Shown here piece after piece: positions 1 to 64,000 of a DNA stretch of 64,000 bases (position 1 is its first letter; each line of letters starts with the position of its first letter). The notes under the pieces were generated by a model. The model searched no databases and was not told where the DNA came from. It worked only from the letters and a program-made list of their open reading frames with translations. Source of the stretch: Citreimonas salinaria (GTDB taxonomy: Bacteria; Pseudomonadota; Alphaproteobacteria; Rhodobacterales; Rhodobacteraceae); NCBI RefSeq assembly GCF_900107235.1, contig NZ_FNPF01000004.1:248001-312000 (forward strand), read 5' to 3'. The position numbers and the translations under genes were made by a program.

Positions 1-1061
1 TTGTCCAGCGCCTCGTGCGCGCGGCCCAGCCAGTAACCGGCGCGCCCCAGCGAGATCGGCGTGTCGATCGCGCCGTGGAACGCCTCGAAATGCTGCAATG
101 CCAGGTCCGGCCGGTTCAGGAAGCGCAGGGCGAGATAGCCCGACAGCCATTCGAGATCGGGGAAGTCCGACCCGTCGACCAGGTAATGCGTGGATGCCAC
201 CCGATAGGCCTGGACCACGTCGCCCTCGCGCATCAGGTCGCGCGCCAAGTCGCTCCGCGCGTCGGCCCAGGCCCACGGCTCGCCCAGCGCGGCGGCCGAG
301 GTCGAGCGTTCCAGAAGCAGGTCCGTCGCGTCCTGCGCACGGCCCTTGCGCACGCGCCAGAGGAAGCGTTCATGCGCCAGTCCGGGATGATCCGACAGAC
401 GGTCGGGCACCCGCGCGATCAGCCCGTCCACACCGGCGGCATCCGCGCGCAGGCCCATGCGCGCCTCGGCCAGCCGGCGCCAGCCGTCGTCGACCAGCGG
501 CAGCATCGCGCCGGCATTCGCCGTCCAGCCGCGCCACAGCGCCATGTCCAGCCGTGCCTCGTGATGCGGACGAAGCAGATCGCCCCAGTGGTCCAGAAAC
601 GCCTTTCGGCCGTCGCCGTCCAGCGCCAGCGTGCGCCACGCCAGCACCACCAGCACCTCGGCCGGCCCGGTCTCGCCGGCGGCCAGGTGCGCCTGCGCCA
701 GGGCCAGCGCGCCGTCGCCCGTCTGCGGCGTGCGGTCATCGAAGAAGGCGCGGACAACGGCGGGATCGGCGCCGGCGATCACCGGCTCGGCCCGTTCGCG
801 CAGGTAGGGCAGGCCGGGCCAGTCGGGGTTGCGGGTGAGGAAATCGGTCACCTCTTCGGGCGTGCCGCGTCCGGCTCGCAGTGCGTGCCACGTCACGATG
901 TCCGACCCGATCTGCCCCGCACCACGCACGGTCGAGCGTGCATCGTCCCAGTCGCCGGCCCGCACCGCGTCCATCGCCCGGCCAAGCGCGGCGGCCCCGT
1001 CCTGTGCCGCGGCGTGCGTCGACAGCACAAGCGCCAGGCAAAGCGTCAGAATGCGCGTCAT
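1..1061 (-). CDS. Soluble lytic murein transglycosylase, N-terminal part (cut by window edge)
   Basis: The frame stays open from a start at 1061 to the window edge, giving about 353 residues. An N-terminal signal peptide is visible ([20 protein letters not shown], then Asp), so the protein is periplasmic. The rest is alanine/leucine/arginine-rich helical repeats, as in the superhelical U-domain of Slt70-type transglycosylases; the catalytic SLT domain would lie past the window edge and is not seen. An in-frame ATG three codons earlier (1070) is an alternative start. It diverges from dapA, leaving about 120 bp for two promoters. The family cleaves the MurNAc-GlcNAc bond of peptidoglycan to give anhydro-muropeptides. 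Assignment rests on the N-terminal half only. Confidence 0.75.
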
Positions 1062-1183
1062 GGCTTGCATTTCCCATCTCGAAAAGGAATAGACCCGCGC
1101 AACACATTACCCGGGCCGCGGCGGTCGTCCAATCACGACCGCTTGGGCGGATCCCCGGTAAACCACAGTGGAAGGAGCGTGTC

Positions 1184-2059
1184 ATGCTGAAGGGATCGAT
1201 GCCCGCACTGGTCACGCCGTTCAAGGACGGCGCAGTGGATTTCGGCACGCTCAAACGCCTGGTCGACTGGCACGTGGAAGAAGGCAGCCACGGCCTCGTG
1301 CCCGTTGGCACCACCGGCGAAAGCCCGACGCTCAGCCACCAGGAGCACGAGCAGGTCATCGAATGCGTGGTCGAGGCCGCCGCCGGCCGCCTCCCCGTGA
1401 TCGCCGGCGCAGGCTCGAACAACACGTCCGAGGCGATCCGCTTCCTGCAGCACGCCGAACGCGTGGGCGCGGACGCGGCGCTGGTGGTGACGCCCTACTA
1501 CAACAAGCCGACGCAGGCCGGACTGATCGCGCATTTCACCGCGCTGCACGATTGCTGCAACCTGCCGCTCGTCATCTACAACATCCCCGGCCGCTCGGCT
1601 GTGGACATGACGCCCGCGACGATGGGCGAACTTGCCAAGCTGCCGCGCATCGTCGGCGTCAAGGACGCGACGGCCGATCTGGCGCGCGTTTGCCAGCAGC
1701 GCATCACCTGCGGCCCGGACTTCCTGCAGATCTCGGGCGAGGACGCGACCGCGCACGGCTTCAACGCCCAAGGCGGCGTCGGCTGCATCTCGGTCACCGC
1801 GAACGTGGCGCCCCGCCTCTGCGCCGAGATGCAGGAGGCGTGCCTTGCCAGCGATTACCCGAAGGCGCTGACGCTTCAGGACCGGCTCATGCCGCTGCAC
1901 CACGCGATCTTCACCGAGCCGGGCCTGTGCGGCGTGAAATACGCCATGTCGCGTCTCGGCCTGTGCGCCGAGGAGATGCGCCTGCCGCTGCTGCCGGTGA
2001 CGCCGCCGACGCGCGAAAAGCTGGACGCAGCGCTGCGCCACGCGGGCCTGCTGAACTAG
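1184..2059 (+). CDS. dapA: 4-hydroxy-tetrahydrodipicolinate synthase
   Basis: A 291-residue TIM-barrel aldolase that condenses pyruvate with aspartate semialdehyde in the first committed step of diaminopimelate and lysine synthesis, in the cytoplasm. The Schiff-base lysine is K160 in IVGVKDAT. The GTTGE loop (T43, T44), the VVTPYYNKP segment and the IYNIPGRS segment (Y132, R137) sit at the expected positions. The start at 1184 is preceded by a strong AAGGAG ribosome-binding site; although the frame is open far upstream, this start gives the usual family length. It diverges from the transglycosylase and is followed by a convergent transporter, so it is probably monocistronic. Confidence 0.97.
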
Positions 2060-2187
2060 CGCTGCGGCCACGCGCGCGGAAACGACTCGCGCGAGGCTGA
2101 AACAGCCTTTCGATCCGGAAGTAGCGCGCGGGTGAATTGCCTCGCCGGCGCGAGGGAGGCCGCTGCGCCTCTGCCGCGTCGCGGATA

Positions 2188-3054
2188 TCAGCTGCGCGCG
2201 ACGCGGGCCCGCCACAGGGTGAACAAACCCGCCGCGACGATGATGCCCGCGCCGATCACCACGTTGCTGCGTAGCGTCTCGCCGAAGACCAGCAGGCCCA
2301 GTGCGGCGGCGAAGGGAAGCTGCAGGTAGGCGAAGGGCTGAACCGCGCTGGCCTCGGCCACCTCGTAGGTCTTGATCAGCAGGAAGTGACCCGTGGCACC
2401 CGTGATGCACAGCGCGCCCATCCAGACCCAGTCCGGGGCGGTCATCGGTTCCCAGAACCAGATGCCGATTGCCGTGGCGGCCACCGCGCCGGTGGTGCCG
2501 GTCCAGAAGAACGAGGTCGCGGCGCTGTCGACGCGGCCGACATAGCGCGTCAGCAGGCCGTAAAGCGCGAACATCAGCGCAGCGATCAGCGGGATCACCG
2601 CATAGGGCGAGAACACGCCGTCGTCGGGCTGCAGGATGATGATCACGCCGACGAAGCCCAGCGCGATCGCGACCCAGCGCCGCCAGCCGACGAACTCGCC
2701 CAGAACCGGCCCCGACAGCGCCGCGACCAGCAGCGGGTAGACCGCGAAGATCGCGTGGCTTTCCACCAGTCCCAGGTAGACGAAGCTCAGCACCATCACG
2801 TTGATCTCGAGCACCAGCAGCACGCCGCGAAAGGCCTGCAGCCAAGGCAGGCGCGTGGCGGCGGCTGCGCGCAGGCCCGCCTTGCACGCGGCGACGGCGA
2901 TCACGAAGGCGGCGAAGAACCAGTACCGGATCATCACCACCATCAGGACGTTGTATTCCGACGCCAGGTGGCGCGAGATCCCGTCCTGCATGGCGAAGAC
3001 GAAGGTGGTGGCGACCATCAGAAGGATGCCCAGCCTCGTGTCCTGCTGCGCCAT
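2188..3054 (-). CDS. EamA/DMT-family transporter
   Basis: A 288-residue protein made almost entirely of hydrophobic helices, about ten, in two halves of five, as expected for drug/metabolite transporter superfamily carriers with a duplicated EamA domain (roughly residues 9-140 and 150-283). It is an inner-membrane carrier, probably an exporter of an amino acid, metabolite or drug; the substrate cannot be read from sequence. The start ATG gives MAQQDTRLG followed directly by the first helix. It lies 12 bp downstream of mnmD on the same strand, so the two may be cotranscribed, with no obvious functional link. Confidence 0.85.
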   Translation of the reverse strand: MAQQDTRLGILLMVATTFVFAMQDGISRHLASEYNVLMVVMIRYWFFAAFVIAVAACKAGLRAAAATRLPWLQAFRGVLLVLEINVMVLSFVYLGLVESHAIFAVYPLLVAALSGPVLGEFVGWRRWVAIALGFVGVIIILQPDDGVFSPYAVIPLIAALMFALYGLLTRYVGRVDSAATSFFWTGTTGAVAATAIGIWFWEPMTAPDWVWMGALCITGATGHFLLIKTYEVAEASAVQPFAYLQLPFAAALGLLVFGETLRSNVVIGAGIIVAAGLFTLWRARVARS

Positions 3055-3066
3055 GGTCGGGGTCCT

Positions 3067-3762
3067 TCAGGGCTTGCGCGCCACCGTCATGTGACGTTTC
3101 CGCCCATATCCGGGCAGCCGGGCCACCTCAAGCCCCGCCGCCGCCAGCGCGCGGCGCACGTGGCCGGCCGCCGCGTAGGTCGCGGCCGAGCCGCCCGGCG
3201 TCATGTGCGTTGCGACCTGCGCCATCAGGTCGTCGCCCCAAAGCTGCGGGTTGCGCGCGGGCGCGAACCCGTCGAGGAACCAGGCGTCGGCGCGGCCGCC
3301 CCACGCCGGCAGCGTCTTGCGCGCATCGCCCTCCATCAGGGTGAAGGCTAGGTCGGGCAGCGCGATGCGGCGCGTGCCCTCGTTCCAGTAGGGGCGCAGG
3401 TCGTCGGCCACGGACGCAAGCTCGGGAAAGGCCGCCTGCGCGCGGATCATCGCTTCGGGCGCAAGCGGATATGCCTCGAACGTGGTGAAATGCAGCACGC
3501 CCTGAACACCGCTGTCGCGCCAGGCCTGCAGCGCGGCCAGCAGGTTCAGCCCGGTGCCGAAACCAAGCTCGGCGATGTGAAAGCCGTCGCGGAACCGCGC
3601 GGGCAGGCCGTTGCCCTGCAGGAAGACGTGGCGCGTCTCGGCCAACCCGTTCTGCAGCGAGAAGAACGGATCGTCGAAGCGCCGCGAGACCGGTACGGCG
3701 TCGCGCCAGTCCACGGGATGGCCGGCGGGATGGCTCTGGTCGGTGTCGCAATTGTCTGGCAT
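3067..3762 (-). CDS. mnmD: tRNA 5-methylaminomethyl-2-thiouridine methyltransferase, stand-alone MnmD
   Basis: A 231-residue protein equivalent to the N-terminal methyltransferase half of E. coli MnmC. It carries the SAM-binding motif AELGFGTGLNLL, the acidic TFEAYPL segment after it, and the family signature WFLDGFAPARNPQLW; the C-terminal YGRKRHMTVA is also typical. It would methylate nm5s2U34 to mnm5s2U34 in the wobble position of tRNAs. The ATG at 3762 is chosen because the protein then starts at a family-typical position; the open frame extends further upstream to 3813. Its start lies 44 bp from that of the divergent FAD oxidoreductase at 3807, which looks like the other MnmC half. Confidence 0.88.
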   Translation of the reverse strand: MPDNCDTDQSHPAGHPVDWRDAVPVSRRFDDPFFSLQNGLAETRHVFLQGNGLPARFRDGFHIAELGFGTGLNLLAALQAWRDSGVQGVLHFTTFEAYPLAPEAMIRAQAAFPELASVADDLRPYWNEGTRRIALPDLAFTLMEGDARKTLPAWGGRADAWFLDGFAPARNPQLWGDDLMAQVATHMTPGGSAATYAAAGHVRRALAAAGLEVARLPGYGRKRHMTVARKP

Positions 3763-3806
3763 CACGGCCTCCGGTTCGGATGGGGCAATGCCGGGAGGCG
3801 CGCACA

Positions 3807-4838
3807 ATGGCAAGGGTCGACGTGACGGTGCGCGGGGCGGGGATCTTCGGCCTGTCGATTGCCTGGGCCTGCGCGCAACGCGGCGCGCGCCTGCGCGTGG
3901 TCGACCCGCACGGGCCGGGCGCGGGAGCGTCTGGCGGCATCGTCGGCGCGCTGGCGCCGCACGCCCCCGAGAACTGGAACGAGAAGAAAGCCTTTCAGCT
4001 CGAAAGCCTGCTGATGGCCGGCGCCTTCTGGCAGGGCGTCGAGGCGGCCGGCGGCGTCAGCCCCGGCTATGCCCGCACCGGCCGGCTGCAACCGGTCGCG
4101 GACGACGCCGCGCTGACGCTGGCGCGCACGCGCGCCGAGGGTGCGGCCGCGCTGTGGCAGGGCCGGGCTTCGTGGGAGGTCGTCCGTGCCGAGGATGCGG
4201 GCGCGTTTGCGCCAATGTCACACTCCGGCTGGCTGATCCACGACACGCTTGCCGCGCGCCTGTACCCGCGCATGGCCTGCGCGGCGCTGGTCGCGGCGCT
4301 GCGCGCGTGCGGGGCCGAGATCGCGCCCGAGGCGGCGGACGAAGGCGCGGTGATCTGGGCAACCGGGTGGCGCGGCCTGCACGACCTCTCGGACGCGCTT
4401 GGTCGCAAGGTAGGCGACGGGGTCAAGGGACAGGCCGCGCTGCTGCGCTTCGACGCCCGGCAAGCGCCGCAGTTGTTCGTGGACGGCCTGCACGTGGTGC
4501 CGCACGCGGACGGCACAGTGGCGATCGGCTCGACATCCGAGCGTGACTTCGACACCGGCGATGCGGTCGATGCGCAATGCGACGCTCTGGTCGCGCGGGC
4601 GCGCGCGGCGGTTCCGGCGCTGGTCGGCGCCGAGGTGATCGCCCGCTGGGCGGGGGTCCGGCCGCGCGCGCGCAGCCGGGCGCCGCTGCTTGGCGGCTGG
4701 CCCGGCCGTCCAGGGCATTGCGTGGCCAATGGCGGTTTCAAGATCGGTTTCGGCATGGCGCCAAAGGTGGCCGAGGTGGTGGCCGACCTGGTGCTGGAGG
4801 GGCGCGACGCCATCCCCGACGGGTTTCGCCTGACCTGA
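3807..4838 (+). CDS. FAD-dependent oxidoreductase, MnmC C-terminal-half-like
   Basis: A 343-residue DAO-family flavoprotein. The N-terminal dinucleotide fold reads GAGIFGLSIAWACAQRG, and GASGGIVGALAPH matches the conserved flavin-contacting loop of the MnmC oxidase domain. A second FAD-contact region lies near the C-terminus (GGFKIGFGMAPK). In E. coli MnmC this domain removes the carboxymethyl group of cmnm5s2U34 as glyoxylate, supplying the substrate of the methyltransferase half. Placement beside the divergently transcribed mnmD supports that role here. The ATG at 3807 is preferred to one at 3780 because the fold begins right after it. A glycine or amino-acid oxidase role is an alternative. 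Confidence 0.72.
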   Translation: MARVDVTVRGAGIFGLSIAWACAQRGARLRVVDPHGPGAGASGGIVGALAPHAPENWNEKKAFQLESLLMAGAFWQGVEAAGGVSPGYARTGRLQPVADDAALTLARTRAEGAAALWQGRASWEVVRAEDAGAFAPMSHSGWLIHDTLAARLYPRMACAALVAALRACGAEIAPEAADEGAVIWATGWRGLHDLSDALGRKVGDGVKGQAALLRFDARQAPQLFVDGLHVVPHADGTVAIGSTSERDFDTGDAVDAQCDALVARARAAVPALVGAEVIARWAGVRPRARSRAPLLGGWPGRPGHCVANGGFKIGFGMAPKVAEVVADLVLEGRDAIPDGFRLT

Positions 4839-4850
4839 ATTCTGGCAAGC

Positions 4851-4916
4851 GGAGCGCGCCTGCGGCGCGCGCAGATTACTCGGCTCCCGCCTTCGGCAGG
4901 GGCTTCGGACTGGCGC
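4851..4916. repeat. Dispersed intergenic hairpin repeat, copy 1
   Basis: This 66-bp element contains two GC hairpins (GCGCGCC-TGC-GGCGCGC and CCCGCC-TT-CGGCAGG) separated by a CAGATTACTCGGC core, and ends in CTGGCGC. A close relative lies at 25857-25921 with the same order of stems, core and tail. Both sit at the 3' ends of convergent genes, directly after a plus-strand stop codon. It may act as a bidirectional terminator or mRNA-end stabiliser, or be a REP-like element. Confidence 0.6.
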
Positions 4917-4959
4917 ACGACCGCGGCCGGTGCGCTCCTGCCCCTGGCGGTCGTGCGGG

Positions 4960-5403
4960 TCAGGCCGGCGCGCGGGTCGGCGCCATCACCGTCGCTTCGC
5001 CCACCAGCACCGGCTTGCCATCGACGGTGCACCGGCAATCCAGTGTCACGCGGCGCTTCGCGATGTCGATGCCGGTCACCGTGACCTCGGCGCGGACCAT
5101 TTCGCCCGGGCGCACCGGCGCGAGGAACCGCAGCGACTGCCCGAGGTAGACCGATCCGTGCCCCGGAAGCTGTTCGCCGATCACGGCCGAGATCAGCCCG
5201 GCGGTCAGCATGCCATGCGCGATGCGCCCCTCGAAGATCGTGTCGCGGGCGTATTCGTCGTCCAGGTGGACCGGGTTCCGGTCGGTCGAGATCCGGGCGA
5301 ACAGCTCGATATCCTGCTCGGTCACCTGCTTCTGCACGTGGCGCGCCATGCCCATCTCGATGTCCTCGATGCAGATCGTTCCGCGCGGCAGGGTGTCCAG
5401 CAT
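4960..5403 (-). CDS. MaoC-family (R)-enoyl-CoA hydratase-like protein
   Basis: A 147-residue single hot-dog-fold protein of the PhaJ/MaoC type. The hydratase motif is visible as STDRNPVHLDDEYA, with the catalytic Asp and His in the usual D-x4-H spacing, followed by FEGRIAHGML. Family members hydrate trans-2-enoyl-CoA to (R)-3-hydroxyacyl-CoA, linking beta-oxidation to polyhydroxyalkanoate or fatty-acid synthesis. The start at 5403 has a GGAGAAG ribosome-binding site. The upstream region holds an unusually AT-rich inverted repeat (5426-5471), suggesting its own regulated promoter. The true acyl-CoA substrate is unknown. Confidence 0.85.
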   Translation of the reverse strand: MLDTLPRGTICIEDIEMGMARHVQKQVTEQDIELFARISTDRNPVHLDDEYARDTIFEGRIAHGMLTAGLISAVIGEQLPGHGSVYLGQSLRFLAPVRPGEMVRAEVTVTGIDIAKRRVTLDCRCTVDGKPVLVGEATVMAPTRAPA

Positions 5404-5425
5404 CTCGCTTCTCCAGGTCCCTAAG

Positions 5426-5471
5426 GGTAATTAAACAGCGTCCCGATAACGTAACGCGTAATTTAATTACC
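5426..5471. promoter_or_regulatory. AT-rich inverted repeat upstream of the MaoC gene
   Basis: Perfect 10-bp arms, GGTAATTAAA (5426-5435) and TTTAATTACC (5462-5471), flank a 26-bp spacer containing TAACGTAACGCG. The element sits 23-68 bp before the MaoC start and stands out from the GC-rich surroundings. It could be an operator for a TetR-type acyl-CoA regulator or bracket the promoter; no regulator gene lies nearby. Confidence 0.5.
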
Positions 5472-5500
5472 TAGCGGACGCAGAAAGTCAAGCGAGAAGA

Positions 5501-6373
5501 CTAGCGCAGACGTCCGATCGAGTAGGTGGGCGCGATGCCTTCGGCAGCGAGGTAACGCTGCAGCGCCTCGGGGTCGGGATCGGTTTCCGTCGCTGTCTCG
5601 AGTCGTGCGAGCCCGCCGGTGATGAACAGCGAATCGATCTTCTCGCCCATGGCGCCCAGCACGTCGGTCTGCGGACCGTCGCCGATGGCCAGGATCGCGT
5701 CGTCGGAAACGTGGCCCGCGTGATCGGCCAGCCGCCGTCGCGCGAGGTCGTAGACCGGCGGATGCGGCTTGCCGAAATACAGGCTTTCGCCGCCCATCTC
5801 TGTGTAGAGCCGCGCCATCGCGCCGGCGCACCACTCGCGGGTGTCGCCCCGGTCCACGACGATGTCGGGATTGGCGCAGAGCAGCTTCAGCCCCCGCTGC
5901 TTGGCCGCCAGGAACTGCGGGCGGTAGACGGCCGGGTCGGCATGCGGATCGAACGGGCCGCAGCAGACGATGCCTTCGGCCTCGTCCAGGTCCACGCGCT
6001 CGACCGCGACGGGATCGGAGACAAGCTTGAGCGGGTCGAAGAAGGACAGGTCGTGTTCCTGACCGATGAACCAGACCTTGCGGCCCACCGCGCCGGTGAA
6101 CATGGCCGCGCGCGCCGAATCGCCGGACGTGGCGATATCGTCCCAGGCGTCTTCTGGTACGCCGAACCGCTCGATCTGGCGGGCGACCTCGTGGCGCGGG
6201 CGCGGGGCGTTGGTCAGCAGGATCACGCGGCCGCCGCGCGCCCGGTAGGCCTGCAGCGCCTCGATCGCCGAGGGAATTGCCGCGACGCCGTCATGCACGC
6301 AGCCCCAGAGATCGACGAAAAGCGCGTCGTAGTTCCGCGACACGTCGGACAGGGCGGAGATGATCTGCGTCAT
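5501..6373 (-). CDS. HAD-superfamily hydrolase, IIA (NagD/PGP-like) type
   Basis: A 290-residue HAD phosphatase of the subclass IIA type found widely in alphaproteobacteria (the TIGR01459-like group). Motif I reads ALFVDLWGCVHDG with the nucleophile and acid/base aspartates; motif II lies at VILLTNAPRPRHEV; the KPHPPVYDLA lysine and the IGDGPQTDVLGA motif complete the site. It would hydrolyse a small phosphorylated metabolite. The ATG at 6373 is used because the frame upstream is low-complexity and starts far outside the family. No functional partner is obvious nearby. Confidence 0.85.
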   Translation of the reverse strand: MTQIISALSDVSRNYDALFVDLWGCVHDGVAAIPSAIEALQAYRARGGRVILLTNAPRPRHEVARQIERFGVPEDAWDDIATSGDSARAAMFTGAVGRKVWFIGQEHDLSFFDPLKLVSDPVAVERVDLDEAEGIVCCGPFDPHADPAVYRPQFLAAKQRGLKLLCANPDIVVDRGDTREWCAGAMARLYTEMGGESLYFGKPHPPVYDLARRRLADHAGHVSDDAILAIGDGPQTDVLGAMGEKIDSLFITGGLARLETATETDPDPEALQRYLAAEGIAPTYSIGRLR

Positions 6374-6473
6374 GGGCCGGGTTCCTTCTTGCGGGGTCGG
6401 CTCAGCTATGGCGCAGGCGGGCGGCCTCTGCCAGCCCTTGCTGCGCTCGGCCCGCCGGCGCCCTTCCCGGCGC

Positions 6474-6863
6474 TCAGCCCTGTGGCGCGGGTTGCGCACG
6501 CAGCCAGTCCAAAGCCTCGGCCTCGGTGTCGAAGGCCCGCGCTTCGACCGGCATCAGCTTGCCCATCGTCTCGACCATGTTGCCCGCCCGGTCGGGGGCT
6601 TGCGCGACAACGTAATTGCGCACCTTGGCCAGGGATTCGACCTGCGCCTTCATCGAATCCATCGACAGCGACGCGCCCGGTTCCGAACTCGTGCCGGTCT
6701 CGAAGACCAGCAGCATGTCGACCTTCGAATGCGCATCGAAGACGGCCAGCATGCGCTCGGCCATGGCCGCCATGTCGTCGCGGGTCACGGCGCCGGTGAT
6801 GCGAAAGGCGTAGGTGGCCGGCAGCCCGGCATCGAATTCCGTGATGTTGGCCGTGTTCAGCAT
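6474..6863 (-). CDS. STAS/SpoIIAA-like domain protein
   Basis: A 129-residue soluble protein resembling the SpoIIAA-like STAS/SEC14 family: a beta strand and helix at the N-terminus (TYAFRITGAVTRDDM), a central MLLVFETGT strand, and a C-terminal helix ending EALDWLRAQ, which is typical of the family. No catalytic residues are evident. It is followed by the HAD gene on the same strand after about 100 bp. Proteins of this group are usually uncharacterised and may bind lipids or nucleotides; I assign no role. Confidence 0.7.
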   Translation of the reverse strand: MLNTANITEFDAGLPATYAFRITGAVTRDDMAAMAERMLAVFDAHSKVDMLLVFETGTSSEPGASLSMDSMKAQVESLAKVRNYVVAQAPDRAGNMVETMGKLMPVEARAFDTEAEALDWLRAQPAPQG

Positions 6864-6937
6864 GGCGTTCTCCTCGCTTGCGCCGAGGGAACGCGGCCCC
6901 GGGGACGATGTTCCCCGGGGCTGGTCGTGGTCCGGTC

Positions 6938-7858
6938 TCAGACCTTGAGGTTCGGGATGATCTGCTTCTTGCGGCTCATCACGCCGGGCAGCACGACCGT
7001 GTCGCCCTCGACCGTCGCGCCGAAGCTCTTCTCGGCCACGGCCTTCACGCGGTCGTTCGGGACCAGCAGGGTCGCTTCCTCGTTCAGGATGTCGACCACG
7101 AACAGCAGCACCTCGTCCACGTCGTCCTCGGACGCGACGGTCTTCATCGTCTCCATCAGGCTGTCCTTGCGCGACAGCGGCATGTCGGGCGCGGTGGTCT
7201 CAAGCACCGAGACGCGGAACTTGGTGCCGTCGACCTCGTATTCCTTGCTGTCCATGCGCAGCAGCTCGGCATCCGAGAAGGCCGAGACATCGGACTTGGC
7301 GGCGAACATCTGAGCCGCGAAATCCTTCAGGTCCACGTCCAGGTCCTTGGCGAGGCCGAAGGCAATCGCCTTGTCCTCCTGCGTGGTGGTGGGCGAGCGG
7401 AATTCCAGCGTGTCGGACAGGATGCAGGTCAGCATCGCGCCCTTGATCTCGCGCGGGGCCTGGGCGAGGTCGTCGCCGATCATCTTCCACATGATCGTGG
7501 CGGTGCAGGCCAGCGGCTCGATCCGGATCTCGATCGGCGCCTTGGTTTCCAGCCCGGCGACCAGCTTGTGGTGGTCGATGATGCCGCGGATGTCGGCCTT
7601 GTTGATCGACTTGGGCAGCTCGGCGGGGTTGTTGGTGTCGACGATCACCACCGGCGCGCCCTCGGCCACGTCCTCGATGATCTCGGGCTTGTCGAGACCC
7701 CAGTGCGACAGCATGAACGCGGCCTCGGTGTTGGGCTCGCCCAGAAGCACGGGCTTGGCGTCCTCGCCCTTGATCTGGTTGAGGTACCACGCCCAGATGA
7801 TCGGGCTGCCGGTGCTGTCGGTGTCGGGGGATTTGTGTCCGAAAACCTGGATCGTCAT
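6938..7858 (-). CDS. ppaC: Manganese-dependent (family II) inorganic pyrophosphatase
   Basis: A 306-residue DHH-family enzyme hydrolysing pyrophosphate to phosphate, which pulls biosynthetic reactions forward. The metal-binding motifs are all present: GHKSPDTDST at the N-terminus, VIVDTNNP, and GIIDHHK. The C-terminal DHHA2 domain carries SRKKQIIP, the substrate-binding segment. Length is typical. Family II enzymes are common in Firmicutes but also occur in Rhodobacterales. The start at 7858 (MTIQVFGHK) is the only one that keeps the first metal motif near the N-terminus. Confidence 0.96.
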   Translation of the reverse strand: MTIQVFGHKSPDTDSTGSPIIWAWYLNQIKGEDAKPVLLGEPNTEAAFMLSHWGLDKPEIIEDVAEGAPVVIVDTNNPAELPKSINKADIRGIIDHHKLVAGLETKAPIEIRIEPLACTATIMWKMIGDDLAQAPREIKGAMLTCILSDTLEFRSPTTTQEDKAIAFGLAKDLDVDLKDFAAQMFAAKSDVSAFSDAELLRMDSKEYEVDGTKFRVSVLETTAPDMPLSRKDSLMETMKTVASEDDVDEVLLFVVDILNEEATLLVPNDRVKAVAEKSFGATVEGDTVVLPGVMSRKKQIIPNLKV

Positions 7859-7960
7859 GAGAACCCTCGTGCGTTGGCTGCAACTGTCGCGCGCCTTCTA
7901 GCGACGGCCGCGCCGAATGTCACCACGGCACGTGCTGCGGTGCCGCACGGGGTGCGCCGC

Positions 7961-9112
7961 TCAGCGCGGCAGCGGGGTCTCGGCCCTGTTGTAGGGTTTC
8001 CAGTCCGTGATCTCGGGGTAGAAGCGCCGCCGCCAGGCGCGCACGCGCGGGTTCATCACGCGCCGCCACAGGGGCGGGACCATCGCCGCCATCGTCATCA
8101 CCGGGTAGCCGTAGGGCAGTTGCGGGGCCTCGTCTTCGGGATAGGTCTGCAGCAGGGGAAAGCGCCGGTCGGGCTTGTAGTGGTGGTCGGAATGGCGTTG
8201 CAGGTTGATCAACAGCCAGTTCGACGCGCGGTGCGAGGCGTTCCAGCTGTGGCGCGGCAGGACGTGCTCGTACTTTCCGTCGCCCAGGTGCTTGCGGGTC
8301 AGGCCGTAATGCTCGACGTAGTTCACCAGTTCGAGCTGCCAGACTGCGACGCCCGCCTGCAGCGCGAACAGGCCAAGGCCGACCCAGCCGCCAAGCACCG
8401 CCGCCAGCGCCAGTGCCGTCGCCTGAAGCGCCCAGTAGGTCCAGAACGGGTTCGAGCGATGCCACCACGGCAGCCCCTTGCGCGCCAGCATCGCCGCCTC
8501 GGCGCGGAAGGAGGACACCAGGCACTGCCGCAGCACGCGCGGATAATAGCGGTGGAACCCCTCGTTGTAGCGCGCGCTGACCGGGTCGCGCGGCGTGCCG
8601 ACATAGCGGTGATGCACCAGCAGGTGCTCGGACCGGAAGTGCGAGTACAGCACCATCGCCATCAGCAGGTCGGCCAGCCGACGCTCCAGCCGGTTGCGCT
8701 GGTGCATCAGCTCGTGCGCGTAGGTGATGCCGACGGTGCCGGTCATCACGCCGACGCCGATGAACACGCCGACCTTCTCCCAGGCGGTCAGGTGCGCGGC
8801 GTCCGAGACGAACCAGATCAGGCCGAACAGGCTGATGATCTGCAGCGGCACCCAAGCGGCGGTGATGGCCTTGTAGAGGTGAAGCTGGTCGTCCGGCGTC
8901 AGCGGGTCGGCGTTGTCCTGGTTCAGCCCCAGCGCCGCGTCGAGGATCGAGAACAGGTACCACGTCGACACGATCGGCAGCGCGATCCACCAGCCGCCCC
9001 ACAGCGCCGCCACCCAGACCATCGGGATCAGCATCAGCGACAGCGCGAAGGGCGCAACGGCGGTCAGCCGCGCAAGGTCGGGTGTCGTCGAAACGGGTGT
9101 CGCGTCGCTCAT
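7961..9112 (-). CDS. AlkB-family membrane di-iron monooxygenase
   Basis: A 383-residue integral membrane protein of the alkane 1-monooxygenase/fatty-acid desaturase superfamily. The histidine boxes are HELMHQ (133-138), EHLLVHH (162-168), NYVEHYGL (264-271) and LQRHSDHH (304-311), supplying the di-iron ligands. Compared with classical AlkB, the glycines in HELxHK and EHxxGHH are replaced by Met and Val, so it may belong to a divergent clade with a different substrate. No rubredoxin or rubredoxin reductase gene is adjacent; electrons must come from elsewhere. It probably hydroxylates a terminal or near-terminal carbon of a hydrophobic compound; alkane use is not proven. Confidence 0.85.
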   Translation of the reverse strand: MSDATPVSTTPDLARLTAVAPFALSLMLIPMVWVAALWGGWWIALPIVSTWYLFSILDAALGLNQDNADPLTPDDQLHLYKAITAAWVPLQIISLFGLIWFVSDAAHLTAWEKVGVFIGVGVMTGTVGITYAHELMHQRNRLERRLADLLMAMVLYSHFRSEHLLVHHRYVGTPRDPVSARYNEGFHRYYPRVLRQCLVSSFRAEAAMLARKGLPWWHRSNPFWTYWALQATALALAAVLGGWVGLGLFALQAGVAVWQLELVNYVEHYGLTRKHLGDGKYEHVLPRHSWNASHRASNWLLINLQRHSDHHYKPDRRFPLLQTYPEDEAPQLPYGYPVMTMAAMVPPLWRRVMNPRVRAWRRRFYPEITDWKPYNRAETPLPR

Positions 9113-9173
9113 CGAAGCCTCCGAAAGCTGCGCCCGATCCTACGGCCGGATCGCGCATCCGCCAAAGCGGCGA

Positions 9174-10241
9174 TCAGCCGCGTGACGCAAGGTCGAACGC
9201 CTTGCGCATCACCGTTGGCAGGTCGGCGGGGCTGAAATCGGGCAATTCGATGAATTTTCCGCGCGCGGGTGCGCGATCCATCGGCACAAGGGCGGTCTTC
9301 ACGACCAGCCGCAGGTGGAAATGCGTGAAGGTGTGCAGCGCTTCCTCGGACAGGGTGCGCCATTCCGCGCGAATCGGCGGCGCGTCGGCGGGCGTATCGG
9401 ACCAGTCGCTGCCCGGCCAGCCCAGCATCCCGCCCAGCAGCCCCTTGTCCGGGCGCCGTTCCAGCAGCCAGGCGCCGTCGACGCGGCGCGCCAGGTAGAC
9501 GATGCCGTGGCGCGTCGGCTTGCGCTTCTTCGGTGCCTTCTTCGGCAGGTCCGCCTGCGTTCCGGCCGCCCACGCCGCGCAGGATCGCCGCCAGGGGCAC
9601 AGCCCGCAGGCCGGCCGCTTCGGCGTGCAGATCGTGGCGCCAAGGTCCATCACCGCCTGCGCGTAGCAGCCCGGCCGGTCAGCCGGCGTCAGCCGCGCCG
9701 CCATGTCGGTCAGCACCGGCTTGGCCTGCGGCAGCGGCGTGTGCTCGTCGTGGACGCGCGCCATCACGCGCTCCACGTTGCCGTCGACCACCACCTGCGG
9801 ATCGTCGAAGACGATGGCCGCGATCGCCGCGGCGGTGTAGCGCCCCACGCCGGGCAGGGTCAGCAGCGTTTCGTGGTCGCCGGGAAAGCGCCCGCCGTGA
9901 TCTTCCACAACGACGCGCGCGCATTTCAGCAGGTTGCGCGCCCGGGCATAATAGCCAAGGCCGGCCCAGGCGGCCATGACGTCGGCATCCTCGGCCGCGG
10001 CCAGCGCCTGCACATTCGGCCAGCGGGTGGTGAACGTGGCGTAGTAGGATTTCACCGCCGCTACGGTGGTCTGCTGCAGCATGATCTCGGACAGCCAGAC
10101 GCGGTAGGGGTCTGGCCGCTCGCCACGCACCCGCGCCGCCGGGCCCACGCGCCACGGCAGCGCGCGGGCGTGGCGGTCGTACCATTCCAGCAGGTCGGCC
10201 GACATCTCGGCGGCACTCGCGCGCTCGCGCAGGTCTGACAT
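9174..10241 (-). CDS. mutY: A/G-specific adenine DNA glycosylase
   Basis: A 355-residue base-excision-repair enzyme that removes adenine mispaired with 8-oxoguanine. Visible features in order: catalytic Glu52 in LSEIMLQQTT, the helix-hairpin-helix LPGVGRYTAAAI with the GPD-loop aspartate in VVVDGNVERV, the 4Fe-4S ligand pattern C-x6-C-x2-C-x5-C (CTPKRPACGLCPWRRSC), and a C-terminal NUDIX-like domain (from about residue 230) that recognises 8-oxoG. The ATG at 10241 starts MSDLRERASA; the frame is open well upstream but that part is not MutY. It diverges from dciA. Confidence 0.96.
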   Translation of the reverse strand: MSDLRERASAAEMSADLLEWYDRHARALPWRVGPAARVRGERPDPYRVWLSEIMLQQTTVAAVKSYYATFTTRWPNVQALAAAEDADVMAAWAGLGYYARARNLLKCARVVVEDHGGRFPGDHETLLTLPGVGRYTAAAIAAIVFDDPQVVVDGNVERVMARVHDEHTPLPQAKPVLTDMAARLTPADRPGCYAQAVMDLGATICTPKRPACGLCPWRRSCAAWAAGTQADLPKKAPKKRKPTRHGIVYLARRVDGAWLLERRPDKGLLGGMLGWPGSDWSDTPADAPPIRAEWRTLSEEALHTFTHFHLRLVVKTALVPMDRAPARGKFIELPDFSPADLPTVMRKAFDLASRG

Positions 10242-10337
10242 TCGCTTGATCGCTCTCGCACAGGGACGGATTGGGGTGGCCGTGGCGGCCGCGGTCAGTA
10301 GAATAGCCTCGAGACCGCAGAGACAAGGCAACACCCC

Positions 10338-10853
10338 GTGAAACGGCGCAGCACCACGACCTACGGCTTCGCGCGGACCTCGAAACTGCTCGAGGAGCGG
10401 GTGCGCAAGGCCTCCGAATCGCGAGGCTTCGCACAGTCGCGCGTGCTGACCCACTGGGAGGAGATCGCCGGCGCCGACCTCGCCGCGATTACCCGGCCCG
10501 TGGAGATCCGCTATGGCAGGGGCGGCTTCGGCGCCACGCTGACGGTGCTGACCACGGGCGGCAACGCCCCGATGGTCGAGATGGCGCGCGAGACGCTGCG
10601 CGAACGCATCAACGGCATCTACGGTTACAACGCCATCGCCCGCATCCGCGTGACCCAGACCGCGCCCACCGGCTTTGCCGAGGGGCAGGTGGATTTCGTC
10701 CATCGACGGCCCGAAGCCCCGCGCGGCCCGTCCCCGCAGGCGCAGCAGCAGGCCCGCGCCGTGGCCGAGGGCGTCGGCGACGAGGGGCTGCGCGCGGCGC
10801 TTGAACGCCTGGCGGCCAACGTCATATCCAGAACCGAGACGCGCCGGGGCTGA
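10338..10853 (+). CDS. DciA/DUF721-family protein
   Basis: A 171-residue basic protein with the DUF721 fold in the N-terminal two-thirds: the helix VLTHWEEIAGADLAAIT, the strand TLTVLTTGGNAPMVEM and the helix ETLRERINGIYGYNAI. DUF721 proteins related to DciA are thought to help load the replicative helicase DnaB in bacteria lacking DnaC. The C-terminal part is low-complexity and Gln/Ala/Arg-rich, probably disordered. The neighbourhood (divergent mutY, downstream DsbA-like gene) is the usual Rhodobacterales setting as I recall it. Confidence 0.8.
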   Translation: MKRRSTTTYGFARTSKLLEERVRKASESRGFAQSRVLTHWEEIAGADLAAITRPVEIRYGRGGFGATLTVLTTGGNAPMVEMARETLRERINGIYGYNAIARIRVTQTAPTGFAEGQVDFVHRRPEAPRGPSPQAQQQARAVAEGVGDEGLRAALERLAANVISRTETRRG

Positions 10854-10976
10854 GGCCCGGTCGGGCACGGGCCCGCGAACGACATCCGGGCGCATGGCGC
10901 CCGCAGCAGCAGGGCGCCGACCGCCCGACCGACAACAGGGCGCAGCGCGCCCGCAGGCAAGAAAGTGAGACCGGAC

Positions 10977-11651
10977 ATGAAAACGCATCTCTCCGCAGTG
11001 GCGCTGGCCGCGGCAATCGTCGGCGGCGGCTGGTGGGTCGCAGGACAGGGCACCGCCCCCGGTGCGACGATCGCGCTGCCGGGCGCGGCCTCGGCCCAGG
11101 AGGCGACGACGGAAACCGAAGCCGTTGAGATCACCGAGATGACGCTGGGTGCCGAGGACGCGCCGGTCGAGGTGATCGAATACGCCTCGTACACCTGCCC
11201 GCATTGCGCGACCTTCCACGAAGACGTCTTCCCGCAGCTCAAGGAAGACTACATCGACAGCGGCAAGGTCCGCTTCACCTACCGCGAGGTCTATTTCGAC
11301 AAGTACGGCATGTGGGCCAGCCTGGTCGCCCGCTGCGGCGGCGAGGACCGCTTCTTCGGCATCACCGACATGATCTACGACACGCAGGGCGAATGGTCGC
11401 GTGCCGGCTCGGACGCCGCCATCGCCGACGAGCTGCGCAAGATCGGCCGCATGGCAGGCCTCGACAACGACCAGCTGGAAAGCTGCCTGACCGACTCGGC
11501 CAAGCTGCGCGCGCTGGTGGAATGGTACCAGGCCAACGCCGAGGAGCATAACGTCCGCGCAACGCCCACCTTCGTGATCGACGGCGAGACCCGCTCCAAC
11601 ATGAGCTACGCCGAGTTCTCGGACATCCTGGACGAGCGCCTGGGCGAATGA
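10977..11651 (+). CDS. DsbA-family thiol:disulfide oxidoreductase
   Basis: A 224-residue periplasmic thioredoxin-fold protein. The N-terminus has a hydrophobic segment (residues 6-22) that looks like a membrane anchor or signal peptide, with AASAQ near residue 41 as a possible second cleavage site. The redox motif is CPHC at 74-77 in EYASYTCPHC, and ATPTFVIDG carries the cis-proline. It should introduce or shuffle disulfides in exported proteins. Two additional cysteines lie in the helical insertion (ARCGGED, ESCLTD). Its stop overlaps the next start (ATGA), so it is translationally coupled to a CoA-transferase gene. Confidence 0.9.
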   Translation: MKTHLSAVALAAAIVGGGWWVAGQGTAPGATIALPGAASAQEATTETEAVEITEMTLGAEDAPVEVIEYASYTCPHCATFHEDVFPQLKEDYIDSGKVRFTYREVYFDKYGMWASLVARCGGEDRFFGITDMIYDTQGEWSRAGSDAAIADELRKIGRMAGLDNDQLESCLTDSAKLRALVEWYQANAEEHNVRATPTFVIDGETRSNMSYAEFSDILDERLGE

Positions 11652-12769
11652 ATTCGGCACCGCGCGGACCCCTCGAAGGGGTCCGGGTGATCGAGCTCGC
11701 GCGGATCCTGGCCGGCCCCTGGGCCGGTCAGACACTGGCCGACCTCGGCGCCGATGTTCTCAAGATCGAAAGCCCAAAGGGTGACGACACGCGCGCCTGG
11801 GGCCCGCCCTTCATCGATCGTGACGGCGATCGCTCGGCCGCCTATTTCCATTCCTGCAACCGCGGCAAGCGGTCCGAAGTCGTCGACATCGCCAGCGAGG
11901 CCGGTCAGGCCCGCATGCACGACCTGATCGCCGGGGCCGACATCCTGATCGAGAACTTCAAGGTCGGCGGCCTGAAGAAGTACGGGCTGGACTACGACAG
12001 CGCCGCGGCCACCAATCCCGGCCTGATCTACTGCTCGATCACCGGTTTCGGACAGGATGGCCCCTACGCGCACCGCGCGGGCTACGACTACATCATCCAG
12101 GGCATGTCGGGCCTCATGTCCATCACGGGCGAGCCCGACGGCCAGCCCCAGCGCGCAGGCGTGGCGGTCACCGACCTGTTCACCGGGCTCTATTGCGTCT
12201 CGGGTATCCTCGCAGCACTTCACCAGCGGCACCGCACCGGCCGCGGCCAGCACATCGACATGAGCCTGCTCGACTGCGCCGTGTCGGCCACCGCGAACCA
12301 GGCGCTGAACTACCTCAGCACCGGCACGCCGCCGGGCCGCACAGGCAACTACCACCCCAACCTCACGCCCTACCAGGTGTTCGACTGCGCCGACGGCCAT
12401 ATCATCATCGCAACCGGCAACGACGCACAGTATCGCCGCCTCTGCACCCTGCTGGGCCTGCACGACATGGTCGAGCATCCGGACTACGCCACCAATGCCG
12501 ACCGCGTCGCCAACCGCGAGACGATGATCGCCCGGCTGATGGCCGAGACCCGCAAGCGGAGCAAGGCCGACCTCCTGCAAGGCTGCGAGGCAGAGGGCAT
12601 CCCCGCCGGGCCGATCAACGACATGGCCGAGGTCTTCGCCGACCCGCAGGTCGCGGCGCGGGGCCTGCGCATCGCGCCCGAAGGCGTGCCCGGCGTGCGC
12701 GCGCCCTTCCGGTTCTCGGACGCGGACCTCGTTCTGGATCGCCCCGCCCCGAAGCTGGGCGAAGGCTGA
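11648..12769 (+). CDS. CaiB/BaiF family (class III) CoA-transferase
   Basis: A 373-residue family III CoA-transferase. The N-terminal GVRVIELARILAGPWAGQ and LGADVLKIE segments are characteristic, and the catalytic aspartate lies in HIDMSLLDCAV (the Asp following HI). The conserved NYHPNLTPYQVF and GIPAGPIND segments are present. It would transfer CoA between a donor thioester and a carboxylic acid such as a dicarboxylate or methyl-branched acid; specificity cannot be read. The start ATG overlaps the DsbA-like stop by four bases. A strong terminator follows. Confidence 0.9.
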   Translation: MNSAPRGPLEGVRVIELARILAGPWAGQTLADLGADVLKIESPKGDDTRAWGPPFIDRDGDRSAAYFHSCNRGKRSEVVDIASEAGQARMHDLIAGADILIENFKVGGLKKYGLDYDSAAATNPGLIYCSITGFGQDGPYAHRAGYDYIIQGMSGLMSITGEPDGQPQRAGVAVTDLFTGLYCVSGILAALHQRHRTGRGQHIDMSLLDCAVSATANQALNYLSTGTPPGRTGNYHPNLTPYQVFDCADGHIIIATGNDAQYRRLCTLLGLHDMVEHPDYATNADRVANRETMIARLMAETRKRSKADLLQGCEAEGIPAGPINDMAEVFADPQVAARGLRIAPEGVPGVRAPFRFSDADLVLDRPAPKLGEG

Positions 12770-12789
12770 GTCCCCATCCCCGCAGACGA

Positions 12790-12815
12790 AACGGGCGCCT
12801 CGCAAGGCGCCCGTT
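12790..12815. terminator. Bidirectional rho-independent terminator
   Basis: Perfect 11-bp stem AACGGGCGCCT / AGGCGCCCGTT with a 4-nt CGCA loop, between the convergent CoA-transferase and peroxiredoxin genes. The stem's own AA/TT ends supply short T stretches in both directions. Confidence 0.8.
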
Positions 12816-12839
12816 AAATGAACTCTCGGGAGGACCCGC

Positions 12840-13493
12840 TCAGGCCGGCAGCTTGGCCGTCCGCAGGTAGGGTAGCACGGTGTCGATCTTGCCGTACTTG
12901 GCGATCGCGTCCTCGTCGCTGACCGCCACCGGCACGATCACGTCCTGGCCCACGGTCCAGTCGGCCGGCGTCGCCACGCCCTCGCGGCTGGTGGTCTGCA
13001 GGGCGTCCAGCGCGCGCAGCACCTCGGCGAAGTTGCGGCCCACCGTCATCGGGTAGGTCATCGATAGCTTCAGCTTCTTGTCGGGCCCGACGATGAACAC
13101 CACGCGCACGGTGGCCGAATCCGCGGGTGTGCGCCCGTCGGGCAGCGCGTATTCCGCCGGCAGCATGTCGAAGGCCTTGGCCATCTCCAGCCCGTCATCG
13201 GCAACGATCGGGAAATCCGGCGCCGCGCCGCCGGCCTTCTCGATGTCGGCCTTCCACTTCACGTGATCCTCGACTCCGTCGACCGAGATGCCCAGCACCT
13301 TGGTGCCGCGCTTCTTCCATTCCGCCGAGAGCCGCGCGACCGCGCCGAACTCGGTGGTGCAGACGGGGGTGAAATCCTTCGGGTGCGAGAACAGGATCGC
13401 CCAGTCGTCGCCGATCCAGTCGTGCAGGCTGAACTCGCCCTGGTCGGTCTTGACCGTCAGGTTCGGGATCGTGTCGTTGATGCGAAGCGCCAT
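12840..13493 (-). CDS. 1-Cys peroxiredoxin (Prx6 type)
   Basis: A 217-residue thioredoxin-fold peroxidase that reduces peroxides. The peroxidatic cysteine is in DFTPVCTTE, with the preceding FSHPKDF segment; the C-terminal region ([13 protein letters not shown], followed by PYLRTAKLP) is the Prx6 dimerisation extension, and no resolving cysteine is seen. The ATG at 13493 has a purine-rich AGGAAAGGACAAGGAC leader; upstream in-frame sequence is not family-like. It is divergent from the aldehyde dehydrogenase at 13682, with about 190 bp between, and the two may share control under oxidative stress. Confidence 0.93.
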
Positions 13494-13681
13494 GTCCTTG
13501 TCCTTTCCTGAAATGGCGGCGAACCGCGCCGCTTTCGATGCTGAGATACGCTCTGGAAGCGCTTTGTAAACCCCGCCTTGCGGGCGCATGGGCGCGGTGA
13601 CACAGTATCGGCCAAGGGCCGGCCTACACGCCGGCCGGAAGGACACGGACCGGCTCGCGCCGGCTTCAAGGAGGGTACATC

Positions 13682-15139
13682 ATGCAAGAGCGCAAGCAAT
13701 TCTACATCGACGGCCAGTGGGTCGATCCGAAGGATGGCCGCGATCACGCCGTCATCAACCCGTCCGCCGAAGAACCCTGCGCCACGATCAGCCTCGGCGG
13801 GCAGGCCGACACCGACGCCGCCGTCGCCGCCGCGCGGGCCGCGCTGCCGGGCTGGATGGCTACCCCGGTCGGACAGCGCATCCAGGCGCTGGAACGCGTC
13901 CTCGAGGTCTACAAGACCCGCGCCGAGGATCTCGCCCAGGCGATGAGCCTCGAGATGGGCGCGCCGCTGGATCTGGCACGCAGCGACCAGGTCGGTGCCG
14001 GCGTGGCCCACTTCAAGGGCTTCATCCGCGCGGCGAAGGAATTCCCGTGGGAGGCGCCGCTGTCCGACAAGCATCAGGACACCCGCATCATCCATGAGGC
14101 TGTGGGCGTCTGCGCAATGATCACGCCGTGGAACTGGCCGATGAACCAGATCACGCTGAAGGTCGGCGCCGCGCTGGTGGCGGGCAACACGATGGTCCTC
14201 AAGCCCTCCGAGGAAAGCCCGCTCAACGCGATCATCTTCGCCGAGATCATGCACGAGGCCGGCCTGCCCAAGGGCGTCTTCAACCTGGTGAACGGCGACG
14301 GCCCGGGGGTCGGCAACCAGCTGTCGTCGCACCCCGACGTCGACATGGTCAGCTTCACCGGCTCGACCCGCGCCGGGCGGCTGATCTCGATCGCCGCGGC
14401 CGACACGCTCAAGCGGGTGCACCTCGAACTCGGCGGCAAGGGCGCGAACCTGATCTTCGCCGATGCCGACGACGAAGCCGTCAAGCGCAGCGTCGAGCAC
14501 ATGATGGAAAACTCCGGCCAGTCCTGCAATGCGCCATCGCGGATGCTGGTGGAATCCTCGGCCTACGACCGCGTCGTCGAGGAGGCGGCCGAGGTGGCGA
14601 AATCCATCCAGGTCGGCCCGGCATCCAAGGAAGGCCCGCATATCGGCCCCGTCGTGAACAAGGTCCAGTGGGACAAGATCCAGGACTTGATCCAGAAGGG
14701 CATCGACGAGGGCGCGCGCCTGGTGGCCGGCGGCCCCGGCCTGCCCGAGGGCTTCAACAAGGGCTTCTACGTCCGTCCCACGGTCTTCGCCGACGTCACC
14801 AACGACATGACCATCGCCCGCGAGGAGATCTTCGGCCCAGTCCTGTCGATCATGAAGTTCGAGACCGAGGAGCAGGCCGTCGAGATCGCCAACGACACGC
14901 CCTATGGCCTCACCAACTACGTGCAAAGCCAGGACGGCGCCCGCCGCAACCGGCTGGCGCGGGTGCTGCGCGCCGGCATGATCGAGATGAACGGAAAGAG
15001 CCGCGGGCCGGGTTCGCCCTTCGGCGGCATGAAGATGTCCGGAAATGGCCGCGAGGGCGGCTCCTGGGGCATCCACGACTTCGTCGAGGTCAAGGCCGTG
15101 TCGGGCTGGGACGTGGACGCGCCGCAGGCGGCCGAGTGA
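13682..15139 (+). CDS. NAD(P)-dependent aldehyde dehydrogenase
   Basis: A 485-residue ALDH-superfamily enzyme. Catalytic residues are Asn151 (TPWNWPMN), Glu249 (LELGGKGAN) and Cys282 (GQSCNAPSR); the cofactor-binding FTGSTRAG and EEIFGPVLS motifs are present. It oxidises an aldehyde to the acid; the substrate is not evident. A strong AAGGAGG lies seven bases before the start. It follows the divergent peroxiredoxin and ends in its own terminator, suggesting a single-gene unit, perhaps for lipid-peroxide-derived aldehydes. Confidence 0.92.
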   Translation: MQERKQFYIDGQWVDPKDGRDHAVINPSAEEPCATISLGGQADTDAAVAAARAALPGWMATPVGQRIQALERVLEVYKTRAEDLAQAMSLEMGAPLDLARSDQVGAGVAHFKGFIRAAKEFPWEAPLSDKHQDTRIIHEAVGVCAMITPWNWPMNQITLKVGAALVAGNTMVLKPSEESPLNAIIFAEIMHEAGLPKGVFNLVNGDGPGVGNQLSSHPDVDMVSFTGSTRAGRLISIAAADTLKRVHLELGGKGANLIFADADDEAVKRSVEHMMENSGQSCNAPSRMLVESSAYDRVVEEAAEVAKSIQVGPASKEGPHIGPVVNKVQWDKIQDLIQKGIDEGARLVAGGPGLPEGFNKGFYVRPTVFADVTNDMTIAREEIFGPVLSIMKFETEEQAVEIANDTPYGLTNYVQSQDGARRNRLARVLRAGMIEMNGKSRGPGSPFGGMKMSGNGREGGSWGIHDFVEVKAVSGWDVDAPQAAE

Positions 15140-15144
15140 GCACC

Positions 15145-15179
15145 GGCGCCGTCCCGTCCGGGGCGGCGCCTTCGCTTTT
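15145..15179 (+). terminator. Rho-independent terminator of the aldehyde dehydrogenase gene
   Basis: Stem GGCGCCGtCCC / GGGGCGGCGCC around a short GTCC loop, followed by a T-rich TTCGCTTTT tail, immediately after the stop codon at 15139. Confidence 0.75.
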
Positions 15180-15217
15180 CCCTTGCGTCATGCGCCAAAG
15201 CCGCTAAGAGCGATCTC

Positions 15218-15292
15218 ATGAAAACGCACGCGACCATCCGACGAGCCTGAGCTTTTCTCCGCACCCGATGGTGCGGCCGTCGCCCGCGTTTT
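15218..15292 (+). promoter_or_regulatory. Possible leader peptide and hairpin upstream of argD
   Basis: A 10-codon frame (15218-15250, MKTHATIRRA) ends nine bases before a stem-loop CCGCACC-CGAT-GGTGCGG (15259-15276), followed 12 bases later by TTTT. This resembles an attenuator layout with two arginine codons near the end, 60-140 bp before argD. No alternative antiterminator pairing was identified, so this is only a suggestion. Confidence 0.25.
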
Positions 15293-15354
15293 CTGCTCTC
15301 CCGACCATACCGGTGCCCCGCGCACCCCGGGACAACCCCCGAAAGGATACCGCC

Positions 15355-16536
15355 ATGATCCCGTCCGTCCTGCCGACCTACAACCGCGCGCCGCTGAGCT
15401 TCGTGAAGGGCGAAGGCGCCTGGCTGATCGAGGCCGACGGGCGACGTTTCCTCGACCTCGGTGCCGGCATCGCGGTCAACGCGCTGGGCCACGCGCATCC
15501 CGCGCTGGTGGCCGCGCTGACCGAGCAGGCGGGCAACCTGTGGCACGTCTCGAACCTCTACCAGATCCCGCAGCAGCAGAAGCTGGCCGATCTGCTGGTC
15601 GAGCACACCTTCGCCGACACGGTGTTCTTCACGAACTCCGGGACCGAGTCCTGCGAACTGGCCGTCAAGATGGCGCGCAAGTACTGGTACGACAAGGGCC
15701 AGCCCGACAAGACCCGCATCGTCGCGTTCGAGGGCAGCTTCCACGGCCGCTCCTCGGCCGGGATCGCCGCCGCGGGCTCCGAGAAGATGACGAAGGGCTT
15801 CGGCCCGCTGCTGCCCGGCTTCACCCACCTGCGCTGGGGCGATCACGACGCGCTGCAGGCGATCGACTTCACCGACGTGGCCGCCATCCTGATCGAGCCC
15901 GTGCAGGGCGAGGGCGGTATCCGCCCGCTGCCCGACCAGTGCCTGAAGGGCCTGCGCAAGCTGTGCGACGACAACGACGTGCTGCTGATCCTGGACGAGG
16001 TGCAGTGTGGCATGGGCCGCACCGGGCGCCTGTTCGCGCATGAATGGGCCGGCATCACGCCCGACATCATGATGGTCGCCAAGGGCATCGGCGGCGGCTT
16101 CCCGCTGGGCGCCGTGCTGGCGACCGAGGATGCGGCGTCGGGCATGACCGCCGGCACCCACGGCTCGACCTATGGCGGCAACCCGCTCGCCTGCGCGGTC
16201 GGCTGCGCGGTGATGGAACACGTGGCGGACCCGGAGTTCCTGTCCGGCGTCAACGCCCGCGCGGGGCTGTTCCGCCAGCGCCTCGAAGGGCTGGTCGCGG
16301 CACACCCGGACATCTTTGAGGGCGTCCGCGGCATGGGCTTCATGCTGGGCCTCAAGTGCCGCGCGATGAACACGGACGTGGTCAAGGCCGGCTACGACGC
16401 GCAGGTGATCACCGTCCCGGCCGCCGACAACGTGGTGCGCATCCTGCCGCCGCTCAACCTGACCGAGGACGAGATCGCGGAAGCGATCGACCGCCTCGGC
16501 AAGGCCGCCACCGCGCTGGAGCAGGCCACCGCCTGA
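15355..16536 (+). CDS. argD: Acetylornithine aminotransferase
   Basis: A 393-residue class III PLP aminotransferase. The PLP lysine is K243 in MMVAKGIGGGFPLGA; the phosphate-binding TNSGTES, the DEVQCGMGRTG segment with the PLP-pyridine aspartate, and the HGSTYGGNPLA motif are all present. It converts N-acetylglutamate semialdehyde to N-acetylornithine in arginine synthesis (and may act on succinyl-diaminopimelate). The ATG at 15355 has AAAGGA upstream; the frame is open further upstream but not family-like. argF follows after 75 bp, which supports ArgD over other class III transaminases. Confidence 0.93.
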   Translation: MIPSVLPTYNRAPLSFVKGEGAWLIEADGRRFLDLGAGIAVNALGHAHPALVAALTEQAGNLWHVSNLYQIPQQQKLADLLVEHTFADTVFFTNSGTESCELAVKMARKYWYDKGQPDKTRIVAFEGSFHGRSSAGIAAAGSEKMTKGFGPLLPGFTHLRWGDHDALQAIDFTDVAAILIEPVQGEGGIRPLPDQCLKGLRKLCDDNDVLLILDEVQCGMGRTGRLFAHEWAGITPDIMMVAKGIGGGFPLGAVLATEDAASGMTAGTHGSTYGGNPLACAVGCAVMEHVADPEFLSGVNARAGLFRQRLEGLVAAHPDIFEGVRGMGFMLGLKCRAMNTDVVKAGYDAQVITVPAADNVVRILPPLNLTEDEIAEAIDRLGKAATALEQATA

Positions 16537-16611
16537 CCCGTTTCCGAATACCTGGGGTCCGCGACGCGGACGGGGCCGCGCCCCAACCCCGCCCGACGAA
16601 AGCACGTTGCG

Positions 16612-17541
16612 ATGAATCATTTCCTCGACATCCACAAGATGGACAAGACCGCCCTGCGGGCCATCATCAACCAGGCCCGCGCCATGAAGGACGCCCGCGA
16701 CGGCCAGCCCAAGGCCGCGCCGGACGCCGAACAGCCGCTGGCCGGCCGCATGGTCGCGCTGATCTTCGAGAAGCCTTCGACCCGGACCCGCGTCAGCTTC
16801 GACGTGGGCGTGCGCCAGATGGGGGGCGAAACGATGGTCCTGTCGGGCAGCGACATGCAGCTTGGCCATGGCGAAACCATAGCCGACACCGCCCGCGTGC
16901 TGTCGCGCTACGTCGATCTGATCATGATCCGCACCTTCGACGAGACCGTGCTGGAAGAAATGGCCGAATACGCCAGCGTGCCGGTGATCAACGGGCTGAC
17001 CGACCGCACCCATCCCTGCCAGATCATGGCCGATATCCTCACCTATGAGGAGCATCGCGGACCGATCGCCGGCAAGAAGGTGGTCTGGTCCGGCGACGGA
17101 AACAACGTCTGCGCGTCCTTCCTGCACGCGGCCGGGCAGTTCGGGTTCGACCTGACCTTCACCGGGCCGGTGCAGCTGGACCCCGAGATGGAGTTCGTCG
17201 GCTGGGCGCGCAACGCCGGCGCCGCCGTCACGATCGAACGCGACGCCGAGAAGGCCGTGCAGGGCGCCGACCTGATCGTCACCGACACCTGGGTGTCGAT
17301 GCATGACAGCCAGTCCTCGAAGGAACGGCGCCACAACATGCTGCGCCCCTACCAGGTCAACGCCCGCCTGATGGCGCAGGCGAAACCGGACGCGCTGTTC
17401 ATGCACTGCCTGCCCGCCCACCGCGAAGAGGAAGTGACATCGGACGTGATGGACGGCCCGAATTCGGTCATCTGGGACGAGGCCGAGAACCGGCTGCACG
17501 CCCAGAAGGCGATCATGCGCTGGTGCCTCGGGCAGGCGTGA
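16612..17541 (+). CDS. argF: Ornithine carbamoyltransferase
   Basis: A 309-residue enzyme joining carbamoyl phosphate and ornithine to give citrulline. The carbamoyl-phosphate motif STRTRVSF, the HPCQIMAD motif, the ornithine-binding DTWVSM segment and the C-terminal HCLPAHR motif are all intact. It follows argD and probably forms an arginine-biosynthetic operon with it. Length is typical for the family. Confidence 0.96.
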
Positions 17542-17565
17542 CGCCGCGGATCGCGTTAAAAGCGG

Positions 17566-17606
17566 TTGCCAAGTCGATGAATCGGCTTAATTATGCGTTA
17601 CGCATA
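17566..17606 (+). promoter_or_regulatory. Promoter with palindromic operator before the Nudix gene
   Basis: A -35-like TTGCCA (17566-17571) is followed by an AT-rich TTAATTAT that fits a -10 region. Overlapping its end is the palindrome TATGCGT-T-ACGCATA (17592-17606), with perfect 7-bp arms. The arrangement suggests a repressor site covering the -10 region, 28 bp before the Nudix start. Confidence 0.45.
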
Positions 17607-17633
17607 CAAGTGCAGATCGAGTGAAGGTCAGAC

Positions 17634-18095
17634 ATGCCGGTGACGGGCGATCAGATCGCCGCGCTTCCCCTGCGGTGGGAAGGCGACGGCAGCGTAAGCG
17701 TGCTGATGGTGACGTCGCGCGATACCGGCCGCTGGGTGATGCCCAAGGGCTGGGAAATGGACGGCAAGAAGCCGTGGCACGCCGCCGAGATCGAGGCGCT
17801 GGAGGAAGCCGGCGCCAAGGGCCATATCGGCCGCGACTGCATCGGCACCTATCGCTATCCCAAGATCATGGGCGACGGGCGGGTGATCCCCTGCAGGGTG
17901 CGCGTCTACCCGATGGTGGTGGAAGAGTTGCTGCGCGACTGGAAGGAGCGCAAGCAGCGCGTGCGCAAGTGGTTCACGCCCAAGGCGGCGGCCAAGCGGG
18001 TCGACGAACAGGAACTGGCCGACCTTCTGATGACCCTGCACAAGAAGCCGACCCGCCAGTCCGCCCTCCGCACGCTGCTCAAGGCGGTCGGATAG
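17634..18095 (+). CDS. Nudix hydrolase (diphosphoinositol-polyphosphate-hydrolase-like)
   Basis: A 153-residue single-domain Nudix protein. The box region runs from PKGWEMDGKKPWHAAE to E54ALEEAG60: the metal-binding E57 and E58 are kept, while the usual Arg of the REuxEE core is Ile53. This variant (PKGW...EAxEEAG) is common in alphaproteobacterial members related to eukaryotic DIPP enzymes. It would hydrolyse a nucleoside diphosphate-linked or polyphosphate compound; the substrate is unknown. The C-terminus is lysine/arginine-rich. Confidence 0.85.
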   Translation: MPVTGDQIAALPLRWEGDGSVSVLMVTSRDTGRWVMPKGWEMDGKKPWHAAEIEALEEAGAKGHIGRDCIGTYRYPKIMGDGRVIPCRVRVYPMVVEELLRDWKERKQRVRKWFTPKAAAKRVDEQELADLLMTLHKKPTRQSALRTLLKAVG

Positions 18096-18162
18096 CCCGA
18101 TCCGACCCACGGCCGTCGGCGCAAAAGCCTGCGCGTTCCGCCGTGGCGACCGGGCCGGGGCA

Positions 18163-18188
18163 GGGCGCGCATCACTGGACGCGCGCCC
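18163..18188. terminator. Hairpin between convergent Nudix and TRAP dctP genes
   Basis: Perfect 8-bp arms GGGCGCGC / GCGCGCCC around a 10-nt loop, eight bases before the dctP stop. No T-run follows on either strand, so termination is only likely, not clear. Confidence 0.4.
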
Positions 18189-18195
18189 GCGTCGC

Positions 18196-19260
18196 TTACT
18201 CGATGTCGGCGCCGCGAACCTCTTCCAGCTTGGTCTCGACCTGCGATACCGCCTGCGTCAGCGCGTCATAGGCTTGCTGGCCGCCCTCGACATTGGTGGT
18301 GAACCACTCGAAGACCGGCTGCGCGGCCTCGCGGAAGGCTTCCTTCTCGACGGGCGTCGGCACGTAGAGATCACCACCGCCGGCAACGAAGTCCTCGTAG
18401 GCCTGGATCGACTTGCGCTTGGGGCTGGCGAAGGTCGCCTGCTGCAGCTGGTAGAACCCGTCCACCACGACGCGACGCAGTTCCGGCGGCATCGACATGA
18501 ACTTCTCGTCGTTCATGAACCACAGCGCCGCCATGTAGGCGTGGCCGTCCAGCGTCAGGTACTGCAGGCCCGCCTCGGGGAACTTCATGCTCATGATGTC
18601 GGTGATGCCGTTCTTGGTGCCCTCGACCACCCCGGTCTGAAGCGAGGTGAACAGTTCGGGCCACGGGATCGGCGTCGGCGACGCTCCCAGCGCGCGGGTC
18701 AGCTCCTGCGGCAGGTCGGCGACCACGGTGCGGATCTTCAGGCCCTCCAGGTCCGCGGGCGTCTGCACGCGGCGCTGGGTGTTGGCGAAGTTGCGCCAGC
18801 CGCCGGTGTTGCCGATGGTCATCAGCCGGATCGCCCCGCCCGAGGTTTCCTCGACCATGTCCTGCATCGTGGTCATGAACGGGCTGCCGGATTCCAGCAC
18901 CGCCTCGGCCACGCGGTCGTCGGCCATCAGGTAGGGCAGGTCCAGCACCTGCACGAAGGGAAAGATCCCCGACGTGCCGCCGCTGGTCGCGATGAAGATG
19001 TCGATCGAGCCGTCGGCCACGCCTTGAAGGCACTCCGTCCCGTTCGAGCACAGCTGCGTGCCGATGAACAGCTCGACCTCGATCGCGCCGTTGCTGGCCT
19101 GCTCGACATAGTTCTCGAACACCACGAGGCCGTCGTAATCCTCGTCGTTCTCGTTCGAATTGGCGGTGGCGCGCAGCGTGAACTCCTGCGCCACTGCGGC
19201 GGTGGCACCGCCGATCGCGAGCGTCGCGATCATCGCGGCTCTGGTCAGACCTTTGAGCAT
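18196..19260 (-). CDS. TRAP transporter substrate-binding protein (DctP family)
   Basis: A 354-residue periplasmic binding protein. A signal peptide ends at AVAQ|EFTLR near residue 24. The DctP fold is recognised by the conserved arginine R177 in LEGLKIRTVV, which pairs with an anionic group of the ligand in this family, plus R156 (GGWRNFAN) and the PWPELFTSLQTGVVEGTKN signature. C71 and C77 could form a disulfide. It is last in a six-gene operon with the membrane subunits and three SQ-monooxygenase-type enzymes, so a sulfonate-bearing sugar is a plausible ligand. The start has a GGGAGAGAAC ribosome-binding site. Confidence 0.93.
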   Translation of the reverse strand: MLKGLTRAAMIATLAIGGATAAVAQEFTLRATANSNENDEDYDGLVVFENYVEQASNGAIEVELFIGTQLCSNGTECLQGVADGSIDIFIATSGGTSGIFPFVQVLDLPYLMADDRVAEAVLESGSPFMTTMQDMVEETSGGAIRLMTIGNTGGWRNFANTQRRVQTPADLEGLKIRTVVADLPQELTRALGASPTPIPWPELFTSLQTGVVEGTKNGITDIMSMKFPEAGLQYLTLDGHAYMAALWFMNDEKFMSMPPELRRVVVDGFYQLQQATFASPKRKSIQAYEDFVAGGGDLYVPTPVEKEAFREAAQPVFEWFTTNVEGGQQAYDALTQAVSQVETKLEEVRGADIE

Positions 19261-19319
19261 GTTCTCTCTCCCTGTTGCTTCTTTCGGTCGGTATCGGCCC
19301 TGCGGCCGGGTGAAACGGG

Positions 19320-20609
19320 TCAGTCCGCGAAGCCGAACAGGCGCGGGACGGTCATGGATACCTCGGGGATGAACGTGATCAGGAAGATGACGATGATCTC
19401 GACCAGCAGGAAGGGCAGGATTGCGCGGGCGATGGTCTCGACCCGCTCTCCGGACACGCTGGATGCCACGAACAGAACCAGCCCCATGGGCGGCGTGGCC
19501 AGCCCCACGGTCAGGTTCACCGACATGATGATGGCGAAATGGATCGGATCGACGCCCAGGCTGACGAAGATCGGCCCCAGGATCGGCCCCAGGATGATGA
19601 TCGCCGGCCCCGCGTCCAGGAACATGCCCACCACGAACAGCAGCAGGTTGATCAGGAACAGCAGCACCAGCGGGTTCTGCGACAGCGACAGGATGTAATC
19701 CGCCAGGATCTGCGGCGCGTAGGACAGGCTGACCACGGTCTTGAAGGCCATCGCCGCGCCCACTAGCAGCAGCACCACCGCGCTGGTCATCGCCGAGCGC
19801 ATGAGCACGTCCGGCAGGTCCGAGGGCCGCAGAGTGCGCAGCACGAACATCCCGATGACGATCGCGTAGGCCGCGGCCACCGCCGCCGCCTCGGTCGGGG
19901 TGAAGACGCCCGCGAGAATGCCGCCCAGAATGATCACCGGCGTCAGCAGCGGGAAGAACGCCTTCAGCGACGCCTGCCCCCGCTCGCCCCACGTGGCCTT
20001 GCCGCGCGATGCCGGAAAGCCGTAGCGGTCGGCCATCAGCTTGACTGCGATCATCAGGCCGACGCCCACCAGGATGCCCGGCACGATCCCCGCCAGGAAC
20101 AGCGCGGCGACGGACTCGCCCATCACGTAGGCGTAGATGATCATGATACCTGACGGCGGGATGATCGGGCCGATGACCGAACTTGCGGCGGTGATCGCGG
20201 CGGCGAAGCGGCGGGTATAGCCCTCGCGCTCCATCGCCGGGATCAGCATCGACCCCAGCGCCGAGGTGTCCGCCACGGCCGATCCCGACAGCCCCGCGAA
20301 CAGCATCGAGGACAGCACGTTCACATGCGCCAGCCCGCCGCGGAAATGGCCCATCAGCGCTTGTGAGAACTCGACGAGCCTCAAGGTGATGCCGCCGCGG
20401 TTCATCAGTTCTCCGGCCAGCATGAAGAACGGGATCGCCATCAGCGGAAAGCTGTCGATGCCGTTGTAGACGTTGCGGTAGAGCAGGGCGAGGTCGCGCT
20501 CCTGCCCGTTCATCCACAGCAGCAGGCCGGGTGCCGCCAGCATCCCGAAGAACACCGGCAGGCCCAGCAGCAGGAACAGCAGGAACAGCGGCAGGAACCA
20601 GACGAGCAT
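19320..20609 (-). CDS. TRAP transporter large permease subunit (DctM family)
   Basis: A 429-residue, roughly 12-helix inner-membrane protein that couples sodium entry to substrate uptake. Family motifs include LSGSAVADTSALG, IGPIIPPSG, GVFTPTEAAA and NLTVGLATPPMG. It begins directly after the dctQ stop codon (TAG then ATG), so the two membrane subunits are translated together. It is followed by dctP after 59 bp. Confidence 0.95.
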   Translation of the reverse strand: MLVWFLPLFLLFLLLGLPVFFGMLAAPGLLLWMNGQERDLALLYRNVYNGIDSFPLMAIPFFMLAGELMNRGGITLRLVEFSQALMGHFRGGLAHVNVLSSMLFAGLSGSAVADTSALGSMLIPAMEREGYTRRFAAAITAASSVIGPIIPPSGIMIIYAYVMGESVAALFLAGIVPGILVGVGLMIAVKLMADRYGFPASRGKATWGERGQASLKAFFPLLTPVIILGGILAGVFTPTEAAAVAAAYAIVIGMFVLRTLRPSDLPDVLMRSAMTSAVVLLLVGAAMAFKTVVSLSYAPQILADYILSLSQNPLVLLFLINLLLFVVGMFLDAGPAIIILGPILGPIFVSLGVDPIHFAIIMSVNLTVGLATPPMGLVLFVASSVSGERVETIARAILPFLLVEIIVIFLITFIPEVSMTVPRLFGFAD

Positions 20610-21272
20610 CTATTCGCCCCCCACCGGCAGGTCGGTATTCATCAGCGGACGCATCCGCGCCTCGCCGCCCGTCAGCGCGATAAGCGATCGCAGGATGAGC
20701 TCAACATTGACGGCCAGCAGCATCAGCGCGCCGACCCACAGGCTGAGGAAGGCCAGCGGCAGCGGTACCTTCGTCCAGCCCCACTCGAAGCCGAAGGCGG
20801 GCGAGGCGCGCGTGCACAGCGTCAGGTCCAGCCCGGTGAACGGCACCGGCAGCGCGAAGCGCAGCTCGAACGGCAGCCACAGCGAGGAGGACTTGAACAG
20901 GCAGCTGCCGAAGACATGCGCGTGGCCCAGCCGCACCGCCATCACCAGCACGCCGCCCGAGATCACCAGCAGCACCAGCCCCAGCAGGTGCGACGCCCGG
21001 CCCGGCAGCGCGGCCTGCAGCATGTCGATGGCGACGAAGCCGCCGCGCCGGTAAGCCGCCGGCGCGATCAGCCCGGTCATCCACAGCATCAGGAAGCGCG
21101 CCGCTTCCTCGGGCCAGGGCAGCGCGTTGTTCAGCGCGTAGCGGAAGAAGACCTGCAGCAGGATGCACACGACCATCAGGCCGATGGACAGCGTCGCAAG
21201 CCCCTTGCCCGCGCGCAGAAGGACGTCGTTGACGGCCTGCACCGGGCGCAGAAGCGCCAGCAATAGGACCAT
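20610..21272 (-). CDS. TRAP transporter small permease subunit (DctQ family)
   Basis: A 220-residue protein with four predicted membrane helices, somewhat longer than the typical DctQ (about 170) because of an insertion between helices 3 and 4 (residues around 120-165, containing CLFKSSSLWLPFELRF and CTRASPAFGFEWG). The helix-1/2 region with LPWPEEAARFLMLWMTG is characteristic. It partners DctM. A GGGAGGAG ribosome-binding site precedes the start, and a strong intercistronic hairpin lies just upstream. Confidence 0.9.
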   Translation of the reverse strand: MVLLLALLRPVQAVNDVLLRAGKGLATLSIGLMVVCILLQVFFRYALNNALPWPEEAARFLMLWMTGLIAPAAYRRGGFVAIDMLQAALPGRASHLLGLVLLVISGGVLVMAVRLGHAHVFGSCLFKSSSLWLPFELRFALPVPFTGLDLTLCTRASPAFGFEWGWTKVPLPLAFLSLWVGALMLLAVNVELILRSLIALTGGEARMRPLMNTDLPVGGE

Positions 21273-21290
21273 GGTCCCGGTCTCCTCCCT

Positions 21291-21325
21291 GACGCGCCCG
21301 TGGTTGTTGTTATCGGGCGCGCGTC
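21291..21325 (-). promoter_or_regulatory. Intercistronic hairpin between flavin reductase and TRAP genes
   Basis: On the minus strand the arms GACGCGCGCCCG and CGGGCGCGTC enclose a 13-nt loop rich in AAC. The structure overlaps the flavin reductase stop and is followed by the dctQ ribosome-binding site rather than a T-run. It more likely tunes mRNA stability or partial read-through between enzyme and transporter genes than acts as a full terminator. Confidence 0.5.
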
Positions 21326-21857
21326 ACGACGCCGGGTCGAAAGTCCCGTAGGCGCCGCCGAAAAACAAGAGCGGTTCGCCCGCCCGCGTGGTCACGCGCG
21401 TCACCCGCGCCACGATGATCGAATGATCGCCGCCGTCATGCGTGGCGGTGGTGGCGCACTCGAAGCACGACAGGCTGCCGCTGATCAGCGGCACGCCACC
21501 TTCGCCTTCCTCCCAGGCGATCCGGTCGAAGGCGTCGCCGTCGCGCGCGAAGCCGCGGCAGGTGTCGAACTGGTCGCGCCCCATGACGTGGATCGCGAAC
21601 CGCTCAGCGGCCATGAAATGCGGGTAGCGCGCGGACGACTTCGCCGGCGCCCAGAGCACCAGCGGCGGGTCGAGCGACAGGGACGAGAAGCTGTTCGCCG
21701 TGATCCCCAGCGGGCCGTCCCGCGTGGCGCAGGTGATCACCGTCACGCCGGTGCCGAAGCGGCCAAGCGCCTCGCGGAAGGCGCGCGGATCAGCCTGGTG
21801 CGGGTCGAAGCTGTCGGCCTTCGCGGTCATGGGCCAGGCTATCCTCTCGGCTTTCAT
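21324..21857 (-). CDS. smoA: Flavin reductase (SmoA-like, FMNH2 supply for the LLM monooxygenase)
   Basis: A 177-residue flavin-reductase-like split-barrel protein (HpaC/SsuE-functional group): GRFGTGVTVITC, the flavin loop GITANSFSSLSLDPPLV and the C-terminal region with the HDGGDHSIIVARV His are typical. It should reduce FMN with NAD(P)H and hand FMNH2 to the monooxygenase two genes upstream. It starts 3 bp after the aldo/keto reductase stop; an ATG at 21830 (MTAKADSF) is an alternative with a better-placed GAGAGGAT. The pairing with an LLM enzyme and an AKR copies the SmoA-SmoB-SmoC order of the Agrobacterium sulfo-SMO cluster as I recall it. The flavin reductase fold is sure; the pathway role is inferred. 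Confidence 0.8.
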   Translation of the reverse strand: MKAERIAWPMTAKADSFDPHQADPRAFREALGRFGTGVTVITCATRDGPLGITANSFSSLSLDPPLVLWAPAKSSARYPHFMAAERFAIHVMGRDQFDTCRGFARDGDAFDRIAWEEGEGGVPLISGSLSCFECATTATHDGGDHSIIVARVTRVTTRAGEPLLFFGGAYGTFDPAS

Positions 21858-21860
21858 GCG

Positions 21861-22748
21861 TCAGGCCACCTCGTGTCCCAGCGCCTCGGTGTACAGGTCG
21901 AACCACGTTTCCCGGCCAAGGTCCACCTTGACCGCGTCGCCGATGGCCCGGATCCGCTCCAGGTTGTTGGTGCCCAGAACGGGCAGGATGCGCGCGGGAT
22001 GCGCCAGCAGCCAGGCGACCGCCACGGCGGCCTCGTCGACCCCGTGGCGCGCGCCCACTTCGGCCAGCTTCCGGCGCAGGCCCGCGTTCGCCTGCTGAAA
22101 TAGGGTGCCACCGCCCAAAGGCGACCACGCCATCAGCGGTTCTCCGTTTTTCTGGTGAAACGCCACGTCGCCGTTGGTGAAGGGCGCGTGGTGCAGCAGG
22201 CTGATCTCGATCTGGTTGGTGACCAGCGGCGTCTTCATCCCCGATTGCAGCAGCTCCCAGTCCCAGCGCCGGAAGTTCGACGCGCCCACCGCGCGCACCT
22301 TGCCCCCCTTCACCAAGTTGTCGAGGGTCTCGCCCGTCTCGAAGTGGTCCATGAACGGGTCGGGCCGGTGGACCAGAAGCAGGTCGATGTGCTCGATCCC
22401 CATCAGCCGCAGCGATGCATCCACCGACGCCTCGATATGCGCGCGGCTTGTGTCGTAGTGCTTGACCAGCGCGCCCGCATGGCGCCCGGCGGGGGCGACA
22501 ATGTCGCACTTGGTCACGATCTCGATCCGGTTGCGGATCTCGGGCGTCAGGGCGCGGCCCAGCACCTCTTCGGCCTCGTAGCCGCCGTAGATGTCGGCCT
22601 GGTCCATCGTGGTGATGCCCTGGTCGAGACAGGCGGCGATCTTGTCGCGCACACGGTCGGGGCTGGTGTCGGCATCGTTCCCCAGCCGCCACATGCCGTA
22701 GACAAGGAGGCTGAGTTCGACGTCGTCGGTCAGGCTGATGCGCTCCAT
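21861..22748 (-). CDS. smoB: Aldo/keto reductase (SmoB-like 6-oxo-glucose reductase)
   Basis: A 295-residue AKR-superfamily TIM barrel. The catalytic tetrad is visible as D49 (TTMDQAD), Y54 (DIYGGY), K80 (IVTKCD) and H127 (LLVHRPDP); the NADP-binding C-terminal part has LPVLGTNNLERI. It resembles YdhF-type and especially SmoB-type reductases, which reduce 6-oxo-glucose to glucose after desulfonation of sulfoquinovose. The ATG at 22748 has AGGA upstream; a longer frame exists but is not AKR-like. It lies between the LLM monooxygenase (32 bp gap) and the flavin reductase (3 bp gap). The AKR call is firm, the substrate is inferred from context. Confidence 0.82.
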   Translation of the reverse strand: MERISLTDDVELSLLVYGMWRLGNDADTSPDRVRDKIAACLDQGITTMDQADIYGGYEAEEVLGRALTPEIRNRIEIVTKCDIVAPAGRHAGALVKHYDTSRAHIEASVDASLRLMGIEHIDLLLVHRPDPFMDHFETGETLDNLVKGGKVRAVGASNFRRWDWELLQSGMKTPLVTNQIEISLLHHAPFTNGDVAFHQKNGEPLMAWSPLGGGTLFQQANAGLRRKLAEVGARHGVDEAAVAVAWLLAHPARILPVLGTNNLERIRAIGDAVKVDLGRETWFDLYTEALGHEVA

Positions 22749-22780
22749 CGGGTGGTCCTCGTTCCTGGGGCCGCGCGGGG

Positions 22781-23935
22781 TCAGTGGCGTTCGCCGGCGC
22801 CCAGCGGCGTCTGCGGTGTCTCCTTCGGCACGCGGCCGTATTCCTCGGGCAGCGAGCATGTCTTCATTTGCGGCAGAACCCGGCTGCCGAAGTGACGGCA
22901 CTCGTCGATATGCGGATAACCCGACAGGATGAAGGCGCGGATGCCCATCTTGCGGTAGTCCTCGAGCTTGCTCAGCACCTGGTCGGTCGAGCCGACCAGC
23001 GCCGCGCCGCAGCCCGAGCGCGCGCGCCCCACGCCGGTCCACAGGTGCGGCTCGATGAAGCCCTCCATGTCGGCCAGTTCGCGGTTGCGCGCCTGGTGCG
23101 AGACGCCAAGGCTGGTCGCGTCGAGCGCGCGTTCGCGGATCGCGGTGCCCTTCTCGTCGTCAAGCTGGCTGACGATGTGCTGGGCCCATTCGCGGGCCTC
23201 GGCCTCGGTATCGCGGACGATGACGTGCACGCGCAGCCCGAAATCCAGCGTGCGGCCGTAACGGTCGGCGACCGCGTGGACCGCCTTCATGCGCTCGGTC
23301 AGCAAGTCCCTCGTCTCGGGCCACATAAGGTAGACGTCGCAGTGCTGGCCGCACAGTTCCAGCGCGTCGGGGGAATAGCCGCCGAAATACAGCAGCGGCC
23401 CGCCCGTCTGGTACGGCTTGGCCGGATCGGTCGTCAGCCCCTCGAAGTCGTAGACCTCGCCCTTGTAAGTGATCTCGTCCCGCGTCCACGCCTGTTTCAG
23501 GATCTCCACCACCTCGCGCGACCGCTGGTAGCGGAAGGCGCTGTCGGCCTTCTCGCCGGGGAAATCGCTGCTGATGATGTTCACCGTCAGGCGCCCTTCC
23601 AGCATGTGGTCCAGCGTGGCGATGGTGCGCGCCAGCATGATCGGCTGCATCTCGCCGCAGCGCACGGCGGCCAGCATGTTGATCTTCTCGGTGATCGGCG
23701 CGCAGCCCGCCACGAAGGACAGCGTGTCCTGCCCGACCTGGTAGGACGACGGGCACAGGATGTTGCGGAAGCCCTGTGCCTCGGCCTCCTGCACGATGGA
23801 CGAGCAATGCGCGAAGGACGATCGCAGCCGACCCTCGGGGACGCCGAGATATTCGTAATCGTCCGAGCATAGAGCGGCGAACCACGACACCTCGGCCGCG
23901 TCGAGATCGGGGGAGGTGATGGGAACGACGGTCAT
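22781..23935 (-). CDS. smoC: LLM-class flavin-dependent monooxygenase (SmoC/SsuD-like sulfonate desulfonase)
   Basis: A 384-residue luciferase-like FMNH2-dependent monooxygenase of the alkanesulfonate-monooxygenase group. Landmarks include NILCPSSYQVGQD, the loop RLTVNIISSDFPGEKAD, YFGGYSPDALEL and the C-terminal SGYPHIDECRHFG segment, which matches the SGYPHxEE region of SsuD. Enzymes of this group cleave C-S bonds releasing sulfite and an aldehyde; SmoC does so on sulfoquinovose, giving 6-oxo-glucose. The start at 23935 follows AAAAGG; one at 23959 is possible. It is first in the minus-strand operon, divergent from the GntR gene. Sulfonate activity is likely; sulfoquinovose as substrate rests on the neighbouring SmoB- and SmoA-like genes. 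Confidence 0.8.
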   Translation of the reverse strand: MTVVPITSPDLDAAEVSWFAALCSDDYEYLGVPEGRLRSSFAHCSSIVQEAEAQGFRNILCPSSYQVGQDTLSFVAGCAPITEKINMLAAVRCGEMQPIMLARTIATLDHMLEGRLTVNIISSDFPGEKADSAFRYQRSREVVEILKQAWTRDEITYKGEVYDFEGLTTDPAKPYQTGGPLLYFGGYSPDALELCGQHCDVYLMWPETRDLLTERMKAVHAVADRYGRTLDFGLRVHVIVRDTEAEAREWAQHIVSQLDDEKGTAIRERALDATSLGVSHQARNRELADMEGFIEPHLWTGVGRARSGCGAALVGSTDQVLSKLEDYRKMGIRAFILSGYPHIDECRHFGSRVLPQMKTCSLPEEYGRVPKETPQTPLGAGERH

Positions 23936-23960
23936 GCGTGGCCTTTTCGGGTGCGACATT

Positions 23961-24007
23961 TTGACTTGCGTAGCATCCGCCTTGATGTAGATCAATAGTA
24001 GATCAAT
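23961..24007. promoter_or_regulatory. Divergent promoter/operator region of the GntR-LLM divergon
   Basis: Holds TTGACT (23961) as a possible -35 for the GntR gene, the imperfect palindrome TTGAT-GTAG-ATCAA (23982-23995), and two direct copies of GTAGATCAAT spaced 11 bp apart (23987 and 23998), about one helical turn. These are likely binding sites of the GntR protein encoded immediately downstream, controlling both directions. Confidence 0.55.
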
Positions 24008-24033
24008 TTTCCCGCGCCGAGGCATTTTCGCCG

Positions 24034-24735
24034 ATGACCGACCGCTACGCCCTGCCGCTGCATGTGCAGATCAGCGAGATGCTGATCCGCGACATCCATG
24101 CGGGCCGCCTGCTGGACGGCGAACGCCTGCCGCCCGAGCGCGCCTTCGCCGAGACGCTGGGCATCTCGGTGGGCACCTTGCGCAAGGCGCTGGCGGACCT
24201 GGCCGAGAAGGGGATGCTCGACCGCGTGCAGGGCTCGGGCAACTACGTGCGCGCACGCAGCGACGCGCCGTCGGTCTACAGCTTCTTCCGGGTCGAACTG
24301 CTGGAGGGCGGCGGGTTGCCCACGGCCGAGCTTCTGTCGGTGGAACGCCACCCCAAGCCCGCAGACCTGCCGGCCTTCGGCACCAGCACCCACGGCCACC
24401 GCATCCGCCGCCTGCGGCGCCTGTCGGGCACGCCTGCGGTGCTGGAAGAGATCTGGCTGGACGCGGGTTATGCCGAGACGGTCGCCGCCGCCGACCTGTC
24501 TGAATCACTCTACCTCTACTACCGCGAGGCGCTGGGCCTGTGGATCGGCCGCGCCGAGGACAGGCTGGGCCTTGCCCCGGTGCCCGACTGGGCGCCGCCG
24601 GCCTTCGGGCCGAAGGCGGGCGCGCAGGCGCTCGTGGCCACGCGCATCGCCTACGCGCAGGACGGGGCACGCGCCGAGGTCTCGCACAACTGGATCGACA
24701 CGGAGGTCGCCGCGTACGTGGCGCGAATCGCATGA
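24034..24735 (+). CDS. GntR-family transcriptional regulator with UTRA domain (HutC type)
   Basis: A 233-residue regulator. Residues about 5-72 form the winged helix (PLHVQISEMLIRDIHAGR, PPERAFAETLGISVGTLRKA, GSGNYV) and residues about 90-230 the UTRA ligand-binding domain that senses small metabolites, often sugars or sugar phosphates. It diverges from the LLM-AKR-flavin reductase-TRAP operon with operator-like repeats between. Its stop overlaps the start of the Gfo/Idh/MocA gene (ATGA), so it is cotranscribed with that enzyme. Likely a repressor relieved by the catabolic substrate or an intermediate. Confidence 0.9.
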   Translation: MTDRYALPLHVQISEMLIRDIHAGRLLDGERLPPERAFAETLGISVGTLRKALADLAEKGMLDRVQGSGNYVRARSDAPSVYSFFRVELLEGGGLPTAELLSVERHPKPADLPAFGTSTHGHRIRRLRRLSGTPAVLEEIWLDAGYAETVAAADLSESLYLYYREALGLWIGRAEDRLGLAPVPDWAPPAFGPKAGAQALVATRIAYAQDGARAEVSHNWIDTEVAAYVARIA

Positions 24736-25841
24736 AGGACACAGGCTTGATACAGGACACCATCCGCTACGGCGTGATCGGCTGCGGCATGATGGGGCAG
24801 GAGCACCTGCGCAACATCGCACTGCTGCCCGAGGCCCACGTCGCCGCGATCTACGAGCCGAATCCCGCGATGGCGAAGGCGGCGCAGGCAATCGCGCCGG
24901 GTGCCAAGATGTGCGGCTCGCTGGCCGACCTGCTGGCGCATGAACGGCTGGACTGCCTGCTGATCGCCTCGCCCAACCACGTGCATGTCGAACAGTTTCT
25001 GGAAGTCGCGCGCACGCGACCCCTGCCGCTGCTGATCGAGAAGCCGCTCTACACCGACGCCGCCGACGAGACCGCGCTGCGGCGCCTTCAGGCCGGCTAC
25101 CCCGCGCCGATCTGGGTGGCGATGGAATACCGCTACATGCCCCCCATCATGGCCTTCCTCGACGAATGCGAGGCGGCGACCGGCGGGCTAAAGATGCTGA
25201 CGATCCGCGAGCATCGCTTTCCATTCCTCAACAAGGTCGGCGCCTGGAACCGCTTCAACCGCAACACCGGCGGCACGCTGGTCGAGAAGTGCTGCCATTT
25301 CTTCGACCTGATGCGGCTGGTGCTGAAATCCGACCCCGTGCGCGTCAGCGCCAGCGCGGGGCAGGAGGTCAACCACCGCGACGAGCGGATCGACGGCGCG
25401 ACACCCGACATCTGGGACAGCGCCTACGTCATCGTCGACTTCGCCAGCGGCGCGCGCGCCATGCTGGAATTGTGCATGTTCGCCGAGGGCTCGCGCTATC
25501 AGGAAGAGCTGTCGGCCACCGGCCCTGCCGGCAAGATCGAGGCGCTGGTGCCCGGGCCGGGCCGGTTCTGGCCGGCGCGGCTGGGGCTCGCGCCTGTGCC
25601 GCAGGTGATCGTCAGCCCGCGCGACCCCAAGGGGCCGCGGGTGGTCGAGATCCCCTTCGACCCGGAGTTGCTCAAGGCGGGCGACCACAACGGGTCGACC
25701 TACTACCAGCACCGGCGGTTCCTGGACGCGGTGCGGGGGCAGGGGCTGCCCGAGGTGACGCTCGAGGACGGGATGTGGGCCGTGCGCATGGGCCTCGCGG
25801 CGCAGCAGGCCGCGCTGACGGGCGAGACCGTGCGCTTCTGA
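24732..25841 (+). CDS. Gfo/Idh/MocA-family NAD(P)-dependent protein, candidate sulfoquinovosidase
   Basis: A 369-residue protein with an N-terminal Rossmann fold (YGVIGCGMMGQEH, glycines 17/19/22) and the family lysine motif E103-K104-P105 (LIEKPLY), then the Gfo/MocA C-terminal alpha/beta domain with EHRFPFLNKVGAWNR and LVEKCCHFFDLMRL. It may be a sugar dehydrogenase. Given the sulfo-SMO-like neighbours and the absence of a GH31 sulfoquinovosidase, it could instead be an NAD-dependent sulfoquinovosidase of the GH188 kind, which share this fold, use transient C3 oxidation, and are known from Roseobacter-type clusters. It overlaps the GntR gene by four bases. Fold certain, reaction inferred. 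Confidence 0.75.
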   Translation: MKDTGLIQDTIRYGVIGCGMMGQEHLRNIALLPEAHVAAIYEPNPAMAKAAQAIAPGAKMCGSLADLLAHERLDCLLIASPNHVHVEQFLEVARTRPLPLLIEKPLYTDAADETALRRLQAGYPAPIWVAMEYRYMPPIMAFLDECEAATGGLKMLTIREHRFPFLNKVGAWNRFNRNTGGTLVEKCCHFFDLMRLVLKSDPVRVSASAGQEVNHRDERIDGATPDIWDSAYVIVDFASGARAMLELCMFAEGSRYQEELSATGPAGKIEALVPGPGRFWPARLGLAPVPQVIVSPRDPKGPRVVEIPFDPELLKAGDHNGSTYYQHRRFLDAVRGQGLPEVTLEDGMWAVRMGLAAQQAALTGETVRF

Positions 25842-25856
25842 CGGCGGGTTCCGAAT

Positions 25857-25921
25857 GGAGCGGCCTCTGGCCGCGCAGATCACTCGGCCCCCGCCTGCGG
25901 CGGGCGACCTCGGGCTGGCGC
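25857..25921. repeat. Dispersed intergenic hairpin repeat, copy 2
   Basis: A 65-bp relative of the element at 4851: GGCC-TCT-GGCC stem, CAGATCACTCGGC core, CCCGCC-TGC-GGCGGG stem and CTGGCGC tail. It follows the Gfo/Idh/MocA stop and precedes the convergent dtd gene, the same context as copy 1. Confidence 0.6.
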
Positions 25922-25959
25922 GCCGTGGTGAAGGCGGGCTTTGGCCGCACTGGCGTGCG

Positions 25960-26403
25960 TCAGGCGTCGGTATCCAGCCAGATCGTCACCGGGCCGTCAT
26001 TGGTCAGGCTGACCTGCATGTCGGCGCCGAAGCGGCCGGTGGCCACCGGGATGCGATGGCCCTGAAGCGCGGCGGCGAAGCGTTCGTACAGCCGCTGCCC
26101 CTTGTCCGGGGCGGCGGCGGCCGAGAAACCGGGGCGGTTGCCGCGCCGCGTGTCCGCGGCCAGCGTGAACTGGCTGACCACCAGCGCGGCACCGCCGGCG
26201 TCGACCACCGACCGGTTCATCCGCCCCCCGTCGTCGCGGAAGATGCGCAGTTTCGCGACCTTGGCGGCCAGCGCGTCGGCCTGCGCCTCGGTGTCGCCCT
26301 GCATGGCGCAGACGAGGATGCACAGGCCCGGGCCGATCTCTCCCACGGTCGCCCCGCCGATCTCGACCCGTGCGGCGGTGACGCGCTGAAGCAGCGCCCT
26401 CAC
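25960..26403 (-). CDS. dtd: D-aminoacyl-tRNA deacylase
   Basis: A 147-residue enzyme that hydrolyses D-amino acids (and glycine from mischarged tRNA-Ala) off tRNA. The active-site SQFTLAAD motif and the C-terminal NDGPVT (Gly-cisPro) motif are intact. There is no ATG at the family position; the start is a GTG at 26403, giving MRALLQRV, and it overlaps the kinase stop codon as GTGA, so translation is coupled. Length is typical. Confidence 0.93.
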
Positions 26404-27299
26404 AGCTCGTTGTCCCAGGGCGGGTTCGCTCCGGCGCGCGACACGGTGATTGCGGCGGCCGCGACCCCCAGCGTCAGCGCCGGCTCCAGCGCATCGCCGG
26501 ACGCGGCCCGCAACGCCGCCCGGTCCAGCAGCACCGCCCGGTCGAGCCCCGCCAGCAGGCCGGCGTTGAACGTGTCGCCCGCCCCCACCGTGTCGACCAC
26601 CGTGACGGGGCGTGCCGGCACGCGCAGCATCTCGCCCGGCAGGTGCGCGTCGACCCCGTCGGCGCCCTTGGTGACGACGACCAGTGCCGCGCCGAGGCCC
26701 AGCAGGTCGGCGGGCGTGACGTTCAGCCAGGCCATGTCCTCGTCCGAGATCTTGACGATGTCGGCGCGCGCCAGCATCCCCGCCAGCCGCTCGCGGTAGC
26801 GCGTCTCGTCGGTGACGAAGCCCGCGCGGATGTTCGGATCCAGCATCACCACCCGGTCGCCGGCATCCTCGCAGAACGCCGCCAGCGCGTCGGCGGCGGG
26901 TTCGGCGACAAGGCTGATGCCGCCGAAGAACAGCGCGCGCACCTCGGGGCGGGGCTGTGGCATGTCGGCGGGCGCCAGCATGCGCCCGGCGGTGTTCTCG
27001 TCGTAGAAGGCATAGCGCGCGTGCCCGTCGGTGAGCGTGACGAAGGCCAGCGTGGTGGGCCGGTCGCTGCGCACCGCCAGCGTGGTGTCGACGCGGCTTT
27101 CGCTCAGCGCGCGGTCCAGCATCGTGCCGAACAGGTCCGTCGACAGTCCGCCGAACCAGCCCGCGGGCGCGCCCAGCCGGCCGAGCGCGATGGCGGTGTT
27201 GAACACGGACCCGCCGGGGTGGGGGGCGAAGGCGGGCTCTCCCTCGGCGGTTTCGCGAGGCAGCATGTCGATCAGCGCCTCGCCGCAGCAAAGGATCAT
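26400..27299 (-). CDS. PfkB-family carbohydrate kinase (fructokinase-like)
   Basis: A 299-residue ribokinase-fold sugar kinase. The N-terminal [15 protein letters not shown] substrate motif and the C-terminal PfkB signature [14 protein letters not shown] with its catalytic aspartate are clear; [13 protein letters not shown] at the start is typical of bacterial fructokinases. It phosphorylates a sugar such as fructose with ATP. The ATG at 27299 is preferred because AGGAG lies eight bases before it; an ATG at 27317 is the alternative. It is coupled to dtd (GTGA overlap). It lies near the sulfonate locus but on a separate transcript. Confidence 0.88.
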
Positions 27300-27370
27300 C
27301 GGGCGGCTCCTGTCCATGACTTCGGGGTCCACCGTGCCCATCGGGCGGCGGGCAGGCAAGGGGGCGCCGC

Positions 27371-28450
27371 CTAGCGCCCCGCGACGAAGCCGATCCCCGC
27401 CGCGACGACCAGCGCCGCGATCACCGCCAGCGCGATCTTGATCGCCGACCAGGGCCGTTCGCCCTGCACGCGGCCGGTGCGGCCGTTGACCACGAAGCGG
27501 TAGCTGTCGCCGCGATACTTGTAGGCGGCCATCCACACCGGCAGCAGCACGTGCTTGAAGGTCACGTCCGAGACCTGCGTGTCGACCCGGTGAATGCGCT
27601 GGCGGTCGCCGCCGATGTCGAACTTCACCGCCTGCGCGATCGCCGCGTCCATCTTCTTGCGTGCCTCGACGAAGCCGTCGTCGAGGTCGACCTGGTAGGC
27701 CTCGGCGCGGAAACCCGACAGGAACTCCGGCCGGTAGGGCTCCATCGCGGCCAGGTCCCACGGCTCCAGCGCGTCGGTGAAGCGCCGGGGCAGGGCGTGC
27801 GAGGCCAGCACCAGCACGTCGTCGAACCACCTGGTGACGTGGCCCCGGACGTGCCGCCAGCGGACCTTGGCCACGCGCTGCGCCTTGGGCTTGCCGTCGC
27901 GCATGACCGTGCGGGTTTCCCAGTAGACGGTGCCGCGCTCGCCGGAATAGTCGCTTTCGGTATGCGCGTCGAAGGTCCAGTAGGGCACGTAGATGCCCTG
28001 CGGCCGGCGCCCCTTGCGCGCATAGGCCTGCAGCCCCGAGGGCGCGAACCACAGGCTGCCCAGCCAGTCGGTCATCGCCTTCTGCGCCGCCTCCGCGTCC
28101 AGCGCGAAGGGCAGCACGCCGCGCGGCTTGATGTGGCGGTTGGTGCCGGTGTCGGTGACCACGGGCGTCGCGCAGAACGGGCATTCGGCGGCGTGCAGCG
28201 CGGGGTCGAACTCGACCTCGGCGGCGCAGTTGGGGCAGCGGCTGACGCGGGTTTCCTCGATCTCCTGCAGGGGCAGCAGGTTGTCGAGCGCGGCCTTGAA
28301 GTCGAGCTCGCGGATGCCGCCCTCCCAAGGGCCGGGGCCGTCGATGTCGGCGGTGGCGCCGCAATGGTCGCAGACCAGCCGCCCTTCGGCGGGCGAGAAC
28401 CGCATGTCGGCGCCGCAGGTGTCGCAGGGAAAGCGGTGCTCCTCGATCAT
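27371..28450 (-). CDS. Two-zinc-ribbon membrane protein (YdjG-like)
   Basis: A 359-residue protein starting with two zinc ribbons: C9/C12...C27/C30 and C72/C75...C90/C93. A soluble domain follows with [21 protein letters not shown] and [14 protein letters not shown], then a single C-terminal membrane helix (about residues 335-357). Databases often mislabel such proteins as primosomal protein N'. In Bacillus subtilis, YdjG has this layout and works with the SPFH protein YdjI in recruiting PspA to the membrane. The SPFH gene is directly upstream here, which supports a membrane-stress role; no PspA gene is seen nearby. Confidence 0.75.
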
Positions 28451-28477
28451 CTCATGCGATCATCCCGCTCGATCGTT

Positions 28478-29578
28478 TCAGGCCGGCGGCGGGGGCGGCG
28501 GCAGGATCGTGAACAGCTGCGCGAGTTCGTCCACGTCCCCCGCGCGCAGCCAGCCGTCCTGCCCCGGCGTCCAGACAAGCGTCTCGCGCGTCAGCCCGCC
28601 CTCGGCCGCCATGCGCCCCAGGTCGGCCTTGGAATACGGCCCGCGGGTCTGCCCGGCCTCGGCGAGGTGCCAGACGTGTTCGACCGGGGGCGGCGGCGGA
28701 GCGGCGGGCGCGGCCCCCCACGGCCCCGGCTGCACCGCCTGGCCCATCCGCTGCCCCATCTGCATGCCCAGACCGGCGCCCAGCCCCATGCCCATCGACT
28801 GGTCGACCGCGCCGCCCTTGCCCATGGCCTCGGACGCCTTCCACTTCAGATGCTCGTCCAGATTACCCGCGATCCCGCGCGAGGTGCGCGCGTCCAGCGC
28901 CTTCTCCACCGCCGGCGGAAGCGAGACGTTCTCGATGTACAGCTCCGGCAGGCTCAGCCCGTATTGCCGGATCACCGGGTCGATCGCCTCGGCCACCAGC
29001 TTGCCCACCTCGGCGGTGTTCGCCGCCATGTCCAGCACCGGGATGCCCGAGGCCGCGATCGCACGCGAAAACTCCTGCACGATCACGTTGCGGATCTGGA
29101 AGGTGATCTCGTCGGCGGTGAACTGCCCGTCGGTGCCCACGATCTCGGTCAGGAACAGGCCCGGATCGGCCACCTTGACCGCGTAGGTGCCGAAGGCCCG
29201 GATGCGCACCGGCCCGAATTCCGGGTCGCGCATCATCACCGGGTTCTTCGTGCCCCATTTCAGGTTCGTCATCCGCGCGGTCGAGACGAAGTAGATCTCG
29301 GACTTGAAGGGCGATCTGAACCCGTGATCCCAGTGCTGAAGCGTGGTCATCACCGGCATGTTGTTGGTCTCGAGCATGTAGAGACCCGGCTTGAACACGT
29401 CCGCCAGCTGGCCCTCATGGACGAAGACCGCCGCCTGTCCCTCGCGGACCGTCAGCTTGGCGCCGTACTTGATCTCGTTGCCGTGGCGGTCGAAGCGCCA
29501 GACCAGCGTGTCGCGGCTGTCGTCGGTCCATTCGATCACGTCGATGAACTGGCCCGACACGAAATTCCACAGGCTCAT
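28478..29578 (-). CDS. SPFH-domain protein with C-terminal GYF_2-like domain (YdjI-like)
   Basis: A 366-residue protein. Residues about 25-235 are an SPFH (band 7) domain of the YdjI/virion-core type (KLTVREGQAAVFVHEGQLADVFKPG is divided over two strands; IYFVSTARMTNLKWGT is diagnostic). A glycine/methionine-rich and proline-rich linker follows (about 258-300), then a GYF_2-like domain (VWHLAEAGQTRGPYSKADL, LVWTPGQDGWLRAGDV). No transmembrane helix is present, so membrane contact is peripheral. The ATG at 29578 follows GGAGCGAACCCC. It is in the operon between DUF2927 and the zinc-ribbon gene. Confidence 0.8.
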   Translation of the reverse strand: MSLWNFVSGQFIDVIEWTDDSRDTLVWRFDRHGNEIKYGAKLTVREGQAAVFVHEGQLADVFKPGLYMLETNNMPVMTTLQHWDHGFRSPFKSEIYFVSTARMTNLKWGTKNPVMMRDPEFGPVRIRAFGTYAVKVADPGLFLTEIVGTDGQFTADEITFQIRNVIVQEFSRAIAASGIPVLDMAANTAEVGKLVAEAIDPVIRQYGLSLPELYIENVSLPPAVEKALDARTSRGIAGNLDEHLKWKASEAMGKGGAVDQSMGMGLGAGLGMQMGQRMGQAVQPGPWGAAPAAPPPPPVEHVWHLAEAGQTRGPYSKADLGRMAAEGGLTRETLVWTPGQDGWLRAGDVDELAQLFTILPPPPPPA

Positions 29579-29591
29579 GGGGTTCGCTCCT

Positions 29592-30578
29592 TCAGGTGCC
29601 GCCGCCCTCGACCAGTTCGGTGGCAAGGCTTCGGACGATGGGCAGCGCCTGCTCCGGCGTCATGCCGGGGCGCAGCGCGGGGTCGTAGAGGATTTCCAGC
29701 AGCATCGCGTCGTGTTCGGTCAGCAGCGCGAACTCGTCGTCGTCGTTGAAAATCGACGGCCGCGCGCGCGGGCTGTCATTGGCCAAGCCCAGCCCCTGGG
29801 CGATCTCCTCGTGGATGCAGGACTGACGCAGCAGGTCGGGATGCTCGGCCCGGATCACCGCGACCGCGCGGGCGTATTCGAAGCTGCCGAGCCGGTCCGA
29901 GAACGCGATGACCAGGCAATGGATCGAGCGCGGCAGGTCGTCGAACAGCCGCAGCGTCCGCGGGTCCGCCTCGGGCACCAGCGCGCGGATGCGCGGCACG
30001 ATCCCGTTGCGCTCGTCCTCGCCCACGAACAGGACGTGGAAGTTCGGCGCGCTCTCGCTGAGCGAGATCGAGTGCCCGGTGATCCCCGCCAACCGGCGCG
30101 CATAAACGCCCAGCTCGTTGCGCGCGACCGTGCGCAGGTCGGGCGGCACCGAGGCGCCGAACTCGGGCGAGATTCGAACCGGCTGCACCCATTTCTTGAT
30201 CACGCTGGCCTCGCCCTCGGACGGGCGCAGGCCCTCGCCGCGGGCGTATTCCTCGCGCAGGGCGATGGCCTCGAAGTTGCGTACCAGCATCGTGTCGGTG
30301 AACTGCGTGTCCGGCCCGCCGCCATCGGTGCGCATCAGCCCGCGCACCAGAAGGTCGTTCTGGACGCGGGCATAATAGGTTGCCAGCGCGCGGCTGTTGG
30401 ACGATCGCTGCCCGGTGGGCGCGGGTTCGGGTGCCGGCGCGGGCGGTGGCCGCAGGCCGGAGGGACGCGGCGCCGGGGACACGGCGGTCTCGCGCGGGGC
30501 CATGGCGCTTTGCGTGCAGGCGCCCAGCGCCAGCAGCGCGGTCAGGCCGATCGCCCGGGCGCGGCGGGCCGGGGTCAT
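29592..30578 (-). CDS. DUF2927 lipoprotein
   Basis: A 328-residue exported lipoprotein: the signal peptide ends in the lipobox LGAC with Cys21 as lipid anchor. A proline/alanine-rich stretch (about 30-60) leads to the DUF2927 domain. Its most conserved part, SCIHEEIAQGLGLANDSP, places His-Glu and a further conserved Asn-Asp in a layout that suggests a hydrolase or metal site, although this is unproven. It overlaps TelA by ATGA. The family is largely alphaproteobacterial and without assigned function. Confidence 0.8.
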   Translation of the reverse strand: MTPARRARAIGLTALLALGACTQSAMAPRETAVSPAPRPSGLRPPPAPAPEPAPTGQRSSNSRALATYYARVQNDLLVRGLMRTDGGGPDTQFTDTMLVRNFEAIALREEYARGEGLRPSEGEASVIKKWVQPVRISPEFGASVPPDLRTVARNELGVYARRLAGITGHSISLSESAPNFHVLFVGEDERNGIVPRIRALVPEADPRTLRLFDDLPRSIHCLVIAFSDRLGSFEYARAVAVIRAEHPDLLRQSCIHEEIAQGLGLANDSPRARPSIFNDDDEFALLTEHDAMLLEILYDPALRPGMTPEQALPIVRSLATELVEGGGT

Positions 30579-31762
30579 CGCGCCGCGCGCCCGGCAGGCC
30601 GGGTCGTGCCGCCGGACTCGGCCTGTGCCAGCGCAGTGCGCAGCTCGGACTCCATCTTCTGCAGCTCCACCTCCGCCTCGGCCCGGTTGGCCTTGCCCTC
30701 GTCCGCGATGCGCAGGCTGTCCTCGATCGTCGCGATCAGGTCGTCGTTGGCCTTGCGGATGGCCTTGATGTCGAACACGCCGCGCTCGGTCTCGGCGCGG
30801 ATCATGGCGTTGCTCTCGCGCAGGTTGGCGGCGTTCGCGGTCAGCAGGTCGTTGGTCAGGTCCGATGCATCCTTTACCGCCGCCGCCGCCTCGCGCGAGC
30901 GTTGCAGCGTCACCGCCTGCGCCAGCTGCGTCTCCCACAGCGGCACGGTGTTCACCAGGGTCGAGTTGATGCGCGTCACCAGGCTCTTGTCGTTCTCCTG
31001 CACCAGGCGGATCGACGGCAGCGACTGCATCGTCACCTGCCGCGTCAGCCGCAGGTCGTGCACCCGGCGGTCCAGGTCGTCGCGGGCGGCGCGCAGGTCG
31101 CGCAACTCCTGCGCGCGCATCATCTTGTCCTCGTCCCCGGCATTCTCGACCGCCCTTTGCGCGGTCGGTATCTCGGTCGCGTCCACCTCGTCCAGCCGGG
31201 CCTGCCCGGCGGCGATGTAGAGCGCCAGTTCGTCGTAGAAATCCAGCGTCTTGTCGTAGAGCAGGTCCAGCGACTTGATGTCCTTCAGCAGCTGGTGCTC
31301 GTGCCGCAGCAGGTCGTCGGTGATGCTGTCGATCTGCGCCTGCACGGTCTCGTAGCGGGCCTTGAACTTGGCCAGGGGGGCTGCGCGCCCGACCAGCTTT
31401 TCCCACCAACTCCGGCTGCGCCGCGCGTCCAGTTCCGAGATCGAGAAGCCGCGGATCGTCGCCACGATGTCGCGCAGCCCGTCGCCGGCGGGGCCGATCT
31501 CCTTGTTGCGCACCGCCGCCAGCATCGACTGGCTGATCTGCTGCAGCTCGGCCTGCGCGGCCGAGCCGAAGGCCACGATCGAATTCGTGTCGCGCAGGTC
31601 GATCTCGGCCATGCGCCTGCGGATCGCCTCGCCGGTCGCCGCATCGGCGTTCTCGAGCGGGGTCACCGCATCGGCCTGCGCCGGGTCCGGCAGCGTGTGC
31701 GCGCTCAGTTGCTCGACCAGCGTGCTGTCGGTTCTGGCGTGATCGCGGGTCTTGTCGGACAT
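30575..31762 (-). CDS. TelA/YaaN-family toxic-anion-resistance protein
   Basis: A 395-residue, almost wholly helical coiled-coil protein with the TelA-family segments (SRSWWEKLVGRAAPLAKFKARYE split by turns; QDKSLVxRI-like ENDKSLVTRINSTLVNTVP; MIRAETERGVFDIKAI). Homologues are KlaA/TelA of tellurite-resistance plasmids and Bacillus YaaN, encoded beside XpaC. Here it is downstream of two XpaC-like genes and coupled to the DUF2927 lipoprotein. The mechanism is unknown in the family; envelope protection is the usual inference. Confidence 0.85.
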   Translation of the reverse strand: MSDKTRDHARTDSTLVEQLSAHTLPDPAQADAVTPLENADAATGEAIRRRMAEIDLRDTNSIVAFGSAAQAELQQISQSMLAAVRNKEIGPAGDGLRDIVATIRGFSISELDARRSRSWWEKLVGRAAPLAKFKARYETVQAQIDSITDDLLRHEHQLLKDIKSLDLLYDKTLDFYDELALYIAAGQARLDEVDATEIPTAQRAVENAGDEDKMMRAQELRDLRAARDDLDRRVHDLRLTRQVTMQSLPSIRLVQENDKSLVTRINSTLVNTVPLWETQLAQAVTLQRSREAAAAVKDASDLTNDLLTANAANLRESNAMIRAETERGVFDIKAIRKANDDLIATIEDSLRIADEGKANRAEAEVELQKMESELRTALAQAESGGTTRPAGRAAR

Positions 31763-31807
31763 GCGGAAACCTCATGCGAGTGATAAGCGATTATGCGCCG
31801 CGGCGCG

Positions 31808-32680
31808 TCACGGGTCGAGGGCGACACCCTCTCGCCGGAGCCGGTCGCGCAGCACGCCGATCTCGACCTCCAGCGCGGTGGTGTCCTCCAACAGCAGGGT
31901 CTGGGTCTTCTCGCCGAACGACGCCTCGAGATCGGCCAGCAGCCGCAGGAAGTCGTCGCGCGCGCCCGCGGCACGGGTCCGGGGGTCGAGATCGGCATAC
32001 TTGCGTGCCGCGTCGCGCGCGCCGATCAGGTAGACGCCCAGGTAGCGCCGCGCCGCGACCAGGTCGCGCGGGTCCTTCTCGACCCGGCGGATCATGTCGC
32101 GCACGCAGGCGGCCAGCCGGTCGACGCGCGCCTCGATGTCGCGATCACCGGTGCTGCGCGCGGCGGCGGCCATATCGGTCAGGTGCGCCTCGGCCTCGTC
32201 CACAACCTTCGCGACGCGCTTGCCCTGCAGGGTGTCGCCCGCCAGCCCCTTGTCGCGCATCGGGTCCAGCCCGAAGGCCCCCAGGTGCAGCGCGGCGGCC
32301 GAGGCGCCGAACAGCAACGGCGCCGCCAGCGCGGACTGCGAGGTCCAGGCCGCGATCGCGGTGCCGATGCCGCACATCACCGCTGCCAGCAACTTGCGCG
32401 GCAGGGCCGGGCGGCGGGCGATGGTGCGATGGGCATAGGCGGCCTCGGCCCGCAGGCCGTCGCGCAGCAGCCATGCGCCCAACATCAGCGCGCCCGCGCC
32501 CAGCAGACCGGCGGCGAATCCCGCCGCCCCCGCGCCGAGCGACGTGAAGGCCAGCACCACCGGCGGCAGGAACATCACGTTCGACCGCGCGCCCACCGGG
32601 TCGACCCGCGGCGGCGCGCCAAGCGGGCCCGCCTGCGCCGCCGCGCCGGGGCTGTGGCGGTCGCCGTAGCGCCGCGCCAT
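31808..32680 (-). CDS. XpaC-family (5-bromo-4-chloroindolyl phosphate hydrolysis) membrane protein
   Basis: A 290-residue protein with four hydrophobic helices between about residues 35 and 135 and a long helical cytoplasmic C-terminal region (from about 150) rich in charged coiled-coil, as in XpaC. The pattern AFGLDPMRDKG after the last helix is also seen in the paralogue at 32876 (SFGPDPLRDKT). The annotated phosphatase activity in the family is weakly supported. Its ATG lies two bases after the stop of a 29-residue membrane peptide, so the two are coupled. Confidence 0.75.
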   Translation of the reverse strand: MARRYGDRHSPGAAAQAGPLGAPPRVDPVGARSNVMFLPPVVLAFTSLGAGAAGFAAGLLGAGALMLGAWLLRDGLRAEAAYAHRTIARRPALPRKLLAAVMCGIGTAIAAWTSQSALAAPLLFGASAAALHLGAFGLDPMRDKGLAGDTLQGKRVAKVVDEAEAHLTDMAAAARSTGDRDIEARVDRLAACVRDMIRRVEKDPRDLVAARRYLGVYLIGARDAARKYADLDPRTRAAGARDDFLRLLADLEASFGEKTQTLLLEDTTALEVEIGVLRDRLRREGVALDP

Positions 32681-32682
32681 GC

Positions 32683-32772
32683 CTAGACTCCCCCGATCGC
32701 GCCCGACGTCACGCCGAACAGCAGCAGGAGCAACAGCACGTATGTCAGTTTGCGTAGGCCCTTCGCGGACAC
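32683..32772 (-). CDS. 29-residue single-helix membrane protein (GTG start)
   Basis: A frame of 30 codons begins at a GTG preceded by AAAGGGGG and encodes MSAKGLRKLTYVLL, continuing as six leucines in all, then FGVTSGAIGGV, giving one transmembrane helix with a positively charged N-terminus. Its stop is two bases before the ATG of the XpaC-family gene, and its 3' end supplies that gene's ribosome-binding site (GGGGGAG). The tight spacing and strongly protein-like composition argue that it is real. It is too short for ordinary gene finders. Confidence 0.6.
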   Translation of the reverse strand: MSAKGLRKLTYVLLLLLLFGVTSGAIGGV

Positions 32773-32875
32773 CGGGACCCCCTTTGGGATGCGTCGATGC
32801 CCTGAACGTAGGGATTCCCGGCCCCGCTTGCCAGTGCCGACGACGCTCGCCGTCAGCAGCGCGGGGCGGACCGCG

Positions 32876-33697
32876 TCAGGCGGCCAGCGTCTCTCCGCCG
32901 CCGCCTGGCGCGCGCACCGAGGGGGCGGCGGCGCTTTCGGCGTCGTCCGTGATCCACGTGTCGACCGCCTCGCGCATCAGGGCCAGCCGCTCGACGTACC
33001 GACGCGACGCGAAAGGCCCGCGATCGCCCTCTTCCAGGCGCGCGATCTCGGCGGCCAGCCGGTGCTGCAGGTCGGTCAGCAGCGGCTCCATCCGGTCGAT
33101 CCGCGCGCGATCCTGCCGTGCCGCGCGGTGCAGCGTCGCCGCCACGTGGTCGGCGAAGGCGGTGGTCTCGTGCGCCAGCTGGGGGTCGTCCAGCGACAGC
33201 ACGCGCGCCTCGGCATCGGCCAGGGCCGATTCCAGCGCGATCAGCAGCGGGCGGCGCCGGTCGCCGGCACCCGCCTCGGGGCAGTCGGTTGCCGTCTTGT
33301 CGCGCAGCGGGTCCGGCCCGAACGAGATCAGCGCCAGCGCCGCGGCCAGCAGCCCGAACACGGCAGCGACCCGGCCCGAACCGAACCGGTGCAGCGCCAG
33401 CGTGCCCACGACCAGCCCGATCAGCAGCGCGCCGATGATCTTGCGCGGCACCCGCGGCGCCGCCGCCAGCCGCGCCGCCGCGTAGGCGCGCGCGATCCGC
33501 TGGCCGCGCGCGATCAGCCGCACCGCGAGGATCAGCACCACCGCCAGGACCAGCGCGCTCAGCTGCATCGCCTGGCTGCCGTGCAGCGCCCAGACCACCA
33601 GCGGCAGCGCCGCCAGAAGCAGCAGGCCAAGCCGCCCCTCGACGGCGTCGCCGCGCGTCACGAAGCGCAGCGAAGGGATCAGCGCCGGGGCCTTCAT
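32876..33697 (-). CDS. Second XpaC-like membrane protein
   Basis: A 273-residue protein with the same layout as the XpaC gene two frames downstream: two pairs of N-terminal hydrophobic helices (about 22-60 and 80-125), the SFGPDPLRDKT motif, then a helical charged tail ending in a Gly/Ala-rich stretch. The two proteins look like divergent paralogues. The ATG at 33697 overlaps the stop of the small upstream gene (ATGA). About 100 bp without a gene separates it from the 29-residue frame. Confidence 0.65.
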   Translation of the reverse strand: MKAPALIPSLRFVTRGDAVEGRLGLLLLAALPLVVWALHGSQAMQLSALVLAVVLILAVRLIARGQRIARAYAAARLAAAPRVPRKIIGALLIGLVVGTLALHRFGSGRVAAVFGLLAAALALISFGPDPLRDKTATDCPEAGAGDRRRPLLIALESALADAEARVLSLDDPQLAHETTAFADHVAATLHRAARQDRARIDRMEPLLTDLQHRLAAEIARLEEGDRGPFASRRYVERLALMREAVDTWITDDAESAAAPSVRAPGGGGETLAA

Positions 33698-33882
33698 GCC
33701 ATGCCCAGGATGAAGATCATCAGCCACAGCGCCGCGAAGGCCAGGCTGGACGCCCGCCCGCCGCGCGTTCCCAGCGTTCCCGCCAGAACCTGCGCCGTGT
33801 CCCGCAACACCCCCGGCAGCCCGGTCAGGACCAGATATCCGGAGAAGAGCGCCGTGCCCAATGCGATGATCGTGATAGCCAT
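33694..33882 (-). CDS. 62-residue two-helix membrane protein
   Basis: A small protein starting MAITIIALGTALFSGYLV, with hydrophobic helices at about 2-22 and 45-61 and a short polar loop between (TQVLAGTLGTRGGRASS-like, basic). A TTG at 33903 would extend it by seven residues. It is the first gene of the membrane-associated operon and is coupled to the XpaC-like gene by an ATGA overlap. No family is recognised. Confidence 0.65.
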   Translation of the reverse strand: MAITIIALGTALFSGYLVLTGLPGVLRDTAQVLAGTLGTRGGRASSLAFAALWLMIFILGMA

Positions 33883-33957
33883 GCCACCATGGATTCCCGC
33901 CAAACCGGGCGAAAACGCGGCAAGGGCCGGTCAAAACAGGGGTTTGTTAACGGGGTG

Positions 33958-34788
33958 TTAACGGCCCGAGGGCTTGCGGGGCGTCCGAGTCACGCGCCGG
34001 CGCGGCGCGCCCTTGGCCGCCTTGGCGGTGCCGGTGTCGTCCTTGTCCGGCTCCAGCCCCAGCTGGTCGCGCAGCACGCGGCCGCGCACTTCCTCGACCG
34101 CGCCCGCTTTCAGCTGGCCCAGCTGGAAGGGGCCGTAGGACACCCGGATCAGCCGGTTCACCGTCAGCCCGATATCCATCATCGCGCGGCGCACCTCGCG
34201 GTTCTTGCCCTCGCGCAGGCCCACCGTCAGCCAGGCGTTCGCGCCCTGCTGGCGGTCGATTCCCACCACCATCGGCTGGAATCGCTGCCCGTCCACCACC
34301 AGCCCGGTGCGCAGCGGCTCCAGCATGGCGTCGGTCGGCCGGCCGTTGACGCGCACCCGGTAGCGCCGCAGCCACCCGGTCGACGGAAGCTCCAGCCGCC
34401 GCTTGATCCCGCCGTCGTTGGTCAGCAGCAGCAGCCCCTCGGAGTTGAGGTCCAGCCGCCCGATGCTCATCACGCGGGGCATGTCCTCGGGCAGGTCGTC
34501 GTAGATCGTCGGCCGGCCCTGTTCGTCCTTCGTGGTCGTCACCAGCCCCGTGGGCTTGTGATACAGCCACAGCCGGGGCGCCGCGGGCGCACTCAGCGGC
34601 TTGCCGTCGACCTCGACCTTGTCCTTCGCGGTCACGTTCAGCGCCGCGCGGTCGACGACCTTGCCGTTGACGGTGACGCGCCCCTCTTCGATCAGGCGCT
34701 CGGCCTCGCGGCGCGAGGCGACGCCGGCGCGGGCGATCACCTTTGCGATTCGGTCGCCGGGCGGCGAGGAGGGGGGCGTTTGGCTCAT
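33958..34788 (-). CDS. rluB: 23S rRNA/tRNA pseudouridine synthase, RsuA/RluB family
   Basis: A 276-residue enzyme: S4 RNA-binding domain at about 11-58 (RIAKVIARAGVASRREAERLI in two segments), then the RsuA/RluB catalytic domain with the catalytic aspartate in IGRLDLNSEG and the GKNREVRRAM motif. The C-terminus is a basic, probably disordered tail (KGAPRRRVTRTPRKPSGR). RluB isomerises U2605 of 23S rRNA; the S4 domain and length fit RluB better than RluE, which is represented by the gene at 35320. It diverges from tadA. Confidence 0.88.
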   Translation of the reverse strand: MSQTPPSSPPGDRIAKVIARAGVASRREAERLIEEGRVTVNGKVVDRAALNVTAKDKVEVDGKPLSAPAAPRLWLYHKPTGLVTTTKDEQGRPTIYDDLPEDMPRVMSIGRLDLNSEGLLLLTNDGGIKRRLELPSTGWLRRYRVRVNGRPTDAMLEPLRTGLVVDGQRFQPMVVGIDRQQGANAWLTVGLREGKNREVRRAMMDIGLTVNRLIRVSYGPFQLGQLKAGAVEEVRGRVLRDQLGLEPDKDDTGTAKAAKGAPRRRVTRTPRKPSGR

Positions 34789-34864
34789 CCCCCGCGCTCT
34801 AAAGCATCCGCGCGCCCGAAAGAAGGGGGTTCGGCCTGCGCCGCTGCGGCGCTATAGGGGGCTC

Positions 34865-35323
34865 ATGCGCTTCGCCTCTCACATGGATCGCGCGCTGGAC
34901 CAGGCCCGCGCCGCCGCCGACCGCGGCGAGGTGCCCGTCGGCGCCGTGCTCGTCGGCCCCGGCGGCGTGCTGGCCGTCGCCGGCAACCGCACGCGCGAAC
35001 TGAACGACCCCACCGCCCATGCCGAGATGCTGGTGATCCGCGCCGCCTGCGCCGCCCTGGGGCAGGAGCGGCTGACCGGCTGCGACCTCTACGTGACTCT
35101 GGAACCTTGCGCGATGTGCGCCGCCGCCATCGCCGCCGCGCGGATCGGGCGGCTGTATTACGGTGCCGACGATCCGAAATCCGGCGGCGTCGCCCACGGC
35201 GCGCGCGTCTTCGCGCATCCCCAGGCCCACCACGCGCCCGAGATCTACGACGGCATCGCCGCCGAGGCCTCGGCCGCCCTGCTGCGCGCCTTCTTCGCGG
35301 AACGCCGGGGCCCGCCCCGATGA
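34865..35323 (+). CDS. tadA: tRNA-specific adenosine deaminase
   Basis: A 152-residue zinc deaminase converting A34 to inosine in tRNA-Arg(ACG). The zinc/catalytic motifs HAEM and EPCAMC are intact, preceded by PVGAVLVG and [12 protein letters not shown], which is typical of TadA. Length is normal. The stop overlaps the start of the pseudouridine synthase gene (ATGA), so the two RNA-modification genes are coupled. Confidence 0.93.
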
Positions 35324-35862
35324 CCGTGATCCTGTTCAACAAGCCGATGAACGTGCTGTCGCAATTCACCGATCGCGGCACCGAAGGCAGCCCGCGCGCC
35401 ACGCTGTCGGATTACATCGACGTGCCGGGCGTCTATCCCGCAGGGCGACTCGATCGCGATTCCGAGGGCCTGATGATCCTGACCGACGACGGCAGGCTGC
35501 AGGCGCGCATCGCCTCGCCCAGGTTCAAGCGCCGCAAGACCTACCTCGTGCAGGTCGAGGGCACGCCGTCAGACGCGCAGCTCGACGCGCTCCGCCGCGG
35601 CGTGACCCTGAAGGACGGCCCCACCCGCCCCGCGCAGGCCGAGGCCATCGCCCCGCCCGACCTGTGGCCCCGCGACCCGCCCGTCCGCGCGCGCAAGACC
35701 GTGCCCGACGCGTGGCTGCGCCTCACTATCACCGAGGGGCGCAACCGCCAGGTGCGCCGCATGACCGCGCATGTGGGTCTGCCCTGCCTGCGGCTCGTCC
35801 GCTGGCAGGTCGGCGACTGGAGCCTCGACGGCCTCGCCTCCGGAGACTGGCGCAAGGTCTAG
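35320..35862 (+). CDS. rluE: 23S rRNA pseudouridine synthase, RluE type
   Basis: A 180-residue member of the RsuA family without an S4 domain, which is the RluE layout (modifies U2457 of 23S rRNA). The catalytic aspartate is in [28 protein letters not shown] completes the family signature, and the protein starts [14 protein letters not shown] as in RluE. Coupled to tadA by ATGA. A 240-bp gene-free stretch with a dispersed repeat follows. Confidence 0.9.
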
Positions 35863-36017
35863 GTGGTTTCCGGAGGGGGCGTACCCGTGGATCCGACGCT
35901 CGCCGTCGGCGTGGCTTACCCGCCGAACGGCCTCGCGCGCAGCCCGGGCGCATGGCCGGAGCGGACCCGCACCACGCGCAAGATCCCCGTCCGGAGCGGC
36001 GCCAAATCCCCCGAAAC

Positions 36018-36091
36018 CCTAACGCTTCGCGAATCGGTCTCTGCAAGCCATTGATTTTCCTGAGGCGCGATCCTGTCCCACCGTGGGACAC
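36018..36091. repeat. 74-bp dispersed repeat with 17-bp palindrome, copy 1
   Basis: Lies in the 242-bp gap between convergent rluE and hemF. It begins CCTAACGCTTCGCGAATC, has the invariant block CTCTGCAAGCCATTGATTTT and CTGAGGCG, and ends in the perfect palindrome TGTCCCAC-C-GTGGGACA (36074-36090). A second copy of identical length lies at 49525-49598. The rest of this gap is GC-rich without a visible gene. It may be a protein-binding site, RNA hairpin or mobile miniature element. Confidence 0.7.
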
Positions 36092-36104
36092 CCGCTCGGC
36101 CGTC

Positions 36105-36995
36105 TCAGACCCACTTCGCCATCGGCGGCAGGCTCATCAGCACCGCATTGGCATCGTGCCCCGTCGCCAGCCCGAACTTGGTCCCCCGGTCGTAGACCAG
36201 ATTATACTCGGCATAGAGCCCCCGGTGGACCAGCTGCGCGTCCTTGTCCGCCTCCGAGAAGTCCTGCACCCGCCGCTTTTCGACCAGCGGCAGGAAGGCC
36301 GGCAGGAAGGCCCGCCCGATATCCTGCGTCAGCGCGAAATCCGCCTCCCAGTCGCCCGAGTTCCGGTCGTCCATGAAGATCCCGCCCACGCCCCGCGCCC
36401 GGTTCCGGTGGGGGATGTAGAAATACTCGTCCGCCCAGGCCTTGAGCCTGGGGTAGTGATCCTCGCCATGCGGGTCCAGGTGCGCCTTCTGGGTCGCGTG
36501 GAAATGCTCGGTATCCTCGGCGTATTCCAGGCACGGGTTCAGGTCCGACCCGCCGCCGAACCACCACGCATGCGGCGTCCAGAACATCCGCGTGTTCATG
36601 TGCACCGCCGGGACGTGCGGGTTCTGCATGTGGGCGACGAGGCTGATCCCGCTGGCCCAGAAGCGCGGGTCGCTGTCCATGCCCGGGATGCCGCGCGCGG
36701 CCATCGCCTTCTGCGCCGCGTCGCCCAGCGTGCCGTAGACCTCGGAGACGTTGACGCCGACCTTCTCGAAGACCCGCGCGCCGCGCATCGCGCTCATCAG
36801 CCCGCCGCCGGCATCCGAGCCGTCCTCGGCCCTGCGCTGCGTCTTCGTCACCTCGAACCGCCCCGGCGTCCTGTCGCTGAACGGCCCGGTGTCGTGGCTG
36901 TCCTCCAGCCCCTCGAATGCCGCGACGATCTGGTCGCGCAACTCCCGGAACCAGCCGGCCGCGCGGGATTTTTCGGTATCGAAGGCGTCTTTCAT
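36105..36995 (-). CDS. hemF: Oxygen-dependent coproporphyrinogen III oxidase
   Basis: A 296-residue enzyme that oxidatively decarboxylates coproporphyrinogen III to protoporphyrinogen IX. Recognised by ISLVAHMQNPHVPAVHMNTR (across two motifs), WWFGGGSDLNP and the C-terminal EYNLVYDRGTKFGL. It needs oxygen, so the organism makes haem aerobically; an anaerobic HemN is not in the window. The start follows AGGGG. hemC and hemE lie 9-10 kb further along on other transcripts. Confidence 0.97.
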   Translation of the reverse strand: MKDAFDTEKSRAAGWFRELRDQIVAAFEGLEDSHDTGPFSDRTPGRFEVTKTQRRAEDGSDAGGGLMSAMRGARVFEKVGVNVSEVYGTLGDAAQKAMAARGIPGMDSDPRFWASGISLVAHMQNPHVPAVHMNTRMFWTPHAWWFGGGSDLNPCLEYAEDTEHFHATQKAHLDPHGEDHYPRLKAWADEYFYIPHRNRARGVGGIFMDDRNSGDWEADFALTQDIGRAFLPAFLPLVEKRRVQDFSEADKDAQLVHRGLYAEYNLVYDRGTKFGLATGHDANAVLMSLPPMAKWV

Positions 36996-37147
36996 CGGGG
37001 TGCCCCTGCAGTTTCGGCCACCCTAGCTGCGACGTTTCCGCCCCGCAACGCGACCGCGCGCGCCCGCATCCTCTTCTGGCCGCACATATTCCGCGAAGCG
37101 TGAGGGGCAGCGCCCCGCTCCGCCGCCCGAACCCGCGCGCCGGCCGC

Positions 37148-37948
37148 TCAGTGCGCCGGCGCCGCCACCGGGTCGACCAGCGTTCGGCCGCCATCGACGG
37201 TGATGATCTGCCCGGTCATGAAGCCCGCGCTTTCCGACGTCAGGAACTGGACTGCCTCGGCCAGCTCGCCGGGGGCGGCGATGCGGCCCAGCGGCGTGTG
37301 ATCCTCGATGTCGGATCGATAGTCGCGGTTGTCGCGCAGCGTGTCCTTGAGGCTGGTCGACATGACCGACCCGAAGGCCACGGCGTTGACGCGGATGCGC
37401 TCGGGCGCCAGAGCCACGGCCATGCCGCGGGTCATCTGGTCCATCGCCGCGCACGAGATCGAGTAGCCCAGCAGCGACGGATGCGTGCGCCGCGCGGCGA
37501 TCGACGAAAGGTTCACGATGGCGCCAACCTGGCCGCGCTCCTGGCCCTCGGCCTGCTTGATCATCCGCTTGGCGACCAGCTGGCTCAGGCGCAGCGCGGT
37601 CATCATGTTCTGCGACAGCATCAACTCGATCGACGTGTCGTCCAGGTCCAGCGGATCCGAGGTCAGCATCTGCCGCGACCCGTTCACGAGGATGTCGACC
37701 CGGTCGAACGCGTCCAGCGTCGCCGACAGCAGGTTCGCCATGGTCAGCCGCTCGCGCAGGTCGCCGGCGAAATAGCGCATCGAGTCGCCCTCGTCGCGCT
37801 CGCCGCACTCCTTGATGAGCCGGTCCTCGTCGATGTCGGCGAACATCACGTTGGCGCCCTTGGCGGCGAAGTGCCGCGCGATGGCCAGCCCGACGCCGTT
37901 GGCCGCGCCGGTGACGATCGCGGTCTTGCCCTCTACGGAAAAGCTCAT
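37148..37948 (-). CDS. SDR-family protein lacking the catalytic lysine
   Basis: A 266-residue short-chain dehydrogenase/reductase fold. The nucleotide-binding TGAANGVG motif and the catalytic Ser (NLSS148-149) and Tyr162 are present, but the active-site lysine of YxxxK is Cys166 (GYSISCAAMDQM) and the NNAG motif has become VNGS. It may be inactive, work with altered chemistry, or serve a non-catalytic role. It lies 7 bp downstream of the RsmC-like methyltransferase and is probably cotranscribed with it. The C-terminal ITVDGGRTL is typical of classical SDRs. Confidence 0.85.
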   Translation of the reverse strand: MSFSVEGKTAIVTGAANGVGLAIARHFAAKGANVMFADIDEDRLIKECGERDEGDSMRYFAGDLRERLTMANLLSATLDAFDRVDILVNGSRQMLTSDPLDLDDTSIELMLSQNMMTALRLSQLVAKRMIKQAEGQERGQVGAIVNLSSIAARRTHPSLLGYSISCAAMDQMTRGMAVALAPERIRVNAVAFGSVMSTSLKDTLRDNRDYRSDIEDHTPLGRIAAPGELAEAVQFLTSESAGFMTGQIITVDGGRTLVDPVAAPAH

Positions 37949-37955
37949 CTCGGTC

Positions 37956-38981
37956 TCAGCCTGTGCCTGGGGTGGATCGGCCGCGCCGGTCGGAATGCGG
38001 GCGCGCCGCGTGGAGGATCTTGAACTTGGTGTCGCCGCCCGTTTCGGACACGTCGCGGAAGGCGGCGGTCAGGGCAGGTTCATACGGCAGATGCTGGTTA
38101 GCGACCAGCCAAAGCTGCCCGCGTGGCCCCAGCATGCGCGCGGCGGCCGCGATGAAGGCCTTGCCGATGTCGGGGTCGCCCTTGCGCCCGGCATGGAAGG
38201 GTGGGTTCATCACCACTGCCTCGAGCGGCGCGTCGGGCTGCCATGCGGTGGCGTCGGCCCAGTGGAAACGCGCGCGCGGATCGTCGACATTCGCCCGCGC
38301 GCAGTCGAGCGCGCGCAGGTCGGCCTCGACCAGGTGAAGCTCGGTCACGCCGCGGCTCAGGATCTCGCGCGACAGCCAGCCCCAGCCTGCGCCGAGATCG
38401 GCCACCCGGTCGGGCAGGCGGGCGGGCAGCGCCTCGGCCAGCGCGCGCGACCCGGGATCGGCGCCGTCGGCCGAGAAGATGCCGGGCGCGGTCATGTCGC
38501 CCTCGGCGTTGGGGGACATCTCCGGAAGGATCCAGTCGGCCAGCGCGCCCGCGGCCTCGAACCACACGACCTTGCCATGCGCCTTCGAGACCGGCCCGTG
38601 CAGCGCGTCGGCCAGCCTTGCGCGCAGCGCCTTGACCATCGCCTCGATCCCGTCGGTCTTGGCGCCGTCGACGACCACCAGCCCGCCGGGCGTCGCCGCC
38701 TCGGCCCGGGCGATGCGGTCCTGCGCCAGATCGCGGGCGCGGGGCAGGGTGACGATCGTGGCGGCGTAGGACCCGTCAAGCGCGGTGGCGACGTTCATGC
38801 CACGGTCGCGCCAGATGTCGTGGTCCGGCTTGAGCGGCTGCACGATGGCTAGGCGCGCCGGGTCCACCGGCGGCAGGGGGGCGTCGAGCAGCGGGGCGAC
38901 CAGCGCGACGCGCCCTCCGGGCGGTAGCGCAAGGCCGGCCTGGATCGCGTGGCTCAGGCGGTCTGGATTGTGTGAGGACAT
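37956..38981 (-). CDS. RsmC/RlmG-like class I SAM methyltransferase
   Basis: A 341-residue protein with a degenerate N-terminal methyltransferase-like domain and an active C-terminal domain: SAM motif VADLGAGWGWLS, acidic VEADLRALDCA and the guanine-N2 methyltransferase motif NPPFHAG. This two-domain plan is that of RsmC (16S G1207) and RlmG (23S G1835). Which rRNA site is methylated is unclear. It precedes the SDR gene on the same strand. Confidence 0.8.
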   Translation of the reverse strand: MSSHNPDRLSHAIQAGLALPPGGRVALVAPLLDAPLPPVDPARLAIVQPLKPDHDIWRDRGMNVATALDGSYAATIVTLPRARDLAQDRIARAEAATPGGLVVVDGAKTDGIEAMVKALRARLADALHGPVSKAHGKVVWFEAAGALADWILPEMSPNAEGDMTAPGIFSADGADPGSRALAEALPARLPDRVADLGAGWGWLSREILSRGVTELHLVEADLRALDCARANVDDPRARFHWADATAWQPDAPLEAVVMNPPFHAGRKGDPDIGKAFIAAAARMLGPRGQLWLVANQHLPYEPALTAAFRDVSETGGDTKFKILHAARPHSDRRGRSTPGTG

Positions 38982-38997
38982 GGGCGGCGCGCGGCGC

Positions 38998-39354
38998 CTA
39001 TTCCTTTTCCATCGTGCATTGCAGCGGGTGCTGGTGCCGGCGGGCGAAATCCATCACCTGGCCGACCTTCGTCTCGGCGATCTCGTGGCTGAACACGCCG
39101 ACGACCGCAACGCCCTTCTTGTGGACGGTCAGCATCACCTCGAACGCTTGGGCGTGGGTCATGCCGAAGAAGCGCTCCAGCACGTGCACGACGAATTCCA
39201 TCGGCGTGTAGTCGTCGTTCAGCAGCAGCACCTTGTAAAGCGGCGGCCGCTTGGTCTTCGGCTTGGTGTCGACGGCGACACCGGTGGCGTCGCTCGGATC
39301 GCCCGGAGGAGGCGTGCCGGCCATCGTGGCCATCATCGTGCGGGTCGCGTCCAT
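38998..39354 (-). CDS. clpS: ATP-dependent Clp protease adaptor protein ClpS
   Basis: A 118-residue adaptor that delivers N-end-rule substrates to ClpAP. The N-degron-binding core reads [17 protein letters not shown], and [19 protein letters not shown] completes the fold; the first 35 residues are a flexible tail. ClpA is not encoded nearby in this window. An AT-rich CTATATAACC lies 65 bp upstream in the divergent gap shared with the HAD gene and may be the promoter. Confidence 0.96.
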
Positions 39355-39476
39355 GCTTGCCTTCGTCCTTGCCCGGTCGCGTCGGTCCGCGGTCGGGAAA
39401 TGGCGGTTTCAGGACACCCTATATAACCTGTGGGCCGCGTGCGAAAAGGGGGGCAGCAACCGCGGGGTGGGAAGAT

Positions 39477-40175
39477 ATGGCACGAAAGCTGCGGACGATC
39501 GGGTTCGATGCCGACGACACGCTTTGGCACAACGAGAAATTCTTCCGCCTGACGCAGGATCGATTCGCCGCCCTGCTGGCCGACCACGCCGAGGGGCACG
39601 ATCTGGACGCCCGGCTGCTGGCGGCCGAGCGGCGCAACATCGGGCATTACGGCTTCGGCGTGAAGGGCTTCGTGCTGTCGATGATCGAGACCGCGATCGA
39701 GGTTACCGACGGCCGCGTGCCGTCCTCGGTCATAAGCGAGCTTCTGGCGGCGGGGCGCGAGATGCTGGATCACCCGATCGAACTGCTGCCCCACGCGCGC
39801 GAGGCCGTCGAGGCGGTGGCCGACGATCACCGCCTGGTGCTGATCACCAAGGGCGACCTGCTCCACCAGGAGCGCAAGCTCGCGCAATCGGGCCTGGGCG
39901 AGTTGTTCGACGCGGTCGAGATCGTGTCCGACAAGCGCGCCGACACCTATGCGCGCATCTTCGGCGGCCTGCCCGGCGGGACCGAGGCCGCGATGATGGT
40001 GGGCAATTCGATGAAATCCGACGTGGTGCCGGCGGTGGAGGCGGGCGGTCACGGCGTCTTCGTTCCGCACGACTTGGGATGGGCGCTGGAAGAGGCCGAT
40101 GCGCCGGCAAGCAAAAAGTTCCATGCGATCAAAAATCTCGCGGAATTGCCCGCGCTGGTTGAACGCCTCGTCTAA
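39477..40175 (+). CDS. HAD-superfamily hydrolase (YjjG/PGP-like)
   Basis: A 232-residue HAD phosphatase: motif I IGFDADDTLWHNE with both aspartates, motif II LVLITKGD, a lysine in VSDKRADTYARI, and motif IV MVGNSMKSDVVPA. The helical cap domain lies between residues about 18 and 95. It would dephosphorylate a small metabolite; the substrate is not known. It is divergent from clpS. A 243-bp gap with no convincing gene follows. Confidence 0.85.
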   Translation: MARKLRTIGFDADDTLWHNEKFFRLTQDRFAALLADHAEGHDLDARLLAAERRNIGHYGFGVKGFVLSMIETAIEVTDGRVPSSVISELLAAGREMLDHPIELLPHAREAVEAVADDHRLVLITKGDLLHQERKLAQSGLGELFDAVEIVSDKRADTYARIFGGLPGGTEAAMMVGNSMKSDVVPAVEAGGHGVFVPHDLGWALEEADAPASKKFHAIKNLAELPALVERLV

Positions 40176-40418
40176 CGGGCGCCTTGCGATGACCCACAAG
40201 ATCCAGAAGATCCCGCAGGATGAAGGGCTTGCCGATCCGCCGGCCACCAGATGCGCTGTGGCCTCAAGGCCAAAGCGCGGACCTCGGCGCATTGCCCGCT
40301 TCCCGCCACACATCGGCCATGTTAACGTGCGCTTAATGAAGATCGGTCCAAGATGACCGACGCAGGAGACCCGACCGGGGACCAACCCTGGCGGAACGAG
40401 GCAGAGAAGGCAGAAATC

Positions 40419-42056
40419 ATGACGGGACGTCACTGGCAGACGGGCCGGCCCGGCCTGTATGTGATCGCGATCGCCTGGCTGTTGCTGATCGCGCCTATGG
40501 CCGCGATCGCGGCCCCCTACGCGGCGATGGTGATGGATGCGCGCAACGGCGAAGTGCTGCATTCGCAGAACGCCGACACGCGGCTGCATCCGGCATCGCT
40601 GACGAAAATGATGACGCTCTACATCGCCTTCGAGGCGGTGCAGAACGGCGAGATTTCGATGGACACGGTGGTGACCGTCTCGCGCAACGCCGCGGCCGAG
40701 CCGCCCTCGGCGCTGGGCCTGCGCACGGGTCAGAGGATCAAGCTGCGCTACCTGGTGCGCGCCGCGGCGGTGAAGTCCGCCAACGACGCCGCCACCGCGA
40801 TCGGCGAGGCGATCTCCGGCTCCGAAGCGGCCTTCGCCCGGCGGATGAACCGCACCGCCAAGGCGCTGGGCATGACCAACACCACCTTCAAGAACGCCCA
40901 CGGCCTGACCGAGTCGGGCCACCTGTCGACCGCGCGCGACATGACCATTCTCGGGCGGCACGTGCTGTACGACTACCCGATGTACTACAATCTCTTCTCG
41001 CGCCAGGCGGCGGATGCGGGGATCAAGACGGTCTACCACACCAACCGCCGCTTCCTGCGCGACTATGCCGGCGCCGACGGGATCAAGACCGGCTATACCC
41101 GCGCGGCCGGCTTCAACCTGACCGCCTCGGCCCAGAAGGGCTCCGAGCGGATCATCACCACGGTCTTCGGCGGCAACTCGACCGCGTCGCGCAACGCCGA
41201 GGTCGCAAAGCTGATGGACCTCGGCTTCCAGCGCGCCGCGACGCAGGTGGCGCTTCACCGCCCGGCCAAGCCGCCCTACCTCGGCAACCAGGGCGACGTG
41301 CTGGTGGCGCATGGTGCCAACCCGGCATCCGGAGCGCAGGCCAAGACGATTCGCGTGGCCCGTGCCGCGGTGACGCGCAGCCTGCGGCCCTTTGCCCGGT
41401 CCGGTGCCGAACAGGTGGTCGCCCCGCTCGTGGCGGCGCTGCAGACCGACATCGAGGCGCTCGTCGCGGACGTTCAGGTGGTCCGCGCGGACCCCAACGC
41501 GATCCAACCCGAGGCCGGTCCGGAAGCGCCCGAAACGGTCGAGCTTGCCTCGCTCGACACGGCCGTGGACGCGGCACTCGGGATGGCCGACGGCGACGTC
41601 GCCACCGACGCCGCGACCGAGATGGCCGCCGGATCGGTCGCCACCGACGCCGCCCTCGAAACGGCGGGCGGCGCGACCATTGCCGAGGCGGCCGTGGAAG
41701 AGGCCGTGCCCGCCGCGATCACAACGCCGGTCCTGCGCCCGGTGACCATCGCCGCGTTGCGCGACGCCGCGACGCCCGCGCAGGACGAGGAAATCGTCAC
41801 ACGGCTGTCCACTTCGGGCGGGCGGCACTGGGGCATCAACCTGGGCCGCTACGGCAGCCGCTTCGCCGCCGAGAAGATCCTTCTGCGCACCGCGCTGTCG
41901 GAAACCGCGACGCTGGACGGCGCGCTGCGCAAGGTGGTGCACAGCAACCGGGGCTTCGACGCGACCTTCCACGGCCTGTCCCGCGACACCGCCGAACTGG
42001 CCTGCCGCCGGCTGCAGGCGCGGCAGGTGACCTGCTTCATGATGGGCCCGGGCTGA
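40419..42056 (+). CDS. D-alanyl-D-alanine carboxypeptidase (PBP5/DacF type) with SPOR domain
   Basis: A 545-residue periplasmic enzyme. A signal peptide precedes AAPYAAMV (cleavage near residue 31). Penicillin-binding motifs are S60-LTK, S120-AN and K223-TG. It trims the terminal D-Ala from peptidoglycan pentapeptides. A long alanine/acid-rich linker (about 340-450, with repeated VATDAA units) leads to a C-terminal SPOR domain (about 455-540, HWGINLGRYGSRFAAEKIL), which should target it to denuded glycans at the division site. The ATG at 40419 has AGAAGG upstream. Confidence 0.92.
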   Translation: MTGRHWQTGRPGLYVIAIAWLLLIAPMAAIAAPYAAMVMDARNGEVLHSQNADTRLHPASLTKMMTLYIAFEAVQNGEISMDTVVTVSRNAAAEPPSALGLRTGQRIKLRYLVRAAAVKSANDAATAIGEAISGSEAAFARRMNRTAKALGMTNTTFKNAHGLTESGHLSTARDMTILGRHVLYDYPMYYNLFSRQAADAGIKTVYHTNRRFLRDYAGADGIKTGYTRAAGFNLTASAQKGSERIITTVFGGNSTASRNAEVAKLMDLGFQRAATQVALHRPAKPPYLGNQGDVLVAHGANPASGAQAKTIRVARAAVTRSLRPFARSGAEQVVAPLVAALQTDIEALVADVQVVRADPNAIQPEAGPEAPETVELASLDTAVDAALGMADGDVATDAATEMAAGSVATDAALETAGGATIAEAAVEEAVPAAITTPVLRPVTIAALRDAATPAQDEEIVTRLSTSGGRHWGINLGRYGSRFAAEKILLRTALSETATLDGALRKVVHSNRGFDATFHGLSRDTAELACRRLQARQVTCFMMGPG

Positions 42057-42083
42057 CGCCGACTACCCGAACGAGCTGAACAG

Positions 42084-42124
42084 GACGGCCCGATCGCACC
42101 GCGCTCGGGCCGTCGTCATTTTTC
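42084..42124 (+). terminator. Rho-independent terminator of the carboxypeptidase gene
   Basis: Perfect 10-bp stem GACGGCCCGA / TCGGGCCGTC (42084-42093, 42105-42114) followed by GTCATTTTT. Confidence 0.85.
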
Positions 42125-42227
42125 GGGTGGATCCGGTGCGGGCACGGGCGCGGCGATGCGCGCCGGGCATTGATCCGGACAAAACCGGTTCGGGCAAAGA
42201 TCTGCGCGAGCCCGTACTTCGGGCGCC

Positions 42228-42266
42228 TAAAAAGACAAACCCCCGACAGGCTCTCGCCCCGGGGGT
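42228..42266 (-). terminator. Rho-independent terminator of rpsU
   Basis: On the minus strand, ACCCCCG and CGGGGGT arms (42239-42266) enclose a GC-rich loop and are followed by TTGTCTTTTT, 38 bases past the rpsU stop. The 100 bp between this and the convergent terminator at 42084 hold nothing else that I recognise. Confidence 0.8.
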
Positions 42267-42303
42267 CGTCATCGTTTTCAGCGTCAAATCGGCTGGCGCG
42301 GGC

Positions 42304-42510
42304 TCAGAGCATCCCTTCGCGCTGGGCCTTCTTGCGCGCAAGCTTGCGGGCGCGTCGAATCGCCTCCGCCTTCTCGCGGGCCTTCTTCTCGGACGGTTTC
42401 TCGAAATGCTGCTTGAGCTTCATTTCGCGGAACACGCCTTCGCGCTGCAGCTTCTTCTTCAGGGCACGAAGCGCCTGATCGACATTGTTGTCGCGAACAC
42501 TGACCTGCAT
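42304..42510 (-). CDS. rpsU: 30S ribosomal protein S21
   Basis: A 68-residue, highly basic protein ([20 protein letters not shown] at the N-terminus) that matches bS21, which sits near the 3' end of 16S rRNA and aids translation initiation. The C-terminal half is a [20 protein letters not shown] helix. A clear promoter, AAAGGTGG ribosome-binding region and terminator surround it, so it is a single-gene unit. Confidence 0.97.
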
Positions 42511-42563
42511 GTGGTTGTCACCACCTTTCTAGGTTCGAGTTGCAAGGAATTGCAGGAAGTGGC

Positions 42564-42592
42564 CCTATAGCAATCGAAAGCCATGTTGTCCA
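42564..42592 (-). promoter_or_regulatory. Sigma-70-type promoter of rpsU
   Basis: TGGACA (-35, 42587-42592) and TATAGG (-10, 42564-42569) on the minus strand with a 17-bp spacer, giving a 5' leader of about 45 bases to the rpsU start. Confidence 0.6.
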
Positions 42593-42642
42593 GTCCAAGA
42601 CCGGGCGGACGCCGCCGAAACGACACCGACAGGAGTAGCGCC

Positions 42643-43320
42643 ATGACCGACACACCCGAGGACAGGCTGCTGGACGCGGCGCTGGTTCACGTGCCCTTCG
42701 ACGGCTGGTCCGAGGAGACGTTTCGCGCCGCGATCCGCGACACCGGCATCGCGCCGGCGGTGGCGCGCGGGCTGTTCCCGCGCGGCGCCGTCGACCTCGC
42801 GATCGCGTATCACCGCCGCGGCGACGACGCGATGGCCGCCCGCATCGCCGAGACCGACCTCGGCGCCATGCGCTTCCGCGACCGCGTGGCCTTTGCCGTC
42901 CGCGCGAGGATCGAGGCGACCGGCGACCGCGAGGTCGTGCGCCGCGGCACAACGCTGTTCGCGCTGCCGATGCATGCCGCGGACGGGGCAAAGCTGATCT
43001 GGGGCACCGCCGACCGGATCTGGACCGCGCTGGGCGACACGTCGCAGGACCTCAACTGGTACTCCAAACGCGCGACCCTGTCGGGGGTCTATTCCTCGAC
43101 CGTGCTCTACTGGCTGGGCGACGATTCGATCGACAACGACGCCACCTGGGCCTTCCTCGACCGACGCATCGACGACGTCATGCGGATCGAGGGCGCGAAG
43201 GCGCAGATGCGCAAGAATCCCCTGACGCGCGGGCTGATGGCGGGGCCGGAATGGCTGGCCTCGCGGATCCGCGCGCCCCGGCGCGACGCGGGCGTTCCGG
43301 GCGGCAGGCCGCGCGGCTGA
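42643..43320 (+). CDS. COQ9-family ubiquinone biosynthesis protein
   Basis: A 225-residue protein of the COQ9 family: N-terminal helix-turn-helix-like TetR-fold region (DRLLDAALVHVPFDGWSEET) and the C-terminal COQ9 core with DLNWYSKRATLSGVYSST and YWLGDDS, which form the lipid-binding surface. It assists COQ7-type hydroxylation of demethoxyubiquinone. The ATG at 42643 has AGGAG upstream. Its C-terminus is arginine/glycine-rich. It is followed by two quinone-oxidoreductase-like genes, though these are not thought to take part in ubiquinone synthesis. Confidence 0.92.
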   Translation: MTDTPEDRLLDAALVHVPFDGWSEETFRAAIRDTGIAPAVARGLFPRGAVDLAIAYHRRGDDAMAARIAETDLGAMRFRDRVAFAVRARIEATGDREVVRRGTTLFALPMHAADGAKLIWGTADRIWTALGDTSQDLNWYSKRATLSGVYSSTVLYWLGDDSIDNDATWAFLDRRIDDVMRIEGAKAQMRKNPLTRGLMAGPEWLASRIRAPRRDAGVPGGRPRG

Positions 43321-43394
43321 ACGTCCCCCGCCCCCGGGGCATTGAGGTCACCGGGGCGATGCGCCATGGTCGCCCCCGACATGGGAGGTGGCGA

Positions 43395-44378
43395 ATGGCC
43401 GACACGATGCGCGCGGTGGAAATCTCGAAGCCCGGCGGCCCCGAGGTGCTGACGGAATGCGAACGCCCGATCCCCCGGCCCGGCCACGGCCAGGTGGTGA
43501 TCCGCGTCGCCCATGCCGGCGTCAACCGCCCCGACGCGCTCCAGCGCGCCGGCGCCTACGACCCGCCGCCGGGCGCGTCCGACCTGCCGGGGCTCGAGGC
43601 CGCGGGCGAGGTCGCCGCTGTGGGCGACGGGGTCGACTGGCCCCGCGTGGGCGAGCGCGTCTGCGCTCTGCTGCCCGGCGGCGGCTACGCCGAATACGTG
43701 GCAACCCGCGCCACGCATTGCCTGCCCGTGCCCGAGGGCATGGACCTGCGCGAGGCCGCCTGCCTGCCCGAGACCTTCTTCACCGTCTGGTCCAACGTCT
43801 TCATGCGCGGCGGATTGCAGGCGGGCGAGCGGTTCCTGGTGCACGGCGGCTCGTCGGGGATCGGAACCACCGCGATCCAGCTGGCCCGCCATTTCGGCGC
43901 GCGCGTCTTCGCCACCGCCGGCACGGCCGACAAGTGCAAGGCCTGCGAAACGCTGGGCGCCGAGCGGGCGATCAATTACCGCGACGAGGATTTCGTCGAG
44001 ATCCTGCGCGCCGAGGGCGGCGCCCACCTGATCCTCGACATGGTCGGCGGCGACTACATCAAGCGCAACGTGAAGGCGCTGGCCGACGACGGGCGGCTGG
44101 TGCAGATCGCGTTCCTGCAGGGGCCCAAGGCCGAACTGAACTTCGCCCAGGTCATGGCCCGGCGGCTGACGATCACCGGCAGCACGCTGCGCCCGCAAAG
44201 CGACCTCGCCAAGGCGCGCATCGCCGAGGCCCTGCGCGTCGAGGTCTGGCCGCTGCTGGACGCCGGAATCGTGGCGCCGGTGATGGACCGCGATTTCGCA
44301 CTGGAGGATGCCGCGCAGGCCCATGCGCGCATGGAAGCCTCCGAGCATATCGGCAAGATCGTTCTGAACGTCGGCTGA
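43395..44378 (+). CDS. NAD(P)H:quinone oxidoreductase, PIG3 family
   Basis: A 327-residue zinc-independent medium-chain reductase. The N-terminal part starts MRAVEISKPGGPEVL, NRPDALQRAGAYDPPPG is characteristic of TP53I3/PIG3-like enzymes, and the NADPH-binding motif is GGSSGIGTTAIQLA. No structural zinc cysteines are seen. It reduces quinones by single electrons. The start follows GGGAGG. Its stop codon lies inside the first unit of a tandem repeat array. Confidence 0.88.
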   Translation: MADTMRAVEISKPGGPEVLTECERPIPRPGHGQVVIRVAHAGVNRPDALQRAGAYDPPPGASDLPGLEAAGEVAAVGDGVDWPRVGERVCALLPGGGYAEYVATRATHCLPVPEGMDLREAACLPETFFTVWSNVFMRGGLQAGERFLVHGGSSGIGTTAIQLARHFGARVFATAGTADKCKACETLGAERAINYRDEDFVEILRAEGGAHLILDMVGGDYIKRNVKALADDGRLVQIAFLQGPKAELNFAQVMARRLTITGSTLRPQSDLAKARIAEALRVEVWPLLDAGIVAPVMDRDFALEDAAQAHARMEASEHIGKIVLNVG

Positions 44379-44513
44379 CCAGCCGGGTAAAAAAGGAATC
44401 CGGCTGACCGGCCGGGCATAATCACGCCGGCCGACCGGCCGGCAGAGGAAGATGCCGGCTGAACGCCGCGCGGATGGAAATGGCCGGCCGATGCGGCCGC
44501 GCAAGAGGGAGAC
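44372..44513. repeat. Tandem 27-29 bp hairpin repeat array, about five units
   Basis: Units begin at 44372, 44401, 44428, 44456 and 44485. Each starts with a short hairpin of the form CGGCtGAcCgGCCGgg and continues with a purine- or AT-rich linker of 11-13 bases (for example TAAAAAAGGAATC, AGAGGAAGATG). The first unit overlaps the stop of the PIG3-like gene; the last contains the ribosome-binding site of the next gene. The units diverge from one another, so the array is old or under loose constraint. Confidence 0.6.
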
Positions 44514-44521
44514 AGTGGACA

Positions 44522-45496
44522 ATGGTCAAGACCGTCATCATCGAGGCCCATGGCGGCCCCGAGCAGTTCAGGATCGTCGACCGCGAGGTCGGCGCGCCCG
44601 GCAAGGGCGAGATCCGCATCCGCCACGAGAATTGCGGACTCAACTTCATCGACGTCTACCAGCGCTCGGGCCTCTACAAGCTGGACCTGCCGCACGCGAT
44701 GGGCATGGAAGGCGCGGGCGTGGTCGAGGCCGTGGGCGAGGGTGTCTCGCACCTCAAGAAAGGCGACCGCGCCGCCTATGCGTCGATGCCGCCGGGGTCG
44801 TATTCCGAGGCGCGGGTGATGCCGGCCGCACAGGTCTGCAAGCTGCCCGACGAGATCAGCTTCGAGCTGGGCGCGGCGATGATGCTGAAGGGCATGACCG
44901 TGGTCTACCTGTTCCAGCGCACGACGCCGATCAAGAAGGGCGACACCGTGCTGTTCCACGCGGCGGCGGGCGGCGTGGGCCTGCTGGCCTGCCAGTGGGC
45001 GCGGTCCGAGGGCATCCGCCTGATCGGCACCGCCGGCACGGATGAAAAGTGCCGCCTGGCCGAGGAAAACGGCGCCGATGTCTGCATCAATTACCGCGAT
45101 GGCGACTGGGTGCAGAAGGTCCGCGACCTGACCGACGGCCAGGGCGTCGACGTGGTTATGGACGCCGTCGGCAAGGACACGTTCGATGGTTCGCTCGACT
45201 GCCTGAAGCCGCTGGGGATGATGATTTCCTTCGGCAATGCCTCGGGACCCGTGCCGCCGTTCAATCTGGCGACCTTGGCGGGGAAGGGCAGCCTGAAGAT
45301 CACGCGCCCGACGCTGTTCACGCACATCGCGAAGCACGAGGATTGCCAGGCCATCGCCGCCGCGCTGTTCGAGAAGGTGGCCAACGGCGACGTCGAAATC
45401 CGCATCGACCAGCGGTTCGCCCTCGACGACGTGGCCGAGGCGCAGCGCGCGCTCGAGGCGCGCGAGACTACCGGGCAGACGGTGCTGACCGTCTGA
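44522..45496 (+). CDS. Quinone oxidoreductase (QorA-like)
   Basis: A 324-residue medium-chain reductase of the E. coli QorA type: N-terminal GGPEQF, NFIDVYQRSGLY, and the NADPH motif HAAAGGVGLLACQWA. No zinc-binding cysteine cluster. It is a paralogue of the upstream PIG3-like protein (about the same length and layout) but belongs to a different subgroup. GAGGGAG precedes the start by eight bases. It is convergent with hemC. Confidence 0.9.
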   Translation: MVKTVIIEAHGGPEQFRIVDREVGAPGKGEIRIRHENCGLNFIDVYQRSGLYKLDLPHAMGMEGAGVVEAVGEGVSHLKKGDRAAYASMPPGSYSEARVMPAAQVCKLPDEISFELGAAMMLKGMTVVYLFQRTTPIKKGDTVLFHAAAGGVGLLACQWARSEGIRLIGTAGTDEKCRLAEENGADVCINYRDGDWVQKVRDLTDGQGVDVVMDAVGKDTFDGSLDCLKPLGMMISFGNASGPVPPFNLATLAGKGSLKITRPTLFTHIAKHEDCQAIAAALFEKVANGDVEIRIDQRFALDDVAEAQRALEARETTGQTVLTV

Positions 45497-45575
45497 GGGG
45501 GGCGACGATACGGCGCTCGTTCCGGCCCTGCGGCCGGTACATCGCCCCGCCCGCCGTCCCGTCACGGGGCGCGGT

Positions 45576-46538
45576 CTAGGCGACGCGCCAGTCGAAGAAG
45601 CCCGGCCCGGCGTGTCCCAGCAACTCGTCGGCGAGGTCGCTGCCCATGGCGGCGCCGTCGGCCACGGGACCGTTGCGTTCGCCCGCGTGCGATTGCGAGC
45701 CGTCGGGGCGCAGGATCTCGCCGCGCAGGCGCAGGGTGCCGCCGTCCAGTTCCGCCAGGCCCGCAATCGGCGTGTCGCAGGATCCGTCGAGCCGGGCGAG
45801 GAAGCTGCGTTCCGCCGCAAGGCGCAGGGCGGTGGGTGTGTCGTGGATCGCCGCCAGCATCTCGGCCGCCGTGTCGTCATCGGCGCGCCTTTCGATCCCG
45901 ATGGCGCCTTGTGCTATGGCGGGCAGCATGTCCTCGGGGGCGATCGGGGTCTTCGGGACATCGGTCATGTTCATGCGGTTCAGCCCGGCCATCGCCAGGA
46001 AGGTCGCCTGCGCCACGTCGTCGTGCAGCTTCTTCAGGCGCGTCTGCACGTTGCCGCGGAACTCGACCACCCTCAGGTCCGCGCGGCGATTCAGCAGCTG
46101 CGCCCGCCGCCGCAGCGAGCTTGTGCCCACCACCGCGCCGGTCGGCAGGGCGTGGATCGTGTCCACGTGGGGCGAGATGAACGCGTCGCGGGTGTCCTCG
46201 CGCGGCAGGTAGCAATCCAGCACCAGCCCCGCGGGCTGCTCGGTCGGCATGTCCTTCATCGAGTGCACCGCGATGTCGATGCGGCCGGCGATCATCGCCT
46301 CCTCGATCTCCTTGGTGAACAGGCCCTTGTTGCCGATCTCCTTCAGCGGACGATCGGCGGCGATCATCGAGCGGTCGTCGCCGGTCGTCTTGATCACCAC
46401 GATCTCGAACGCGTCGCCCGGCAGGTGGAAAGCCGCCGCCAGCCTGTCGCGCGTCTCGTGCGCCTGGGCGAGCGCCAGCGGCGATCCGCGGGTTCCGATC
46501 TTCAGCGGCGCGGCGGGGGAGGGCAAACGAAGCGTCAT
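45576..46538 (-). CDS. hemC: Porphobilinogen deaminase (hydroxymethylbilane synthase)
   Basis: A 320-residue enzyme joining four porphobilinogens to hydroxymethylbilane in haem and (if present) bacteriochlorophyll synthesis. Catalytic Asp96 (VHSMKDMP) and the dipyrromethane-carrying Cys254 (DGSCDTPIAG) are intact, as is IGTRGSPLALAQ at the N-terminus. It diverges from hemE with 98 bp between, so the two tetrapyrrole genes probably share regulation. Confidence 0.97.
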   Translation of the reverse strand: MTLRLPSPAAPLKIGTRGSPLALAQAHETRDRLAAAFHLPGDAFEIVVIKTTGDDRSMIAADRPLKEIGNKGLFTKEIEEAMIAGRIDIAVHSMKDMPTEQPAGLVLDCYLPREDTRDAFISPHVDTIHALPTGAVVGTSSLRRRAQLLNRRADLRVVEFRGNVQTRLKKLHDDVAQATFLAMAGLNRMNMTDVPKTPIAPEDMLPAIAQGAIGIERRADDDTAAEMLAAIHDTPTALRLAAERSFLARLDGSCDTPIAGLAELDGGTLRLRGEILRPDGSQSHAGERNGPVADGAAMGSDLADELLGHAGPGFFDWRVA

Positions 46539-46636
46539 GGCCCACGCTTAGCCACGCGGCGCAGCCCTTACAATGGCCGACTTGACATGGCCGGCGCGAC
46601 ACGGGACGCATGGCGCGACACCGAAGGGACCACCAC

Positions 46637-47671
46637 ATGACCAAGACGATCCTGCGCGCGCTGGCGGGCGAGACGCTGCCCGTGCCGCCGATCTGGATGA
46701 TGCGGCAGGCGGGGCGCTACCTGCCGGAATACAAGGCCACGCGCGCGCAGGCGGGCGACTTCCTGTCGCTGTGCTACAACCCCGAACTGGCCTCCGAGGT
46801 CACGCTGCAACCGATCCGCCGCTACGGCTTCGACGGGGCGATCCTGTTCGCCGACATCCTGCTGCTGCCGCAGGCGCTGGGGGTCGATCTGTGGTTCGTT
46901 ACCGGCGAAGGCCCGCGGATGACCACCGTGACCACGCAGGCCGGGTTCGACGCCCTGAAGCCGGTCTCGGCCATCCACGACACGCTGCACCCGGTCTACG
47001 AGACGGTGCGCCGGGTCGCGCACGCCCTGCCTTCGGAAACCACGCTGATCGGCTTCGCCGGCGCGCCCTGGACCGTGGCGACCTACATGATCGCCGGCCA
47101 GGGCACCCCCGACCAGGCCCCCGCCCACAAACTGATGGCCGAGAACCGCCCCCTGTTCGAGGCGCTGATCGACCGCATCACCGAAGGCACGATCGAGTAC
47201 CTCTCGCAGCAGGTGCAGGCCGGCGCCGAGGTGGTGAAGATCTTCGACAGCTGGGCCGGCAGCCTGCCCGCCTCGGAATTCGACCGCTACGCCACCGAGC
47301 CTGCCCGCCGCATCACGCAGGAGCTCAAGCGCCGGTATCCCGGCCTGCCGGTGATCGCCTTCCCGCGCCAGGCGGGCGACAAGTATATCGGTTTCCACGC
47401 CGCCACCGGCGCCGATTGTGTCGCGGTGGATGACAGCGTCTCGGCCGAATGGGTGGCCGAGCACGTGCAGCCCGACGGCTGCGTGCAGGGCAACCTCGCG
47501 TCCAGCCACATGGTGGCCGGCGGCGAGGACCTGGTGCGCGAGACGCGGAGGATCGTGAAGGCGCTGTCGGGCGGGCCGCACATCTTCAACCTCGGCCACG
47601 GGATTACGCCCGATGCCGACCCCGCGAACGTGCAGCTGATGATCGACACCGTGCGCGAAGGCGCGCGCTAG
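46637..47671 (+). CDS. hemE: Uroporphyrinogen decarboxylase
   Basis: A 344-residue enzyme that decarboxylates uroporphyrinogen III to coproporphyrinogen III. The N-terminal signature [16 protein letters not shown] and the [13 protein letters not shown] and FDSWAG motifs are intact. The ATG at 46637 follows AAGGGA; a TTGACA at 46582 may be its -35 element. It faces hemC across a 98-bp divergent gap; hemF at 36105 supplies the next step. Confidence 0.97.
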
Positions 47672-47798
47672 CCAAAGATGCGCGAGGGCGCGCTGAACTC
47701 CGCGTGGCGGCGCGCCTGCTGCGGGTGGTCTGTGCGGTGACGATGGCTTGCGCCGGGGCGCCCGACGCAGCAACGTTGGCGCAAACGGGAGACACCTC

Positions 47799-48734
47799 AT
47801 GGCGATGGTCGACATCACCGGCCTGCGCAAGGTCTACGACGACGGCTTCGAGGCGCTCAAGGGCGTCGACCTGTCGATCCACGAGGGCGAGATCCTCGCC
47901 CTGCTCGGCCCCAACGGCGCGGGCAAGACGACGCTGATCTCGGCCGTCTGCGGCATTGCGGTGCCCACCGGCGGCACGATCGAGGTCGGCGGCCACGACG
48001 TGCTGCGCGACTACCGCGCCGCGCGCCGGCTGGTCGGCCTCGTCCCGCAAGAGGTCAACCTCGAGCCGTTCGAGAAGGTCATCCGCACGGTCCGCTTCTC
48101 GCGTGGGCTGTTCGGGCTGCCCGCGGATGAGGCGAAGATCGAGGCGATCCTGCGCAAGCTCTCGCTGTGGGACAAGCGCGACACGCCGATCCGCGCGCTG
48201 TCGGGCGGCATGAAGCGCCGCGTGCTGATCGCCAAGGCGCTGGCGCACGAACCCCGCGTGCTGTTCCTCGACGAGCCCACCGCCGGGGTCGATGTCGAGC
48301 TGCGCCGCGACATGTGGGAAACCGTGGCCGAGCTGAAGGCCGACGGCGTGACCATCATCCTGACCACGCATTACATCGAAGAGGCCGAGGCCATCGCCGA
48401 CCGCATCGGCGTGATCAGCGCCGGCCGCATCCTGCTGGTCGAGGACAAGGCCAGCCTGATGGCGCGGCTGGGGCGCAAGACGCTGCGGATCGACCTCGCG
48501 CAGCCCCTCGCCGCGATTCCCGGCGCACTCTCGCATCACGGCCTGACGCTGGCCGATGACGGCGCCACGCTGGTCTATTCCTACGACACCGGGTCGACGC
48601 GCAGCGGCATCGCGCGGCTGATGGCCGACCTGACGGCCGAAGGGCTGGCCGTGCGCGACGTCTCCACCGCGCAGGACAGCCTCGAAACCATCTTCGTCGG
48701 GCTGGTCAACGAACGGCAGGAGGGCGCGGCATGA
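47799..48734 (+). CDS. ABC-2-type transporter ATP-binding protein
   Basis: A 311-residue ATPase: Walker [11 protein letters not shown]-loop VPQEVN, signature LSGGMKRR, Walker B VLFLDEP with TAGVDVELR, and H-loop [11 protein letters not shown]-terminal regulatory extension runs from about residue 225. It resembles DrrA/NodI/YadG exporters. The stop overlaps the permease start (ATGA). The substrate is unknown; the gene follows hemE by 127 bp with no terminator seen. Confidence 0.92.
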
Positions 48735-49504
48735 GCGGCGGCATCAATTTCGGCGCGATCCGCGCGATCTACCTGTTCGAGATGTCGCGCTTCTTCCGCA
48801 CGCTGGGGCAAAGCTTCGTCTCGCCGGTGATCTCGACCTCGCTGTATTTCGTGGTCTTCGGCGCCGCCATCGGCAGCCGCATCGACCAGGTCGAGGGCGT
48901 CAGCTACGGCGCGTTCATCGTGCCGGGCCTCGTGATGCTGAGCGTCATCACGCAGGCCATCTCGAACGCCAGTTTCGGGATCTACTTCCCGAAATTCATC
49001 GGCACGATCTACGAACTGCTCTCGGCGCCGGTGAACTTCCTGGAAATCGTCGCGGGCTACGTAGGAGCTGCTGCGACCAAGGCGCTGTTCATCGGCGCGG
49101 TGATCCTGGGCACGGCGGCGCTGTTCGTCGAGGTGCAGATCCTGCACCCGTTCGCGATGCTGGCCTTCCTGGTCCTCACCTGCGTCAGCTTCGCGCTGCT
49201 GGGCTTCATCATCGGCATCTGGGCCGAGAATTTCGAGCAGCTCCAGCTCGTCCCGCTGCTGGTCGTCACGCCGCTGGTGTTCCTCGGGGGCTCGTTCTAC
49301 TCGATCTCGATGCTGCCCGAGACGTGGCAGACCATCGCGCTGTTCAACCCGGTGGTCTACCTGATCTCGGGCTTCCGGTGGTCGTTCTTCGGCATGGCGG
49401 ACGTGCCCGTGGGCCTCAGCCTGCTGGCCATCGCGGGCTTCACCGCCCTGTGCCTGACCGTGCTGTGGTGGATCTTCCGCACCGGCTGGCGCATCCGCAC
49501 CTGA
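48731..49504 (+). CDS. ABC-2-type transporter permease
   Basis: A 257-residue inner-membrane protein with six predicted helices and the ABC-2 signature region [19 protein letters not shown]-like (read as [16 protein letters not shown]) before the last pair of helices. It resembles DrrB/NodJ/YadH. Coupled to the ATPase gene; together they form a small two-component exporter, perhaps for a lipid, polysaccharide or drug. A copy of the 74-bp repeat follows 20 bases after its stop. Confidence 0.9.
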
Positions 49505-49524
49505 GGGGCGCGGGGCGGGCAATT

Positions 49525-49598
49525 CCTAACGGTTCGTGAATCTTCCTCTGCAAGCCATTGATTTTGCTGAGGCGAAAACGTGTCCCACCGTGGGACAC
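49525..49598. repeat. 74-bp dispersed repeat with 17-bp palindrome, copy 2
   Basis: Same length and order as the copy at 36018: CCTAACGGTTCGTGAATC, the CTCTGCAAGCCATTGATTTT block, CTGAGGCG, and the palindrome TGTCCCAC-C-GTGGGACA (49581-49597). It lies between the ABC permease and MFS genes, both on the plus strand, 74 bp before the MFS start. Confidence 0.7.
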
Positions 49599-49671
49599 TC
49601 CGCGACGCCCCCGACCGCCCCGCTTCCCGAGCCCTCTCGCCAAGTCCCCTGAAAGGGCCTAAAGCGAAATC

Positions 49672-50904
49672 ATGTCTCCCGTCCCTCTGTCCGAGGCCCG
49701 GGGCCTGCCGGTCTGGCGCCGCCCCGTGACGCTGCTGTTCCTCATGGCGATCGCCATGCCGCTCAGCTTTGCCACCTGGTCGGCGCTGCTGAACAATTTC
49801 GTCATCGAGGCGGCGCAGTTCGACGGCTCGGACATCGGCTGGCTCCACACCGTCCGCGAGGTGCCCGGCTTCCTCGCCATCGCCGTGATCCTGCTGCTGT
49901 TCATCGCGCGCGAGCAGACCATCGCGCTGGTCTCGCTGGCCCTGCTGGGCGTCGCCACCGCGATCACCGCGCAGTTTCCCACGATGGGCGGGCTTCTGTT
50001 CGTCACGCTGCTCAGCTCGATCGGCTTCCACTACTACGAGACCGTGAACCAGAGCCTGCAGCTGCAATGGCTGCCCAAGGCCCGCGCGCCGCAGATGCTG
50101 GGCCTGCTGCTGGCGGCGGGGTCCGCCGCGACGCTGGTGGCCTACGTGGCGATCGTGCTGACCTGGCAGGCGTTCGACCTGTCCTACACCTTCGTCTACA
50201 TGAGCGCGGGCTCGCTGACGCTGATCATCGTCGCGTATTGCTGGTTCGCCTTTCCCCAGTTCGAAAGCCCGCATCCCCAGACCAAGGAATTCGTCCTGCG
50301 CCGCCGCTACTGGCTGTATTACGCGCTGCAGTTCATGTCGGGCGCGCGGCGGCAGATCTTCACCGTCTTCGCCGGCTTCATGATGGTCGAGCGTTTCGGG
50401 TTCGAGGTGCACCACGTCACCGCGCTCTACCTGATCAACCTCGTCGCCAACATCATCCTCGCGCCGATCTTCGGCCGCGTCGTGCACCGGTTCGGCGAAC
50501 GCAACGCGCTGGCGTTCGAGTATGTGGGTCTGGTGGCCGTGTTCATGGCCTATGGCGGGATCTACTGGTTCGGCTGGGGCGTGGTGCTGGCCGCGACGCT
50601 CTACGTGGTCGACCACATCTTCTTTGCCCTCGCGCTGGCGCTGAAGACCTACTTCCAGAAGATCGCCGACCCGGGCGACTTCGCGCCCACCGCCGCCGTG
50701 GCCTTCACGATCAACCACATCGCGGCCGTCTTCCTGCCCGCGTCGCTGGGCTACCTGTGGCTGATCTCGCCCGGGGCGGTGTTCGGGCTGGCGGCGATGA
50801 TGGCGGCGACCTCGCTGGCGCTGGCGCTGATGATCCCGCGCCACCCCGAGCCGGGCAACGAGACGATCTTCGCGCGCCTGATGCCCGCCGCCCCGGCCGA
50901 GTGA
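49672..50904 (+). CDS. MFS transporter
   Basis: A 410-residue, 12-helix carrier of the major facilitator superfamily. Two six-helix halves are separated by the loop around residues 190-215 (FESPHPQTKEFVLRRRY). The substrate is unclear, and the usual A-motif between helices 2 and 3 is degraded. It lacks a close upstream gene but has the 74-bp repeat in its leader, and is followed 59 bp later by prmA. Confidence 0.85.
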   Translation: MSPVPLSEARGLPVWRRPVTLLFLMAIAMPLSFATWSALLNNFVIEAAQFDGSDIGWLHTVREVPGFLAIAVILLLFIAREQTIALVSLALLGVATAITAQFPTMGGLLFVTLLSSIGFHYYETVNQSLQLQWLPKARAPQMLGLLLAAGSAATLVAYVAIVLTWQAFDLSYTFVYMSAGSLTLIIVAYCWFAFPQFESPHPQTKEFVLRRRYWLYYALQFMSGARRQIFTVFAGFMMVERFGFEVHHVTALYLINLVANIILAPIFGRVVHRFGERNALAFEYVGLVAVFMAYGGIYWFGWGVVLAATLYVVDHIFFALALALKTYFQKIADPGDFAPTAAVAFTINHIAAVFLPASLGYLWLISPGAVFGLAAMMAATSLALALMIPRHPEPGNETIFARLMPAAPAE

Positions 50905-50963
50905 GGCTTGCGGCGCGGCGGCTTTGCTGCCATCTGCGCCGCAAGCTGCCAGCGGAGGACGCG

Positions 50964-51842
50964 ATGCCCACCACCTACACCGCCTACACGAAACTCGGAT
51001 CGCAAGAAGCCGCCGAAGCGCTGGGCGAGGCGATGGAATCGCTCGACCCCGAACCCACCGGCGTCGGCGTGTTCGAGATCGAGGACGGCTCGGGCACGTG
51101 GGAGGTCGGCGGCTACTTCCTGGCGCCGCCCGACGACATCGAACTGACGCTGCTGGCGCGGGCGTTCGATGCGTCCGATTTCGTCGTCTCGAAGGTTCCC
51201 GACACCGACTGGGTGGACAAGGTCCGTCGCGAGTTGACGCCGGTCGTGGCGGGGCGCTTCTTCGTCTACGGCAGCCACGACGCCGACAAGATCCCCGATG
51301 ACAGCGAGCCGCTGCTGATCGAGGCCGCGATGGCCTTCGGCACAGGCCATCACGGCACCACGCAGGGCTGTCTCGAGGCGCTGGACCGGCTGGCGTCGGG
51401 CGGCTTCGAAGGCAGGAATGTCGCCGATATCGGCTGCGGCACGGCGGTGCTGGCGATGGGTGCGGCGCGGATTTGGCCCGGCGCCGTTGTCGCGTCGGAC
51501 ATCGACGCCGTCGCGGTCGAGGTGGCGCAGGCCAATGTCGACGCCAACGGGCTGGACGGCCGGGTGACTTGCCTCGAGGCGACAGGTTTCGACCACCCCG
51601 ACCTGGCGGCCCGCGCGCCCTTCGATCTGGTCTTCGCCAACATCCTCAAGCAGCCGCTGATCGACCTCGCTCCGGCCATGGCCGCGCATCTCGCGCCGGG
51701 TGGCTACGCGATCCTGTCGGGCCTGCTGACGCGCCAGGTCGACGAGGTCGTCGAGGCCTACGACGCGGCCGGCATCGCGCTGCTGCGCCGCGACACGATC
51801 GGCGACTGGGCGACGCTGACGTTGCAGAAGCGCGGTATTTGA
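50964..51842 (+). CDS. prmA: Ribosomal protein L11 methyltransferase
   Basis: A 292-residue SAM enzyme that trimethylates L11. The N-terminal substrate-binding domain (about 1-90) is followed by IEAAMAFGTGHHGTTQGCL, the SAM motif VADIGCGTAVLAM and the catalytic-loop FANILKQPLIDLAP, all typical of PrmA. The ATG at 50964 follows GGAGGACGCG. Length is normal for the shorter alphaproteobacterial form. Confidence 0.95.
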   Translation: MPTTYTAYTKLGSQEAAEALGEAMESLDPEPTGVGVFEIEDGSGTWEVGGYFLAPPDDIELTLLARAFDASDFVVSKVPDTDWVDKVRRELTPVVAGRFFVYGSHDADKIPDDSEPLLIEAAMAFGTGHHGTTQGCLEALDRLASGGFEGRNVADIGCGTAVLAMGAARIWPGAVVASDIDAVAVEVAQANVDANGLDGRVTCLEATGFDHPDLAARAPFDLVFANILKQPLIDLAPAMAAHLAPGGYAILSGLLTRQVDEVVEAYDAAGIALLRRDTIGDWATLTLQKRGI

Positions 51843-51939
51843 ACCCGCTTTGGCTAAAATGCCCAGCTTCCGTACCACTGGCGCCGCAATTCGACGCGAG
51901 TGTCGCCTGATCCGGTGGGGGCCGGACGACGAGGCGACG

Positions 51940-52284
51940 ATGGACGACGCACAACGACGATTCGAGCAGCGGTGCCGCACGGTCCGGCAAAAGCATCTCC
52001 GCATGGCTGGCGGCTATGTCACGCGTCTCGACCGGTCGGGGGTGATCCTGCAGGCGCCCAGCCAGCGGGCGCGTCCCGCAGTCTGGCGGGCGCTTACGCT
52101 CGCATTCGTCGGAGCGCTGGGGATCAAGGCGCTGATCCTGGCCGGCATGGGCGCCGAGGCCTACGAGGCGAAGCGCGCCGATCTTATCGCGGGTAACGGC
52201 GTCGAGCGGGCAGGCGCGCTGCTGATGTCCGTGGACCCCCTGACCGCCCGGGTGGCCGAACGGCTGGGGCCGCATCTTCCCTGA
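51940..52284 (+). CDS. Small membrane protein of unknown function downstream of prmA
   Basis: A 114-residue protein (MDDAQRRFEQRCRTVRQKHLR at the N-terminus, split by no motif I recognise) with a basic N-terminal half, one hydrophobic helix at about 51-70 (LTLAFVGALGIKALILAGMG), and a short C-terminal domain. Similar short proteins occur in Rhodobacterales to my knowledge, with no assigned role. An ATG at 51850 would add 30 residues; the later start is favoured by protein-like composition only. It may be cotranscribed with prmA. Confidence 0.55.
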   Translation: MDDAQRRFEQRCRTVRQKHLRMAGGYVTRLDRSGVILQAPSQRARPAVWRALTLAFVGALGIKALILAGMGAEAYEAKRADLIAGNGVERAGALLMSVDPLTARVAERLGPHLP

Positions 52285-52312
52285 ACCGCCGGCCATGGCA
52301 TGTGCTGCCAAG

Positions 52313-52348
52313 CAAAAGGGCCGCCCCGGACAATTCCGGCGCGGCCCT
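52313..52348 (-). terminator. Rho-independent terminator of the DUF1127 gene
   Basis: On the minus strand the stem AGGGCCGCgCCGG / CCGGgGCGGCCCT is followed by TTTTGCTT, 23 bases past the stop. It may also end transcription from the convergent prmA side. Confidence 0.8.
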
Positions 52349-52370
52349 CTCGTGTTCCGATCCCGTGGCT

Positions 52371-52574
52371 TCAGGGCTTGCGCAGGCGCGGAAGCTGACC
52401 CCGGTGCAGGCCGATATCGTCCAGCTGGCGGTCGCTGAGCCGGTCGAGGTTGGTTTGCGTCGTGCGCGTGTCGTTCCAGGCAGCGAAGATGTTGAACGCC
52501 GACAGGAACATCGAGCCGATGCGACCGGCGGAGCCGGCGCTGGCGTAGGCGCGGTTGGTATCGATCACGGACAT
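52371..52574 (-). CDS. DUF1127 domain protein
   Basis: A 67-residue protein ending in the DUF1127 (YjiS-like) signature: WNDTRTTQTNLDRLSDRQLDDIG is split across two helices and followed by HRGQLPRLRKP. The N-terminal half is Ala/Ser/Gly-rich. The ATG at 52574 follows AAGGAG. Small DUF1127 proteins in alphaproteobacteria have been linked to RNA and phosphate or stress metabolism, and they are often highly expressed under stress; no specific role can be read here. Confidence 0.85.
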   Translation of the reverse strand: MSVIDTNRAYASAGSAGRIGSMFLSAFNIFAAWNDTRTTQTNLDRLSDRQLDDIGLHRGQLPRLRKP

Positions 52575-52615
52575 GGCGGGTCTCCTTGCAGGCTGGGCGG
52601 TGCCGTCGTCCACCC

Positions 52616-52644
52616 GAACTAGGAGCGCTCAAGACATGCCGCAA
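52616..52644 (-). promoter_or_regulatory. Putative promoter of the DUF1127 gene
   Basis: Minus-strand TTGCGG (52639-52644) and TAGTTC (52616-52621) with a 17-bp spacer. CTTG before the first box and CCTAGTT at the second also partly fit an RpoH-type promoter. The remaining sequence from 52645 to 52848 has AT-rich patches near 52700 but no gene that I can support. Confidence 0.35.
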
Positions 52645-52848
52645 GAGAGAAAAATGCGACTGCATTCCACGCCCCGCACGCATGGCGAAAAATCGCCTTA
52701 ACGAATTATGAACAATGGAAAAATCCGGCCGCAGGGCGTGCCGTTTCCGCGTCGCGGAGCGTCGGTTTCAGACCTTGTTTTACGGACCGTGTCGTCTGTG
52801 GAAAAGTCCGTGTCGTTTTCGGATCGCGGCGCATTAGCCGTGGCCTGT

Positions 52849-52863
52849 GTTCGCGTTTCGTGC
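52849..52863 (+). promoter_or_regulatory. LexA (SOS) box-like site upstream of ruvC
   Basis: GTTC-GCGTTTC-GTGC matches the alphaproteobacterial LexA consensus GTTC-N7-GTTC at seven of eight defined bases and lies 34 bp before the ruvC start. SOS control would make sense for the Holliday-junction operon. Confidence 0.45.
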
Positions 52864-52897
52864 TAGCGGTGAAAAAAATAATTCGAATGGGGCAGCA

Positions 52898-53395
52898 ATG
52901 CGGGTTCTCGGCATCGATCCGGGCCTACGGTCCCTTGGCTGGGGCGTCATCGAGGCCGAGGGGAACCGAATCAGGCACATTGCCAACGGGCTGTGCCAGA
53001 CCTCCTCGGCGGGAGGCGCGGCGTTGGCCGACCGGCTGCTGTCGCTGCACGAACAGCTGACCGAGGTGTTCCGCAGGTTTCTGCCGCAAGAGGCCGCGGT
53101 CGAGCAGACCTTCGTCAACAAGGACGGCGTGGCCACGCTGAAGCTGGGGCAGGCGCGGGCGATCGCGCTTCTGGTGCCCGCGCAGTTCGGCCTGCCGATC
53201 GGCGAGTACGCGCCCAACAAGGTCAAGAAGACGGTCGTCGGCGTCGGTCACGCGGACAAGCGGCAGGTGGAACACATGGTACTGATGCAGTTGCCGGGCG
53301 CCAAGCTCGCCGGGCCGGATGCCGCCGACGCGTTGGCCATCGCGATCTGCCACGCGCGCTATGCCGGCGCCAGCGCGCTGAGGATCAAGGCATGA
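52898..53395 (+). CDS. ruvC: Crossover junction endodeoxyribonuclease RuvC
   Basis: A 165-residue Holliday-junction resolvase. Metal-binding acids D7 (LGIDPGLRS), E69 (AAVEQTF), D141 and D144 ([10 protein letters not shown]) are all present. It cuts junctions delivered by RuvAB. The ATG at 52898 starts directly at the RVLGIDPG strand. It is the first gene of ruvC-ruvA-ruvB and overlaps ruvA by ATGA. A LexA-like box precedes it. Confidence 0.96.
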
Positions 53396-54051
53396 TCGGG
53401 CGCATCGCGGGACGGATCGAGTACAAGGGTGACGATCACGTGCTGATCGACGTGCGCGGCGTGGGCTACGTGGTGTATTGCTCGGACCGGACGCTGGCTG
53501 CGCTGCCGCGGGCGGGCGAGGCGGCGGCGCTGTGGACCGACCTGCTGGTGCGCGAGGACCTGCTGCAGCTCTTCGGCTTCCCTACGCTGGTCGAGAAGGA
53601 ATGGCACCGGCTGCTGATGGGCGTGCAGGGCGTGGGCGCCAAGGCGTCGCTGGCGATCCTTGGCACGCTGGGCGCGGACGGCGTCAGCCGCGCCATCGCA
53701 TTGGGCGACTGGAATGCCGTCAAGGCGGCGAAGGGCATCGGTCCGAAAACGGCGCAGCGCGTGGTGAACGAGCTGCGGGACAAGGCCCCCACGGTCATGG
53801 CGATGGGCGAACAGGCGGTCTCGGCTCCCGATGCCTCGGTGATCGACGACGCGCCCGGCGCGGCCGCCTCGACACCGCCGCCCGCGCGCCCGGCGCCCTC
53901 GGGGCGAGCCGAGGCGCTTTCGGCGCTGTCCAATCTGGGCTACGCCCCGTCCGAGGCCGCGCGCGCCGTGGCCGAGGCGCTGGACGAGGCGCCCGACGCC
54001 GACACCGCCACGCTGATCCGCGCCGCGCTGCGCCTGCTGGCCCCCAAGTAA
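53392..54051 (+). CDS. ruvA: Holliday junction DNA helicase subunit RuvA
   Basis: A 219-residue junction-binding protein. Domain I (OB fold, [13 protein letters not shown]) is followed by the helix-hairpin-helix motifs in domain II ([17 protein letters not shown] and [14 protein letters not shown]), a flexible Ala/Pro-rich linker (about 140-170), and domain III, which contacts RuvB ([16 protein letters not shown]). Coupled to ruvC by a four-base overlap, 9 bp before ruvB. Confidence 0.96.
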
Positions 54052-54060
54052 GGCGCTGCG

Positions 54061-55107
54061 ATGAGCGATCCCGATCCCACCCTGCGCGCAGCACCCCTGC
54101 CCGAGGACAGCATGGACGAGGGCGGCCGCGCCCTGCGCCCGCAGATGCTTGCCGATTTTGTGGGCCAGGCCGAGGCGCGCTCGAACCTGCGGGTGTTCAT
54201 CGACAGCGCCAGGCACCGCGCCGAGGCGATGGACCACACTCTGTTCTTCGGCCCGCCCGGCCTCGGCAAGACGACGCTGGCGCAGATCATGGCGCGCGAG
54301 CTCGGGGTCGGTTTCCGCATGACGTCTGGACCCGTCCTGGCCAAGGCGGGTGATCTGGCGGCGATCCTGACCAACCTCGAGGCGCGCGACGTCCTGTTCA
54401 TCGACGAGATCCACCGCCTGAACCCGGCGGTCGAGGAAGTGCTGTACCCGGCGATGGAGGATTTCGAGCTCGACCTCGTGATCGGCGAGGGGCCCGCCGC
54501 GCGCACCGTGCGGATCGAGCTTCAGCCCTTCACCCTGGTCGGGGCGACCACGCGGCTGGGCCTGCTGACCACGCCGCTGCGCGACCGCTTCGGCATCCCG
54601 ACGCGGCTGAATTTCTACACGGTGGAAGAGCTTGAAACCATCGTACGCGGCAACGCGGTCAAGCTGGGCGTCCGGATGGAGGGTGACGGCGCGCACGAGA
54701 TCGCCAAACGCTCGCGCGGGACGCCGCGCATCGCCGGACGGCTGTTGCGCCGCGTCGTGGATTTCGCCGTTGTCGAGGGCGGCGGCGTGGTCAGCCAGGC
54801 ATTGGCCGATCGGGCGCTGACGCGGCTGGGCGTGGACGCGCTGGGGCTGGACGGCGCCGACCGGCGCTACCTGGCGCTGATGGCCGAGCATTACGCCGGC
54901 GGCCCCGTCGGGATCGAGACGCTGTCCGCCGCGCTGTCCGAAAGCCGCGACGCGCTGGAGGAGGTCGTCGAGCCCTTCCTGCTGCAGCAGGGTCTGGTCC
55001 AGCGCACCCCGCGTGGACGCATGCTGGGTCGCCGCGCCTGGACGCATATGGGGCTGCCCATGCCCGCCGTCCCCGGCCAGAGCGATCTGTTCGGAGACGA
55101 GCCATGA
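54061..55107 (+). CDS. ruvB: Holliday junction branch migration ATPase RuvB
   Basis: A 348-residue AAA+ ring motor. Walker A is GPPGLGK70TT, Walker B VLFIDEIH (D115, E116), with sensor [18 protein letters not shown] and the C-terminal winged helix ([17 protein letters not shown]). The protein drives branch migration with RuvA. Its stop overlaps the start of the next gene by four bases. Confidence 0.97.
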
Positions 55108-55736
55108 TTCCTGACGACATCGCCGCGCGGTTCACCCGCTCCGACGGCAGCTACCTGTGCGCGCGCTGGGGCCGGCCGATCGCGCCCATCGTCTTTGGCG
55201 TCGACGACGCGACGCTGGCCGTGGTCAAGGGCGCGTTCGAGGCGCTCTGCGCGCTGGCTGGCCACCAGATGGCCGAGACCGACCCCGAACTTGGCGCCAA
55301 CGTCATGGTCTTCTTCTTCCGGGACTGGCAGGAATTGCTGCAGGTGCCTGACCTCGACCGGCTGATCGACGGGCTGGAGCCGCTTGTTGCGCGGCTGTCG
55401 GGAAGCGGGGCCAACCAGTACCGCGTGTTCCGCTTCGACGCGTCGGGCGCGATCCGCGCCTGCTTCGTCTTCCTGCGGATGGACGACGCGCTGTCGGCGA
55501 TGCCGGCCGAGACGCTGGCGCTGAACCAGGTCGTGCAGACGATGGTCCTGTGGTCCGACACCGCGTTCACCGACCGCTCGCCCCTGGGGCGGCTCGGCGA
55601 TGGGCGCGTCGTGCTGCGCCCCGAGATAGGCGCGCTGATCCGCGCGGTCTACGACTCGGTCATGCCGGCGGTGGCGCAGGATCGAAGCCATGCGTTGCGG
55701 TTGGCGGCGCGGATCGCGGCGTCGCCGTCCGCCTGA
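55104..55736 (+). CDS. Protein of unknown function coupled to ruvB
   Basis: A 210-residue soluble protein ([18 protein letters not shown] at the start). Alternating strands and helices are predicted, including [13 protein letters not shown] and [19 protein letters not shown]; there is no signal peptide or membrane helix and no motif that I recognise. The ATGA overlap with ruvB places it as the fourth gene of the recombination operon, which suggests a role in DNA repair or at least shared expression. It is convergent with trpS. Confidence 0.7.
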
Positions 55737-55763
55737 ACGGACGGGCGGACCTTCGATCCGCGC

Positions 55764-56795
55764 CTAGCGCACCATGCCGACGATCTCGTAGGTCCGCTTC
55801 AGCACCGGCGCGGCGATCTCGCGCGCGCGTTCGGAGCCGCGGTGCAGGATCGCGTCGATCTGGGCCGGGTCCTCCATCAGGCGGGCCATCTCGGCCGAGA
55901 TCGGCGACAGCTTATCGACGGCCAGATCGGCCAGCCTCGGCTTGAAGACCGAGAACGGTTGCCCGCCGAATTCCGCCATCACCTGGTCGACGCTCTGGTC
56001 CGACAGGGCGGCGTAGATGTTCACCAGGTTGCGCGCCTCGGCCCGACCCTCGAGGCCCTTCGCGTCGCCGGGCAGCGGCTCGGGATCGGTGCGGGCCTTG
56101 CGGATCTTCGAGGCGATCGCGTCGGCATCGTCGGTCATGTTGATCCGGCTCATGTCCGAGGGATCGGACTTCGACATCTTCCTAGATCCGTCGCGCAGGG
56201 ACATGACGCGGGTCGCGGCCCCCTCGATCACCGGTTCGGTCAGCGGGAAGAAGTCGACGCTGTAATCGTGGTTGAACTTTGCCGCGATGTCGCGCGTCAG
56301 CTCGAGGTGCTGCTTCTGGTCCTCGCCCACCGGCACGTGGGTCGCGTGGTAGGCCAGGATGTCGGCCGCCATCAGCGCCGGGTAGCCGAACAGGCCCAGA
56401 GAGGCGTTCTCGGCGTTCTTGCCGGCCTTGTCCTTGAACTGGGTCATGCGCTTCATCCAGCCCATGCGCGCGACGCAGTTGAAGATCCAGCCCAGCTGCG
56501 TGTGCTCGGGCACCTGGGACTGGTTGAACAGGATGGACTTCTCGGGGTCGATCCCGGCGGCGATGAAGCCGGCGCACAGTTCGCGCGTTGCGCGGGTCAG
56601 CTTGGCGGGGTCCTGCCAGACGGTGATGGCGTGCAGGTCGACCATGCAGTAGATGGTCTGGTAGCCGCCGTCCTCCTGCATGTCGACGAAGCGCTTCATG
56701 GCGCCCAGGTAGTTGCCCAGCGTCAGCCCGCCGGACGGCTGGATGCCGGAAAAGACGCGCGGCGCGAAGGCGGTGTCGGGCTGGGCCTCGGACAT
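55764..56795 (-). CDS. trpS: Tryptophanyl-tRNA synthetase
   Basis: A 343-residue class I synthetase charging tRNA-Trp. The HIGH-like motif lies in [17 protein letters not shown] and the KMSKS loop in [28 protein letters not shown] and [16 protein letters not shown] are characteristic of the bacterial enzyme. The start follows GGAGAACCCC. Confidence 0.97.
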
Positions 56796-56871
56796 GGGGT
56801 TCTCCGTCTGGAAGTTCGGGCCGGTGTGGCTTACTGGTGCCCCGTCACCCCGTCAAGAATGAGGCCAGCCG

Positions 56872-57558
56872 ATGGTGCATCCGCACAACGAGAACCCGGT
56901 CAACCCGCTGCCCCCGGCGGTGGTGGCGCTGGCGCTGGTGACCGTCGGCATCGAGGCGATCTTCGGCCTGGGCGCGCGGGGCCTTCTGGGCGGTCCCGAG
57001 GCGGTGGGCTGGCGGCTGGCCGCGATCGAGCGCTACGCGTTCTCGCCCGAGATCCTGCGCTGGATGGTCGAGACCGGGCGCTACCCGCCCGAGCATCTGC
57101 TGCGCATCGTCTCCTATCCCTTCGTCCATGCCGGGTTCACCCATGCGCTGTTCGCCGCCGTGATGCTGCTGGCGCTGGGCAAGATCGTGGCCGAGACGAT
57201 CGGCGGCGCCGCGATGCTGGCGGTGTTCGTGGTCTCGACCGTGGGCGGCGCGCTGCTCTACTCCCTGCTGCCTGGCAGCGTGCAACCGCTCTTCGGCGCG
57301 TTCCCACCGGTCTACGGGCTGATCGGGGCGTTTACCTATCTGTTGTGGGTGCGGCTGGGGCAGGTCGGCGCGCAGCAGTTGCGGGCGTTCTCGCTCATCG
57401 GGGTGCTGCTGGGCATCCAGCTCGTCTTCGGCGTGCTGTTCGGCGGCGGGTTGGACTGGGTCGCGGACGTGGCGGGGTTCGCAGCAGGTTTCCTGCTGAC
57501 GATCGTGCTGGTGCCGGGAGGCTTTCACCGTCTGCTGGCGCGGCTGCGCCGCGGCTGA
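56872..57558 (+). CDS. Rhomboid-like membrane protein lacking catalytic Ser and His
   Basis: A 228-residue protein with six hydrophobic segments in rhomboid order. The L1/TM2 region YPFVHAGFTHALFAAVMLLA matches the WRHLLxN part of rhomboids, but the active-site GxSGxxxGL is GAFPPVYGL (142-150), with no serine, and the TM6 histidine is D199 in WVADVAGFAAGF. It is therefore probably a proteolytically dead pseudo-rhomboid that binds membrane partners. It diverges from trpS and is convergent with murJ. Confidence 0.75.
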   Translation: MVHPHNENPVNPLPPAVVALALVTVGIEAIFGLGARGLLGGPEAVGWRLAAIERYAFSPEILRWMVETGRYPPEHLLRIVSYPFVHAGFTHALFAAVMLLALGKIVAETIGGAAMLAVFVVSTVGGALLYSLLPGSVQPLFGAFPPVYGLIGAFTYLLWVRLGQVGAQQLRAFSLIGVLLGIQLVFGVLFGGGLDWVADVAGFAAGFLLTIVLVPGGFHRLLARLRRG

Positions 57559-57580
57559 GCGCCGCGGGGCTTGCGCCCGC

Positions 57581-59134
57581 CTACCCGCGGCGCCGGGCGA
57601 AGGTGGTGCGCAACTCGGCCATGCTGAAGGCGCCGGTCATCTGACCCGCGATGGCGTAGACCAGCGCCCCCGCGGCGATCAGGAATGCCAGCGCCGCGTA
57701 GCGCAGGCCCGGCGTCGCCAGCAGCCCACCCAGCCAGATCTGCATCAGCCAGAGCGCCGCTCCCATGATCGCCGAGGCGACGCAGATCCGCCACATCCGC
57801 CCGCCGAAGCGCGCGTCGAAGCGCGCGACCTCGCCGAAGCGCCGGCCGCCGATCGACAGTTGCGCGACCATGATCCAACCGGCGGCGGTGGTGGCGATCG
57901 CCGGGGCGATCCAGCCAATCGCCGGCGCCAACCCGACCGCAAGCGCAGCGTTCACGATCATGGCGACGACGGCGTAGCGGAACGGGCTTTTCGTGTCCTC
58001 GCGCGCGAAGAAGATCGGCTGCAGCACCTTCTGAAGCACGAAGGCGGGCAGGCCCAGCCCGTAGATCGCCACCGCCAGCGCGATTGCCGCGGTGTCGTCC
58101 GGTCCTGTCGCGCCGCGCTGGAACAGCACCGAAACGATGGGCACCGGGATCGCCATCAGCGCGACCGCGCAGGGCACCGTCAATGCCAGAGACAGTTCAC
58201 CGGCGCGCGACAGTGCGGCGCGTCCGCCAGCGGCGTCGTCCGCCTTCAGGCGGCGCGACAGTTCGGGCAGCAGGACGATGCCGATGGCGATGCCGACGAC
58301 GCCCAGCGGCAGCTGGTACAGGCGGTCCGCCGCATACAGCCAGCCGACGGCCTTTTCGAAATGGCTCGCGACCAGCTGGCCGACCAGCAGGTTCACCTGC
58401 ATAACCCCGGCGGCGAGTGCGGCGGGCACCGCGACGATCACCAGCCGCTTCATGTCGGGCGTCAGCCGCGGGCGGCCGGGACGGATGTGCAGGCCGGCGC
58501 GCTCGGCCGCGAGCCAGACCAGCGCCAGCTGCGCCACGCCCGCCAGCGGCACGGTCCAGACCAGCCAGACGATCGCCGCGCCGCCGAAGTGCGACGCGGC
58601 CGCCATCGCGGCGATAATCAGCACGTTGAGCAGGATCGGTGCCGCCGCGGCGGCCGCGAAGCGTCCGGTCGCGTTCAGCGCGCCCGACAGCATCGCCGAG
58701 ACCGAGATCAGCAGGATGTAGGGGAACATCACCCGGCCATAGGCGACTGTCATGTCGAAGCGCGGGTCACCGGCAAAGCCGCCCGCCGTAACGTAGACCA
58801 GCGCCGGCATGAAGATCAGGGCCAGCGCGGTCAGCGCGAGCAGCACGGTCACCAGCCCGTTCAGCGCGTCGCGCGCGAACAGCAGCGGCGCCTCGTCGGC
58901 CTCGTACTTCTTCGAGAACATCGGCACGAAAGCGGCGTTGAACGCGCCCTCGGCGAAAAAGCGGCGGAACATGTTGGGCAGGCGGAAGGCGGCGACGAAG
59001 GCGTCCATCACCGGCCCGGGACCGATCAGCGCCAGGATCATGATCTCGCGCGCGACGCCCAGCACGCGGCTGAGCATGGTCCAGACACCCACGGTCAGGA
59101 TGCCCGAGATCAGGCGGATCGGTTTCACTGGCAT
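57581..59134 (-). CDS. murJ: Lipid II flippase MurJ
   Basis: A 517-residue, 14-helix MOP-superfamily flippase that moves lipid II across the inner membrane for peptidoglycan synthesis. It starts KPIRLISGILTVGVWTMLSR, with the conserved ARDALNGLVT and AFNAAFVPMFSKKYE (central-cavity arginine helices) visible. The ATG at 59134 directly abuts GGGAG, so the GTG two codons later (59128) has the better-spaced ribosome-binding site and may be the true start. It is downstream of glnD on the same strand, after a 133-bp gap that holds only a weak hairpin. Confidence 0.94.
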   Translation of the reverse strand: MPVKPIRLISGILTVGVWTMLSRVLGVAREIMILALIGPGPVMDAFVAAFRLPNMFRRFFAEGAFNAAFVPMFSKKYEADEAPLLFARDALNGLVTVLLALTALALIFMPALVYVTAGGFAGDPRFDMTVAYGRVMFPYILLISVSAMLSGALNATGRFAAAAAAPILLNVLIIAAMAAASHFGGAAIVWLVWTVPLAGVAQLALVWLAAERAGLHIRPGRPRLTPDMKRLVIVAVPAALAAGVMQVNLLVGQLVASHFEKAVGWLYAADRLYQLPLGVVGIAIGIVLLPELSRRLKADDAAGGRAALSRAGELSLALTVPCAVALMAIPVPIVSVLFQRGATGPDDTAAIALAVAIYGLGLPAFVLQKVLQPIFFAREDTKSPFRYAVVAMIVNAALAVGLAPAIGWIAPAIATTAAGWIMVAQLSIGGRRFGEVARFDARFGGRMWRICVASAIMGAALWLMQIWLGGLLATPGLRYAALAFLIAAGALVYAIAGQMTGAFSMAELRTTFARRRG

Positions 59135-59267
59135 CTCCCTTTTTCGGGTTGGCTTAGACGGATGCGCGCGCGGCTGAAAGACCCCGTGCGGGGCCCTGGC
59201 GCGTCGCGCGGCGGCCGCGCGGCGTCCGGCGGTTGTGGATGCCGCTGCGGCGGCTTCGGGGGCGGGA

Positions 59268-62069
59268 TCAGCTGCGCGCGCGCTCCTTGCCGGCCTCGAT
59301 CGCCTCGCGCAGCTTCTTCTCGACAGCGTCGCGCTTGACTTTCGAATGCAGCTTCAGGCCGAACATGTCCTTGACGTAGAACGTGTCGACGACCTGTTCG
59401 CCGAAGGTCGCGATCACCGCGCTGGCGATGTAGATGTTCTGCGACGCCAGCGTCCGCGTGAGATCGAAAAGTAGCCCGCGCCGGTCGCGGGTGTCGACCT
59501 CGATGATGGTGAAGATCTCGGACCCGTCGTTGTCGAAGGTGATCGAGGTGGGCACGCTGAAGGCGCGCTCGCGCTTGCGGAACTTTTCCTTCGGCTGGAT
59601 CGCGTCGCGGGCCACCAGTTCGCCCAGCAGCGTCTTGCGGATGGTCTCGCGCAGGCGGTCCAGGCGGCTGGGGTCGTAGGGGCTGCCCTCCTCGTCCTGG
59701 ATCCAGAAGGCGGCGGTGGCAAAGCCGTCCTTGGTGGTGAAGGTGCGCGCGTCGACCACGTTCGCGCCCGACAGCGCCAGCGCGCCCGCGAGGCGCGAGA
59801 AGATCCCGGGGTGATCCTGCAGGGCAAAGCAGACGCGGGTGGCGTCGCGGTCCTCGTCGGGGTGGATGTCGATGGCGATCTCGTCGGCACTGATGTCGCG
59901 CAGCAGGCGGGCGAAGACCTCGTGCGCGGTGACGTGTAGGCCCTGCCAGTAGGGTTCGTAATGGCGCGTCGTCTCGGTCTTGATGTCCTTTGCGTCCCAG
60001 CCGTCCAGGCGTTCGCGCAGCAGGCGCTTGGCCTCGGCGCCGCGCTTCTCGCGGTTGAGCGCCTCCATCCCGTCTTCGAGCGCGCGGCGCGTCTGGCGGT
60101 AGAGCGCGCGGATCAGCGCGCCCTTCCAGTTGTTCCACGTGCCCGGCCCCACGCCGCGGATGTCGCAGACCGTCAGCACGCACAGCAGATTCAGCCGCTC
60201 GACGCTCTGCACCGCCTTGGCGAAGTCGCGCACCGTGCGCGGGTCGGCGATGTCGCGCTTCTGCGCCATGTCGGACATCAGCAGGTGGTAGCGCACCAGC
60301 CATTCGACAGTCGCGACATCGGCCCTCTTCAGTCCCAGCCGGGGCGCCACGGTGCGGGCGATGCGCGCGCCCAGGACGGAATGATCCTCGTCTTGGCCCT
60401 TGCCGATGTCGTGCAGCAGCATTGCGACGTACAGCACCTTGCGGTTCACGCCCTCGGCGATGATCTGACTGACGACGGGCAGGTCGTCCTCGTGCTCGCC
60501 ATGCTCGATCTCGGACAGGTTCCGGATCACCTGGATCGTGTGTTCGTCCACGGTGTAGTGGTGGTACATGTTGAACTGCATCATCGCCACGACGGGTGCG
60601 AATTCCGGGATGAAGGCGGCCAGTACGCCAAGCTCGTTCATCCTGCGCAGGGCGCGTTCGGGATTGCCGTGCTTCAGCAGCAGGTCGAGGAAGATGCGCC
60701 GGCCCTCGCGGCTTTCGCGCAGTTCGCGGTCGATCAGGTGCAGGTTCGCCTTGACCAGCCGCATCGCGTCGGGGTGGATCAGCAGCCCGGTGCGCAGCGC
60801 CTCCTCGAACAGGCGCAGCATGTTGAGCTTGTCGGACAGAAAGGCCGCGTCGTCGACGATGGCCAGGCGGTTGCGGTCGACCCGGTAGCCGGGCTTGGTG
60901 CGCGGCGTGCGCTTCAGCATCCGCAGGATCAGCGGCGCGTCCTTGGTGTTCTCGGCCTCGAGCGCGGCCAGAAAGATGCGCGTCAGGTCGCCCACGGCGG
61001 TGGCGTGGCGGAAATACTCCTGCATGAACAGCTCGACCGCCCGCCGCCCGCGCCGGTCGGCATAGCCCATGCGCGCCGCAATCTCGACCTGCATGTCGAA
61101 GGTCAGCTGTTCGTTGGCCCGACCCGAGACCAGGTGCAGGTGGCACCGCACGGCCCACAGGAAGCGCTCGGCCGAGACGAAGGTCTCGTATTCCTCGCGG
61201 CGGAACAGGCCCCTGCGCATCAGCTCGGCCGGATCGTCGGCATGGTGGACGTACTTGGCGATCCAGAACAGCGATTGCAGGTCGCGCAGGCCGCCCTTGC
61301 CCTCCTTGACGTTGGGCTCGACCATGTAGCGCTCGCCCTGCTTGACGTGGCGGGCGTCGCGTTCCTCCAGCTTGGCCTCGATGAAGTCGCGGGCGGTGCC
61401 CTCGAACAGCTCCGACCACAACCGCGCGTCGAGTTCCTCGGCCAGGGCCCGGCGCCCGGCAAGGTAGCGTGTCTCCAGCAGCGCGGTCCGGATGGTGTAA
61501 TCTTCGCCCGCCAGCCGCAGGCAATCCTTCACGGTACGCGAGGCATGGCCGACCTTCAGCTTCAGGTCCCACAGGATGTAGAGCATCGACTCGATGACGC
61601 TCTCGGCCCAGGCCGTGATCTTGTAGGGCGTCAGGAACAGCAGGTCGACGTCCGAGAACGGCGCCATCTCGCCGCGGCCGTAGCCGCCGACGGCCACGAC
61701 TGCCAGGTGTTCGCCCTCGGTCGGGTTGGGTTTGCGGTGCAACCGCTCGGTCGCGATCTCGAAGGTCAGCTGCACTGCGCAATCGACCACGTAGCGATAG
61801 GCGCGCGTGGTGCGCCGCGCGGCGAACGGATCGCGCGCGAACGCGTCCGCGATTGCGGCGCGGCCGTGGTTGATCGCGTCGCGAAGGCATTTCACCGCGG
61901 CCTGCCGCACCGACATCTCGTCGCCACCGGACGGCAGCGACGAGAACAGCGCCGCCCGCAGCGCCGGCAGGTCGAGAATATCGGAGGCCGGCGCGATCAG
62001 GTCGTCGGGGTGCCGCGGTCCGACCGGTTCAGAAACCGGCGCGGCCGAGGCTGCTGGGAGCGGAGTCAA
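59268..62069 (-). CDS. glnD: [Protein-PII] uridylyltransferase / uridylyl-removing enzyme
   Basis: A 933-residue bifunctional nitrogen sensor that adds and removes UMP on PII proteins according to glutamine level. In order: nucleotidyltransferase domain (about 105-220, VGGYGRGEMAPFSDVDLLFL with the catalytic aspartates), PII-uridylyl-transferase helical linker, HD domain (MLLHDIGKGQDEDHS), and two C-terminal ACT domains (VCFALQDHPGIFSRLAGALA; EVDTRDRRGLLFDLTRTLA). The only upstream start after an in-frame stop is a TTG at 62069, which overlaps the 3' end of the LpoA-like gene by 41 bases; the next ATG is at residue 52 and would remove conserved sequence. Confidence 0.93.
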   Translation of the reverse strand: MTPLPAASAAPVSEPVGPRHPDDLIAPASDILDLPALRAALFSSLPSGGDEMSVRQAAVKCLRDAINHGRAAIADAFARDPFAARRTTRAYRYVVDCAVQLTFEIATERLHRKPNPTEGEHLAVVAVGGYGRGEMAPFSDVDLLFLTPYKITAWAESVIESMLYILWDLKLKVGHASRTVKDCLRLAGEDYTIRTALLETRYLAGRRALAEELDARLWSELFEGTARDFIEAKLEERDARHVKQGERYMVEPNVKEGKGGLRDLQSLFWIAKYVHHADDPAELMRRGLFRREEYETFVSAERFLWAVRCHLHLVSGRANEQLTFDMQVEIAARMGYADRRGRRAVELFMQEYFRHATAVGDLTRIFLAALEAENTKDAPLILRMLKRTPRTKPGYRVDRNRLAIVDDAAFLSDKLNMLRLFEEALRTGLLIHPDAMRLVKANLHLIDRELRESREGRRIFLDLLLKHGNPERALRRMNELGVLAAFIPEFAPVVAMMQFNMYHHYTVDEHTIQVIRNLSEIEHGEHEDDLPVVSQIIAEGVNRKVLYVAMLLHDIGKGQDEDHSVLGARIARTVAPRLGLKRADVATVEWLVRYHLLMSDMAQKRDIADPRTVRDFAKAVQSVERLNLLCVLTVCDIRGVGPGTWNNWKGALIRALYRQTRRALEDGMEALNREKRGAEAKRLLRERLDGWDAKDIKTETTRHYEPYWQGLHVTAHEVFARLLRDISADEIAIDIHPDEDRDATRVCFALQDHPGIFSRLAGALALSGANVVDARTFTTKDGFATAAFWIQDEEGSPYDPSRLDRLRETIRKTLLGELVARDAIQPKEKFRKRERAFSVPTSITFDNDGSEIFTIIEVDTRDRRGLLFDLTRTLASQNIYIASAVIATFGEQVVDTFYVKDMFGLKLHSKVKRDAVEKKLREAIEAGKERARS

Positions 62070-63198
62070 CGATGATCACCTGTCCGTTCTGGATGCTTGC
62101 GATGGCCAGCGCGCGCTGGTTCGTCCCGTCTGCGCCCAGGCGGAAGCGACCCGTGGCTCCCTGGAAGCCGCTGGCCTGCGTAAGCGCCGCCGCCGGCACG
62201 CCGCCGCGCGTGGCGCTGGCCGCGATCGCGGTGATGCCGTCATAGGCCAGCCCCGCCAGCGGGTGCGGCGCCCGGCCGTAGGCCTGGGCATAGCTGGCTT
62301 CGAAGCCCTGTTGCCGGCTGGGGTCGGGCACTGCGAACCAAGCGCCGCGCGCGCCCGGCAGGTTGTAAAGCTCGGGCTTCACGTCCCAGCGGGTGAGGCC
62401 GATGTACTGCACCGTGGCCGGGTCCAGACCGTTCTCGGGCAGCATTTGCAGCAGCATCGGCATGGCCGCGTTGGTGGCGTCGGTGGTGATGAATACCGTG
62501 TCGGCGCCCGCCTCGGCCGAGGCGCGGGCGCGCTGCGCGGTGGCGGCGACGCCCTCGACCGACAGCGGATACGCCTCGGATGCGAGCACGTTCAGACCCG
62601 CGCGGGCGGCCGCCTGCTCGATCGCGATGCGGCCCACCTGGCCGGGCACGTCGTCGGAATGCACCACGACGAGGCTGTCCTGCCCCTGGTCGGCCGCGTA
62701 GGTCAGCAGTCGTCGCGCGGTATTGTCGAAGGTCGTTCCCAGCACGTAGACGTTGCCGCCCGCGATCGAGGGGTTGTTGGAAAAGCTCAGGACGTTCACG
62801 CCCTCGTCTGCCACCGCGACACCCGCGGCGTTCGCCGCTTCGCCCCGAAGCGGCCCGAGAATGACGTCCGCGCCCTCGTCGACGGCCTGCTGCGCGCGCG
62901 CGGCGGCGGTCGAGGTGTTGCCGGCCGTGTCGTAGACCCGCAGGTCGATCCGGCCCTGCGGATAGCCCGCCATCGCCAGCCGCGTCGCGTTCTCGAGATC
63001 GGCAGCAATCCGCGACACCTCGGGCGAGGGGTCGCTGCGCGGGATCAGAAGCGCCACCTGGACCGGGGCGGTCGATGCCGGCTGCGCGCCCGGGCCCGAG
63101 GCATCCGGAATGGCGACGTCGCAGGCGGCGATCGTCGCGGCGGCGGCAAGCGCCGCGAGCGGGCGCAGAAGCCTGCGCAGCGGGGACGGAACGGTCAT
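62029..63198 (-). CDS. LpoA-like penicillin-binding-protein activator lipoprotein
   Basis: A 389-residue exported lipoprotein. The signal peptide ends in the lipobox TIAAC; the residue after the cysteine is Asp, which in E. coli would favour inner-membrane retention. The mature protein has the periplasmic-binding-protein type I fold (VQVALLIPRSDPSPEVSRIA split by a turn, ILGPLRGEAANAAG, NVYVLGTTFDNTA), as in the C-terminal domain of LpoA and branched-chain amino-acid-binding proteins. It is taken as an activator of PBP1-type peptidoglycan synthases because of its position divergent from rsmI, as in many proteobacteria; an amino-acid sensor is the alternative. Confidence 0.75.
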   Translation of the reverse strand: MTVPSPLRRLLRPLAALAAAATIAACDVAIPDASGPGAQPASTAPVQVALLIPRSDPSPEVSRIAADLENATRLAMAGYPQGRIDLRVYDTAGNTSTAAARAQQAVDEGADVILGPLRGEAANAAGVAVADEGVNVLSFSNNPSIAGGNVYVLGTTFDNTARRLLTYAADQGQDSLVVVHSDDVPGQVGRIAIEQAAARAGLNVLASEAYPLSVEGVAATAQRARASAEAGADTVFITTDATNAAMPMLLQMLPENGLDPATVQYIGLTRWDVKPELYNLPGARGAWFAVPDPSRQQGFEASYAQAYGRAPHPLAGLAYDGITAIAASATRGGVPAAALTQASGFQGATGRFRLGADGTNQRALAIASIQNGQVIIVDSAPSSLGRAGF

Positions 63199-63286
63199 GG
63201 ATGGAAACTCCCTCGTTGTTTGCCATGGGGCTGGCATGCCACATGTAAACGCGGCTTGATCATAGCCGGTTGCACGAAGGGGTCCA

Positions 63287-64000
63287 ATGACGAATCCGGC
63301 GACACAGCGGCTTTCCGCGGGGCTGTATCTGGTGGCGACGCCGATCGGCAACGCGCGCGACATCACGCTGCGCGCGCTCGACATCCTTGCCGCCGCCGAC
63401 GTGCTCGCGGCCGAGGACACGCGCAGCCTGCGCCGGCTGGCGCAACTGCACGGGATCGACCTGTCGGGCCGGGCGCTGCTGGCCTACCACGAACACAACG
63501 GCGCGAAGATGCGCCCCCGCCTTCTGGCCGAGATCGCCGCCGGCCGCTCGGTCGCCTACATGTCCGAGGCGGGCACGCCGACCATCTCCGATCCGGGCTT
63601 CGACCTTGCCCGCGCCGCGCGCGCCGAGGGGCTGGCCGTGACGACGGCGCCCGGCGCCTCGGCCGTGGTCGCGGCGTTGACCATAGCCGGGCTGCCGACC
63701 GACCGCTTCTTCTTCGCCGGCTTCCTGCCCAATGCCGCCAAGGCCCGCCGCCGCGCGCTGGAAGAGGTCGCGGCGATTCCCGGCACGCTGGTCTTCTACG
63801 AATCCCCCCGCCGCCTGGGCGCGATGCTGGCCGACGCCGCGGCCGTGCTGGGCGGCGCGCGCGAGGCCGCGGTCTGCCGCGAGATCACCAAGAAGTTCGA
63901 GGAGCTGCGCGGCGGCACGCTCGACGAGCTGGCCGCGCATTACGCCGACGCGCCCGCGAAGGGCGAGATCGTCGTGCTGGTCGGGCGCGGCACCCCGAAA
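63287..64000 (+). CDS. rsmI: 16S rRNA (cytidine-1402-2'-O)-methyltransferase, cut by window edge
   Basis: The first 238 residues of a tetrapyrrole-methylase-fold enzyme that 2'-O-methylates C1402 in 16S rRNA. GLYLVATPIGNARDITLRAL, LAAEDTRSLRRL and AYMSEAGTPTISDPG are the RsmI signatures, and FFAGFLPNAAKARR and VFYESPRRLGAML follow. The end lies beyond the window. The ATG at 63287 is 89 bp from the divergent LpoA-like start. Confidence 0.96.
   Translation, partial: MTNPATQRLSAGLYLVATPIGNARDITLRALDILAAADVLAAEDTRSLRRLAQLHGIDLSGRALLAYHEHNGAKMRPRLLAEIAAGRSVAYMSEAGTPTISDPGFDLARAARAEGLAVTTAPGASAVVAALTIAGLPTDRFFFAGFLPNAAKARRRALEEVAAIPGTLVFYESPRRLGAMLADAAAVLGGAREAAVCREITKKFEELRGGTLDELAAHYADAPAKGEIVVLVGRGTPK

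Follow-up and report, generated by a model that had tools for sequence, protein, structure and literature searches.

A conserved alphaproteobacterial gene cluster joins XpaC-TelA with YdjI/YdjG-type SPFH and zinc-ribbon proteins

Introduction

The closest described systems are two separate gene groups of Bacillus. In the first, pspA-ydjGHI, the SPFH protein YdjI together with YdjG and YdjH brings PspA to the membrane and alters membrane fluidity, and YdjH (TPM) helps in the recruitment of PspA (PMC8581546). Band-7 and zinc-ribbon proteins have also been found next to a membrane-stress effector in contexts that centre on PspA (PMC11237479), and the terms "tellur" and "toxic anion" do not appear in the text of that paper. 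The second is the xpaC-yaaN (telA) pair of Bacillus and Listeria, in which xpaC and then telA lie adjacent on the same strand. In Bacillus this pair is far from pspA-ydjGHI, the two being separated by approximately 756 kb in Bacillus spizizenii.

TelA is widespread, has been associated with envelope agents that include tellurite and nisin, and has been proposed to build sub-membrane structures (PMC7824862). According to the passage of PMC12791056 that cites Collins 2010, the LiaSR envelope regulon of Listeria includes xpaC-telA, and sensitivity to nisin and to tellurite was raised 4-fold and 2-fold, respectively, in a telA mutant. The telA of R. sphaeroides is presented as a tellurite-resistance locus in the part of PMC6955997 that cites O'Gara 1997. 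TelA is also found beside TerB, TerC, TerD and TerF in the Ter (tellurite/TerD) system. Our literature search retrieved no paper dealing with TelA together with SPFH and tellurite.

Results and Discussion

Organization of the Locus in Citreimonas salinaria

The window analyzed here is a stretch of 64,000 nucleotides from Citreimonas salinaria, and eight ORFs, all of them on the minus strand, span its positions 27371–33882. Their positions and order were as stated in a preliminary description made from the sequence, and the junctions are mostly tight; only the start of the DUF2927 gene had to be corrected, to 30578. The six larger families proposed there (XpaC, an XpaC paralog, TelA, DUF2927, SPFH+GYF and a two-zinc-ribbon YdjG homologue) were all recovered by family or homologue searches. 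The five flanking genes examined encode an rluB-type pseudouridine synthase, a deaminase, a PfkB kinase, Dtd and a Gfo/Idh oxidoreductase.

The first gene, g1 (33694..33882), encodes a small membrane protein of 62 aa with two hydrophobic segments and shares an ATGA overlap (33694/33697) with g2 (32876..33697). The product of g2, also with hydrophobic segments, matched no Pfam family above its cut-off. Its earlier designation as XpaC-like was nevertheless upheld by BLASTP to g4 (E 1e-10) and by a family profile score of 165 bits, and it can be regarded as a divergent XpaC paralog. After a gap of 103 nt, g3 (32683..32772, GTG start) encodes a single-pass membrane peptide of 29 aa, followed 2 nt later by g4 (31808..32680), the XpaC gene (PF10112, Halogen_Hydrol/XpaC, E 3.7e-19), whose product has a hydrophobic N-terminal half and a helical C-terminal domain. 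Of the 56 Rhodobacterales loci, about 40 encode, directly before xpaC, a peptide patterned like g3, selected by a regular expression and with G-rich motifs at its end; this recurrence indicates that g3 is not a chance ORF.

A gap of 45 nt separates g4 from g5 (30575..31762), which encodes a soluble TelA/YaaN protein (PF05816, E 8.9e-106) with 35% identity to YaaN of B. spizizenii (E 1e-69). PF10112 and PF05816 proteins are thus encoded side by side. The TelA stop codon (30575–30577) forms an ATGA overlap with the start of g6 (29592..30578), the DUF2927 lipoprotein gene. The last two genes follow after 13 and 27 nt. The product of g7 (28478..29578) combines a YdjI-type SPFH domain (Band_7_1, PF13421, E 4.4e-101) with a C-terminal GYF_2 domain (PF14237, E 7.8e-20) and an invariant proline tail. 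The product of g8 (27371..28450) carries two zinc ribbons (Zn_ribbon, E 1.2e-7), a YdjG-type domain and one C-terminal transmembrane helix (332–359). The YdjI and YdjG identities suggested previously for g7 and g8 agreed with the comparison to the B. spizizenii genes, which gave E 5e-35 over 255 residues for YdjI and E 3e-37 for YdjG (hhalign, 100%).

The cluster therefore resembles pspA-ydjGHI in its adjacent YdjG homologue, with two zinc ribbons and a C-terminal helix, and YdjI homologue, but it differs from it in several respects. It lacks PspA and YdjH/TPM, the latter without a match among the eight cluster proteins or the five flanking proteins; its SPFH protein has a GYF domain in place of the C-terminal zinc ribbon; and its zinc-ribbon (ZnR) gene comes after the SPFH gene. 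Moreover, it is joined to XpaC-TelA, which opens the cluster, and in Rhodobacterales also to the DUF2927 lipoprotein.

Conservation of the Merged Cluster

The full order XpaC-TelA-DUF2927-SPFH-ZnR was observed in 45 of 56 Rhodobacterales genera, or in 47 if DUF2927 is considered optional, and several of the exceptions are contig ends. The XpaC gene lies directly upstream of the TelA gene in 54 of the 56 loci, and the rluB and dtd flanks are kept too. The same arrangement without DUF2927 (XpaC-TelA-SPFH-ZnR) was detected in four other alphaproteobacterial families, with no rluB or dtd alongside in the fetched loci. DUF2927, missing from the clusters of these families, is a later insertion. The gene-neighbourhood survey proposed in the preliminary description thus found a conserved order across Rhodobacterales and beyond, and the non-conservation that would have spoken against a merger was not encountered. 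The suggested merger of XpaC-TelA with SPFH-ZnR, two modules that lie far apart in B. spizizenii, is a conserved locus. Some TelA-XpaC pairs occur without SPFH-ZnR.

In a class-wide sample of 152 genomes, a strong Band_7_1 was found in eight; all eight carry TelA, adjacent in six (hypergeometric p 3e-8, own family left out and phylogeny uncorrected). A YdjG-type protein was present in seven of these 152 genomes, each with an adjacent Band_7_1 gene and TelA. In Bacillota, both modules occurred together in 10 genomes versus 2.2 expected (p 3e-6), adjacent in none. No merged cluster was detected among the 299 Pseudomonadota sampled outside Alphaproteobacteria and the 199 Bacillota genomes, and when contigs were scanned with YaaN, all loci recovered were of Bacillaceae type. 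In Vibrio, SPFH-ZnR has no TelA next to it.

Promoter-Like Element and Core Unit

A promoter-like element, CTGGCA-N17-CTACGT (32806..32834, minus strand), of the alphaproteobacterial sigma70-like type, was located by matrix search and ends 33 nt upstream of the GTG of g3. The matrix was built from 13 loci and assessed on 41 held-out loci, in 13 of which, the Citreimonas salinaria window included, its top match over the whole locus was this promoter. Since the conserved promoter sits before the 29-aa gene, the core unit is g3–g8. The original view of a single eight-gene unit had to be abandoned, as g1–g2 are found in only 4 of 56 genera, a local add-on, and the promoter lies between g2 and g3. 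Stress-sigma promoters before the cluster showed no convincing enrichment: the strict RpoH pattern was found in 2 of 54 loci, and the RpoE, EcfG and CtrA patterns in 0–2 of 54.

No Detected PspA and a Possible Membrane Assembly

No PspA/IM30 (PF04012) match was obtained among the eight cluster proteins or in the Citreimonas salinaria genome, in agreement with the earlier remark that the cluster lacks PspA. PspA was detected in 39 of 111 relatives, never inside the fetched clusters. Nearly all of the relatives with PspA elsewhere also carry the cluster and, therefore, TelA is not a simple PspA replacement.

The TelA AlphaFold2 model, of moderate confidence (pLDDT 77, pTM 0.58), is an extended helical hairpin with helices at 129–207, 210–326 and 332–384. 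Its matches were generic long helices only (ClyA-like toxins, Mrs2/CorA and SMC coils), with a best Z of 13.0, within the default score range of helical models; they included no PspA entry and no clear match to ESCRT-III or any other fold. Sequence searches of the PDB with TelA, XpaC and DUF2927 gave chance-level matches only.

By analogy with the Bacillus PspA-YdjGHI system, we give about even chances to g3–g8 forming one inner-membrane maintenance assembly in which XpaC-TelA would stand in for PspA. We infer a physical assembly in four steps and an envelope-stress role, the latter suggested by the literature on the Listeria, Bacillus and R. sphaeroides homologues. The YdjG-type g8 protein would be anchored via its C-terminal helix, with the zinc ribbons in the cytoplasm, and would keep the soluble SPFH-GYF protein at the membrane. 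This protein would then oligomerize into a scaffold affecting membrane fluidity, a process to which the binding of GYF domains to nearby proline tails might contribute. XpaC and the 29-aa peptide would anchor TelA, whose long helical hairpin could form a sub-membrane layer where the membrane is damaged or stressed, and the DUF2927 lipoprotein would be the periplasmic member. By linking TelA with a platform of YdjG/YdjI type where no PspA was detected, the conserved cluster offers a concrete hypothesis on TelA, for which Rhodobacter and Paracoccus are tractable hosts within the family.

The gene order could instead bring together two independent housekeeping modules under one promoter, XpaC-TelA for tellurite/toxic-anion tolerance and SPFH-ZnR for membrane fluidity, with the order merely inherited in alphaproteobacteria; we consider this possible, if somewhat unlikely. 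Descent could keep the order in Rhodobacterales, where the rluB and dtd flanks are kept as well, but the core of four genes reappears in separate families, whose fetched loci lack these neighbours. The modules lie apart in Bacillota and other Pseudomonadota, and SPFH-ZnR of Vibrio has no adjoining TelA; against this, no strong Band_7_1 occurred without TelA in the class sample, even where unlinked, and the co-occurrence in Bacillota is above chance though unlinked.

A primarily tellurite/oxyanion resistance operon, with TelA and XpaC affecting the entry of oxyanions and the other genes in a supporting role, seems quite unlikely. The TelA family name, the contribution of R. sphaeroides telA to tellurite resistance in the cited part of PMC6955997 and the tellurium resistance names of plasmid relatives (klaB/telA, RK2 type) point in that direction. 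However, TelA is present in 109 of 111 Rhodobacterales genomes, nearly always in single copy, a distribution more in keeping with a core function in the envelope than with a trait directed at one toxin; in the passage of PMC12791056 cited above, nisin affected the Listeria mutant more than tellurite did; and neither the eight proteins nor the products of the five flanking genes examined included a Ter family. It is highly improbable that the locus is a phage-defence system of the kind proposed for some Ter/membrane-surveillance loci: for Ter operons that contain TelA, phage exclusion has been proposed (PMC7824862), and TelA weakly matches PADLOC PbeC (15.9 bits), but there was no further PADLOC match in the seven proteins tested, and the locus is not patchy, since in most genera it keeps a constant chromosomal place next to rluB and dtd.

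The DUF2927 Lipoprotein and Its Substituted Zincin Site

The g6 product (PF11150, E 1.9e-60) has the lipobox LGAC with Cys23. A lipobox regular expression, which was too strict, matched 28 of 53 cluster copies, and nearly all of the others show, by eye, a Cys after a hydrophobic run. No paper on DUF2927 was found in our literature search. The predicted model (pLDDT 84) assigns DUF2927 to the zincin class of folds, with a matrixin-like fold (Foldseek top E 0.018); comparisons with matrixins (VIA) gave Z of about 10 and rmsd 3.2–3.4 across some 150 residues, including Z 10.3 over 149 residues at rmsd 3.4.

The likeness to matrixins and other metzincin zinc peptidases (MMPs, karilysin) lies in this predicted fold, but these enzymes have the zinc motif HExxHxxGxxH/D, and the cluster DUF2927 copies do not. 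The "HE motif" initially attributed to the lipoprotein is one residue out of register with the zincin motif; the columns aligned with HExxHxxGxxxH read EExxQxxGxxND, with all three zinc histidines replaced. Because the zinc ligands are lost, the cluster lipoprotein probably acts in binding or sensing and not as a protease.

A more specific scheme would be a PspA-independent alphaproteobacterial membrane-repair machine, in which XpaC-anchored TelA, nucleated by the SPFH/zinc-ribbon platform, takes the polymerizing role of PspA/ESCRT-III and this pseudo-matrixin (H-H-H to E-Q-D, catalytic Glu kept) serves as its periplasmic sensor or else binds another metal; we regard it as unlikely in this complete form. 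The EExxQxxGxxND pattern was present in 52 of 53 cluster copies, and E257, E258, Q261 and D268 were invariant in 24 sequences. Distant DUF2927 members retain HExxHxxGxxxH, and the family thus splits clearly into members with the canonical HExxH and a lineage in which EExxQ has taken its place and four positions of the active site are invariant.

Gene Content of the Cluster

All eight open reading frames of the preliminary description (g1–g8, 27371–33882, minus strand) were present as stated. Pfam matches were obtained for XpaC in g4 (PF10112), TelA in g5 (PF05816), DUF2927 in the lipoprotein g6 (PF11150, start 30578), Band_7_1 (PF13421) and GYF_2 in the SPFH protein g7, and a zinc ribbon in the membrane protein g8 (ZnR). 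No Pfam match above the cut-off was found for g2. By single comparisons, whose E-values apply to one pair only, g2 was an XpaC paralog (E 1e-10 against g4), g8 a homologue of Bacillus spizizenii YdjG (E 3e-37; hhalign 100%) and g7 a YdjI homologue (E 5e-35). The identity of TelA to YaaN was 35%. The flanking genes encode an rluB-type pseudouridine synthase, a tRNA-type deaminase, a PfkB kinase, dtd and a Gfo/Idh oxidoreductase; therefore, no Ter or phage context was found among the flanking genes examined.

Conservation of Gene Order and Probable Transcription Unit

TelA was detected in 109 of 111 Rhodobacterales genomes, nearly always as a single copy. About 15 kb around TelA was taken from 55 further genera, and the open reading frames of the resulting 56 loci were scanned with own-built profiles. 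XpaC lay directly upstream of TelA in 54 loci and DUF2927 was the next gene downstream in 52, followed by SPFH (53) and ZnR (48). The complete order was kept in 45/56 loci, or 47/56 with DUF2927 optional, and the gene order is thus conserved across Rhodobacterales, against the main refuting condition of the preliminary description. Several exceptions were contig ends (L045, L071, L083). The four-gene core also occurs in four further families of alphaproteobacteria (L089, L090, L091, L093), there without DUF2927, which thus seems to have been added in the Rhodobacterales line.

A 44-nt promoter matrix was built from 13 loci with CTAG-N18-CCTA (or CTTA) upstream of g3/xpaC, and both strands of the whole locus were scanned in the other 41 Rhodobacterales loci. 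The best site was upstream of the cluster in 13 of these held-out loci, the window included, versus ~0.7 expected by chance. The conserved element reads CTnGCA-N17-CTAnAT; as a sequence, it is similar to CTTGAC-N17-CTATAT, the consensus of housekeeping promoters in alphaproteobacteria. In the window, the matrix match lies between g2 and g3 (32834..32806, minus strand), and the core unit is therefore probably g3–g8. The earlier proposal of one eight-gene unit did not hold for g1–g2 (32876–33882), which were present in only 4/56 genera, always together (also L048, L057 and L063). These two genes are probably a duplicated block of small membrane peptide plus XpaC ahead of the cluster, and may be transcribed from rluB.

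A strongly kept TTCCCCCT(AG) box, possibly a regulator site, was seen upstream of g3/xpaC in ~15 Rhodobacterales loci, overlapping or just 5' of the -35 region of the conserved promoter-like element. The SPFH and ZnR genes were separated in 12 genera (L033, L034, L035, L042, L044, L050, L056, L061, L068, L072, L080, L085) by an inserted gene for a multi-pass membrane protein, which we read as resembling a cytochrome b561-type protein. Several alphaproteobacterial families showed the reversed order, TelA then XpaC, with no SPFH/ZnR gene nearby (L087, L088, L095, L098, L099). A Vibrio coralliilyticus plasmid (L103) carried an SPFH–ZnR pair with no TelA adjoining; the pair lay close to genes encoding a TIR-domain protein and a TRAFs-binding-domain protein, and its ZnR was 36% identical to g8.

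Co-occurrence and Proposed Working

Of 152 genomes sampled across the class, eight had strong Band_7_1 matches; all eight also had TelA, adjacent in six. The YdjG profile matched seven genomes, each with an adjoining Band_7_1 gene and with TelA. With self-chosen thresholds and p-values that ignore phylogeny, TelA occurred in 6/6 Band_7_1 genomes when Rhodobacteraceae were left out (0.44 expected; p 3e-8), TelA (21) and Band_7_1 (21) coincided in 10 of 199 Bacillota genomes (2.2 expected; p 3e-6), and the link was weak in a wider Pseudomonadota sample outside the own family (5 vs 2.1 expected; p 0.05). Adjacency was never seen in the 199 Bacillota genomes, and the two genes are ~756 kb apart in B. 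spizizenii.

B. subtilis YdjI depends on YdjG/H to be placed at the membrane; it recruits PspA, an ESCRT-III homologue, and influences membrane fluidity (PMC8581546). Listeria xpaC-telA lies in the LiaSR envelope regulon alongside PspC-type genes, and nisin sensitivity is increased 4-fold in a telA mutant (PMC12791056). In R. sphaeroides, telA has a part in tellurite resistance (PMC6955997). Nearly all Rhodobacterales have just one TelA, so the R. sphaeroides gene is very probably this same locus. Sub-membrane structures have been proposed for TelA (PMC7824862). Taken together, this literature would favour a membrane-face assembly in which ZnR is the anchor and SPFH the platform, TelA held by XpaC acts as effector, and the DUF2927 lipoprotein is a partner in the periplasm. 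Self-association of g7 is suggested by its GYF domain and its invariant proline tail. A PSP survey (PMC11237479) covers PspA with Band-7 and zinc-ribbon partners, ydjFGHL included; TelA, tellurite and toxic-anion proteins are unmentioned in its text. Among the papers searched, none joins TelA and tellurite with SPFH proteins, and none mentions DUF2927.

The TelA model, of moderate confidence, is soluble with a very long helical hairpin (helices 129–207 and 210–326), compatible with a rod lying beneath the membrane. Fold searches with it returned generic long-helix neighbours only and no clear PspA-like match. As previously described, the cluster is without PspA, and no PF04012 match was found in this genome. 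PF04012 was present in 39/111 relatives, where by its coordinates it fell inside none of the fetched clusters. A genome can thus have both PspA and the cluster, and replacement of PspA by TelA is therefore not general.

The DUF2927 Lipoprotein

The AlphaFold2 model of DUF2927 was confident (pLDDT 84). Foldseek E-values were weak (best 0.018), the top matches being almost all matrix metalloproteinases, and VIA-align gave Z ~10 over ~150 residues. The register of the zincin motif was settled by aligning the wider PF11150 family, whose distant members carry HELMHVLGLSGH, HELAHGFGFAH, HELLHAVGFFNH, HELMHALGFPGH, HEMGHVMGLRFH and HEMMHALGFRGH; in the columns of the HELAHGFGFAH-type motif the cluster lipoprotein has EEIAQGLGLAND. 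The HE motif noted previously is present, but H256 is not universal (missing in L099), and the zincin register is that of E257, Q261 and D268 at the zinc-ligand positions and E258 as catalytic Glu. These four residues were invariant in 24 sequences, and the pattern occurred in 52/53 copies. With its zinc ligands substituted, the protein as modelled has a zincin fold with an altered active site, which makes it either a pseudoprotease or a protein that binds some other metal; it is not classed here as a peptidase.

Comparison with DUF2927 loci of other alphaproteobacteria (L207, L197, L199, L202, L196 and L208) divides PF11150 in two: zincins with the canonical HExxHxxGxxxH, and a lineage with EExxQxxGxxND in its place. 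The family looks like one of unrecognised metzincin-like proteins. A second DUF2927 gene, with HEELAQAIGPLND, lies away from the cluster in the same genome (L204, G000:C34:127737-128336), and has a counterpart in genome G001 (L203).
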